From: Arctopsyche grandis
Taxonomy: Eukaryota > Arthropoda > Insecta > Trichoptera > Hydropsychidae
Assembly: GCF_051622035.1 (NCBI RefSeq)
Contig: NC_135356.1
Location: 30,108,290-30,172,289, forward strand
Direction of reading: 5' to 3'
DNA: 64,000 nt
Shown here: positions 1 through 64,000 of the stretch, piece after piece
How the letters are laid out: each line of letters begins with the position of its first letter
Numbering within the stretch: the stretch's first letter is position 1
Translations under genes and position numbers: made by a program
The notes under the pieces: generated by a model
What the model saw: only the letters and a program-made list of their open reading frames with translations
Databases searched by the model: none
Told to the model about the DNA's origin: nothing

Positions 1-822
1 TCTATGCAATTTCAACTTTCACACTTTGTTCAATTTAAAATATCGCTATGTACACATTTACACATAAGATTACGTTATAATATGGACATTTACTATATTA
101 TTTCACGATGATAATATTGCATTCAATGTATCCGTATTAGATTTTCATGAGCAATGCTACGTACAAATTAACCTAAATCTGCCATACAAAATATTATTCG
201 ATGCATATTCATGTCGATTTATGATATTTCAATATTATGTTAATTTATTTTTATCATTTTTCTTTGTTTGTATAAGTTTATTGATGGTTGGATATTGGAG
301 TCGTCGGGTTATAAACCGTAATACATATGGGTTGCTTATTAAAAGAAAGTAAAAATCCATATTATATATATATATATATATATATACATATGTACTTGAC
401 ACGTTTATGTATACAAGCTAAAATCATAATCAAGTTTGAATCAAATATTATATTTTCATTTAAAAAGTAATGCCGTCGTTTAAAATCATTTCAAAAGCTA
501 ATCAATTTGATTATTTCTATAAATGTAACAAAAAAATCTCCAAATCTGGTTCTGTAGCTCAATGATTTGTATATGAATATGAATATGAAAGGTGATACGT
601 TGCAAAATCATTTTTAGATAGTATTTATTTGTCAAATTTTTATTAAACACTAGTATTTATCGCCTTTCACATTGACGGTATAATGTTATCAAAAAGAATA
701 TCATGACTATAATTAGTTGTATGCATTGTATACATTTTATAATATAATACACGTAAAATTAACTCTTTCATTTCATACATATTACATAATTATAGCACTA
801 AAACGTTATTTATATACTTACG

Positions 823-935
<113 letters not shown>

Positions 936-2447
936 TATCATTTTGATCTCAAAAACTATCTATTAGACAAAAAAAATGTATAAATCCAATCTACATGTGT
1001 ATTTGTATAATCCATCTCTAATATATTCGAACAGCAAATTAGCTATTATCTAAAACTTTTATTTTCTTATTTACCATCATCACTTTTCTATCGAAATATA
1101 AAAGCTTGACTACGTATTATTATATTATGATAACTTTTGCTTGCACGATTTTTTCACTACTTTATTCTTTATGTATGTATGTGTGTATATATGTAATACA
1201 TATAAGGATATTTGTATTAATGTAAAAACCAATATACGTAATCATGGAAGAAACCAAAGTTTCAATAAAAATAGAAGTCGTATTCATAATTGATAAATCT
1301 ATGTGATCCGAGCAGTGCCATTAAGAAGCTTAAGGCCATTTGTATTTAATTTAAATCAATATGAATCATCATCATTAAATCGTGTATAAATTTTATTTCT
1401 GATTCTCTACAAACGGCCTTAACTGGAAATCTTGTCTAGAAAATACCAAACGAGCCATATTGTTAAAAACAAATAAAATTTGCCATTTACCATTAAAATA
1501 ATTTTAAAACTTGGCTTTGGAAAATCTCTTCCTGTTTTAACTTTATTTGTTTGTTTCGTTGTATGTATATGACTTACCTTTTTTATGTATAATTTGTTTG
1601 ATCTTCAGCGAATTTATGCATCATATGGTATTTATTAAAATTCAACATAATTAATTTTATAAATATGTGTGTATGTAATGTATAAAGGAAGCCTCAATAT
1701 GGCTGAAAATTTAAGCAGATATCTATTAAAAATCATATCAATCAAGTTAATATACTTGGTCTCCGAGAAGCTTTCGTGGATATCTCATTGAGAATATTCT
1801 TAGCATTAGGTACCTGTTTATTTGTTTTCTGTTTTGTTCATTTTATAGTTTTCTGTATGTGTAGTTTACTCGAGGTGTCAATAAAACTTAATTGTGGCTT
1901 CGCATATTATTACGTTTCTAAAAATAAAATGAAAACTCACTTGGCGTAACACGAAAATTGTATTTTGTAAAAAAAAAAAAAGTGACATTGACGATTTTTG
2001 AAATAATTTTAGTACTTCACAATTATTTAGGTTTAGAATTGGCACTCGCAATAAAATTCATAATTTTAGATCGATTTTTGCTTAAAATTAGAAAAATTAA
2101 ACTGCGCTCTTAATTACGTATAATATGTATAATTTATTATAATTTACATCACAAAAAATAGCCATTTGTGAGTTTTAAAAAAATGTGATTTTAATTATAT
2201 TTAAATTAATATATACAAACATAATATTTTAATATTAATTATAGTTATTTAGTATTGCGTTTTTTGTATTTGTTTAGTTTTTAATAAAGTGTAGAATTAT
2301 TAAATGAACGTATTTAAGTTTTACAAGATTGTATATTGTTAATAGTCATTATTTATATCAAATGAAAATAATTTTGCCATATTTTTATCAAAGTCATAGT
2401 CTTATAGCTTAAAATGTAAAATATCTTTTGATTTTATAAAATATATA

Positions 2448-2453
<6 letters not shown>

Positions 2454-2526
<73 letters not shown>
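2454..2526. repeat. (TA)n microsatellite
   Basis: About 70 bp of pure TA dinucleotide. The minus-strand open frame through it is repeat-derived. Confidence 0.95.
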
Positions 2527-2529
<3 letters not shown>

Positions 2530-3189
2530 ATTCATAAATGTATAAATATAAAAAAAATACAGCAGACAGACCAGAACGAAGCGATAATTTGTAAAGACAC
2601 AAGTGAATGACTCAAATGATTTGAATAAAGCTCATATATGTTAAAGATAACTTTTTGTGCATTACTTATTCCCATTGAAATATCAAAACAAAATCTTGTA
2701 TATTGTATTTTTCAGCATACATATGTATTTCTAACACACAAACACAAACAAGGATTTGCAATACAATATCATGACATTATATCCGAATCTTTCCGGAATA
2801 TTCACAGATTGATACATACATATATTTGACATTAAAACATTGTACACATATGTTTGTAGATGCTACTAAAACAATTCACATTTACAATAAATAATTTTTA
2901 ACAGTAATAATTAGTAACAGAATAAAGTATTTTGTTGATTTTAATGATATGTAAAACATATCGAAAGGCTTCTATCAATTACACATTATTCTTCCACAGT
3001 TCTTTTTGGGAAAAATATCATACATATTTCTTAGAACTAAGGGGCCACAAATTCAAAACAAAGGTTCTTTATTTTGACATTATATACATATAATATAATG
3101 TCATGTTTTTATGTAAAAAAACATCAATTAAGAAGCAAAATACAAATCAATAAACATATAAAGTGAAAACCAGGACATTTATATGTACA

Positions 3190-3500
3190 TATTAGCCGGC
3201 AGTACGGCTCGGTAGTTGCGTTTATATTTAGCACTGAGAGATTACTGGGTTCGGTCCCGTGCTAATCTTTAATACTGCTGGTTAGACTTTGATATTTGTG
3301 ATTCCAAGTTGATCTTTTCATATCAGAATTTGCCAATTAATCTGATTGTCATTGTTGAAACGGTTTCTCAAAATTGCCAAAAATCATCCTATCCGCTGTC
3401 ACAAATATCTGAATTTGATTTATGTACGATATATAAAGATTTATGTACAAATCTAAATCCATAGATGTCTCAATAGATTGATTAATTAATTAATTATTAA
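3190..3500 (+). mobile_element. candidate tRNA-derived SINE
   Basis: The head (about 3190-3262) has a pol III B-box-like motif, GGTTCGGTCCC, at 3249-3259. A weak A-box-like segment, CGGCTCGGTAGTTGCG, lies about 45 bp upstream. This is the spacing of a tRNA-like promoter, but no full cloverleaf can be drawn. About 220 bp of unrelated body follows, ending in a (ATTA)n-like tail near 3480-3500. That layout is typical of insect SINEs. Only one copy was noticed in the window, so the call rests on structure alone. Confidence 0.5.
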
Positions 3501-3723
3501 TATCATGTTCATGTTTTGAAATACAGTGATTTATGTAATAAAAATATTGCAATGTTTGTCTAGAAAGGCACATTGGAGTCAGGCCTTCATTTTTTACATA
3601 GATATAAACCTGTCAGGCCTTCAAACAACAGGAAATATCAAAAGAAAAAAGGGACGTATGATAACTCTAACTTATTTTGTAAGTAAAACAACACAGAACA
3701 GTTGAAAATTCAAATCCACATAT

Positions 3724-10035
<6,312 letters not shown>

Positions 10036-10752
10036 TTTGCACTAAGAAATAATATGTAGATGTTCTTAGTAAATCTACTTTTTTCTAAATTATAAAATAA
10101 TTATCACAAAATGTTTATAAAAATAAACCTAATAGTCGAGAAATGCTGGTTCTCCCACTAAAGTCACGTTTAGGTATGATTATTTTTAGAAACATTCTGC
10201 GGTATGCTATTTTCGAACAGCTTGAATACCACATACCAACAAATATATTAGCATGTCTTCGATATTTGATGTAATTTTATATGATCAACATATTTCAAAA
10301 TTTACTTATTTATATAAAACAAAAATCAAAAGCCTTAAAATTAAATAGCTAGAAAGAAAACTAATATTTTTGTCTATATATTATGAATATAGTTTTGATA
10401 TCTTTGAAATACACTTGAAAGTTTGTTTATTTGTTTGAGGCTAAATCTATTAAACCTTATTTTAAATCCAATATATTAAATGAACTACAGTGGAAGAAAA
10501 GTCATGAATGCAGGAAATTTTTGATTATTTAATATGTTTAGAATATCTTTTTACGAAATGTAAAAAGTTATTTGAAATAATAATAATATATATAAAAACG
10601 GACGCGATGTGTGTGCCAGACCGTCAACACACAGCCAATCATAGTGAAATGGTCGAGAAGACGCGGGGAAATGGGGGGGGGGAGGTTTGAAGCGTCATGT
10701 GACGTCAGGGTGAGCGATGACAGGCATGCGACGTTAGGCCGAGCGACGGGTG

Positions 10753-10754
10753 AC

Positions 10755-10809
<55 letters not shown>
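10753..10809. repeat. (CA)n microsatellite
   Basis: About 57 bp of CA dinucleotide with a few CATA interruptions at the left end. It lies between SMYD4 and HSPA14. The open frames crossing it are repeat-derived. Confidence 0.95.
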
Positions 10810-10810
<1 letters not shown>

Positions 10811-11110
10811 TCATCATTTCGAACGGGTGAACGGCGAATTAATACGCGCGCGCGCCTATAAATTACATTACAATATATTTATATATATGTATAATATAAA
10901 ACTTTATTTTAATTTGTGTATTTATTCCTTTCCGAAGTCACCCGTTGAAGTCAACGGGCACAACACTACTATAATATAAAAATCTCAACAAAAACTATTT
11001 ATTGAATTTTATTTCAATGGTGCGACGCCCCAATCATCAAAGTCATCGGAGGTCATCAAATCGAAAGAATGAAATAAAATTCTAGATATTTTGATTAATG
11101 TCATTTCAAT

Positions 11111-11260
11111 GGCTACGTCCACACTACCGATATCTACACCCGATATTTGCGAATTTTTCCATAACCAGTTCCTAAATAGCAACCACAAGTTACAATATGG
11201 GAACTGGATATGGAAAATTCGAGAATATCGGGTGTAGATATCGATAGTATGGACGTAACC
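11111..11260. mobile_element. short palindromic MITE
   Basis: A 150-bp element with arms of about 65 bp. The left begins GGCTACGTCCACACTACCGA; the right complement begins GGTTACGTCCATACTATCGA; both continue into TATCTACACCCGATATT. It is flanked by AAT on both sides, a possible 3-bp target duplication. It lies upstream of HSPA14. Confidence 0.75.
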
Positions 11261-11449
11261 AATAAATGAAAAGAAACATTTTTTTCAATTGCGGGGCTGA
11301 ATGCTATTTTATAAGAAAAATACGTTAAAATCCGTGCTTTTATTTCAATATATGTAAATATTATATACATTTTTGAATAATAATATTTTAGCTATTGAAT
11401 TTTTTTTGTAGGGGCAATAGCATTATTAAGGTATTGCTATAGTTAAATT

Positions 11450-11672
11450 GGTTCGGTGATTATTCCGTACAAAGCGATCTCGCACATGATATTAATTAAA
11501 ATCTCGATCACGGAACATCTGGCACTCGAAAATTCCATTCAAGGAGAGCTACACATTCGTGAACTACCATACTAAAAAGAATTCGAGTGCCAGATATTCC
11601 GTATTAGCAATTTTTGTGGCAAAGATTGTCGTGTGCACGATCGCAATGTGCGAAATAATCCGTCTACCGGTT
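11450..11672. mobile_element. MITE of the TCGGTGATTATTCCG family
   Basis: Imperfect inverted repeats meet around 11550. The core motif GGCACTCGAA (11521-11530) has its complement TTCGAGTGCC at about 11582. Related partial copies lie at 16708-16810, about 21265-21310 and 42984-43112. This copy ends about 210 bp upstream of the HSPA14 start codon, so it probably forms part of that promoter region. Confidence 0.7.
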
Positions 11673-11881
11673 GAATCAGTCCATTTCGATAATCAAAAAT
11701 ATTTACTTCGAATTAAGTGATACAAAATTATACAACGTAATTCGAACTGCGAAACATGTTTCACAGTTGGCAGCACTGGTAAGCGTGGTGCCTCTGTCCA
11801 GTCGAGCGTTGTACGTCAGTTTTGCTCGGGCAGACATAACCTACAGTCGTGTAGCATCAACATCAATTCACAAGCTGCAAA

Positions 11882-14143
11882 ATGACGTCGTGCTTCGGAG
11901 TACATCTTGGAAACGGCTCTATATGCCTGGCGCTCAGCAGAGATGGCAAAACGGAAGTTATCGCCAACGATTCCGGTGACCGAGTGACTCCAGCAACCGC
12001 TGTCTTCAATGGACCGGATATAGAGATTTGCATTCCCTTGAAAAGCGGCTCTCGTCGCAAGACCGTCATCACCAGCAACAAACGACTATTCAACAGCGAA
12101 ATTTCACCAGAAGAAATATCAGCTCTGAATGGTAAGAATCTCAAACCGCTTCATACTCGAATCAGCTGATCGCTTTACACTATACATTTAACCCCCATAT
12201 ACTCGCACATATATATTAATAAAAACACATGATTCAATAGCCATACTAATCGAAATAATAAAATGCTCGAATAATGAAAGATTTTCATAGTACACGTGCT
12301 ATATATTGCAGAAGGTAAGGTTAAATTTTGAGCATATACATTTGTTCTATTGCTATTTCGCCATTTCTAATCTGCTCGTCTCACTTTCTATTAACAAAAA
12401 CTGAATAATCAATCAATCGGTCTCAAACGACAGCAGAGACTATTCAAAGCCAGTCGACTCAGTCCACCTCACTTCTTTTGCAATCTAATGACGACCGTTT
12501 ATCAATTCTATCCACGGTGTAGAAGACTCTTAAATATCCTTTTTTCCCATATATTTCCGTGTAGGTTACGTATCTTAAGTATTGTCTGCACGTGTCTGTT
12601 GGACTTCAGCCCATTCAATATGAAGATGTTTACTCTTTGACGATGTTTACTCGTTGGCTTCTTCCTAATTCGATCGGGTACTCATTGGAAACAATTTCTC
12701 TGTCGTCGTGTAGCAAAGCGAGAACATCGTCATCTTCCATATCCTATAAACCGTTGGCAAGGTTCGATATATCTTAGATTTATGCAGTGGCTCCTCTGCT
12801 AAGTAGTCATTATAAAAATGTCGATTTATCCCTGTTCTTTTAATTATTGCTTCTTTTAGCGAATCGCCGCATTCCTATCTGTATCTGTGAAAGTTGGATT
12901 GTGATTCACGTAGTCATTTCCGTAACCAAATTTAAAACACTATAGTTAATGGTGTATTTTTTTTCTAGCCAAGAATGATTGCAAGATCGTATCATACCAA
13001 AACACCTACAACTATGAACTGCAAATAGAAAACAACGTGATGACTCTCACTCCGGATCAGATAGCGACAAAGTTCTACGGCAAGATGTTCAGCATAGCGA
13101 CCCACGCCGCATGTACAGACGAAGAGTTGCAGTCAGTCATAGCCACACCTCTACACTGGTCGGATGAATGCCAACAGCGGGTGGTCACGGCTGCAGAACT
13201 CGCCGGATTCAACGTCCTGCAAGTGATCAGCGAACCGGCAGCCGCCATGCTAGCATACAACTTTGACGAGAGCAACGCAGAGGAGATTGTGCTCATATAC
13301 CGTCTCGGGGGCAGTTCTTGCGACGTAAGCGTCGTAAGAGTAGTTGCTGGCGTTTTCACAATCGAAGAGTCCTCCCATCAGACATTGATCGGCGGACAAT
13401 ACATAACAAAAGACTTGGCCGATTACATCGCCAAGGAGTTCTATCAAAGGTGGAAGTTGGATCCCAACGAAAACAAACGCGCCATGGATAAACTGTTCCA
13501 TTATGCCAACGACTGCAAGCATGTCCTGTCGACGTTAAACTCGGCTCACGTCTTCATCGAATCTTTATACGAAGGTATAGATTGGAGTCAAAACATATCG
13601 AGGGCAAGGTTCGATAATGTGGTTTTGTCCAAGGTTGAAGCTTGCGTCGCTCCCGTGCGAAAATTCCTCGCCGAGAGTCAATTCAAAAGCAAAATAAACA
13701 AGATTATTCTGTGCGGAGGTTCGATGAAAATACCGAGACTGCAAACGATGGTCTCTGATCTTCTCCCCGACGCTGTTGTTTTAAGCAACGTCTCTCCTGA
13801 CGAAGTTATCGCTCAGGGCTGCGCCAGACAGGCCGCACTTCTCTTGGAATATCCCGATATACCACTGAATGACAGGACGGCCGAAATCGAATGCATCACT
13901 TTGCCGATATATGCAAAGTATTTGGAGAGTAATCTGTGCCTGTTTCCAGTAGGCAGCCCGATTTATTCAGAGGTCGAATTGCCGCTCAGTTGTGCCGAAA
14001 AGTTGAAGAAGATCAACCTCAGTGTATACGAAGCGGGGGAGACTGATAAGGTTTTAGGTGATTACACTTTTACCACAGGAAAGACTGAACCAAAAATTCA
14101 CGCCATTCTTCATGATAATGATCTTATTGTAAATGTATTCTAA
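11882..14143 (+). CDS. HSPA14: HSPA14-like ribosome-associated Hsp70 (RAC subunit)
   Basis: Exon 1 is 11882-12131 and exon 2 is 12969-14143. The donor GTAAGA and acceptor TTTTCTAG join in phase 1 to give 474 residues (human HSPA14 has 509). The N terminus GVHLGNGS is the first phosphate-binding loop of the Hsp70 ATPase fold. It is followed by GDRVTPA, SEPAAAMLAY (about 171-180), the second phosphate motif LGGSSCD (about 196-202) and the adenosine motif LCGGSMKIPRLQ (about 331-342). The ATPase fold ends near residue 380 and only about 95 residues follow, so there is no full substrate-binding domain and no C-terminal EEVD. This matches HSPA14, which pairs with the J-protein DNAJC2 in the ribosome-associated complex that helps nascent chains fold. 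The start is the first in-frame ATG before the family-typical N terminus. An AATAAA follows the stop by 13 bp. Confidence 0.93.
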
Positions 14144-14156
14144 TAAGTTTACTGTG

Positions 14157-14162
14157 AATAAA
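14157..14162 (+). promoter_or_regulatory. HSPA14 polyadenylation signal
   Basis: A canonical AATAAA begins 14 bases after the end of the TAA stop codon of HSPA14. The downstream sequence is AT-rich with a T-rich run. Confidence 0.6.
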
Positions 14163-15930
14163 ATATAAATTGAATGTAACATCTATTCTATTTTGGCTTC
14201 ACTGTAATGGGTTTATTATACATGTATGGAATGAAAACCCAAAACAGTGGAGACAAAAGCGTTATTTTTTATTTATTCCCTTACTCCTCATTGGCGGAAA
14301 TGACGAAAATTAAGAAAATTCTCCCAGCAAAAGAAATTAAATGATGGTATTGTTGTAAACACGCTGTTTAATGTAACAGGTTGGAAGGAAGTAAAGTAGT
14401 CGTCACCAACATGGTCGAATCGGTCCCAACTCAAGATGGTGACCCAAAGTCGACCATGTCGTAAGGCCTTCAACTAATATGAACATGACGTAGGGCCAGT
14501 CATGTAACTGCCGTGTGTTATTGTAAGTATGTATACTATAGTAGATGCTCTGATGCGCCTGTATAAACAATAAGCACCAACAAAACTAAAAATCATCCTT
14601 TGAGAACCTCATTTAACCTTTTTTCCAGGGGTGGGGCAAAATTTGGTCGGTATGTGCTTTTTTACAAGGTTTATATTAGTTTCATTTATGTATACGTCAG
14701 TCATTCCTAGCTTAGCTTAGCTCCGCTCAACTCGCAAGGACTAATTTCTATAGTTGAAGCTCCACGGCAAAGAGGTGAACTGAACGAGATGAGCAAAGGA
14801 TTAGTGAAGAGAGTTCGTAGCGGCCTCGCTATGTCGACCTAACTATTGGGTTTCGAGCGGAGCAAGGCAAGACTACTTCCCTACTTCCTTTTTTTTTTTT
14901 CGTTATGAAAATGTACTGGTTTTATTTCCTACATGATACTTTTTTGTTTTGCTCTTATGTTCATTTTTTACAAGCTTTATTTTGTTTTTACATACACATA
15001 CATACCTGGTACTAATGCGCCTTTCTGGCCAATTACAAACGCCGATATACAATTTATAGAATAATTTTAACAGACCAACATAGCGGCATATATGGATACA
15101 TTTTTGATAAACTTACATTTTTGGAGCATTCTTTAAAGAACCCAAGGAAAGAGTGTCACAGGTGATCTGGTGTAACCGTAAAGAGATTAATGTGATCGGA
15201 AAGTAAGTTGGAAAGACGAATAATTATATTAGCAACTCTGTTATTATGTATTATTTTTACCTCAGCCGAAGATCGGGTTCAGTATTTTGAAAACCCGATG
15301 GATCCAGGTCCAAAATCAAAATCAAAAACTTCCAGATTTTAAATTCAAAGTTTATTTATATTTTATTTTGTGCCCGGATCCCGAATCCGAGTTTTAAGTC
15401 ATTACCCGGCCGGGTAGAGTCGAGTCCAGAAACCCTACTCAACCGGTATAGTACTTTAACAATTCGAGTTTTATTAAGTTTGTCTCGGAAACCTTTCAGT
15501 GTATTAAGCTAAAATTGCATATCAAGAAGTTTTAGCTTACCTTAATTAAGCTTCTAGATGTGCAATGAGTAAGGTAAGGTAGCTATGTATCTAGTACCTC
15601 AATGCCAAATAATATACAAAATTACTGAAGATACATCAACCAAAAGTGATATCTTTCTCTTGTTCGATTTTTCTTCAACCCTTTAAATATGTGTGCTCTT
15701 CATGAAAAAATACCAGTATACTCTTCATACCACCAATGTCATGTAAATAAAAAAAAAAACAAATTTGATGAACTGGAAGTGGGAATTTTTTACTCTTATA
15801 AAAGTCAAAAACGTTCTGCTTTTTATTGTTAATAAATAATGTACACAATACATCCTATATCTATTTTAATATTACTGATCATTTTCTATTTTATTGTTTA
15901 TCTTTTTAGTTAGTAATTAAAGTATTATCT
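14163..15930. other. non-coding region 3' of HSPA14
   Basis: No coding exon recognised. A roughly 90-bp repeat at 14380-14470 (centred on ATGGTCGAATCGGTCCCA) has an inverted, diverged relative at about 43225-43320. A weak inverted repeat is visible at 14710-14870 (GCTTAGCTCCGCTC against GAGCGGAGCAAGGC), a possible decayed MITE. Confidence 0.5.
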
Positions 15931-15939
15931 TATTTAACG

Positions 15940-16380
15940 AAGAATGTGAGTACCGAAACAACGGATTCAAAAGATAGTGCACTCAGATGAATCTTCCATG
16001 TAGAATTCTTCTGAAATAACGAAATAGTATAGATATTGATTTAAGTACTTTTACATTATTATGTTGTAAGACCCCGTCTCTACTTATACATACATTTTTG
16101 TGAAAAATCTCCAATGACCTCACGTCAGAGCAGTCCTGTCTTCAGAACAGCAGAGTCGGAGCAGCAGTCTTCGGAAATGATTTTCACCAGATGTACCGAA
16201 GAATGTGAATGTGAGAAACAGCGGATTCAAAAGATTGTCCAATTAGACCACCATTTCTTCATCTGGAAAAGATATTTATTAATTTTGATATCAAATATTT
16301 TAATGTATTATGTATGGCACGTGAAATATTGAAGTGTACTTACTTGCACGTGCTACATAGCTAACACTGAAGCTTTTTCC
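15940..16380 (+). repeat. dispersed repeat, inverted relative of 28060-28475 and 63540-63950
   Basis: Shares long runs such as CAATGACCTCACGTCAGAGC with the two other copies, which lie on the opposite strand. Short open frames starting in this unit are conserved between copies but interrupted differently and match no protein family I know. Treated as transposon-derived, not as a gene. Confidence 0.7.
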
Positions 16381-16707
16381 TTTGTCCCAAAGTATTGATC
16401 GCGACCTTGGGGCGTATCTCATTATTCGACCACGTCGTATAGTCTCCAATCTTCACTTCATATTTCGCTCTGTTGTTTTAGTAATAAAATTATTAATGTG
16501 AGGTAATACCAAAAGTCTTTCGTTTTTATATATTGTAGATCACTTATGGCGCGTGAAATATTCAAGTGCACTCCCTCGCACCTACCGGCTAACACTGAAG
16601 CTACATATGTCATATTTATTGATCGCGTACCCAAGCGTAAAAAATTGCCAGTTAAAATAAAAGCGCCACATGTAATTACATTCGAAGGCTGTTATCACTG
16701 GTAAATG

Positions 16708-16810
16708 GATTATTCTGCAAAAAGTGATCTCGCGCACGTAACTAAAATCTCGATCACGGAACATCTAGCACTCGAGTTCTCGTTAAGACAATATTTCGCA
16801 TGGGTGAATT
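16708..16810. mobile_element. partial MITE of the 11450 family
   Basis: Carries GATTATTCTGCAAAAAG, ATCTCGATCACGGAACATCT and GCACTCGAG, followed by AGTTCTCGTTAAGACAATAT. That last segment recurs directly after the RMI1 stop codon at 42983. Confidence 0.65.
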
Positions 16811-17059
16811 TCATATAATAATATTTCGCATGGCTGCACTGAAAAGATGTCTAAAAAATGTCACCATAATTGTTCTATCATGTCATAACAGGACAAAATA
16901 AGCACAATTTTTGGCGTACGACCACTTACATGTGGATTTAAGTATTATTGAAAAAAAAACTAGCAAAATTCACCACCCATTAAGCAGTTTATGGGGCGCA
17001 GCCTTCAACGAACCAATGATTCGATTTATTTTTTTTCGATTCATAGGCGCCGATTCGAC

Positions 17060-17200
17060 TTATTTTTTACAGGCCAAAGGCTCAGAGGGGCGCCGAGGGC
17101 GAAGCCCTAGAAGACAAAGGCTCAGGGGGCGCGGAGGGCGAAGCCCTAGAAGGCAAAGGCTCAGGGAGCGCCGTGGGCGAAGCCCTAAAAGGAAATTTTT
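17060..17200. repeat. GC-rich tandem repeat, 39-40 bp units
   Basis: About three units with the core AGGGCGAAGCCCTAGAAGG(C), each containing the palindrome GGGCGAAGCCC and the spacer CAAAGGCTCAG. The encoded Arg-Gly-Ser-Pro-rich frame is repeat-derived. Related arrays lie at 22200-22510 and, inverted, at 56945-57180. Confidence 0.8.
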
Positions 17201-18682
17201 TCATGCATTTTGTGTTTTAATAATTAAGTTAAATTACTGTTTTACAAATAAATAAGCTTATAATAATAATTTTATATCTGATTAAACGTTAAATTATTGA
17301 AAAAAATGTGTGTATATTACAAATTAGGTATGGCCCCCACCCTGCCAATTTTCTTGATCCGCCCCTGCACCTATTAGATACTATTTGAAAAAAAATTATC
17401 AATTATGTGGTTTTTTTTCTTCAATTTTTTTCCTACTTAGCATACATACATACATATATTTTGATTAAATCTGAAATTTCATATATTTCACATGGATAAA
17501 ATCAGAATTTTTGTGTTAATTGTGAATTTTAATTTAGATAACATATAATAATATTTTTAATACATTTAAGGCCCTATAAAAACGGGCGGAGGACAAGCGG
17601 GGTAAGTTACTTACATATGTGATTCATGTACTCCCCTACAAATATATCAAATTAAAGGGGAGTACATAAATAAATCAAAGGGAGAAGGAGGGCATCCGAT
17701 TTTACAGGCAGTGCAAATATGTGCAATGCACACAGGGGGCCGAAAGAAATGAGTCGAAAAAATTATATTCCTCAAAAAATACGAAGCAAGACATCGTACT
17801 TTTTAAAATGCGTTTAGGTTGTCTTGTTGTATACTTGTGAATTAATGTTGCAAGTTACAACTTGTATACACCCGAACTATAATTCGGGGAAATAACGGGA
17901 TAGCAGGTATAGCTTAGGTCCGCATAGAGCTATGTAGATCTTTAAGTTCTATTATCTTTACGACTGCCAGATGTATTTCTTCAAGGATGTCGAGTATTGG
18001 TTGGTCTTCGAGAGAACAATGTCCTAGATGTGGGATCGGGGGTAAAAACACTATATTTTTATGAATGACCTTGAAAACGTTCAGTCTCTCTTGTCGTCTG
18101 GCCCTGTTCAAAACTAAACGCTTTGGTTGTCTTGATTAATTTTTATTGTGATAAAAAATTTCAAAAATATTTGTACCTATATATCACAAGGTAAGATTTT
18201 TGCACTACTCGCATGCGCTGATTTATACAAATGCTGATCAAATTAAAGAGCGGCCGACAGACGGTCAAACTCCTAGGCGTGACCCTGATTAGAGGCCACA
18301 ATTTGATTTGGAAGATCACAGCCCCTTTATTTTAACTGGCAATGTTATTCGCTCGGTTGACCGATCGATAATCCGAGACAAAGCCTTCAAAAGCTTCAGT
18401 GCTAGCCGGTAGGTGCGAGTGAGTGCACTTGAATATTTCACGTACCTTAAGTGATCTACAATATATAAAAACGAGACTTTTGGTATTACCTCCTATTAAT
18501 AATTTTATTACTAGCATCAAAATGAAATCTGTGCTGCATCGAACCGGAGCGCATGGGAGCGCCGCTCCCTTTCGTGAAATCAAGAAACGTAGCGCTTCCA
18601 TTCATGAAAATTTCCAAGACTACCCCGCAGAGACACCATCTTTGAAATCACAAAGAAAATCCAGGCCACGATGCGACGCGTG

Positions 18683-18730
18683 TTGACCTGCTGACTGCTG
18701 ACCTGCTGACCTGCTGACCTGCTGACCTGC
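18683..18730. repeat. 8-bp tandem repeat (GACCTGCT)n
   Basis: Tandem GACCTGCT units with one shortened unit near the left end. The matching tract near 54031-54069 has one unit fewer, giving a copy-number difference between the two duplication copies. Confidence 0.85.
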
Positions 18731-19579
18731 CGATGACGAGCTCTATCACATCCACAACAAGAAGCAAAAAATGCGTCGCATCGGGGCGTTGTCCCAAGAG
18801 GGCGCCAAAATGATGTTAATGTTCAAAAAATATTATAAATTTTTAGCTATATTATATCATTTCAATTATGTAAAAAAATAAAAATAAAATTATATTCTTT
18901 TTATTGTATGTATTTTATAAAATAAATTTAGAATTGCGATAACATTTAATTTAGTTTCATTTTTACCATACACATATATCTACGAATAACTATTATACAT
19001 ATATACAGACATGAATAAAAAATTTAAATGGCTTTTTTTTTGGAAATTGTATTTTTTGGCCCCTAAGAGAAAATTAAATTCCATCATTTTAAAAATCAAA
19101 ATCAACATTTTACAAATCAAAATCAAATTTACCACAATACAACTCAGTTAAACCTTAACCTAAGCTTAAGCGCAAGTGATTATGAAAATCTAATTATTTA
19201 CTCAGTGACTCGTAATTTGAAAAAAATATACAAAGATCAGCTCGATATACTCGCTTACTCAGCGAGTAAGTAAAATTGTTTATAAATGTTTTATAAATTT
19301 TTATTAGGTAAGTCTCGAGTGTCTAGTAAATTACATATAAGGAAGATAATGTATAAGGACATAGATCACTTGAAGCGTTATGAATAGAAGCGAAAGGCTA
19401 ATGACAAACTATACTTTATGCGTGGTTCAGGAGCAACACACGCGACTCTACAAGTGTATAAATAAATATATTTTTTTTATATACCCCGGGTAATAAAGCT
19501 AGTACTTTATATAAATAAATTTTATATTTTATATATTAGATCATTTGAATAAAAGATTCAATTAGAGAAATATGTATGG

Positions 19580-20652
19580 TGTTACGGGGACGAGTAGGAG
19601 ATTATAATAATTAAAAACATAATTTTGATATGCTTATATTATATTTTCCAAAGCAGTTTGTATTTACAGTAATAAGCTTATACTATTTACGTATAATCAC
19701 AAGTACTAGTTACTTATTAAACAGTTCAGTTCAATCACAAGTTACTAGTTAGCAGTATCGGCTCGTGAGAATTCATAGTAGAGGTTGATTATGGTCAACG
19801 GTGATTAAAAGAAAACAAAAATAGCGTGCATATGTACTATACTAGTAGGCTGCAGCCCCGCAGCCCATGCCGACGACAAAAATAGCATGAATTTGTATTG
19901 TACAGGAAGGTCTGCAGCCCCGCAGCCCATATGGACGAGCCGCCACTGCTAGTTAGGCAGTTAAATCGCAAGTTACTACGTAGGCTGTTTAATCGCAAGT
20001 GCCTTAACAAAGGGCTGGTGGTTGTATATGTATGTATATCAAATCAACCAATCAGAGAACAGTGAAACATATGTATGTATGTCTAAATCCGAATATAGCT
20101 AGAGTTTAACTTTGAAACAAAGTATTTTAATAACAATCTGGGGGAAGAAGTAATACAACTTAAGTTTTTACATACATATGTATGTGTGATATACAGGGTT
20201 TATGTAATAAGTATGCTAGGGGAGAAGTCAATAAATCGTAGTCGTAAGACCATGGCAAAGGTTAAAAGTGGAGTTAAAACAATATCTAGTAATTTTAGAT
20301 CTGAAAAGAAACATGCGTTTGCAATAAAGAACGATGTGGGGTTGACAATTATTACATATATCACTACTTTAAGATATAGAAAAAAAAACATTGAAAATTG
20401 TAAAGACGTGTGTTTTGAATAGACACATTGTTGCAATAATGTGCGTGCTGATAAGACAATAATAACTTAAAATCTGGATAGAAACATACGTTGGCAATAA
20501 AGACCTTTGTGGGGTTGACAATATTATCATTAGTAGAAAAATAGAGTAATGTTGAGATTTGTAAAGACGTGTGTTTCAAATAGACAAGCATACATACATA
20601 TGCTAGCAATAATACGTGTGGGGTGAGTATTTGGGAGAGCATCCACATTACA
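19580..20652 (+). mobile_element. solo LTR, TGTTACGGGG family (LTR-3), 1073 bp
   Basis: Begins TGTTACGGGGACGAG and ends CATCCACATTACA (TG...CA). It is flanked by a perfect 4-bp duplication ATGG (19576-19579 and 20653-20656). The unoccupied site is at about 49530, where GTATGGTAAGCGAG is uninterrupted. A 4-bp duplication suits a Ty3/gypsy-type LTR. Inside, about 165 bp ending in GTAAAGACGTGTGTTT is tandemly duplicated in this copy but single in the copy at 54874. No coding region. Confidence 0.82.
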
Positions 20653-22199
20653 ATGGTAAGCGAGAAAAAAAATTTGTTTCAATCGAAGAAGAGGAGGTTC
20701 GAAATCCTTTTTTATTATTGAATATTATTCCTTAGTCAAGTCGTTAGAAAAGTCAAGCTTTAAACCATAAAAATATACATGTATGTAGTATATCTTTTTT
20801 AAATTTATTTATCGATCGATTTTGGATAAAAATATCGATATAGTATGACATTTATGAATGGAAATTTGAAACAATTACAATATATGTACACGGTTATGTC
20901 GCAGGGCTAATGTAATCGAATGTGAATCGAATGAAATTGATTTCAGATAAGAGAAAAAATAATTTTAAATAAATAATAAGTTGAGGAAATTGTATCAAAA
21001 GTCGATATTCTGAACGGAAAGCAAAACGTCAAAGCGCTGACGTTAACAATGCGTGACGTCACACTTTTCAACCATAGCTCTGTATTTTGAGACCATGTCT
21101 TTTTATTTACAAGCTTTTTTTAACTCTTTATTCTATTGCATAGCGTGTAAACATGTCGTCAATATACTAAGGTATTTCCTAACTTCCATTGTACTATACC
21201 ATCAGATCAATAACAGAAGCAAAAAATATTATTTTTATATGACAGATTTGCTATCTTATAAACGGTAAGCGGACTATTCCGCAAAAGCGATCACGCGCAA
21301 GTCGAAGAATTCAAGGTCTTTAATAATATTACTGTTAGCTTGGCTGTCCATAACATGACGTTGGCAATTAATTTTATCGTCTAATGGTGCTTACGGACTA
21401 AACCAACGACGATTTTGGGCCAACTTTTTAACCAGCAGGATAAAACCAGTAGCGTACAAAATATCTAAATAAAAATTAAATTTAAAAATTGAAATTAAAT
21501 ATCAAAATTAAAACTATTTTTATTATATTAAAATTAAATTCAAATATCAAAATAAAATTATAATCGTTATATTAAAATTAAAATAAAATTATAATCGTTA
21601 TATTAAAATTAAAATAAAATATTGAAAGTTAAAACAGAACATGCCCAATTTAAATAAATTTTCGAGATAATCCTCGACTTTTGTTTGTCGAAGATGTTTT
21701 GACTTACGAAGATACGCACAAAGATCAAAAAAAAATCAAAGAATTATTATTTTTACTTCCCCGTAATGCACAGTTACTGAGAATATATCATGTATTAGTT
21801 TGGGTGATCCAGTGATCGTCGCAATCTGTTGCGTTGTCGGTACATCAATCGAAATTTTTTTAGTCTTCAATTGTTTCTCTCGTCGAAATAAATCAAATAA
21901 TTAAATCCATCTCAGAGGTAAAATTTATCGGATAATGTGTGATTATTGATTTTATTTCGACGAAAGAAAAGAAAACCCTTTGACAAATCACCGACGGTTT
22001 TTTTGTTAAATGTTTCATCGACGGCTGAAATACAGTAGTATATCATGACGACTTTTAAGAAATAATAAGATTTTTTTTCGCTCGTAATCAGAGAAATTAT
22101 AATATTTTTCTGGTTGTAATATTTAATCATCGAACAAATGATTCGATTTACTTTTTTTTCGATTCATAGGCGCCGATTTGATTTTTTTCGATTCAATGG

Positions 22200-22510
22200 A
22201 TTCAAAGTCCCATTGGAGGTGCAAGGGGTGCAGTTTCATGGAGCCCCGCCAGGGGCGCTACAGGGGGCGCGGCCCCATGTCGCCCCGAAGGGGCTGCAGA
22301 GGGGTGCAGCCTCATGGGACGCAGAGGGGCGAAGCCCTTAACAGCAATTGCTCATGGGGGCGCAGAGGAGCGAAGCCATAAAAGGCAATTGCTCATGGGG
22401 GCGCAGAGGGGCGAAGCCCTAAACGGCAAAGGCTCAGGGGGGCACCGAGGGTGAAGCCCGAGAGGACAAAAGGCTCAGGGAGGGTCGAAGGTGAAGCCCT
22501 AGAAGGCAAA
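22200..22510. repeat. GC-rich tandem repeat array
   Basis: Diverged units of roughly 40-47 bp around GGGGCGAAGCCCTAAACGG, with islands rich in GGGCGC. It ends in poly-A/poly-T at 22508-22530. The equivalent block in the other duplication copy (56945-57180) is in reverse orientation. Confidence 0.8.
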
Positions 22511-23164
22511 AAAAAAAATTTTTTTTTTTTAATAAAATGTTTACTATTAGATTAGTCATGTTTAAGCCGTTTTTTATTATAAATACTGAGCGAAGCCGGG
22601 TAATACAGCTAGTATAAAATATATATATACGTATTCGATAAATAAATTTATAATATCAACAACTAACGTATTTTATATTAAAATTTTAGGCATGGGGCTA
22701 AAGGTTTATCCTAGAGAATTACTTACAATTTATACTTATATATTATTACATATAATACGGTCAAATCATGCATTTTGTGTTTTAATAATTAAGTTAAATT
22801 ACTGTTTTACAAATAAATAAGCTTATAATATTATTTTCATATGTGATTAAACGTTGTATTATTGAAAAAAATGTGTGTATTACAAATTAGTAATGGCCCC
22901 CACCCTGCTAATTTTTTCGATCCGCCCCTGCACCTATCAGATACTCTTTGATAGAAAAATTATCAATTTGTGTTTTTTTTTCTTCTAGTATTTCTCTACT
23001 TAACATACATATAGACAGATATTTTGATTAAATCTGAAATTGGATATAATAAGAATTTTTGTGTTAATTGTGAATTTTAATTTAAATAATATATAATAAT
23101 GTTAAAATTATATGACAGAAGGAAAATTAATGATATTTCAATCATGTGTGGTATTCTTAACGAC

Positions 23165-23415
23165 GGTAAACGGACTACTAGTCATATGTAAACCAGTCCC
23201 AGGACAACCGATCGCTCTAGATCGGTCACACGTGATCACCCGTCACACTAAAACTGGTCACGAGAAAACTGGTCACACCGTAAAATCGGTCAACCAGTTT
23301 TCTCGTGACCGATTTTAGGATGTGACCAGTTTTAGTGTGACGGGTGATCACGTGTGACCGATCTAGAGCGACCGGTTGTCCTGTGACCGGTTCACATTTG
23401 ACTAGTAATCACCGA
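23165..23415. mobile_element. palindromic MITE
   Basis: Two arms of about 110-120 bp meet near 23285. Each contains GATCGCTCTAGATCGGTCAC or its complement, and CACTAAAACTGGTCACGAG. The ends are ACTAGTCA-like. A near-identical copy is at about 58300-58550 in duplication copy 2. Confidence 0.8.
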
Positions 23416-23424
23416 ACCCTTAAC

Positions 23425-23660
23425 GGCACCATCGACTGCTCTGAGTTGGTGAGTTTAGTGAGCTTCCATGTGCCGGCTACATCAATTAGATGTAACCATC
23501 TTTTTGATATTCTTCTCACCTGAGGCACGTACCAATTTAATGCTTTCGTCCCCTGTCACCAGGGGCATCAAGCTCCTCAACCAGATTTCTATTAGATTGG
23601 ATTTGTTTAATCTAAAATATACTGATCTGTTTGAGGTATTTTTTAGTTTGAGAACATAGC
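23425..23660 (+). pseudogene. LINE C-terminal fragment, frameshifted
   Basis: One frame gives ELVSLVSFHVPATSIR (about 23437-23484). A second, shifted frame gives SPEARTNLMLSSPVTR and then LFNLKYTDLF. This resembles the C-terminal segment of jockey/R1-like LINE proteins, which carry an ARTN...SP..R...LFN pattern. An AT-rich TTTTTATATT-like tail follows (23690-23890). Related copies are at 37905-38140 and 58565-58800. Broken by the frameshift and stops; family assignment is tentative. Confidence 0.5.
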
Positions 23661-23895
23661 ACCTTATAACATATTATATTTTTATATTCATATTTTTACA
23701 TTTTTATATTTTAAAATTTTTATATTTTTATGTTTCATATTTTTTATATTTTTATTTTTCATATTTTTATATTTCATGTTTTTACAATTTTGTATTTTAA
23801 TATTTTATATTTTTATATCTTACATTTATTTTTTAATTAATATATAATAATAATATGATATAATAATAATAATATAAAATAATAATAATTCATTT

Positions 23896-24351
23896 TGTAA
23901 CGCGACGTTCTCCCAAGTGTCCCTTAAGTTGGTAGCGGTGGTAACCTTTAGGTTGGCACCAACTACTTTACCGCGCGAAACACACTACCCGCCTCGAGAA
24001 GGATCGAGACGTGGCCTCTTCTTCGCCAGCTTCCAACCGGGAAGGACCTCCCTCCAGCACCTCCGCCGAGCGTCTTCAGAGACGCCCAGAGGTCGCCATC
24101 TTGTGTCCACACGAGGCAGTACGGAGTTTGTCTCCTGCCTCCCCCTCCCGCTGCTGTGACGAAACCCCAGGGCCAGCTTCTGGAGAAGCTGTTATCAACG
24201 CACACGACTTGCAGTCAGGAACCTCCCCGACTATATACATTTATACAAATATCCCAAGGTTAGTCCACGTTTCCACCTAACTTGACTCTTTGGAAGAATA
24301 ACGATATATCACGCCCTCTGCATAAAGACGCGCGTAATATCGTTCATTACA
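23896..24351 (+). mobile_element. solo LTR, TGTAACGCGACG family (LTR-2), 456 bp
   Basis: Begins TGTAACGCGACGTTC and ends CGTTCATTACA. It is flanked by the 4-bp duplication ATTT (23892-23895 and 24352-24355). Duplication copy 2 preserves the empty site near 59428 as TTCATTTTCTTTTTATG. It is much more GC-rich than its surroundings. The open frames within it have no recognisable product. Confidence 0.83.
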
Positions 24352-24427
24352 ATTTTCTTTTTATGTAACCATAGTGACGACTTGGAGTCGATCTGTAAAG
24401 TCGCTATGGCAAATTTGTAAATAAATA

Positions 24428-24570
24428 AATATGCCCAGGTTTACCACTAATTACTCATTGAACTCAGCTATGTTAAGACTGCACAGACTTGGAAATGAAT
24501 TATCCATGGTCGATTTATTCAATGTTAGTAAATGCAACATGAAATCCGTTCTATTGAAACTTTTTTTTAG
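24428..24570 (+). pseudogene. LINE C-terminal tail fragment
   Basis: Encodes RFTTNYSLNSAMLRLHRLGN, then DLFNVSKC. This matches the pattern seen at the extreme C terminus of several insect LINE ORF2 proteins (R-TNY...LFN-S). Nothing upstream extends it. Near-identical copy at 59504-59640; partial copy near 38403. Fragment only. Confidence 0.45.
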
Positions 24571-25518
24571 TATAATGTTGTTTATTTTGTATTATATGTG
24601 TATGTGTATTACATTTGCGTGTGCATGCTTGCATTCGTGTGTGTGTGTACAAATGTGTATGCAAGCGAGCGTATGTATGCATGTATGCATTATTCTAGTT
24701 ATTGATTTTTCTGTTGTATTTCATTGTAATTTTTTTTTTAACCGGCAATGTGATTCGCTCGGTTGACCGTTCAATACTCCGAGACGATTCACTGTAAATT
24801 CGCCTAATGCAATTCGCCGAATTCGAGTATACCTAAGCGAGTGGCAGCGTTAACACTAGCGGTGGATACCGCGGTATTTGACGGCGTGGAAACATACAGC
24901 GTGTTCCAATTTTTCACCAATCCGCGAGCCACACGACGCCCCTCCATAGCTCGCGCAGTACCCCTAGGATTGCCTTGGGGGGATGTCGTCGATATTTCAG
25001 AGAGCGTGTCGCGAACATATTTACGACATTTGCTCGGCTCATTACTTTATTCAATTATCTTTCTATTTACCCGGCTTCGCTCGGTATTTGTAATATAAAC
25101 CGCTTAAACATGGCCAATCTAATGTGGCAGCTCCCCAGGTACAAGGTGTGATACCGCTTCTTCTGTCATAACAAAATGCAGTGCATAACCATCACCTCAT
25201 AACCACTTTATTGTTCAATTATCGTACTCTACTCATAACTGGTCATCTAAACACGCAACTTTTATTGTTCGCAGCACACCCACAACACAGCCTTCTACGA
25301 ATCGAAATTCCAAGCGAGATGACATGTCTAAACTACACCGTCACTTCTCTCGCCCTTCTCCATATATATGTATATACATATATGGGGGTGGTATATGAGT
25401 ACAAATATATATATATTGATTAGGTAATATCGGACCATTTACAGAAGATAGAATATGTAAAATCAAAATTGTTTTATTTTAAAAAACGGACAGATTTATA
25501 GAATTCACAAATATCAAA

Positions 25519-25779
25519 ATGTCAATATTGAAGTACCTACCTAGTTCGTTTTGTGACCCTCATTTATTAAAAAATGTTGCTAATTTATTGAAAAATGTGA
25601 TTTTCAGGAAAGAGTTGAAAAAAATAGAGCAATCTAAAAGGTCGGGCTGCGGAGCTGATGAGATATATATATATACCATCATCCTCGACATTTCACGAAC
25701 TGAGCTTTTTGGCCAACGTAGAGAAACCCGTGCTGACTATGGTAATCATCTTGATTATATTACTACTTTTGGAAAATAA
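25519..25779 (+). pseudogene. MADF-domain-like fragment in palindrome left arm
   Basis: An 86-codon open frame. Residues around 30-50 (FRKELKKIEQSKRSGCGADE, then IY) resemble the C-terminal half of MADF DNA-binding domains found in transposon-derived insect proteins. The first helices of the domain and the aromatic residues normally following are missing, so this is a remnant. The identical frame occurs inverted in the right arm. Confidence 0.5.
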
Positions 25780-27041
25780 TTTATTTATTAGGTACTATTC
25801 GACGACATCAACTTTAGTCTCGGCCCGATGATCAAGAAGTATATAAAGGTAAAAATAAAAACCAAAGTAATATAAAAACTTTATTTATATTACTTATTAT
25901 ATAGTAAACATTTTACATAAACAAAAAAACAAATTATAATGAAATACAATAATAAAGGAGGTATGTAAAAAATAAATGATGACTAGATGATTATGTTTAT
26001 GTGTGATGTTGTTTGATGTTTTATAAAATTTTTTGAAGCCAACCCTTCTGTTATTCGTATACCCGGATTGTATTTAATATTTTTAGGAATGTGGATAATT
26101 GGCGGACGTTTGGTAATGTGTGTTGATGGTTCCAACCCTTCTATTATGATGGTTCCAACCCTTCTATATGACATGGTTATATCTAGTCACCGGACCCAGA
26201 AGGTGCCGCGTATTGTTCAAAGGTTGTAAATGCATTGTTAAAGGTTTGCGGAACCTTTTTTACAAAGGATTTACAACAATGTATAGCACTGTGACTATCC
26301 TACCTCTAGTTATATCGCACTATCATCGAAAATCACCATAAGCTAGGGTTGCCAAGTGTCATGGACAAAAAAAGAGAACATTTAACAAAAAAATGTTTAT
26401 TTTACAATTTTCTTTATAATTGTGCGGGAAAAGATTATATCTATAAGGCCGGTCATACCGTGAGTATGTACCGTTTACCATGCACCCTCTTTTTTTGATA
26501 TTTCGACTTAAGATCTTTCGATTTTCGATCTTTGCGTTTTCGGTAATATCAGATTCCGGCTCGTCACGTAGACCCCCATAAGGCTAAGGTATCACAATAA
26601 TTTTTAAAACAAATTTACACAAAAGTCCAATTATCTCAAAGGAAATATTATATGACTTATTCCACTTTCATAATAACCGGAATATACATATGTAGTTAGG
26701 AACTTAAAAAGTGCGCTTAAAAATTAATTGTTGAATTTAATCATCTTCATTCTCACTCAATTTCATCACCTCTGTTGCTATATTTATTTATACACTGCTA
26801 ATTTGATTCAAAAGTTTCTTATTTTCTTTATAAAATTCTAAACTATCCCATGTACGCGTTCGATGAATGCCACGTTTTTTCTAATATGTATCTAAAAAAA
26901 CCACGTCCCACATTCACCGCTGTCTGATTTCGCCCTCATGCCATCTTCATGGTGTTTAATGTTGTTTTCAGTCCATTGTCGAATTACTATCATCGGGCCG
27001 AGACTAAAGTTGATGTCGTCGAATAGTACCTAATAAATAAA

Positions 27042-27302
27042 TTATTTTCCAAAAGTAGTAATATAATCAAGATGATTACCATAGTCAGCACGGGTTTCTC
27101 TACGTTGGCCAAAAAGCTCAGTTCGTGAAATGTCGAGGATGATGGTATATATATATATCTCATCAGCTCCGCAGCCCGACCTTTTAGATTGCTCTATTTT
27201 TTTCAACTCTTTCCTGAAAATCACATTTTTCAATAAATTAGCAACATTTTTTAATAAATGAGGGTCACAAAACGAACTAGGTAGGTACTTCAATATTGAC
27301 AT
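27042..27302 (-). pseudogene. MADF-domain-like fragment in palindrome right arm
   Basis: The same 86-codon frame as at 25519-25779, on the opposite strand and identical in translation. It is part of the inverted repeat and has no independent evidence of function. Confidence 0.5.
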
Positions 27303-27977
27303 TTTGATATTTGTGAATTCTATAAATCTGTCCGTTTTTTAAAATAAAACAATTTTGATTTTACATATTCTATCTTCTGTAAATGGTCCGATATTACCTA
27401 ATCAATATATATATATTTGTACTCATATACCACCCCCATATATGTATATACATATATATGGAGAAGGGCGAGAGAAGTGACGGTGTAGTTTAGACATGTC
27501 ATCTCGCTTGGAATTTCGATTCGTAGAAGGCTGTGTTGTGGGTGTGCTGCGAAAAATAAAAGTTGCGTGTTTAGATGACCAGTTATGAGTAGAGTACGAT
27601 AATTGAACAATAAAGTGGTTATGAGGTGATGGTTATGCACTGCATTTTGTTATGACAGAAGAAGCGGTATCACACCTTGTACCTGGGGAGCTGCCACATT
27701 AGATTGGCCATGTTTAAGCGGTTTATATTACAAATACCGAGCGAAGCCGGGTAAATAGAAAGATAATTGAATAAAGTAATGAGCCGAGCAAATGTCGTAA
27801 ATATGTTCGCGACACGCTCTCTGAAATATCGACGACATCCCCCCAAGGCAATCCTAGGGGTACTGCCCGAGCTATGGAGGGGCGTCGTGTGGCTCGCGGA
27901 TTGGTGAAAAATTGGAACACGCTGTATGTTTCCACGCCGTCAAATACCGCGGTATCCACCGCTAGTGTTAACGCTGC

Positions 27978-28522
27978 CATTAGTGGAATGGCATTAGGTG
28001 AATTGATTTAGGTTTATTGCATTCGACCAATTTACCTGCTCCCCAATAGGGGACAAAGCAAAATGCGTCAGTGTTAGCTAGAAGGTTCGAGTGAGTACAC
28101 TTCAATATTTCACGTGCCATAATACATTAAAATATTTCATATTATACAAATATCTCTTCCAGGTGAAGAAATGGTGGTCTAATTGGACAATCTTTTGAAT
28201 CCGCTGTTTCTCACATTCACATTCTTCGGTACATCTGGAGAAAATCATTTGCGAAGACTGTTGCTTTGCTGTTCTTAAGACAGGACTGCTCTGACGTGAG
28301 GTCATTGGAGATTTTTCACAAAAATGTATGTATAAGTAGAAACGGAGTCTTGCTACATAATTTTAAAAGTACTTAAATCAATATCTATACTATTTCGTTT
28401 TTTCAGAAGAATTCAACATGGAAGATTCACCGAGTGCACTATCTTTTGAATCCGTTGTTTCGGCACATCAACTTTAGATAGTCTTTAATTAATATTATGT
28501 ATTAGATGTATTTTGAACATTT
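27978..28522 (+). repeat. large direct duplication, copy 1 (right part)
   Basis: Matches 63456-64000 almost base for base (for example ATTAGGTGAATTGATTTAGG in both) and may continue beyond the window end. It contains on the minus strand the repeat also found at 15940-16380. The 67-codon minus-strand frame at 28102-28305 is identical in the second copy but matches no known family. Confidence 0.85.
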
Positions 28523-29147
28523 ACAAGGATTGGTAATAGGTTTATATATAGATCGAATTCATTCACATTTTAAGTAGGCCTATTACCCATAATGTACAAA
28601 CTTTATAAGTCACATGTGAATATAACTGTTATATGTATATAAATAAAAATGATTAAAAAAAATTGATTGTTTGACAAAACACTTATTACACACATCTTTA
28701 TAATGTACGCATAGGAATCATTGATTTGAAAAAAACTAGATATATTTGGGTTATATATTCCCCAAGGTACTCACTCACATTTAACATTTTTATAAACGAT
28801 ATATAATAAATATATTTAAAGATGCTAAAACATTTTTCTCAATCTATATTCCATTCAGACACATTTAACAATGGCTGATATTTTATGTTTAAAATATTTT
28901 GTGATATTATACAAAAAAAAATTTTGAACAATAACTTGAGCGAGTTTCCTTAACATTGGTGCTCGAACTTGTAACGAAAACGTTCTCAGCCATTATTGAA
29001 TTTTTTTTTTTATATTCCTCAAACACATATGTAGATATATCGGTAGTCATGGTTTAAAACAACAAATAAATATAAGTCATAAAGTATACTTTCAATAAAT
29101 TTATTCTAGTAAATATGTCATTTCTAACTAAGTTTGCTCCTTGTGGT
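28523..29147. other. non-coding AT-rich stretch
   Basis: No coding exon, structured repeat or RNA gene recognised. The left part may belong to the large duplication, whose other copy is cut by the window end. Confidence 0.5.
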
Positions 29148-29179
29148 TGTTACGGGGACAAGTAGGAGATGGTGTAGAA
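29148..29179 (+). mobile_element. 5' head of an LTR-3 copy, interrupted
   Basis: TGTTACGGGGACAAGTAGGAG matches the LTR-3 head. The match stops where CAGGCCTGGGCAAACTGC begins at 29180, so a hAT element appears to have inserted about 32 bp into this LTR. The rest of the LTR was not found on the other side. Confidence 0.6.
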
Positions 29180-30650
29180 CAGGCCTGGGCAAACTGCGGC
29201 CCGCGTGATTATTTCCAAATTACTTATTTTCCTTCAATATTTTTAAAATAGTGTTTATTCATTTTTTTTAATATATCCGCGAAGTGATTATAATACAATC
29301 CCATGTATTGTAATGTATCCGTGAGTATAATTTATTATAATGCAATCACATTTATCGACTTGTGACTTGTCACGGGGTTGGGTTGTGCTGATAGTCTTAT
29401 CTGCAATTCGTGCGATTCGAATTAGCGCGGTAAGTCCTACGAAGTGGGCTTTTTTTTTACCTAAATTCATGGTAATTCCATTGTGAATCATCCATTCGCC
29501 AGATGTTAAATCATAAAAATAATCCCCAAGCCTTTTTTGACCATTTTGTGAGTAGTCATTTTGTGGCCAGTCATTTTGTGAGTGACTGGCCAACACGGGT
29601 AGTGACTTCATGCTACTTTGCAAACAAATAACTCCCTTTACGGCTCCAAGGTATTTCCAATTTTTTTTAATTATATTGTATATATCCTAGACTCTAGGTA
29701 TAATTATATATAATAGATATAATTCTCTAGGACCTAGAGAATTATAGATAATCTTATTGTTTCCGGAGAAATTGTTAGATAATTATTTAGAAAACCATAA
29801 TATTTCTGACAATTCTTGTGCCTCTATTAAATATTACTCCAATATAATCAATTAAATAATCTTCAATATCAAATAATCTTCCTAATGATCAATTAGAATC
29901 AACTTAACACAACATCACAAAATACTGTAGTCATTTTTACTCTGTAATAATTTTAGTACTTTCGATTAACTTTTAGAATGAATAAAAAACGAAGAACGTC
30001 GCATGTTTAATAAAGAATGGAATACAAAATACTTTTTCGTTCAACTGAAAAAGAAGGCTATTTGTCTTATTTGCCAGGAAAGCGTTTCTGTTTTAAAAGA
30101 ATACAACATAAAAAGACATTTTACTACTAAACATTGTGAATTTGTTGCAAATCTAACCGAAGATTCGATCCTGATTATAATTTAATTGCACTTCATTGTA
30201 TTATACATCAGCAAGTCTTGTGCAAAAACGTATTAAAAGTTGATCACGTAACATCACGTGTTATTAAGCTTGTCAATTTAATCCGATCACAGACAATTTA
30301 TCAGCTTTCTTGAAGATCTTGATGCAGAGTACACAGATATTCCTTTTCACAGTCATATTCGATGGTTAAGTTTAGGGAAAGTACTTCAAAGAGTGTGGAA
30401 ATTAAAGGATGATATCATTTTATTTTTAGAAATGAAACATATTACTGATTTTCCCGAATTCACTAACAATGACTGGCTTTGTGATTTTGCTTTTACTTTG
30501 GACATCATAAACACACCTGAACACTTTCAACTGCATTTTACAGGGTAAAAATGTATATGCTCACAATTCGATAAAAAGAATGCATTTAATTTAAAACTCC
30601 AACTGTTTCAACGTCAAATATTAATTAAGAAACTGGATCACTTCCCAACG
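29180..30650 (+). pseudogene. decayed hAT element with GTF2IRD2-like transposase remnants
   Basis: The left terminus CAGGCCTGGGCAAACTGCGG is hAT-like. From 30003 a frame encodes a BED-like zinc finger (CLICQESVSVLKEYNIKRHF, then TTKH). After a frameshift and stops, about 30307-30545 encodes FLEDLDAEYTDIPFHSHIRW and LSLGKVLQRVWKLKDDIILF, ending in LHFTG and a stop. The HSHIRWLS...KVL signature and the N-terminal finger are those of GTF2IRD2/ZBED-type hAT transposases. The catalytic region is largely missing and there are several stops, so it is inactive. The right terminus is not identifiable. Confidence 0.65.
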
Positions 30651-30718
30651 AATGGTAAGCGAGAAAAAATATGTTTCAATATCTGGAGGTTCGAAATCCT
30701 TTTTTATTATTGAATATT

Positions 30719-31202
30719 TTATGTAAAATACAGAATAAAGCTATGAGAGCTATTTTGAATGTGAGTAGATTTAAGAGTATTGGAAGTATGTTAGATGAAT
30801 TAGGATGGATGAGTATTAGAATTAGTCTAAATATTAGTACATTGTCTTTTGTTTATAAGTTAGATCATAAGTTATTACCTAAGTATTTTGATGATTATAT
30901 AATAAGGAATAGAGATAAACATAGTTTTTATACTAGAAATAAGGACAAACTAGTTGTAAGTAGAGTAAGAAAGAATAAGACGGCTGGGGGTGTTTTTCAC
31001 AGGGGTGTGCTCATGTATAATGCCCTCCCTGAGTGCGTCAGGTCTGCTAAAAACATGGATGCATTCCTGCGAGGTGCGAAGAGACACCTCTGTGACGGAC
31101 AGTACATATAAGTTAATTATAAATTTTAGAGTTAAGTATAATAATTAAGATGTATTTTTAAATTAGCTTGATAGCTAAAATATATATAAATAAATAAATA
31201 AA
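30719..31202 (+). pseudogene. 5'-truncated LINE insertion with ORF2 C terminus
   Basis: Encodes NKAMRAILNVSRFKSIGSML, then LGWMSI, FVYKL, LLPKYF, TRNKD and YNALPECVRSAKNMDAFLRG. This is the region downstream of the reverse transcriptase fingers in CR1/jockey/L2-like LINEs. It ends with a stop at 31111, a short AT-rich 3' UTR and a (TAAA)n tail. The host repeat continues on both sides: the unoccupied site GAATATTATTCCTTAG is at about 20715, 49580 and 55845. Full LINEs are several kb, so only the last 0.5 kb inserted. Confidence 0.8.
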
Positions 31203-31870
31203 ATTATTCCTTAGTCAAGTCGTTAGAAAAGTCAAGCTTTAAACCATAAAAATATACATGTATGTAGTATATCTTTTTTAAATTTATTTATCGATCGATT
31301 TTGGATAAAAATATCGATATAGTATGACATTTATGAATGGAAATTTGAAACAATTACAATATATGTACACGGTTATGTCGCAGGGCTAATGTAATCGAAT
31401 GTGAATCGAATGAAATTGATTTCAGATAAGAGAAAAAATAATTTGAAATATATAATAAGTTGAGGAAATTGTATCAAAAGTCGATATTCTGAACGGAAAG
31501 CAAAACGTCAAAGCGCTGACGTTAACAATGCGTGACGTCACACTTTTCAACCATAGCTCTGAATTTTGAGACCATGTCTTTTTATTTACAAGCTTTTTTT
31601 AACTCTTTATTCTATTGCATAGCGTGTAAACATGTCGTCAATATACTAAGGTATTTCCTAACTTCCATTGTACTATACCATCAGATCAATAACAGAAGAA
31701 AAAATTATTATTTTTATATGACAGATTTGCTATCTTATAAACGGTAAGCGGACTATTCCGCAAAAGCGATCACGCGCAAGTCGAAGAATTCAAGATCTTT
31801 AATAATATTACTGTAAGCTTGGCAGTCCATAACATGACGTTGACAATTACTTTTATCGTCTAAAAAATAT
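31203..31870 (+). repeat. dispersed host repeat (copy holding the LINE)
   Basis: Direct, near-identical to 20725-21360 and the right half of 55860-56300; shorter relatives at 49525-49740 and 51690-52090. A 71-codon frame starting at GTGACGTCACACTTTTC is conserved between copies, but the last residues vary and no family is recognised. Confidence 0.8.
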
Positions 31871-31929
31871 AAATTTCCATTAATATAAAATATATGTATA
31901 TACATATTCGATAAATAAATTAATAATAT

Positions 31930-32311
31930 TGTTACGTACGCCGTGGATTGAGCGAGTTGTACTTAGACCAACGGATATCTGTTATCGGTTAACTAAATGC
32001 ATGCACTTACTTCCAAAGATTATATCTGGACTCTAAGTGCATTTAGGCTAAACAATGACCGTTATTAGTTAGTTCTCAGAATCGATACGGGAAGACCCAA
32101 TGTCTTGGAAATACATATCCGAATACGTGACTATACAACAGGTAAACAGATTAGGCGTCCTGAGAGATCTACCCTTTATAAGGCGGTACGTAGGCGATAT
32201 AATTCATTCTGGACGGAGCAGTGACAGTGTGTGTAACTCCTTAATCATCAATAAATGCTGTGAAACGACTGTTGGCTTTTACTTGGATCCTCCACCCACC
32301 CCTACGCAACA
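31930..32311 (+). mobile_element. solo LTR, TGTTACGTACGCC family (LTR-1), 382 bp
   Basis: Begins TGTTACGTACGCCGTGG and ends CCTACGCAACA. It is flanked by ATAT on both sides (31926-31929, 32312-32315). Related sequence without the insert (AATTAATAATATCAACAACT) is at about 57773. Inside are a TATA-like CTTTATAAGGCGG and an AATAAATGCTGTG polyadenylation signal. The 73-codon frame in it is not a gene. Other copies: 49776-50174 and 58999-59393. Confidence 0.85.
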
Positions 32312-32339
32312 ATATCAATAACTAACGTATTTTATATTA

Positions 32340-32870
32340 AAACTAGCTGAACCCGCATTAAATAATGAAATCGCATAACAATAACGCATGCAATTCCCGT
32401 TCCCGTTCTGGTTCCCGTTCGCATATCTAAGTTTCCCATCCGAATTTACGCTATTACTAGTACTCGCCACCGGTGTCGAGTCGATAGCTCACACACACAC
32501 ACACTAACAGACATTTGTTTACGTTTTCACATTTGACATTTGACGTGTGTGCATTCATACCTACCGCGACATATATAATCCATTCATGAGTCAGTCAGTC
32601 AGCTGATATAGCTGAACGCATATCTAACATCTACTGCCCCTCCTCTATCATGTCCAACTTTTCTAAAGAATACAAACATAACCCCGTGGGTTCCACATCA
32701 GATGACGGCTTATCCATAAAGCTTTTTGCCGGGATGGATTTCATTGTATGCTGGTCTAACAAATTCAACGTGGATCGTTTCCAAGTCGATAAACATTCCC
32801 GTGATTGGGTTCCACTGAATTCAATGCTATTTTCATAGTATAGTGGATGCGGTGGAGGCAGTTCAACAGC
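32340..32870 (+). repeat. repeat inverted relative to 37333-37745
   Basis: Begins with a motif common in dispersed non-autonomous elements (CTAGCTGAACCCGC). It carries a (CA)n and AGTCAGTCAGTCAGCTG, then a 62-codon frame on the plus strand and an overlapping 82-codon frame on the minus strand. The 32540-32868 part is the reverse complement of 37335-37660 with few differences. The open frames match nothing I know. Confidence 0.75.
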
Positions 32871-32997
32871 ATGCTGCATTTTTATATGAAAGAGGTGGAA
32901 AAATGACTAGTATGATCAAGGTAATGAATATTATGACAATGAACATTTTATAAAGCTACATATGTACATAATAAATTTAAAATTCTTTTCTTACAGA

Positions 32998-33370
32998 AAA
33001 TATACATTCAATGTATAGGGAGAATAGGAGGCGCCAAAATTAAATTTATAGAAAATCCCTTTACTTTAATAATCACAACTCCGCTAATGAAGAGAGACCA
33101 AACCATAATAACATTATATTTATTGACTCAACGTCATCCTGTGATTTGCAACAACACACTATAACTTTTGTTCTGACAGAAAGTATAGCCAGCGCTGTTC
33201 CATTAGCAGTTATCACTACTAAAGTTTAACAACTTTGAGAATTTTTCAGCATTTGCTCTTTTGAAAGATTTCTGGGGAACATAAATCCAAAATATATAGT
33301 GACTGCCGATTCTCATGCCGAACGCTTAGCTCTCACTAATGGTGTTAAGGATTTGGAGATGGATCTATGA
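32998..33370 (+). pseudogene. MULE-like transposase remnant, frameshifted
   Basis: In consecutive frames the segment reads ITTPLMKR, then DSTSSCDLQQHTITFVLTES with IASAVPLAVITT, then FSAFALLKDF and TADSHAERLALTNG. The order VDSTSSCD...VPLAVI-T...FALLK...TD-HAER-AL is that of the DDE region in MULE-like transposases common in arthropod genomes. The first catalytic Asp is probably the D of DSTSSCD and the second the D of TADSHAER. At least two frameshifts and several stops are present. The glutamate region and zinc-binding tail are not found. Confidence 0.55.
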
Positions 33371-34525
33371 TTGGAGTTTTAATAGTGGATAGATAGATAT
33401 TATATAGATTATTTAAAAATATAATTATTTCGAACTCATCCCATCTCATGAAGCTGAAATAAACTTTATTATATTTAATAGTTCAGAGGTATGCAGAAAA
33501 TACTTAGACTGGCTTAAACTTTTGTTTTCCATAAAAATATTGTTTATTTATAGTTCCAAACTGACTAAAATATCACGATTAGATTATAACCTTGTTTTCA
33601 CATTGTTCTACCAGAACTTAAAATTGAGACATAATTTTTTTTGTATATATGTATGTATCTTCATATTTTTTAAATTATGTATATATGTTTTTACCTTTTC
33701 TAAATAATTAATGTTTTACATATATTGTTTGTTTATAATGTTTTACCTTTATTACTTATTTATATTGTTAAAAGCAATTTTTCTTAAGATGTGTAATTCT
33801 CTGTTATTCTCATAATTACATATATGACTTAAATATTAATCAGCTAATCACTCACCATATAAAGTTTGTCTCTTTTAATTCAAATAATTTAATAGTTCTA
33901 ATCATTGTCTTTTACCTATTCTCTTGCGAAAAGTCCATTATCGATATTGTGTCTTAAAACTCATGAAAAGAATTCACCGAAGAACGGAGACATCTGATTT
34001 TTTTTATTTGGTGATTCTTCAATGATTCAATGTTGAAATCACTTGTTTCATGTGTCTTTTTTGTGTTTTACATTAATGAATATATATTTTTTGTTACGAT
34101 TGTTTTAAATGTTATTAAAATTATATTTTAATGCTTTTATATGAATAAATGCTATTCTGTTGCTCGAGTGGCCCGTATATAAACCCAATTACATGACTCT
34201 TATTTCAATTTAAAACCGAAAAATCAAGGTGGACGAGAAATGGTCAAGCATCAAAAAAAAAAAAAAAATAGCCAATGTCTGGGAATTCCGAGTCATATTG
34301 TATTTACACGATCAATCATAAATTGGGATTTATTTCAGAGAATTAAGATTTCGAAACATACTTAAGTAATTATAACTCTATAAAATTGCATTATGATACA
34401 GTTATTTTCTTTCTTAAATATAACATGTAAATTAAAAAGCAGAAATAGTAGATTGTAAGCAGAATATACTACGATGACAATTCATATGTGTGTAGCGGCT
34501 GGCGAGCTTTTCTGAAATAAAATTA
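33371..34525. other. AT-rich stretch without recognised genes
   Basis: Only short AT-rich open frames. A poly-A run lies at 34254-34268. It may contain further decayed DNA of the MULE-like element at its left end. Confidence 0.5.
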
Positions 34526-35389
34526 TTTTGTGGAGCGAATAGCTTGTTACAGGGACGAGGAAGAGATGATAAAAAATATAACCATTATTCTCAAATGCTT
34601 ATATTATATTTTCCAAATAGCAGTTTTGTGTAAACAAGATTTAGGTAGACAAGTTTTGAAAGGAGTATCTATACAATCAGAATGATATTTGACAGTTTAG
34701 ATTTGAATAGGATGTGTGATTGTAGAGTGTTGAAACAATAAAGGTTTTATTTGTTTATTTAAGATATAGCCAAGCTTAATAACTAATTATATTCAATCAC
34801 ACAAATAATAATATATACACATACATTCACATATGTACATAGATACATACACACTGTTTGAGGTGTTACCTTACAGCTACCATAAGTTTATCAATATTAC
34901 AAGTATATTTGTAATTTCATCTGGCAGCTTATTATAAGTAACAACACTTCCATACATACACGTTTTTCCTACTCTTATTTAATTTTAAATTCTGTGATTT
35001 ATTGCTACCTCTAATGCTATATTTATGTAAATGTAACCCTCTGTGGTGACCGCCGGGGTTCTGGCAGTACCAATGCGATGCACGGTTGGTCAGCGTTTTG
35101 CGGGAAGCATTCTCTTCGTCAGAATAAACAACACCGTCACTGTTGCACTCGCCTTCCCCCATACCTCTAATAAAATATCTATCGAAATACCTAGGTAATA
35201 TTTTCTTATCTAACTTATAAATAAAAACCGACATATATATTTTCAGAGTATCATCAAATTTATTAAATACTTTAACACGGATCTTATACTAATATACCTA
35301 TTTATGTGCATCTAAGATACTCTTCGTGGCTCTATTCTGTAATTTTTGTAGCCTATCTTAGCCTAGCCTACAGAAAAGATCGCTAGATT
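34526..35389 (-). pseudogene. antisense LINE tail, left of two direct copies
   Basis: The minus strand encodes SVFIYKLDKKILPRYFDRYF, IRGMGEGECN and, after changes, LHLHKYSIRGSN. The FIYKL...LP-YF motif matches the same LINE region as at 30719. Upstream on the same strand, QKLQNRATKSILD is the preceding motif. It overlaps an LTR-like head TGTTACAGGGACGAGG at 34548. The right copy is 36630-37281, which lacks about 210 bp. Multiple stops make it inactive. Confidence 0.6.
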
Positions 35390-35508
35390 CGAAAGGATGA
35401 AAATCCACCTGGTCCATTCCGAAGTTGTCTATACAACGGTTGTTCCTTCGTTTTAGTAGTGATGTCCAGTTGTTCAGCTATATCCGCACCCGCTGCCACC
35501 AATTTTTA

Positions 35509-36620
35509 TGTTACGGGGACAACTAGGAGATGGTGTAGAATATTATAGTCACAGATTTTGTCAAATGATTATATTCTTTAATTAGTACAAGTTTGTATTA
35601 CAAGTTACTAGTCTCGAAGTGCTAGTTAGGCAGTTTAATCACAAGTGCCTTGTGAGACTCTGTTTGATCGCAAGTAACTATGTAGTAATCACAAGTTACT
35701 AGTAGGCAGTTTAATCACAAGACTGTTTGATCGCAAGTGATCAGTTAGAGTGTTTGATCGCAAGTGAGGTTCAATAGATCTAACATGAGCATGATAAGTT
35801 TTAACCAATCACAGAATGTTGGTAAATAACAAAGTGATTAAGATACAGAGCAACATCCATGTGTAAGACAGTTTTAATATTTGATTTATGTATCCTTTGA
35901 GAGTATCGAGACATTATTGAGTAGAAACACAATTTATCATAGAGATAAATAGTGATAATAATATTTTAGGGTTTACACGTATCGTGGGACAAAATGCAGC
36001 TATAGCAATAAAGATAACATCATAAGTAGTTAAAAATGAAACGGATGTTCAAACTTAAGGTTAAAGGGTATTATACATAAGTATATACATAGGTTGTAAG
36101 ATCGTACCACATAACAATATAATACTATGATTACTAACCAAATAAAATTAAATTGTAAAATAGAAAATGATCAGTAGATCAGTAGATATTAAAATATGTA
36201 GATATAAGATGTATTGTGAACATAATTTCGTAATAATAAAAAGCATTTAAAAATCAAACCAAATAATATATATTCAAGAATATGTTTATGTATAATGTGT
36301 TGAAAACATAATAAATCATCGTATTTACTGTGCATAAAAGGTTTTTTTTTAATTTTGTCCCTGTAATTTAGATTTAGGTACATATATATTTTAGAATTTT
36401 TATGTTATGCATTTCAAAGCAGCAAAATCGTAAACTTTGTGTTTGTTTTTAACAATACGGATAATCGTGGTTCTATTGTACATACATATTACTTACTTAT
36501 CAATACATTGGTAATTTAATCGGTGATAGTCAGCAACTCAAAACAATATCACTTGTACTATTCCATATTTTTCACTTCTCATATTCAACAATTACTCAAT
36601 TTACTCATATTCAACAATTA
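35509..36620 (+). mobile_element. LTR-3-related copy
   Basis: Starts TGTTACGGGGACAACTAGGAG and carries repeated AATCACAAGTTACTAGT and GATCGCAAGTG motifs like those of the LTR at 19580. The match fades beyond about 35850 and the right end cannot be fixed. It contains no recognised coding sequence. Confidence 0.5.
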
Positions 36621-36629
36621 GCAATGTGT

Positions 36630-37281
36630 GGAGCGAATAGCTTGTTACAGGGACGAGGAAGAGATGATAAAAATTATAACCATTATTCTCAAATGCTTAT
36701 ATTATATTTTCCAAATAGCAGTTTTGTGTAAACAAGATTTAGGTAGACAAGTTTTGAAAGGAGTATCTATACAATCAGAATGATATTTGACAGTTTAGAT
36801 TTGAATAGGATGTGTGATTGTAGAGTGTTGAAACAATAAAGGTTTTATTTGTTTATTTAAGATATAGCCAAGCTTAATAACTAATTATGTTCAATCACAC
36901 AAATAATAATGTATTAATATATTTATGTAAATGTAACCCTCTGTGGTGACCGCCGGGGTTCTGGCAGTACCAATGCGATGCCCGGTCAGTCACCGTTTTG
37001 CGGGAAGCATTCTCTTCGTCAGAATAAACAACACCGTCACTGTTGCACTCGCCTTCCCCCATACCTCTAATAAAATATCTATCGAAATACCTAGGTAACA
37101 TTTTCTTATCTAACTTATAAATAAAAACCGACATATATATTTTCAGAGTATCATCAAATTTATAAAATACTTTAACACGGATCTTATACTAATATACCTA
37201 TTTATGTGCATCTAAGATACTCTTCGTGGCTCTATTCTGTAATGTTTGTAGCCTATCTTAGCCTAGCCTACAGAAAAGATC
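36630..37281 (-). pseudogene. antisense LINE tail, right of two direct copies
   Basis: Direct near-identical repeat of 34526-35389, including the GAGCGAATAGCTTGTTACAG head and the FIYKLDKKMLPRYF frame on the minus strand. An internal segment of about 210 bp is missing around 36912. The match ends at CTACAGAAAAGATC. Confidence 0.65.
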
Positions 37282-37332
37282 CACAACACATAAAATGTGG
37301 TCGGACAATTGCATTATATATGATAACTGCCT

Positions 37333-37745
37333 CCACCACATCCACTATACTATGAAAATAGCATTGAAATCACTTGGAAACGATCCACGTTGAATTTGTT
37401 AGACCAGCATACAATGAAATCCATCCCGGCAAAAAGCTTTATGGATAAGCCGTCATCTGATGTGGAACCCACGGGGTTATGTTTGTATTCTTTATAAAAG
37501 TTGGACATGATAGAGGAGGGGCAGTAGATGTTAGATATGCGTTCAGCTATATCAGCTGACTGACTGACTCATGAATGGATTATATATGTCGCGGTAGGTA
37601 TGAATGCACACACGTCAAATGTCAAATGTGAAAACGTAAACAAATGTCTGTTTGTGTGAGCTATCGACGCGACACCGGTGGCGAGTACTAGTAATTACGT
37701 CAATTCGGATGGGAAACTTAGATATGCTTCCCGTTCCCGTTTGTT
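37333..37745 (-). repeat. inverted copy of 32340-32870
   Basis: Reverse complement of the earlier block, including the GACTGACTGACTCATGAATGG run and the TCCATCCCGGCAAAAAGC segment. The pair 32340 / 37333 brackets 5 kb that contains the two LINE tails. Confidence 0.75.
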
Positions 37746-37879
37746 GGAAAAATGCAGTTAACGAACACATTTGAAATTATAGCGTTGCAATGACAATTTA
37801 AATCCAGAGTTATTTTAGTTAGTTTCAATTTAAATCAAGAGTAATTCGAATAATCGAATATATTCGAAAATTTAAAAAA

Positions 37880-38755
37880 AGCTAATATTTCAATTCTGTG
37901 TGGTATTCTCATCGACTGCTCTGAGTTGGTGAGTTTAGTGAGCTTCCATGTGCCAGGTATATCAATTAGATGTAACCATCTTTTTGATATTCTTCTCACC
38001 TGAGGCACGTACCAATTTAATGCTTTCGTCCCCTGTCGCCAGGGCATCAAGCTCCTCAACCGGATTTCTATTAGATTGGATTTGTTTAATCTAAAATATA
38101 CTGATCTGGTTGAGGAATTTTTTAGTTTGAGATCATAGCACATTATAACATATTATATTTTTATATTCATATTTTTACATTTTTATATTTTCAAATTTTT
38201 ATATTTTTATGTTTCATATTTTTTATTTTTCATATTTTTGTATTTTTATATTTCATGTTTTTACAATTTTGTGTTTTTATATTTAATATTTGTTTTTTAA
38301 TTAATATATAATATAATAATAATTAATTTTCTTTTTATGTAGCCATAGTGACGACTTGGAGTTGATATATAAAGTCACATTGGAAAATTTGTAAATAAAT
38401 AAATATGCCCAGGTTTACCACAAATTTTTTTTGTAAACCACTAATTTCCATTATGTAAAATGGTCAATTTTTCTTGACCGTAAAATAAAATAAATAAATA
38501 ATATTTTTAATTTATTGAAGGCCCTATCAAAAAGGGCGGAGGACAAGTGGGGTAAGTTACTTATGTTATTTATCTACTTCCCTACAAATATATCAAATTA
38601 ACCATAAATAAATAAAAGGGGGAAGGAAGGCATCCGATATTACAGGCAGTGCCGCGCCTACTATATGTACAAATATGTGCAACACACATAGGTGGCCGAA
38701 AGAAATGAGAGTCGAAAAAATTATATTCCTTAAAAAATACGAAACGAGACATTTA
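37880..38755 (+). repeat. diverged mosaic copy of duplication elements
   Basis: Contains in order a LINE-tail segment like 23425-23660 (37905-38140), its AT-rich TTTTATATT tail, a piece like 24350-24440 (CATAGTGACGACTTGGAG) and a piece like 17555-17800 (GGCCCTATCAAAAAGGGCGG). The order differs from the large duplication, so these are older, shuffled copies. Confidence 0.65.
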
Positions 38756-38847
38756 TTTGCCCATTTATTTGCCTATTTATTTGAACTGGCAATGTGATTC
38801 GCTCGGCAGACAAAATCAATACTCCGAGACAAAGCATTCAAAGAGAG

Positions 38848-39130
38848 CGTTAACCCTAGCTAGAGGTATCACGGTATTTGATGGAGCTAGCAAATACAGC
38901 GTGTTCCAATCTTTGGCGAGCCACACGCCCCTCCATAATTCCCGCAGTACCCATCGGATTGCCTTGGGAGGATGTCGTCGATATTTCAGAGAGCGTGTCG
39001 CGAACATATTTACGACATTTGATCGGCTTATTACTTTATTAAATTATCTTTCTATTTATTACTTAATAGTGTTTTTATCCGGCTTCGTTCGGTATTTGTA
39101 ATATAAACCGCTTAAACATGGCCAATCTAA
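38848..39130 (+). mobile_element. short relative of palindrome arm
   Basis: Carries GAGCGTTAACCCTAGC, TTCAGAGAGCGTGTCGCG and the tail TCCGGCTTCGTTCGGTATTT, all also found in the arms of the 24842-27979 palindrome. It pairs as an inverted repeat with 40368-40620, with a hAT-like element between. Confidence 0.7.
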
Positions 39131-39390
39131 TAGTAAACATTTTATTAAATGTATTTGAATAGTTTTATTTTGTTTAAATTTATTTGTATATTAATTTGTT
39201 CGCTGACGTCGTGGATTTACGAACCAACAATACAAAGTCTGTTTCTAAATTATATATTAGATTTAAATGTTCATTTATCCACTACTATTTTGTTTATGAT
39301 TGTGTTTAAATGTTGTTTTTTTTTTTTTTTTGTAATTTTGTATCTTATTTTTTGCTTTCTACATATTATTACATTATCTATTTACATATG

Positions 39391-40185
39391 CAGTGGCGGA
39401 CTGGGACTGAAATCAGTGCATGCCAGGAGTCAAAGGGGGCCCACCCAGGGTTAAAAGAATTCCAACAAAATAAAGTAAAGGGGACCTTTCCCCCTAGCCC
39501 CCTATGCCCCCCCCCCAAATCGCGTCCCTGAAAAAAATGCATAATATTTTCAATTAATGTTACTCGAAAATCGGGATTTTGGGGAGGAGGCCCCTATCCT
39601 ATATTTCTATTTACATGGATGTGTCTAGATTAGGAATAGATTTTATATTCGGAAACTTTTTAAAATTGTGTATTTAAATCTTACTATATCGTCGAAGTAT
39701 AATCAAATGTTATTTTGAAAGTATGAAGTAAATTTAAATCGCTGGTTGATGATGAATCGTCCTATCAAAATTTTTTTAAGCAATTCAGTTTATATTATTC
39801 ACGGAAATTTGTTTATTACCTTTTTTTATTTCAGTAGGTAGTTGTTACATGGGTATTGGTATATACACAATATTGACGTTGGACAATTGCGTGGGCCCGG
39901 CAAAAGGGCCCACGCAATTGTTGAAACTCACTTTTGAGCCTAATAAAAAAAGTTAACCGATCCTTGGGCTGTTAAAGCAGGTATTAGCTGTTTTTGTATA
40001 TCGTAAGAAATTTGTTTTGTTTAAATATCCAAACTTTAGGTCCCAAAGTGCAATATCCTATAAATTTTTACACACGTGAAATAGTTAAAAAGTTATTTAA
40101 TTTTACTGATGGCCCATATTTTCTAACAGATAGTGGGGCCCACATGCCATCGGGCATGTTCGCTTGTATGGCCAGTCCGCCACTG
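39391..40185 (+). mobile_element. hAT-like non-autonomous element, copy 2, 795 bp
   Basis: Termini CAGTGGCGGACTGGGACTG at the left and the complement CCAGTCCGCCACTG at the right. It is flanked by a perfect 8-bp duplication TACATATG (39383-39390, 40186-40193). The interior has paired GGGCCC-rich segments (GGGGGCCCACCC, GGCCCGGCAAAAGGGCCC) and no transposase frame. Confidence 0.88.
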
Positions 40186-40367
40186 TACATATGTATGTAC
40201 ATATATTAAATACAATATATTAAACACTAAAAATATTAAATACAATCCAACGGGTATACGAATAACAGAAGGGTTGGCTTAAAATATTTTTATTTTTTTA
40301 AAAATTTTTTTAGTTGATCGTCCGTCATATACAAATATACAAATATATATACATATTTAGCGACAGT

Positions 40368-40620
40368 CCGTTTTTATATATAGTATACCGAGCGAAGCCG
40401 GGTAAAAACACTATTAAGTAATAAATAGAAAGATAATTTAATAAAGTAATAAGCCGAGCAAATGCGACACGCTCTCTGAAATATCGACGACATCCCCCCC
40501 AAGGCAATCCGATGGGTACTGCGGGAGTTATGGAGGGGTGTTTGGCTCGCCAAAGATTGGAACACGCTGTATTTGCTAGCTCCAACAAATCCGGGGTGGA
40601 TTCTCTAGTGTAACGCTGCC
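40368..40620 (-). mobile_element. palindrome-arm relative directly upstream of RMI1
   Basis: Inverted relative of 38848-39130. It starts with ACCGAGCGAAGCCGGGTA and ends with CTAGTGTAACGCTGCC at 40620, only 70 bp before the RMI1 ATG. It must therefore lie in the RMI1 promoter or 5' UTR. Confidence 0.75.
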
Positions 40621-40690
40621 AATGGGAGTTGAATGACAGTTCTCAATTGTCAAGCAGTGCTTTCGTTGCGTTTCAATAAAATCTAATCAA

Positions 40691-42983
40691 ATGGATTTCA
40701 TTTCGGCGGCCAGGTCTCACCTGAAGACATTAGGCATGGAGGTCACCGAAGATTGGCTGAAAGAGTATGCCATCATACGTTTACAATATAATAATCAATT
40801 ATTCGCGATTCATGTTTTCATACCTATCCACAGTTGCGTCGACTACTTCTGCGACAAAATGAAAAATAAAAAAATCGAGATCGAAGAACTCAACACACTG
40901 GTGAAAGGTCAGTGGTTGCTCGCCGACCTGCGGGAAATATCTCCGGGATGTTTACCACCGAATCTGAACAAGCAAGTTAAGATTACAATCGACGGAACGT
41001 ACGCACTACAAATGAACTATATCATGGACATCGGTATTAACACACACGAGGTTTAATTGTAACACGCACCCATTAGAACGCCCTATATATATATATATAT
41101 ATATATTTGTTTAACTTGTGTAGGTACTCCGTCACACCAGCAGTTGCAAAAATTGGCCAAAGTCGACACTAAGAAATGGGAACCATCACCGCAACGGTTA
41201 TACTTTTCATAATTTGTTTTTTACTTTATATTTTTTTCATGTACTAACGTATTGTTTTATATAGTATGTTTAAGGTTATATTGACTGATGGCGAACAAGA
41301 AATAAGCGGTATTGAATTCAAACCTGTAAGGTATTTTAATACCGACCTACTGCCGGGAATTAAAATTCAAATTAGAGGTACGTTATTGTAGTTTGTTTCA
41401 ATATTAAATGGATGATCGTATATGACCTGTTTGATCGATGACCTGTTTGATTTCAGGACCGGTTGATTGCCGACGAGGAGTGCTCATGTTGGAGGAGAAA
41501 CATGTGAAGATTTTAGGCGGAGAAGTTGAAGAGTTACTTGAACAAAACAGTTATAAAAATATTCTAAGACGCAAAGTTGGGCAAAGTCACAACTCTGGAG
41601 TACTTCCGTGTAAGTTTATTAACCATTTGCCCGCGTCACCAAATTTAGCGAACATGCCCTGTACGCGGTTGCTTTTTTGCGGATTTTGCTATCGCGTTTT
41701 CGACTATAAATATAGGTTGTAATATTTTATAAATTATTTTAACCTATATTGAATTTTTTTGACTGCTGCCATCTATTGAATTTGGTAAAGTATACATTTA
41801 GTAATATTTTCAACTAAGTTATAAAATTTTAACACAATAGACGGCTCTTATACAGGTTGGAACTTCCAAGACATCTATGCGTGTCTCACGCGCTGAGGGC
41901 ATGTTCGCTAGGACATGTATAGTAGTCGTACGCGGTGGAAAGGTTAATATAGCAAGAAACTCCATACAGACACAATTTAAGAAATGTAATATTAGTTTAC
42001 TTTTGTCATGGTAACCTGTCTGATAATTGAATGTTACAGCCACCGAATCCACTCAAGAGGTTGTAGAAATGGATACGACCAATGCAACAACATATTGTAC
42101 CCCTACTGTGAATACCGACACAGTAGTTGGAACATATGGCACCCCTACTGTGAATACCGACACAGTAGTTGGAACATCTAGCACCCCTACTGTGAATACC
42201 GACACAGTAGTAGGAACATCTGGCACCCCTACTGTGAATACCGACACAGTAGTAGGAACATCTGGCACCCCTATTGTGAATACCGACACAGTAGTTGGAA
42301 CATCTTGTACCCCTACTGTGAATACCGACACAGTAGTTGGAACATCTGACACCCCTACTGTGAATACCGACACAGTAGTAGGAACATCTGGCACCCCTAC
42401 TGTGAATACCGACACAGTAGTTGGAACATCTTGTACCCCTACTGTGAATACCGACACAGTAGTTGGAACATCTGACACCCCTACTGTGAATACCGACAAA
42501 GTAGTCGGAACATCTGACACCCCTACTGTGAATACCGACACAGTAGTCGAAACATCTGACACCCCTACTGTGAATACCGACACAGTAGTCGGAACATCTT
42601 GTACCCCTACTGTGAATACCGACACAGTAGTTGGAACATCTGACACCCCTACTGTGAATGTTACAGCCACCGAATCCACTCAAGAGGTTGTAGAAATGGA
42701 TACGACCAATGCAACAACATATTGTACCCCTACTGTGAATACCGACACAGTAGTAGGAACATCTGACACCCCTACTGTGAATACCGACACAGTAGTCGAA
42801 ACATCTGACACCCCTACTGTGAATACCGACACAGTAGTTGGAACATCTGACACCCCTACTGTGAATACCGACACAGTAGTCGGAAAATCTGACACCCCTA
42901 CTGTGAATACCGACACAGTAGTCGAAACATCTGACACCCCTACTGTGAATAACGACACAGTAGTCGGAACATGTGACACTTAA
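40691..42983 (+). CDS. RMI1: RMI1-like subunit of the BLM-TOP3A-RMI dissolvasome, with repetitive tail
   Basis: Six exons: 40691-40764, 40834-41033, 41124-41196, 41265-41377, 41457-41609, 42040-42983, all GT-AG and in frame, giving 518 residues. The 69-bp first intron has no stop and keeps frame; removing it restores the family-like WLKDCVDYF. The N-terminal helical domain is about 1-50. The OB fold (about 52-200) has QWLLADLREI, YALQMNYIMDI, FKVILTDGEQEISGIEF, LPGIKIQIRG, RRGVLMLEEKHVKILGGEVE. These motifs fit RMI1 better than TDRD3, which shares the N-terminal architecture. RMI1 stabilises topoisomerase III-alpha and promotes double-Holliday-junction dissolution in the nucleus. Residues 225-518 are tandem 14-residue units instead of the C-terminal OB fold of vertebrate RMI1. 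The stop codon abuts a MITE fragment. The start is the first ATG in frame with the N-terminal domain, 70 bp from an upstream transposon. Confidence 0.87.
42099..42978 (+). repeat. 42-bp coding minisatellite in RMI1 last exon
   Basis: Nineteen complete 42-bp units encode TPTVNTDTVVGTS plus a variable residue (D, G, C or S). There are 13 units at 42099-42644, a partial unit (TPTVN), a second copy of the exon leader (TATESTQEVVEMDTTNATTY, then C), and 6 units at 42726-42977. The period is a multiple of three, so the frame is kept. Variants include VVET, VVGK, DKVV, TPIV and NND. Units ending SC then SD recur at positions 5-6, 8-9 and 12-13, a trace of multi-unit duplication. Two minus-strand frames also stay open, purely because of the period. 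Confidence 0.97.
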
Positions 42984-43112
42984 GTTCTCGTTAAGACAAT
43001 ATTTCGCATGGGTGAATTTTGATTGATGGAAGTTTTGGGTGCCAGATCTTCCGTCATCGAGATTTTAGTGACCTGTGCGAGATTGCATTTTGCGGAATAA
43101 TCACCGAACCGT
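42984..43112. mobile_element. half MITE abutting the RMI1 stop codon
   Basis: Starts with AGTTCTCGTTAAGACAATAT, as at 16775, and ends TTTTGCGGAATAATCACCGA, the terminus of the 11450 family. The opposite half is absent: the coding array lies where it should be. The junction falls at the TAA stop codon (42981-42983). Confidence 0.7.
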
Positions 43113-43540
43113 CATCTCCGTGATCAAAATTGAAGCCCCTAATATTGTAAGGCCTGGGTGTCCTGGCCTTCCTCTTTGATTTATCTATGTACTCCACTTA
43201 AATTTGATATATTTGTAGGGGCTGTACAACATGGTTGAGTTTAAGTCACCATTCTGCGAAATGGGACCAATTCGACCATTTTGGTGTACTTTACTTAATA
43301 TCCTTCAACTTCACTTTTGATTTATACTGACATCATTTGATGTTTGTATAATCAAGAGCAAAGGATTTAACTATCGTAAATATTTGGTTTAATGTTAGTA
43401 AGACATGTAAGTCCAGACATGTCTATATATAAGTAAGCTCATATCAAGTAAGATAATTTGAAATTTATCTTCGGTAATCTTAATAAGTCCCCTTCAATCA
43501 TCATACGTATGAATAAAAAATTCCAATATATTATATACTA

Positions 43541-43650
43541 GTGTTTTTACCCGGCTTCGCTCGGTATTTGTAATGTAAATCGCTTAATCATGGCTAATCT
43601 AATAATAAAAATTTGATGAAATTTATTTGAATAGTTTTATTTTATTTATA
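43541..43650 (+). mobile_element. tail fragment with CCCGGCTTCGCTCGG motif
   Basis: TTTACCCGGCTTCGCTCGGT, then GTAATGTAAATCGCTTAATC and the continuation seen after the palindrome arms and at 39078. It is a 3' fragment only, between RMI1 and CEP350. Confidence 0.6.
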
Positions 43651-43965
43651 TTTATTTGAATATTCATGTTTTTTTATTTAATTGAGCGTCGCGGATTCTA
43701 CGAACGTCTCTTTCGAAATTTTATATTAGATTATATAAATAAAATACAACATAAGAAATATGTATATTTTTATTTTCCAATTTACAAATGAATGTAAATT
43801 TAAAGTCTTTATGCATAAACATACGTAATAGTATTTAATTGCTTATAATTCATTTCATGTACATATTTAAAACATAAGTCAAATAAGATGGATATTATGC
43901 TTTGGATTTATCTTCTCGTTACACTTAAATTAAACAGGAACAGTGAGGTAATCTAATCGAAACCT

Positions 43966-46900
43966 TCAATGTTCATTATTCAGGCCACGCACAACATACT
44001 CCTGGATCGTATTCATTATCAGATCGTTTAGAATCGACTCGGCGACCGAGTTCTTTATGTTCATTTCGTACTCCTCGATATTAATCCATTCAGGTTCTTC
44101 GTCTTGTAGCTCGCGTATCAGAAGCTCGTCGACGTGATCTTGCAACTTGTGAGCACAGTTGATGAAAATGTTGTCTTTGAATGGCCGACTGCCAAAGCCT
44201 AGGCATTGCATCGTCGCAGTCTCGACCGACGAGCACACGTCGTTCCTCGTCTGCTGCAGTCGCTTCTGATACTCCCAAGGATAGGACCGTTTGTTCGCAT
44301 TCTTATACTTGTGACTGAACAGCTCATTGCACAAGTCAACGAGAAACTGTTTACTAGGGTTGAGCGAATGTGATTCCTTGAACGTATCGCAACAATTTTT
44401 GAAGGTTTCGCTTGTGTCGCAGAGATTCGAGTATGATCGGGATGCAAACGACTCCCAAATGTTTTCGTAACACATTTTCACAACTTTAGAGATGGTTTTA
44501 CTCTCTGAGAAATGATCTCCATTGCATTCGCCGTTGGCCTTATCTTCGGGGGGTATGTACGGTGGCGGCGGCTTGTCCGGAATCTCCCGGACTATGAAAT
44601 ATGGAAGTTGAGACGTCTGCTGCTCTAATAATGCTTTAATCTGGAAAGATATATGCAACAATGAGCAAAATTGATTTATAGGATTTACAAAAGATATTTT
44701 GATAAATAAAATTATAATTTTTTTCTAATAAAAATGAAGAGGCACAAACTAAAACCATAACTTAACCCATTGAATGCTAAACAACGATATATCGTTGCGT
44801 ATAAAAACGGCGAGAATGGCTAACAAAGATCGTTGTTACGCCACAATGGTCGTATTTGAATACTTACTTGTGAGCCAGTGCATCATTGATATGAAAAATT
44901 TTGTACTAATTTATTATTATTACATATACATACATGTATAGGTATGTATTTATATCAAAGCAAACTTTTTCTATGCATTCGGGTAGTTTCATAATTCCAC
45001 TATTTTGTATCTATAATAATATACAATAATAACAAAAACAATAGAAAATCGTTTTCTATTATAGAGGTCACGAGCCATCGTGCAATTAAATGCACACCAA
45101 ATGTTTACGATACCAAAATCATAAACTGTCACCCCTAGTGCATCTCACTCGCACGCTCGCAGTTACAACCACGAAAGAGAGAGAGAGAGAGAGAGAGCCA
45201 CCAAATACCCGTTTCAAAAATGTATTGTTTCAAATATAATGCACAAAAGTAAAGTATGGTTAAATACATATGTTAATAAATAAAACATTTTTTTTCTTTA
45301 AAAAACTTTACAAATGTTAGCATTTCTCGCTAGGATTTTGAAAAGCGTCGTAGCCGCAAAGGGTTAAACACACGAATTATGATGATGATTTAAAACTACA
45401 AATGTCAACATTGTATTCAAAGAATATGAAATAAGAATCAGAAATAAAGATTTAAATCCATCAAAGACGAGCAATATTATTCACCTCCATCTCAATGGCC
45501 AGCTGCTTCTTCCTCAATTCTTCAGCCTCTTCTAATTGACTGATAGATTTAGGCGCTATCGGTGGTAAAGACACAGACGGTAAAATCTTATCTGAAACAC
45601 AAAAACGAGATTTGACCTTTACATAATATATATTTGTACATATGTAGCAACAATTATCATAATATTTTAATACATATATCATAATATTTTTGTTGAAGAT
45701 TGATTGCTTACCATATAAATGTTGATCAAGTTCATTATCGTCCATCTTGTTTGCACTCATTTGCAAAACGCTCGAGAGATCATTGACTAGCAGTTTACTC
45801 GGAACCAACTTTTGAAGTTTCGTTTCCGTGACTTGAATATGGATTGCTCCCGATTTGATTCGATTTGAATTGAAGAATTCTCTACAGTCTCTTAAGGATG
45901 CCGTTGTATTTGACTGAAGATCATTGACATTGGTTAAGAATACCAAATTCGACGTCGATGACGGAACATTCTCGGAGATCAAGCATTTGAAGTGAACGTT
46001 TCTGAGATACTCGTCCATATTAACGGTCACGTTGTTGTATTTTAACTTTATGCGTGCCGAGGCATTGTCGCCGAAGCAGGTGCGTTTCACGTCTTCGATG
46101 AACCTTCCGATAGTATTTGAAGGAATATTATTTACGCCTGATGAATTTGATTGGTTTTGAACGTTACAACAGACTACATAATGCTTAGTGTCAAAAGTGA
46201 ACTCTAACATTATGTGAAATTTATTAAGCAAGGCTACGATTCCGTTGCTGAAGACGGATTCTCGACGATTGGGCGTACTGTGAAAAAAGAGGCTTTTACA
46301 CAGTCTGTCGCCAAATGGTGACGGATTTCGTCGGCAGAGTTGATTTACACCAACTAGAGGCGATAATTTTACAGTGCGTTTTATGTGCTTCGCATTGATA
46401 GCGTTTGTAATGAACGAATAAGTCTTTCCGAAGATTGAAAACAGCACTTTATCGCCGTCGGAATGGTCAGAAATCGCTGTTGAATTGTTTACTGGAGTCA
46501 AACTAGGCTGTATGTTTGAATATTGCATTGTAAATGGTAATTTTTCTGTATTTTTAATAAATTCTTCATCTATTAGTGGTTTTGGAATTGGATCATCATC
46601 GGTGATTTCAATAATCCGCTCGTTTATAATAGTGGACGTGACGAGTTTCATCGAACAGTCTAATTTGTCGTCTGGTTGTAATATTGGTTTTTCGTTGATG
46701 GGAATTTTGGCAGGGTCGTCTCGTCGCTGGTCTAAGATTGATTTCTGTGATAGCTCTTTCAAAATGCCGACTATTTCTGAATTCGAATGTTTCCGATTTA
46801 TCAGATTTAAGGCGGTCGTGTTCAATTGCAAATCGAAATGCAATAGAAGCAGGTCGTTTAACGTTTTTTTATGATTGCATAAAAGATTTCGATCGTTGCA

Positions 46901-49900
46901 CGGTGTGTCCGGGATTTTATCGCCGATAGTGATGTCGTAGCATTTTAAAGGTAACTTTTTTTTAGTATCGTCCGGTGAAACCAGGGTACTTCTCAAATTG
47001 ATGCTTGAAGAGTTAACGCCGAGCACCGTTTTGAAGTACCGTAACTGTCGGAGCAGAGCTTTCTTTCTCTCGTTGAAGAGTTTCTTTTGAAAGTTTTTCA
47101 TCAGCTTGATCTCGTTATACTCCTGTTGCAATTTTATCAAAATTCCTCTCTGTTTCTTCTTCAAAGAAGATAACTGCTCGAACGCATTGCTGCCTTTGAT
47201 TTTCAAACGGAGCAATTCATGCTTTGCCGAATTTATAACAGCTTTTTCTTTTATGTTCAGTATCATATTTATGTACTTCGAAAGCAATTCCTCATCACGC
47301 GAATGTTGATCAATCTGAAATGTAAAATATATTTCAATTATTATTTTATCTATATACGAAGAATCAATAGATGAAGTTTAGTGATGTCAATTTGTACTTG
47401 AAATCGATTCTTGATTATGTTTTAACACTATGGTGACCGCTGACTCATATCTGTGTCATGTTGGGTACACAACGCTTACTAGCAGCTGATACATATATGA
47501 TTCACGACTGCCCAAACTGTTTCAGTTCACTGATATATTCTTGTATCACGTTTTCGTCAATCGTTTGTGGCCGATGATACAATTTTGTATACAAAAATAT
47601 ATCAGTGGACTGAAAAATATATTCTGCGCGAAAAATATATTCGCACAGTCGTGAATCATGTATGTATCAGTGGCCAATATGCATTCTACAACTTACATGA
47701 TACAAATATGAGTCAGCGGCCACCATTTTATTAATGAACATCATTGTACTATTTGTCATACAAGTTGCTTTGAAAAAGTTTTTATTTCAAGGGTTTCTCA
47801 TTTGCCTTTCGGAGTGGAAAAAATGTAAATGAATTCTGATTTTTGACAGTACTTATTTTGTTTATAATAACACTAAGAATACTTGGACTTTAGATGAACA
47901 TAGGAAAAACAAAGATTATGATGGTGGATCGTCATGGTGAGGACGGGTGCTCTATCTGGTCTTGAAGTTGTAGTTGTAGTTGAAGTTATTTATCTTGATG
48001 ACGGAGGGTATGAAACCGAAATAAAAAGGCGGATTGGCATGACGAAAACCCCAAAGTCGAAACTGTGCAAAATTTGGAAAGCCCGGGGAAAGACCATCAC
48101 CATGTCTACGAAAATGCGTCCAGTCCAAGCTTTGGTCTTCCCTGTATTAATATATGGAGTGGAAACATGGACGGTACAAGCTCTAAAACGGCAAACAATA
48201 GACTCTATTGAGATGTAGTGTTGGGATGCTTAGAATCAATGCCTTCATCCAGCAAAAGTTGAAGGTTGGCGATAGGCTATCATCTATTTATCTTAGGCAT
48301 ATCCTCCAGTTGTTTGGGCAAATCGCGAGGTGAGACCAGGAAGCATTGAGGGAAGTAGAAGAAGAGGACGATCCTCAACAAGATGGAGTGACCAGGTCAA
48401 GGCTGCCATTTGGGAAAGCTGTAGTCGAGCTACTGCGAGACGCGGGGTGTCGAGAAAACTTGAGGACCATGACAGGCCGCATTATGACACGTAAGGAAAG
48501 TGACCGGAAATAAGCTTTTGTACGAATCTGTTTCAATAATTATCGTGAGATAAAACTGACAAACTCTAAAAGGTAATGATTTACATATTTAGGTTCATCC
48601 AAAACCATCCATAGAAACAAATAAATTTTTCAATATCAGTCCTTTGAAACTCATGACTATTCAACTGATAACACTGTTCGACACGAAAAACGAGATATGA
48701 CTTTTCTTATAGATCTATGCCCAGTGAACACGAATCTGGTAATAAAAAGTGTTGATTGGCTCGAGATTCAGAGATATATGTGCTTTTTAAATCGCGCGAT
48801 TTTTCTATATCTTGGTGTTGTTCGGTCGATGCATCTAAATCTGTTAATTTCCTGTTCAAAATTAATATTGGAATCTACAGTCGGGTATTTTATCTTTTAT
48901 TTGTAGTACTTTTCAGCTTTCAAATCTCTCTAAGTAGTCGTCCAGTTCAAATCAAAAGTCAAAATTACGTATTTTCACTTGGGATTTTTTCCCACTGTTA
49001 ATACCATATTATATTGAGTATTTTCTATTGAAACATTTCTATTAATACCATGAAATAAATGAGTATTTTTATATCAAAATTTAACTTTATACAACATCAT
49101 TGACTCATTATGGACCACCCGAATTTTCCGAATACGTTTGTAAATTAAACATAACTCCTAAACCTAACCTAAAACATCAATTAAATTAAAAATTGGAATA
49201 TAGCTTTGTCACAGTTGTATTTGAATGTATATCTCAAACTGTGCTAATTGCTGTATTTGTATTTAAACATACATATATTTCAATATATTTTCACGTAAAA
49301 AACGATATCTATCTTATAGATCATGGTGTTATTTTATTAAATTGACACACATACAGAATAAAATATAAAAAAAAAGAAAGCAGTACAGTGAAATAAAAAA
49401 TATACGAATATAAATGAAAATATTATATTCCATGTACAGTGAGCACATTGTATTTATACTTAATATGAATAAATTTTATATTTTATATGTTAAATCATTT
49501 GAATGAAAGATTCAATTTGAGAAATATGTATGGTAAGCGAGAAAAAAAATGTTTCAATATCTGGAGGTTCGAAATCCTTTTTTGAATATTATTCCTTAGA
49601 ACGAAAAGTCAAGCTTTATACCATAAAAACATATGTATATCTTTTTTTAATTTATTTATCGATATTTTGGACAAAGATATGCTATGACATTTATGAATGT
49701 AAATTTGAAACTATGTATATCTTTTAAATAATAATTTTTGTATAAAGTTTGGAGAATTTAAAAACATACATAATTTTACGTACACCGCCGAGTAAGTGCA
49801 ATCGGATTAGGCCGAGTAGCATCCCAGAGACTGTGTGACCGTTATAATTGGTTTCAAAGATTATCTCCAGACTAAGTGCAAGTAGGCTAAGCAATGGCCA

Positions 49901-51077
49901 CCGAATTGGCCGCTATTGGTCCCTTCTCAGAAGTGACCGATACCGTGGGACTGAGTGTCGTGGGAATACATATCCGGGTACATGCCTAAACAATAGGGAA
50001 GTAACCGGACGTCGAAGATGCCCTGAGCGACCGATCCGTTATAAGGCGGTACTTAGGCGATATCAAGACATTCTGGACGGAGCACTGCCAATGTGTGTAT
50101 CTCCTTAATCACCAATAAATGCTGTGAAACGACTGTTGGCCTTTTACTTGGATCCTCCACCCACCCCTACGCAACAACATACTATGTTGACGGATTTTGA
50201 ATGAAGTTTTTTTAAAAGATTTTGATTAACAGCACAGCGTATGTATGTGTATATGGTCCATAGTGAGTTAATTACCAGAATACTCACCAAATTGTGACAA
50301 ACCCCATTCAACTGTTGCACTAAAGAGTGAGGATCGCAGGCGTTGATGTCCGGAGCGATTTTTGATTCGATTTTCAAACTATCAAATTCATTGATATTCG
50401 TTGCTTCAATAAATTTTAGCTTTTTCTTCGGGTATGAATAATTATTATTCCGAGGAATGCCATTTTCTTTGTACATCAACTTCTCGTGAGACAACAACGC
50501 AGCGTTACTACTCAAGTTTTTGCTGTAGAAGTTTTCTTCTGATTTCCTATGAGTGTTTCCGATGTTGTCGGTGGTGTTTTTTTGTACAATAGCAGGATTC
50601 GACAGATTGTCAAAATCGCATTGTACTCGAGTCTGTCCGAAAAATCTATGATACTGAGTACTAATTTCGATGTCGTTGATTGATGGTTTGTGGCCAGTTG
50701 AGACAATGTGAAAGTCTTCTCGGTTGCGATCGTTTTTGGTCGACAGTTTTAATTGCATTAAATGAAAGTTCTTTAACTCGTTTTCTTTCAGCGTAGATCT
50801 GTCATTTAAACTGTTGATTTTCAACCAAGACTTTTTCCTCAAAGTTTGTAGTTCCTTAAAGAAACACAAAAAAAAAAATGAATTTGAAAATAAAGTAAAG
50901 ATTGATATATAAAAACGAAACATAGATTAAACTATGAACCTTTTCAATTTTTAAAACATTATCTAACGATTTTGTATATGAATTGAGCAGCGTCAATTCT
51001 TCTTCAATCATTTTTGTATTTCCACTCCGCCGTTCCTGCGTTGAAGGAAAACAAATGATGGAATCGCATTCCATCAT
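43966..51077 (-). CDS. CEP350: CEP350-like centrosomal protein, C-terminal part
   Basis: Visible exons: 51077-50940, 50854-50288, 47314-45712, 45591-45485 and 44640-43966, all in frame and totalling about 1029 residues with a stop at 43966-43968. Recognition rests on the C-terminal region: [19 protein letters not shown], then a helical end with the [20 protein letters not shown] pattern, both characteristic of the CEP350 C terminus. A coiled coil rich in Lys, Glu and Leu (about 240-330, LRLKIKGSN...[10 protein letters not shown]...[13 protein letters not shown]) also fits. CEP350 is a large (about 3100 residues in vertebrates) centrosome and microtubule protein. No CAP-Gly motif is evident. 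The donor at 50939 (GTTCAT) is weak. A TGA lies in frame four codons before the ATG at 51077, so either this is the start or earlier exons lie upstream. Intron 47315-50287 is loaded with transposons. Intron 45592-45711 keeps frame and has no stop. Confidence 0.75.
44766..45363. mobile_element. piggyBac-like MITE in CEP350 intron
   Basis: Bounded by TTAA on both sides (44762-44765, 45364-45367). The ends start CCC: left CCCATTGAATGC, right complement CCCTTTGCGGCTACG. TTAA targets and CCC termini are piggyBac hallmarks. It contains a (GA)n tract at 45175-45197 and no transposase. The arms are diverged. Confidence 0.5.
47429..47733. mobile_element. MITE in CEP350 intron
   Basis: Left end ATGGTGACCGCTGACTCATA and right-end complement ATGGTGGCCGCTGACTCATA form inverted repeats. 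Internal paired segments include GATTCACGACTG against CAGTCGTGAATC. Arms are about 130-150 bp with no coding region. Confidence 0.75.
47934..48500 (+). pseudogene. LINE reverse transcriptase C-terminal fragment
   Basis: Encodes [48 protein letters not shown] and [11 protein letters not shown]. This is the segment after the RT active site in LINE polyproteins, where the IKRRI...LVFPV-LYG-ETWT pattern is diagnostic. A stop follows at 48216-48218. Further 3' homology continues in other frames ([20 protein letters not shown]), so at least one frameshift is present. It lies sense to the plus strand in the CEP350 intron. Confidence 0.75.
48501..49439. other. intronic stretch without recognised features
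   Basis: AT-rich DNA within the CEP350 intron. Open frames are short and unlike any known family. Confidence 0.5.
49440..49740 (+). repeat. host repeat, unoccupied for LTR-3 and LINE
   Basis: Diverged copy of the repeat that flanks the LTR at 19580. The LTR-3 site (GTATGGTAAGCGAG, about 49527) and the LINE site (GAATATTATTCCTTAG, about 49584) are both empty here. Confidence 0.75.
49776..50174 (+). mobile_element. diverged solo LTR-1 in CEP350 intron
   Basis: Ends CACCCCTACGCAACA at 50174, exactly as the other LTR-1 copies, and shares AATAAATGCTGTGAAACGAC. The left end is degraded (TTTTACGTACACCGCC), and about 25% of the body differs from the copies at 31930 and 58999. This is the oldest copy of the family here. 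Confidence 0.75.
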
Positions 51078-51212
51078 TTCTGGAATTGTTCACGGCATGT
51101 AGAATCTATAAAAAAATATATGACACTATTAAATAATGTAATCGATCGAAAATAATAATACGATTCAACTTTATAATGACGCAATAGCATTAAAAAACAT
51201 ACGCATTTGATT

Positions 51213-51344
<132 letters not shown>

Positions 51345-51689
51345 TGTAATACATTCGCATGCAGATACTTAAAAAACGCTTATCAACGGTAGATAATTAT
51401 ACATAAACTGCAAATCACGCGTCCTGTGAAAGTCACAATAATGCAACTAAAAATTTACATATTTGAAATAAGTAATGTTTTGATGAATTCATATTGTATT
51501 ACTTCAAACATCACACAAACATTTTCTTGAAAATGAACACTTCAATTGAATTTACATTGCCTTTATATATGTATGTGGTTTGTAAAATAAAGAAGAGTAT
51601 TAATTTTCAAGTTATAAATCGTGAAAGCAGTCTCTTTTCAACCTTGTTCGAGTAAATAGCTCGAAATACAGTATGATAAATGGTTAGTT

Positions 51690-52090
51690 AAAATAAATTT
51701 AAATAAATAATAAGTTGAGGAAATTGTACCAAAACTTGATAATTCCGAACGGAAAGCAAAACGTCAAAGCGCTGACGTTAACAACGCGTGACGTCACACT
51801 TTTCGACCATAGCTCTGTATTTTGAGACCATGTCTTTTTATTTACAAGCTTTTTTTTAACTCTTTATTCTATTGAATACCGTGTAAACATTTCGTAAATA
51901 TACGAAGGCATTTCCTAACTTCCATTGTAATATACCGGCAGATCAATAACAGAAGAAAAATTTATTATTTTTATATGACAGATTTTATATCACGCGCAAG
52001 TCGTAGAATTCAAAACAAGGTCTTTAATAATATTACTGTAAGCTTGGCGGTCCATAAAATGACATTGACAATTACTTTTATCGTCTAAAA
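51690..52090 (+). repeat. host repeat, partial copy
   Basis: Shares AAATAATAAGTTGAGGAAAT, AACGTCAAAGCGCTGACGTT and the AAGCTTGGCGGTCCATAA end with 20975-21360. More diverged than the other copies and lacking the TCTTATAAACGG segment. Confidence 0.75.
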
Positions 52091-52239
52091 AATATAAATT
52101 TCTTTATAATTCAAAAAATATAAAATATATACGTATTCGATAAATAAATTAATAATATCAAAAACTGACGTATTTTATATTAAAATTTTAGGCATGAGGC
52201 TAAAGGATTATCCTAGAGAATTACCTACAAATTATACTT

Positions 52240-52535
52240 ATGTACATACTAGGTGAACCCGGCATGCGTTGCAATGCCACAATAGCGCATGCAATTCCTG
52301 ATCCCATTTGTCGGGAAAACGCACGCAGCGAACACGTTGGTTGCGACGCGAAAACATTTGAAATGATAGCGTTGCAATGACATTCATTCTCGTTTCCGTT
52401 CCCGTTTTTTTTTTACAGTAATCTTCCCGGACACGCATACAACAAATCCTAAAAGTTACGTTGTAATCGGTTCAGTGGTTAAGGAGCCTATTCGAGACAC
52501 ACAGACAGACAGACAGATATTCATTTTTATAGATA
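52240..52535 (+). mobile_element. dispersed non-autonomous element (ACTAGGTGAACCCGGC head)
   Basis: Begins ACTAGGTGAACCCGGCATGC. It ends with GTTCAGTGGTTAAGGAGCC, a (CAGA)n run and TTTTATAGATAAT. This head and tail are shared by a widespread class of short arthropod repeats. Partial relative at 32343. Confidence 0.55.
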
Positions 52536-54873
52536 ATACGATCAAAATCATGCATTTTGTGTTTTAGTAATTAAGTTAAAATAATGTTTTACAAATAAAT
52601 AAGCTTATAATAATAATTTTATATCTGATTAAACGTTAAATTATTGAAAAAAATGTGTGTATATTACAAATTAGGTATGGCCCCCACCCTGCCAATTTTC
52701 TTGATCCACCCCTGCACCTATTAGATACTATTTGAAAAAAAATTATCAATTATGTGGTTTTTTTTCTTCAATTTTTTTCCTACTTAGCATACATACATAC
52801 ATATATTTTGATTAAATCTGAAATTTCATATATTTCACATGGATAAAATCAGAATTTTTGTGTTAATTGTGAATTTTAATTTAGATAACATATAATAATA
52901 TTTTTAATACATTTAAGGCCCTATAAAAACGGGCGGAGGACAAGCGGGGTAAGTTACTTACATATGTGATTCATGTACTCCCCTACAAATATATCAAATT
53001 AAAGGGGAGTACATAAATAAATCAAAGGGAGAAGGAGGGCATCCGATTTTACAGGCAGTGCAAATATATGCAATGCACACAGGGGGCCGAAAGAAATGAG
53101 TCGAAAAAATTATATTCCTCAAAAAATACGAAGCAAGACATCGTACTTTTTAAAATGCGTTTAGGTTGTCTTGTTGTATACTTGTGAATTAATGTTGCAA
53201 GTTACAACTTGTATACACCCGAACTATAATTCGGGGAAATAGCGGGATAGCAGGTATAGCTTAGGTCCGCATAGAGCTATGTAGATCTTTAAGTTCTATT
53301 ATCTTTACGACTGCCAGATGTATTTCTTCAAGGATGTCGAGTATTGGTTGGTCTTCGAGAGAACAATGTCCTAGATGTGGGATCGGGGGTAAAAACACTA
53401 TATTTTTATGAATGACCTTGAAAACGTTCAGTCTCTCTTGTCGTCTGGCCCTGTTCAAAACTAAACGCTTTGGTTGTCTTGATTAATTTTTATTGTGATA
53501 AAAAATTTCAAAAATATTTGTACCTATATATCACAAGGTAAGATTTTTGCACTACTCGCATGCGCTGATTTATACAAATGCTGATCAAATTAAAGAGCGG
53601 CCGACAGACGGTCGAACTCCTAGGCGTGACCCTGATTAGAGGCCACAATTTTGATTTGGAAGATCACAGCCCCTTTATTTTAACTGGCAATGTTATTCGC
53701 TCGGTTGACCGATCGATAATCCGAGACAAAGCCTTCAAAAGCTTCAGTGCTAGCCGGTAGGTGCGAGTGAGTGCACTTGAATATTTCACGTACCTTAAGT
53801 GATCTACAATATATAAAAACGAGACTTTTGGTATTACCTCCTATTAATAATTTTATTACTAGCATCAAAATGAAATCTGTGCTGCATCGAACCGGAGCGC
53901 ATGGGAGCGCCGCTCCCTTTCGTGAAATCAAGAAACGTAGCGCTTCCATTCATGAAAATTTCCAAGACTACCCCGCAGAGACACCATCTTTGAAATCACA
54001 AAGAAAATCCAGGCCACGATGCGACGCGTGTTGACCTGCTGACTGCTGACCTGCTGACCTGCTGACCTGCCGATGACGAGCTCTATCACATCCACAACAA
54101 GAAGCAAAAAATGCGTCGCATCGGGGCGTTGTCCCAAGAGGGCGCCAAAATGATGTTAATGTTCAAAAAATATTATAAATTTTTAGCTATATTATATCAT
54201 TTCAATTATGTAAAAAAATAAAAATAAAATTATATTCTTTTTATTGTATGTATTTTATAAAATAAATTTAGAATTGCGATAACATTTATTTTAGTTTCAT
54301 TTTTACCATACACATATATCTACGAATAACTATTATACATATATACAGAAAAAGCCCCTAAGAGAAAATTAAATTCCGTCATTTTAAAAATCAAAATCAA
54401 CATTTTACAAATCAAAATCAAATTTACCACAATACAACTCAGTTAAACCTTAACCTAAGCTTAAGCGCAAGTGATTATGAAAATCTAATTATTTACTCAG
54501 TGACTCGTAATTTGAAAAAAATATACAAAGAGCTCGATATACTCGCTTACTCAGCGAGTAAGTAAAATTGTTTATAAATGTTTTATAATTTTTTATTAGG
54601 TAAGTCTCGAGTGTCTCTAGTAAATTACATATAAGGAAGATAATGTATAAGGACATAGATTACTTGAAGCGTTATGAATAGAAGCGAAAGGCTAATGACA
54701 AACTATACTTTATGCGTGGTTCAGGAGCAACACACGCGACTCTACAAGTGTATAAATAAATATATTTTTTTTATATACCCCGGGTAATAAAGCTAGTACT
54801 TTATATAAATAAATTTTATATTTTATATATTAGATCATTTGAATAAAAGATTCAATTAGAGAAATATGTATGG

Positions 54874-55776
54874 TGTTACGGGGACGAGTAGGAGATTATA
54901 ATAATTAAAAACATAATTTTGATATGCTTATATTATATTTTCCAAAGCAGTTTGTATTTACAGTAATAAGCTTATACTATTTACGTATAATCACAAGTAC
55001 TAGTTACTTATTAAACAGTTCAATCACAAGTTAATAGTTAGCAGTATCGGCTCGTGAGAATTCATAGTAGAGGTTGATTATGGTCAACGGTGATTAAAAG
55101 AAAACAAAAATAGCGTGCATATGTACTATACTAGTAGGCTGCAGCCCCGCAGCCCATGCCGACGACAAAAATAGCATGAATTTGTATTGTACAGGAAGGT
55201 CTGCAGCCCCGCAGCCCATATGGACGAGCCGCCACTGCTAGTTAGGCAGTTAAATCGCAAGTTACTAGGTAGGCTGTTTAATCGCAAGTGCCTTAACAAA
55301 GGGCTGGTGGTTGTATATGTATGTATATCAAATCAACCAATCAGAGAACAGTGAAACATATGTATGTATGTCTAAATCCGAATATAGCTAGAGTTTAACT
55401 TTGAAACAAAGTATTTTAATAACAATCTGGGGGAAGAAGTAATACAACTTAAGTTTTTACATACATATGTATGTGTGATATACAGGGTTTATGTAATAAG
55501 TATGCTAGGGGAGAAGTCAATAAATCGTAGTCGTAAGACCATGGCAAAGGTTAAAAGTGGAGTTAAAACAATATCTAGTAATTTTAGATCTGAAAAGAAA
55601 CATGCGTTTGCAATAAAGAACGATGTGGGGTTGACAATTATTACATATATCACTACTTTAAGATATAGAAAAAAAAACATTGAAAATTGTAAAGACGTGT
55701 GTTTCAAATAGACATACATACATATGCTAGCAATAATACGTGTGGGGTGAGTATTTGGGAGAGCATCCACATTACA
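54874..55776 (+). mobile_element. solo LTR-3, second copy, 903 bp
   Basis: Same ends and same ATGG target duplication as 19580-20652 (54870-54873 and 55777-55780), so it is the same insertion carried along by the duplication. It is shorter because one of the two internal copies ending GTAAAGACGTGTGTTT is missing. Confidence 0.82.
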
Positions 55777-56819
55777 ATGGTAAGCGAGAAAAAAAATTTG
55801 TTTCAATCGAAGAAGAGGAGGTTCGAAATCCTTTTTTATTATTGAATATTATTCCTTAGTCAAGTCTTTAGAATTTTAAATAAATAATAAGTTGAGGAAA
55901 TTGTATCAAAAGTCGATATTCTGAACGGAAAGCAAAACGTCAAAGCGCTGACGTTAACAATGCGTGACGTCACACTTTTCAACCATAGCTCTGTATTTTC
56001 AGACCATGTCTTTTTATTTACAAGCTTTTTTTAACTCTTTATTCTATTGCATAGCGTGTAAACATGTCGTCAATATACTAAGGTATTTCCTAACTTCCAT
56101 TGTACTATACCATCAGATCAATAACAGAAGCAAAAAATATTATTTTTATATGACAGATTTGCTATCTTATAAACGGTAAGCGGACTATTCCGCAAAAGCG
56201 ATCACGCGCAAGTCGAAGAATTCAAGGTCTTTAATAATATTACTGTTAGCTTGGCTGTCCATAACATGACGTTGGCAATTAATTTTATCGTCTAATGGTG
56301 CTTACGGACTAAACCAACGACGATTTTGGGCCAACTTTTTAACCAGCAGGATAAAACCAGTAGCGTACAAAATATCGAAATAAAAATTAAATTTAAAAAT
56401 TGAAATTAAATATCAAAATTAAAACTATTATTATTATATTAAAATTAAATTCAAATATCAAAATAAAATTATAATCGTTATATTAAAATTAAAATAAAAT
56501 ATTGAAAGTTAAAACAGAATATGCCCAATTTAAATAAATTTTCGAGATAATCCTCGACTTTTGTTCGTATTAGTATGGTATCATGTATTAGTATGGGTGA
56601 TCCAGCGATCGTCGCAATCTGTTGCGTTGTCGGTACATAAATCGAAATTTTTTTAGTCTTCAATTGTTTCTCTCGTCGAAATAAATCAAATAATTAAATC
56701 CATATCAGAGGTAAAATTTATCGGATAATGTGTGATTATTAATTTTATTTCGACGAAAGAAAAAAAAACCCTTTGACAAATCACCGACATCCGACACCGA
56801 CGGTTTTGGCCTTTAAAAA

Positions 56820-57245
56820 ATAAGTCGAATCAGCGCCTATGAATCGAACAAAAATAAATCGAATCATTGGTTCGTTGAAGGCTGCGCCCCATAAAGTGCT
56901 TAAACATGAATAATAATCTAATAGTAAACATTTTATTAAAAAAAAAAATTTTTTTTGCCTTCTAGGGCTTCGCCCTCGGTGCCCCCCTAAGCCTTTGCCT
57001 TCTAGGGCTTCGCCCTCGGCGCCCCCATGAGCAATTGCTTTTTAGGGCTTCGCCCCTCTGCGCCCCCATGAACAATTGCTGTTAAGGGCTTCGCTCCTCT
57101 GCACCCCATTTGGCTGCGCCCCTTTTGCGCCCCCTTCGGGGCCCCATGAAAATGCACCCCTTGCGCCCCCGCTGGGACTTTGAATCCATTGAATCGAAAA
57201 AAATCAAATCGGCGCCTATGAATCGAAAAAAAAAATCGAATCATT
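56820..57245 (-). repeat. GC-rich tandem array, inverted relative to copy 1
   Basis: Units contain TAGGGCTTCGCCCTCGGTG, the complement of the array at 22200-22510. The segment is bounded on both sides by GCGCCTATGAATCGAA-type sequence, whose complement borders the array in copy 1. This indicates a local inversion. Confidence 0.75.
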
Positions 57246-57483
57246 TGTTCGATGACGGCTGCGCCCCATGATTTGACGACATTAATAATTTAAATTATTT
57301 TCCTCCTCAAAAAAGGATAAAATATTGCACAAGGAACAATATAATCGCAGCAATAGAAGTGTGTGATTATATCGCTTGTCAAATTGAAGAGCGGTTTAAG
57401 TTCACAAATCATTTGTCTGCTGCAAAATTATTTTTCCCTTGTTTATACACTAATATTTCATTTTCAGATAATATATAATTTCA

Positions 57484-57660
57484 GATATATAGAAGTCGAC
57501 GAAAGCGTTAAAGCATACCCAATGCTAGATAAACAACGTCTAAAAGCGGAATTAAAGGCATTGTATGAACTTCATCAATTTAAAAATATTAACAGTGTTT
57601 ATAAAATATATAATTTGTTTCGTGATACGGGTGTTGAAAATTCGCTTATTATTTTTTTTA
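57484..57660 (+). pseudogene. hAT transposase fragment
   Basis: Encodes ESVKAYPMLDKQRLKAELKA, LYELHQFKN and NLFRDTGVENSL. The YP-LDK-RLK-EL--LY pattern is that of the segment just before the C-terminal dimerisation region in ZMYM1-like hAT transposases. The reading then runs into repeat sequence. It is absent from duplication copy 1. Confidence 0.45.
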
Positions 57661-58299
57661 ATAAAATGTTTACTATTAGATTAGTCATGTTTAAGCCGTT
57701 TTTTATTATAAATACTGAGCGAAGCCGGGTAATACAGCTAGTATAAAATATATATACGTATTCGATAAATAAATTAATAATATCAACAACTAACGTATTT
57801 TATATTAAAATTTTAGGCATGGGGCTAAAGGTTTATCCTAGAGAATTACCTACAATTTATACTTATAATACGGTATATTATTACATATAATACGGTCAAA
57901 ATCATGCATTTTGTGTTTTAATAATTAAGTTAAATTACTGTTTTACAAATAAATAAGCTTATAATATTAATTTCATATGTGATCAAACGTTGTATTATTG
58001 AAAAAAATGTGTGTATTACAAATTAGTAATGGCCCCCACCCTGCTAATTTTTTCGATCCGCCCCTGCACCTATCAGATCCTATTTGATAGAAAAATTATC
58101 AATTTGTGTTTTTTTTTTCTTCTAGTATTTCTCTACTTAACATACATATAGACAGATATTTTGATTAAATCTGAAATTGGATATAATAAGAATTTTTGTG
58201 TTAATTGTGAATTTTAATTTAAATAATATATAATAATGTTAAAATTATATGACAGAAAGAAAATTAATGATATTTCAATCATGTGTGGTATTCTTAACG

Positions 58300-58550
58300 A
58301 CGGTAAACGGACTACTAGTCACATGTAAACCAGTCCCAGGACATCCGATCGCTCTAGATCGGTCACACGTGGTCACCCGTCACACTAAAACTGGTCACGA
58401 GAAAACTGGTCACACCGTAAAATCGGTCAACCAGTTTTCTCGTGACCGATTTTAGGGTGTGACCAGTTTTAGTGTGACGGGTGATCACGTGTGACCGATC
58501 TAGAGCGACCGGTTGTCCTGTGACCGGTTCACATTTGACTAGTAATCACC
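58300..58550. mobile_element. palindromic MITE, second copy
   Basis: Near-identical to 23165-23415, including GATCGCTCTAGATCGGTCAC and its complement, with a few substitutions (for example CACGTGGTCACC for CACGTGATCACC). Confidence 0.8.
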
Positions 58551-58564
58551 GAACCCTTAACGGC

Positions 58565-58800
58565 ACCATCGACTGCTCTGAGTTGGTGAGTTTAGTGAGC
58601 TTCCATGTGCCGGCTATATCAATTAGATGTAACCATCTTTTTGATATTCTTCTAACCTGAGGCACGTACCAATTTAATGCTTTCGTCCCCTGTCACCAGG
58701 GGCATCAAGCTCCTCAACCGGATTTCTATTAGATTGGATTTGTTTAATCTAAAATATACTGATCTGTTTGAGGTATTTTTTAGTTTGAGATCATAGCACC
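58565..58800 (+). pseudogene. LINE C-terminal fragment, second copy
   Basis: Same as 23425-23660 with small changes (TTCTAACCTGAGG for TTCTCACCTGAGG). Broken in the same place. Confidence 0.5.
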
Positions 58801-58998
58801 TTATAACATATTATATTTTTATATTCATATTTTTACATTTTTATATTTTAAAATTTTTATATTTTTATGTTTCATATTTTTTATATTTTTATTTTACATA
58901 TTTTTATATTTCATGTTTTTACAATTTTTTATTTTAATATTTTATATTTTTATATCTTACATTTATTTTTTAATTAATATATAATAATAATATAATAT

Positions 58999-59393
58999 TG
59001 TTACGTACGCCGTGGATTGAGCGAATTGTACTTAGACCAACGGATATCTGTTATCGGTTAACTAAATGCATGCACTTACTTCCAAAGATTATATCTGGAC
59101 TCTAAGTGCATTTAGGCTAAACAATGACCGTTATTAGTTATTTCTCAGAATCGGTATGAAAAGACCCAATCTCTTGGAAATACATATCCGAATACGTGAC
59201 TATACAACAGGTAAACAGATTAGGCGTCCTGAGAGATCTACCCTTTATAAGGCGGTACGTAGGCGATATAATTCATTCTGGACTTAGCAGTGACACTGCG
59301 TGTATCTCCTGAATCATCAATAAATGCTGTGAAACGACTGTTTTACGGCCAAACGGCCTTTTACTTGGATCCTCCACCCACCCGTACGCAACA
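58999..59393 (+). mobile_element. solo LTR-1 in duplication copy 2, 395 bp
   Basis: Begins TGTTACGTACGCCGTGG and ends CCGTACGCAACA. It is flanked by ATAT on both sides (58995-58998, 59394-59397). Copy 1 has no insert at the equivalent position near 23865. A short ACGGCC duplication near 59345 distinguishes it from the copy at 31930. Confidence 0.85.
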
Positions 59394-59503
59394 ATATAAT
59401 AATAATAATATAAAATAATAATAATTCATTTTCTTTTTATGTAACCATAGTGACGACTTGGAGTCGATCGGTAAAGTCGCTATGGCAAATTTGTAAATAA
59501 ATA

Positions 59504-59640
59504 AATATGCCCAGGTTTACCACTAATTACTCATTGAACTCAGCTATGTTAAGACTGCACAGACTTGGAAATGAATTATCCATGGTCGATTTATTCAATG
59601 TTAGTAAATGCAACATGAAATCCGTTCTATTGAAACTTTT
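59504..59640 (+). pseudogene. LINE C-terminal tail fragment, second copy
   Basis: Same coding piece as 24428-24570 (RFTTNYSLNSAMLRLHRLGN). No upstream ORF2. Confidence 0.45.
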
Positions 59641-59905
59641 TTTTAGTATAATGTTGTTTATTTTGTATTATATGTGTATGTGTATTACATTTGCGTGTGC
59701 ATGCTTGCATTCGTGTGTGTGTGTACAAATGTGTATGTAAGCGAGCGTATGTATGCATGTATGCATTATTCTAGTTATTGATTTTTCTGTTGTATTTCAT
59801 TGTAATTTTTTTTTAACCGGCAATGTGATTCGCTCGGTTGACCGATCAATACTCCGAGACGATTCACTGTAAATTCGCCGAATTCGAGTATACCTAAGCG
59901 AGTGG

Positions 59906-60893
59906 GTCGAATATCAAGATACCGAACGACGACCATACCTAATTTCATATATACCTAACCTCAGTATGTCGAAATAAAAATTGGTCGAATGAAGGTTGTT
60001 TATGTGGCTTGAAATTTTTAAACTCTTTCCAATGTTAAATTTTATTTATTGCCGTGTGAATGAGCTGATCAGCATTAAATTTTGTGCGAAACAATTAGAC
60101 ATGTCACAAGCTACAGTTATTGATTGAAATCATTATTTACTTAGGGTCTGTGTGGTGTCGCTAATAGAACAAGCAAATACCATGATCGGTGGAGAAGAGT
60201 TGGTCATTGAAATAAGCAAACGTCTTTTCGTTTATATACGTACCAAATTTTTTGTAAAAAACTTCTATAGCTTCACACAAGAGTATTTTTATTGCATGAC
60301 TTGATACAATAGTCAATTTTATTTAACGTTAGTTGTTTTACATATTGATTATTCATATATTGAAAAGAATTTGCGACAATTATACATACATATATGTGTT
60401 CTGTAATAAGTTGACCATCTGTAATACCACCCATGAGTTTTTATTACATGCAAATGTTTATTATAAATTGATTTATTTCTGTAACTTGATTTTAATAAAT
60501 TATTTATTATTTATTTTATTGCTTGTTTCTTGTCTTGTTATTATTGTTTATATTTCATTGTGTTTTGCAATCTACAATACATATGTAGTATAAATTACTA
60601 ACTGATTTATATTTGCTGTGTATTCATCATAATTTATATTTATTACTGATAAAATTATTAATTATTTATTATGGAAATTGTATCAATCGTGGAAAATGTA
60701 CTAGTCTGTCTATTATACATGCGTTTTCTTCTCTTGATATTGATGATTGGAAAGCCAATTTTAATATATGTACAATAAAAAAGTATGTACATCTTTTTTG
60801 ATTCCTTTTTATTTTATTCCGTTTTATTACTATATTTTATCATAAATTTTATTGTAAATATGTACAATGGTTGATATATAATATAGTATAGTA
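59906..60893. other. AT-rich stretch unique to duplication copy 2
   Basis: Begins right where the match to copy 1 ends (GAGTGG / GTCGAATATC). It has only short AT-rich open frames (60333-60801) with no recognisable domain. Confidence 0.5.
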
Positions 60894-60901
60894 TATATAG
60901 C

Positions 60902-63122
60902 CAGTGGCGGACTGGGACTAAAATTAGTGCATGCCAGGAGTCAAAGGGGGCCCACCCAGGGTTAATATGTCCCCCCCCCCCATATAACAAAATTTTCTTC
61001 TATTCATCACGCTAAAAATCAAGGGTAAAAAATAAATAATATTTTAAAAAATGGCAATAAACAAATTTAGGTACAAGAAAAATGGCAAAAGTAAAATAGA
61101 TCCATAAATTACATTGTATATTTCGTTTTAATTCTTGTCCTAGGTAAATAGAATGCATCATAAAAAAAGCGACATAAAAGCTACTTTTACTTTCGGTATA
61201 AAACAATCAGGGACGTCATTTCAGCTTTTTCTTGGGGAGGGCAGGCAAAGATTGGTCAAATTGAATTTTTTTTCAAAAAATTTTTTTTAATATTGGAATG
61301 AAAATGGAAAATATTCTTTGCATACAGCTTATTGAGTATATAAAATATGTAAAAAATAAGCTTATTTTTGAAAAAAAAATATGTAAAATTTTTTTTCCAA
61401 AAATCTTCACATAATCGATCACTGATCACGTTTACATAATATAGAAAAATGTGTGTGTTTCTGTGTGTCTTTTTATTATTTTATATATGGATATGTATAT
61501 ATAAAATTATTTTTATCTCAACCAGAAGTAGTACTTTTACCCTATAAGATCGAGGTATTTATATTTTTTTCTCGGAAACTTTTTGACGTATTGAACTGAC
61601 ATTACATATCTATAATTATAAACCTAGTGCCAAGTTATATATAAAATTTCGTGAACACCCGTTAGCCGAAAGTGACAGTTTACTGGATTTTTCTTCCACT
61701 ATTTTAATCGACCCTTTAAATATGTCTGATCTTCACGATTTTATGTATAATTCCTTGCATGAATGTTATGAAAATATAATAAAAAAATCATCAAATTTAA
61801 TTAACCAGAAGTGGGATTTTTTCCTCTTAAAAAAGTCAAAAAAAATTTTTACCACACCCCTGAACGTATCAAGCTGAAAATTTATATTTGTATTCTTTAT
61901 GTACTAAATTTGATAAGGTTTTGGTCAGAAAGCAATTTTGTTAAATAACTAAAACTTTTTTTGGACCGAATTCATTACACATGAAGTTTAAATCCATTTA
62001 ATTCGTTGTTTTGTGAGAGAATGGACGTCTTCAAATACATAAAATAAAAATACGAAAAATAAATTTATTTGTGATTGAACCGATTCAGTAAAATATTAAT
62101 TTAAAATCTTTCTTGAAAACAAAAAATATACGAACTTTCGGAAAAATAAACGTTACACATCTGTTTTTGAGACAAAATAAAGTAAAGGGGACCTTTCTAT
62201 AGAATGAACAATTTCTAAGAATTTTACCCAAGGCATACATACCACTTAAAAACCAAAATATACTTGCTATGAAAATTTTTTTTTTCAAAGCACATAGCTT
62301 GGATTATTTTATTAGTTACCCAAAAGTAACATACATAAGAAATAAATTTAGCATTCATAGATCCATAGTATCTCCATAATCATTTAATTCATGATATTTT
62401 CTAAATTCACACTATTCCTTAATTTAGGGGGGCGAGTGTCTCCCTATGCCCCCCCCCCAAATTACGTCCCTGAAAAAAATGCATAATATTTTCAATTAAT
62501 GTTAATCGAAAATCGGGATTTTGGGGAGGGGGCCCCTATCCTATATTTCTATATACATGGATGTGTCTATATGAGGAATAGATTTTATATTCGGAAACTG
62601 TTTAAAATTGTGTAAAATCTTACTATATCGTCGAAGTATAATCAAATGTTATTTTGAAAGTATGAAGTAAATTTAAAATCGCTGGTTGATGATGAATCGT
62701 CCTATAAAAATTGTTTTAAACAATTCAGTTTATATTATTCACGGAAATTTGTTTATTCCCATTTTTATTTCAGTAGGTAGTTGTTGCATAGGTATTGGTA
62801 TATATGTACATAATATTGAGGTTAGAAATGGGCCCGGCAAAAGGGCCCACGCAAATGTTGAAACTTACATCGAGCCTAATAAAAAAAAGGTTACCGATCC
62901 TTGGGCTGTTAAAGCAGGTATTAGTTGTTTGTGTATATCGTAAGAAATTTGTTTTGTTGAAATACCCAAACTTTAGGTCTCAAAGTGCAATATCCTATAA
63001 ATTTTAACACACTTGAAATAGTTAAAAAGTTATTTAATTTTACTGAGCGCCTATATTTTCTAACAGATAATGGGGCCCACATGCCATCGGGCATGTTCGC
63101 TTGTATGGCCAGTCCGCCACTG
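60902..63122 (+). mobile_element. hAT-like element, copy 3, 2221 bp
   Basis: Termini CAGTGGCGGACTGGGACT and CCAGTCCGCCACTG, with a perfect 8-bp duplication TATATAGC (60894-60901, 63123-63130). The outer 130 and 650 bp match the 795-bp copy at 39391. The centre adds about 1.4 kb of AT-rich sequence without a transposase frame. It ends in the same GTATGGCCAGTCCGCC segment. Confidence 0.88.
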
Positions 63123-63455
63123 TATATAGCAAAAGGTAATACAAAGCTACAAAAGCAATTAATTTTTTCAATGTCCTTAATTTAGTTCACTCGCCATTAG
63201 GTGGGAAATCCTTTTTAAATCTTCTGTCTTAGTTTAAGGGCTATTTGCAAAGACATGTTATAACATTTATCAGTCTATGTTACTACGCCATCTGTTGATA
63301 TCGCGTCGAAAAATAACTAAATAAAAAAATTTACTACTATTGGTTTGAAACTCGGCTACTGCTGGTTTGAAACTCGAAATTAGGTGAATTTGTCTTTCAA
63401 TATAAAGATATTAGCTGAATTTACCATTCGGTCTATAGATTTTCAGTAGAAGCAT

Positions 63456-64000
63456 CATTAGTGGAATAGCATTAGGTGAATTGATTTAGGTTTATTGCAT
63501 TCGACCAATTTACCTGCTCCCCAATAGGGGACAAAGCAAAATGCGTCAGTGTTAGCTAGAAGGTTCGAGTGAGTACACTTCAATATTTCACGTGCCATAA
63601 TACATTAAAATATTTCATATTATACAAATATCTCTTCCAGGTGAAGAAATGGTGGTCTAATTGGACAATCTTTTGAATCCGCTGTTTCTCACATTCACAT
63701 TCTTCGGTACATCTGGAGAAAATCATTTGCGAAGACTGCTGCTTTGCTGTTCTTAAGACAGGACTGCTCTGACGTGAGGTCATTGGAGATTTTTCACAAA
63801 AATGTATGTATAAGTAGAAACGGAGTCTTGCTACATAATTTTAAAAGTACTTAAATCAATATCTATACTATTTCGTTTTTTCAGAAGAATTCAACATGGA
63901 AGATTCACCGAGTGCACTATCTTTTGAATCCGTTGTTTCGGCACATCAACTTTAGATAGTCTTTAATTAATATTATGTATTAGATGTATTTTGAACATTT
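63456..64000 (+). repeat. large direct duplication, copy 2 (right part, cut by window end)
   Basis: Matches 27978-28522 almost base for base up to the last base of the window. In copy 1 it directly follows the palindrome; here it follows about 325 bp of other sequence after the hAT-like element. Confidence 0.85.

Follow-up and report, generated by a model that had tools for sequence, protein, structure and literature searches.

The N-terminal helical domain and the first OB fold of RMI1 bind TOP3A in other animals. As far as the consulted extracts of the respective reports go, the insertion loop of RMI1 (Val95-Ser132) is tied to TOP3A binding and decatenation (PMC5296760), the Caenorhabditis elegans allele rmh-1(tn309), in which the second OB fold is lost, has fewer univalents than jf54, a null-like allele, and keeps partial function (PMC4807110), and the second OB fold of Arabidopsis RMI1 was reported to be unnecessary in somatic and meiotic recombination (PMC3814364). 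The extract of a further report states that RMI2 is missing from most insects (PMC6849265). On the side of tandem repeats, 23% of human minisatellites and satellites were described, in the part of the source consulted, as derived from transposable elements (TEs) and as expanding by local duplication (PMC3389668). A repeat-tailed or duplicated RMI1 in insects was encountered nowhere in the literature searched, which comprised that outside subscription journals.

The window analyzed here is a stretch of 64,000 nucleotides of the Arctopsyche grandis genome (C2:30108290-30172289; assembly of 475.7 Mb in 189 contigs). It carries a plus-strand gene whose first 224 predicted residues we assign to RMI1. 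They match the Pfam families RMI1_N_C (E 2.3e-33, 115.4 bits) and RMI1_N_N (E 1e-6, 29.7 bits), each above its cut-off of 23, in keeping with the original prediction that the N-terminal domain and the first OB fold are intact. Against solved structures, human RMI1 (4cgy) was matched at E 6.9e-36 and 127.1 bits, versus 2.7e-12 and 50 bits for the best TDRD3 chain. TDRD3, defined by an OB fold followed by UBA and Tudor domains, was rejected as an identity on account of these lower scores and of a separate TDRD3-like gene on contig C11, which has matches to the RMI1_N_C OB fold and to UBA, while no Tudor domain was detected within the pieces of it that were scanned; the window gene itself does not have this domain order.

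Exons 1 (40691..40764), 2 (40834..41033), 3 (41124..41196), 4 (41265..41377), and 5 (41457..41609) were placed by a test of splice combinations together with alignment to a second RMI1 locus on contig C3, while exon 6 (42040..42983, closed by the stop codon TAA at 42981-42983) was delimited by the same test and by a listing of repeat units. With exons 1 and 6 held fixed, 1 of 12 combinations yields a single open frame, encoding 518 amino acids. The predicted join from 41609 to 42040 is corroborated by the C3 copy, where both splice sites are present around a 105-bp intron and the frame continues. Exon 3 is 24 bp shorter than its C3 counterpart, and the difference falls in the TOP3A-facing insertion loop; aligned to the human protein, with the loop limits given in the extract of PMC5296760, this loop counts 25 residues in the window gene, 33 in the C3 gene, and 38 in human RMI1. 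Intron 1, which measures 69 bp, is open in frame in both copies (window 40765-40833; C3 locus L009 5834-5766); if it were retained, 23 residues would be added and no stop encountered.

Most of exon 6 is a coding minisatellite, in the sense of an in-frame tandem unit of 10 to 100 bp. TRF reports a period of 42 at 42099-42979 with 21.0 copies and a score of 1241, the highest of its 60 rows for the window, and our unit listing resolves 20 unit starts into 19 full 42-bp units and one 15-bp partial (42645-42659), in agreement with the 19 units originally predicted. The exon opens with a leader (copy 1, 42028..42098, which includes 12 bp of intron end with the acceptor AG), followed by 13 full units and the partial (42099..42659), a second leader copy of 71 bp identical to the first (42655..42725), and six more full units (42726..42977). 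The array is thus interrupted by 66 bp after the partial unit; partial and interruption add up to an 81-bp interrupted unit, and all unit lengths, this one included, are multiples of three. The frame runs through the array from the first TPTV at residue 225 to the stop after codon 518, and the 20 Thr-Pro predicted for residues 225-518 were counted there. The entire tail comprises 314 residues, is rich in Thr and Val, and has a net charge of -39. Since only 1 of the 126 single changes of the consensus unit creates a stop, and since one antisense frame is likewise open across the entire array (352 amino acids), the open frame is by itself weak evidence of coding. Pfam matches on the array were dismissed as chance (Trns_repr_metal, 18.4 bits for a cut-off of 22.8; Scytalone_dh, 19.9 for a cut-off of 27).

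The locus on C3 contains a complete RMI1 gene of 7 exons and 496 amino acids, with matches to RMI1_N_N (8.4e-7), RMI1_N_C (1.4e-35, 122.6 bits versus 115.4 in the window), and RMI1_C (3.5e-26), and no 42-bp array was found at this locus. Searching the genome with RMI1_N_C returned five matches, namely, two exons in the window gene, two in the C3 gene, and one on C11, whereas RMI1_C returned a single match, on C3. The RMI1_C OB fold is absent from the window copy both in this search and in a tblastn search of the window with the C3 protein, in which no C-terminal remnant appeared at E below 8 and the sole match to that part had E 8.5. We conclude that the window gene is a shortened second copy and not the main RMI1 of this genome; the original prediction of a repeat tail on RMI1 therefore stands as to family, gene model, join, unit count, and frame, and has to be corrected as to which RMI1 is concerned. 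Because its first five introns are common to both copies, a processed retrocopy was ruled out. Queried with 161 bp from exon 6 (leader and first units), the genome returned the window array and one C3 site (87% identity over the 70-bp leader), these counts being lower bounds, and gave no sign of a satellite family elsewhere. RMI2 was not detected in the genome, the best match (22.7 bits for a cut-off of 29.4) containing an internal stop, although a split or divergent gene could escape such a search.

The block homologous to C3 RMI1 spans 40635..42109 (L009 5964-4815; blastn, 85% over 1,021 columns and 93% over 166, complemented by alignment) and represents a partial duplicate of 1.15 kb which ends within exon 6. 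About 10 bp upstream of it ends a dispersed repeat (40385..40624) with several more copies inside the window; the shared end near 40624 was judged by eye from a four-sequence alignment. Intron 5 contains a 321-bp insertion between TTAA copies (41623..41943) which, according to blastn and alignment, is absent from C3 and which, from its TTAA target and CC..GG ends, we take to be a piggyBac-like MITE. On the 3' side, a copy of a dispersed foldback element (42965..43112) covers the end of the last unit and contains the stop codon of the gene. Bases 42970-43112 have at least 55 matches in the genome, from 40 scored of 1,480 first-look candidates. Alignment of 12 copies shows that the full element, which has a terminal inverted repeat, begins further to the left; the window copy is accordingly left-truncated.

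Elsewhere in the window, tandem arrays with matching consensus lie about 35 kb apart (about 19815-23889 and 55104-58964, e.g., 19815-19930 and 55104-55219), which hints at a large duplication, and another dispersed repeat occurs at 39500-40191 and 62442-63128 with 92% identity. The region 43966-47377 holds, on the minus strand, two long open frames of 252 and 638 amino acids that belong to a neighboring gene; its 3' end faces that of the RMI1 copy, and its product presumably resembles a GANP/xmas-type protein.

The 42-bp unit is chimeric, consisting of RMI1 linker and of GGAACATCTGGC, the latter identical to the element consensus. Suitably rotated, the monomer and the C3 linker agree at 30 of the 32 bases aligned on either side of a 9-bp gap, with a score of 43 where 2,000 shuffles reached 26 at most, and the last 12 bases of unit 4 followed by AC, GGAACATCTGGCAC, agree with the element consensus at 14 of 14 (28, against a maximum of 21 in as many shuffles); from these two matches it follows that the unit spans the RMI1/element junction. 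The C3 linker and the end-of-unit sequence of the element have only the stretch AACATCT in common, and its RMI1 and element copies lie one period apart in the present array, so that AACATCT on both sides of the junction was likely the seed of slippage. Units 4 to 6 and units 7 to 9 differ at 1 of 126 bases, which indicates that expansion proceeded also by blocks. The two leader copies are identical over 71 bp up to a left limit formed by TGAAT, a motif found both in the unit and in intron 5, and we read them as the result of a later event by which 71 bp around the exon 6 acceptor were copied into the array. The second copy provides a candidate second in-frame acceptor, with an exon start at 42667, 627 bp downstream of the first; branch-point-like motifs precede both (CTGAC 27 nt upstream of the second, CTGAT 20 nt upstream of the first).

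A stepwise origin may be reconstructed as follows. An RMI1 piece reaching from some 55 bp ahead of the start codon as far as mid-exon 6 would have been copied onto another chromosome-scale contig, between dispersed repeats. Its 3' end would have been fused to the interior of a foldback mobile element, which would account for the missing C-terminal OB fold and for a stop codon supplied by the element. Misalignment of the AACATCT at the junction with the RMI1 AACATCT just before ACCCC would then have produced an initial tandem duplication of 42 bp, which slippage or unequal exchange would have expanded into the array, with one capture of the exon leader through the 5-bp TGAAT match to intron 5. 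We regard this origin of gene and tail as well supported, since duplication, fusion, birth of the unit, and expansion can be read, or closely deduced, from the sequences themselves.

Whether the gene is alive was judged from its divergence from the C3 copy. The two differ at 17 of 378 aligned intron bases and at 76 of the 684 bases of common codons, with dN 0.131 and dS 0.084. Nonsynonymous differences (63.8 over 531.6 sites) exceed those of introns (Fisher p 7.8e-5 on rounded counts) and those of synonymous and intron sites pooled (p 1.9e-4), with no difference between the synonymous and the intron rate (p 0.14). Such an excess in exons is the reverse of what a decaying copy paired with a constrained one should give. 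Taken by itself, pairwise omega falls short of significance, both over 228 codons (maximum likelihood 1.90, p 0.053; bootstrap 95% range 0.89-3.25) and over the 188-codon domain part (1.63, p 0.19). In a comparison with human RMI1 over 181 columns, 39 sites differ between the copies, of which 10 match human in the window copy only and 8 in C3 only; with human as the sole reference for polarization, human-matching residues have been lost equally by both, which means that decay is no further advanced in the window copy than in C3. Its frame and its five GT-AG introns are intact, and in neutral simulations, for which indels were counted by eye in the window/C3 alignment, an intact frame survived in 2.1 to 2.6% of cases, or in 9.5% with half the indel rate. 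Together, the divergence tests, the human comparison, and the simulation argue with moderate strength that the gene is maintained. The N-terminal module appears to be so, and activity of the gene is moderately supported.

We therefore deem the window gene, with a probability of about 0.6, to be a young, C-terminally truncated RMI1 paralogue which may engage TOP3A and whose tail, born by slippage, is probably dispensable. Its expressed product would combine the N-terminal helical domain with the first OB fold, lack the second, and act as a specialized partner or competitor of full-length RMI1, the acidic Thr/Val-rich tail being tolerated as a largely disordered by-product and not preserved by selection as a kinase array.

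The strongest alternative is a young pseudogene, that is, a partial duplicate lacking a working promoter which has not yet decayed and whose array is junk, left open because its unit seldom mutates to a stop (the 1 of 126 changes given above). The copy is indeed partial and bordered by repeats on both sides, and since the copied piece includes only some 55 bp of sequence ahead of the start codon, a promoter is not assured. The two copies differ almost evenly among codon positions (22, 28, and 26), as neutral drift would also give, the array shows no constraint, and neutrality would leave the frame intact in 2 to 10% of cases. Retained splice sites, the exon excess, and the even loss of human-matching residues nevertheless speak against decay, and we consider a pseudogene possible but rather unlikely.

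A bolder version of the paralogue reading would have the two copies split their roles by positive selection, the window gene becoming a dedicated short RMI1 that addresses TOP3A through its shortened loop without a second OB fold and carries, depending on use of the acceptors at 42040 or 42667, an acidic tail of 314 or 105 residues. We likewise consider this version possible but rather unlikely.

A tail that functions as an array of proline-directed kinase sites, variable in length and tuning the RMI1 complex, would suit the 20 Thr-Pro, the net charge, and unit lengths that all preserve the frame. However, derived alleles among the units comprise 3 synonymous and 10 nonsynonymous changes, where 36 and 89 are possible, so that these counts show no sign of constraint or selection on the array. 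Moreover, a single Thr-Pro of the C3 linker was inherited and multiplied with the unit, which explains those of the tail, and C3 RMI1 has no array; a kinase array is improbable, and a function for the tail is not supported. Least probable of all, and by our estimate very improbable, is a tail folded into a beta-solenoid that serves as a rigid rod or self-assembling domain. AlphaFold2 does model a beta-solenoid from the single tail sequence (mean pLDDT 67.7, with 75-88 over much of residues 21-170; pTM 0.52), but confident yet unrealistic solenoids are described, in the extract consulted, as an AlphaFold2 artifact on perfect repeats, even of random sequence (PMC11795689).

The locus thus offers a stepwise view of how a coding minisatellite may be born, from a partial duplicate and a mobile element through a chance 7-bp match, slippage, and expansion to the capture of an acceptor. 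With a complete copy in the same genome, a natural RMI1 that lacks the second OB fold also serves as a ready test of the need for that fold. The case is, moreover, a caution that an unusual tail seen on a housekeeping gene may in fact be that of a second copy.

Among TE-derived minisatellites, the array stands apart in that its unit spans a gene/element junction and is coding and in frame. As regards the gene, human RMI1/BLAP75 (4cgy, 3nbi) and the C3 gene resemble it in the N-terminal helical domain and first OB fold, and it differs from both by the absent RMI1_C OB fold, the shorter insertion loop, and the repeat tail. C. elegans likewise has two RMI1 homologues in one genome, RMH-1 and RMH-2; unlike the window protein, these keep three domains, and the consulted part of the report mentions no repeat tail (PMC4807110). 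The tn309 form described there is a mutant allele, unlike the natural window copy. Arabidopsis RMI1 without its second OB fold has the same shape as the window protein, but it is an engineered construct in a plant; as the extract reports the second fold to be unnecessary there, activity is possible for a protein so built. Given this result, the worm allele, and the undetected RMI2, it is plausible by analogy that the short RMI1 of the window may still engage TOP3A.
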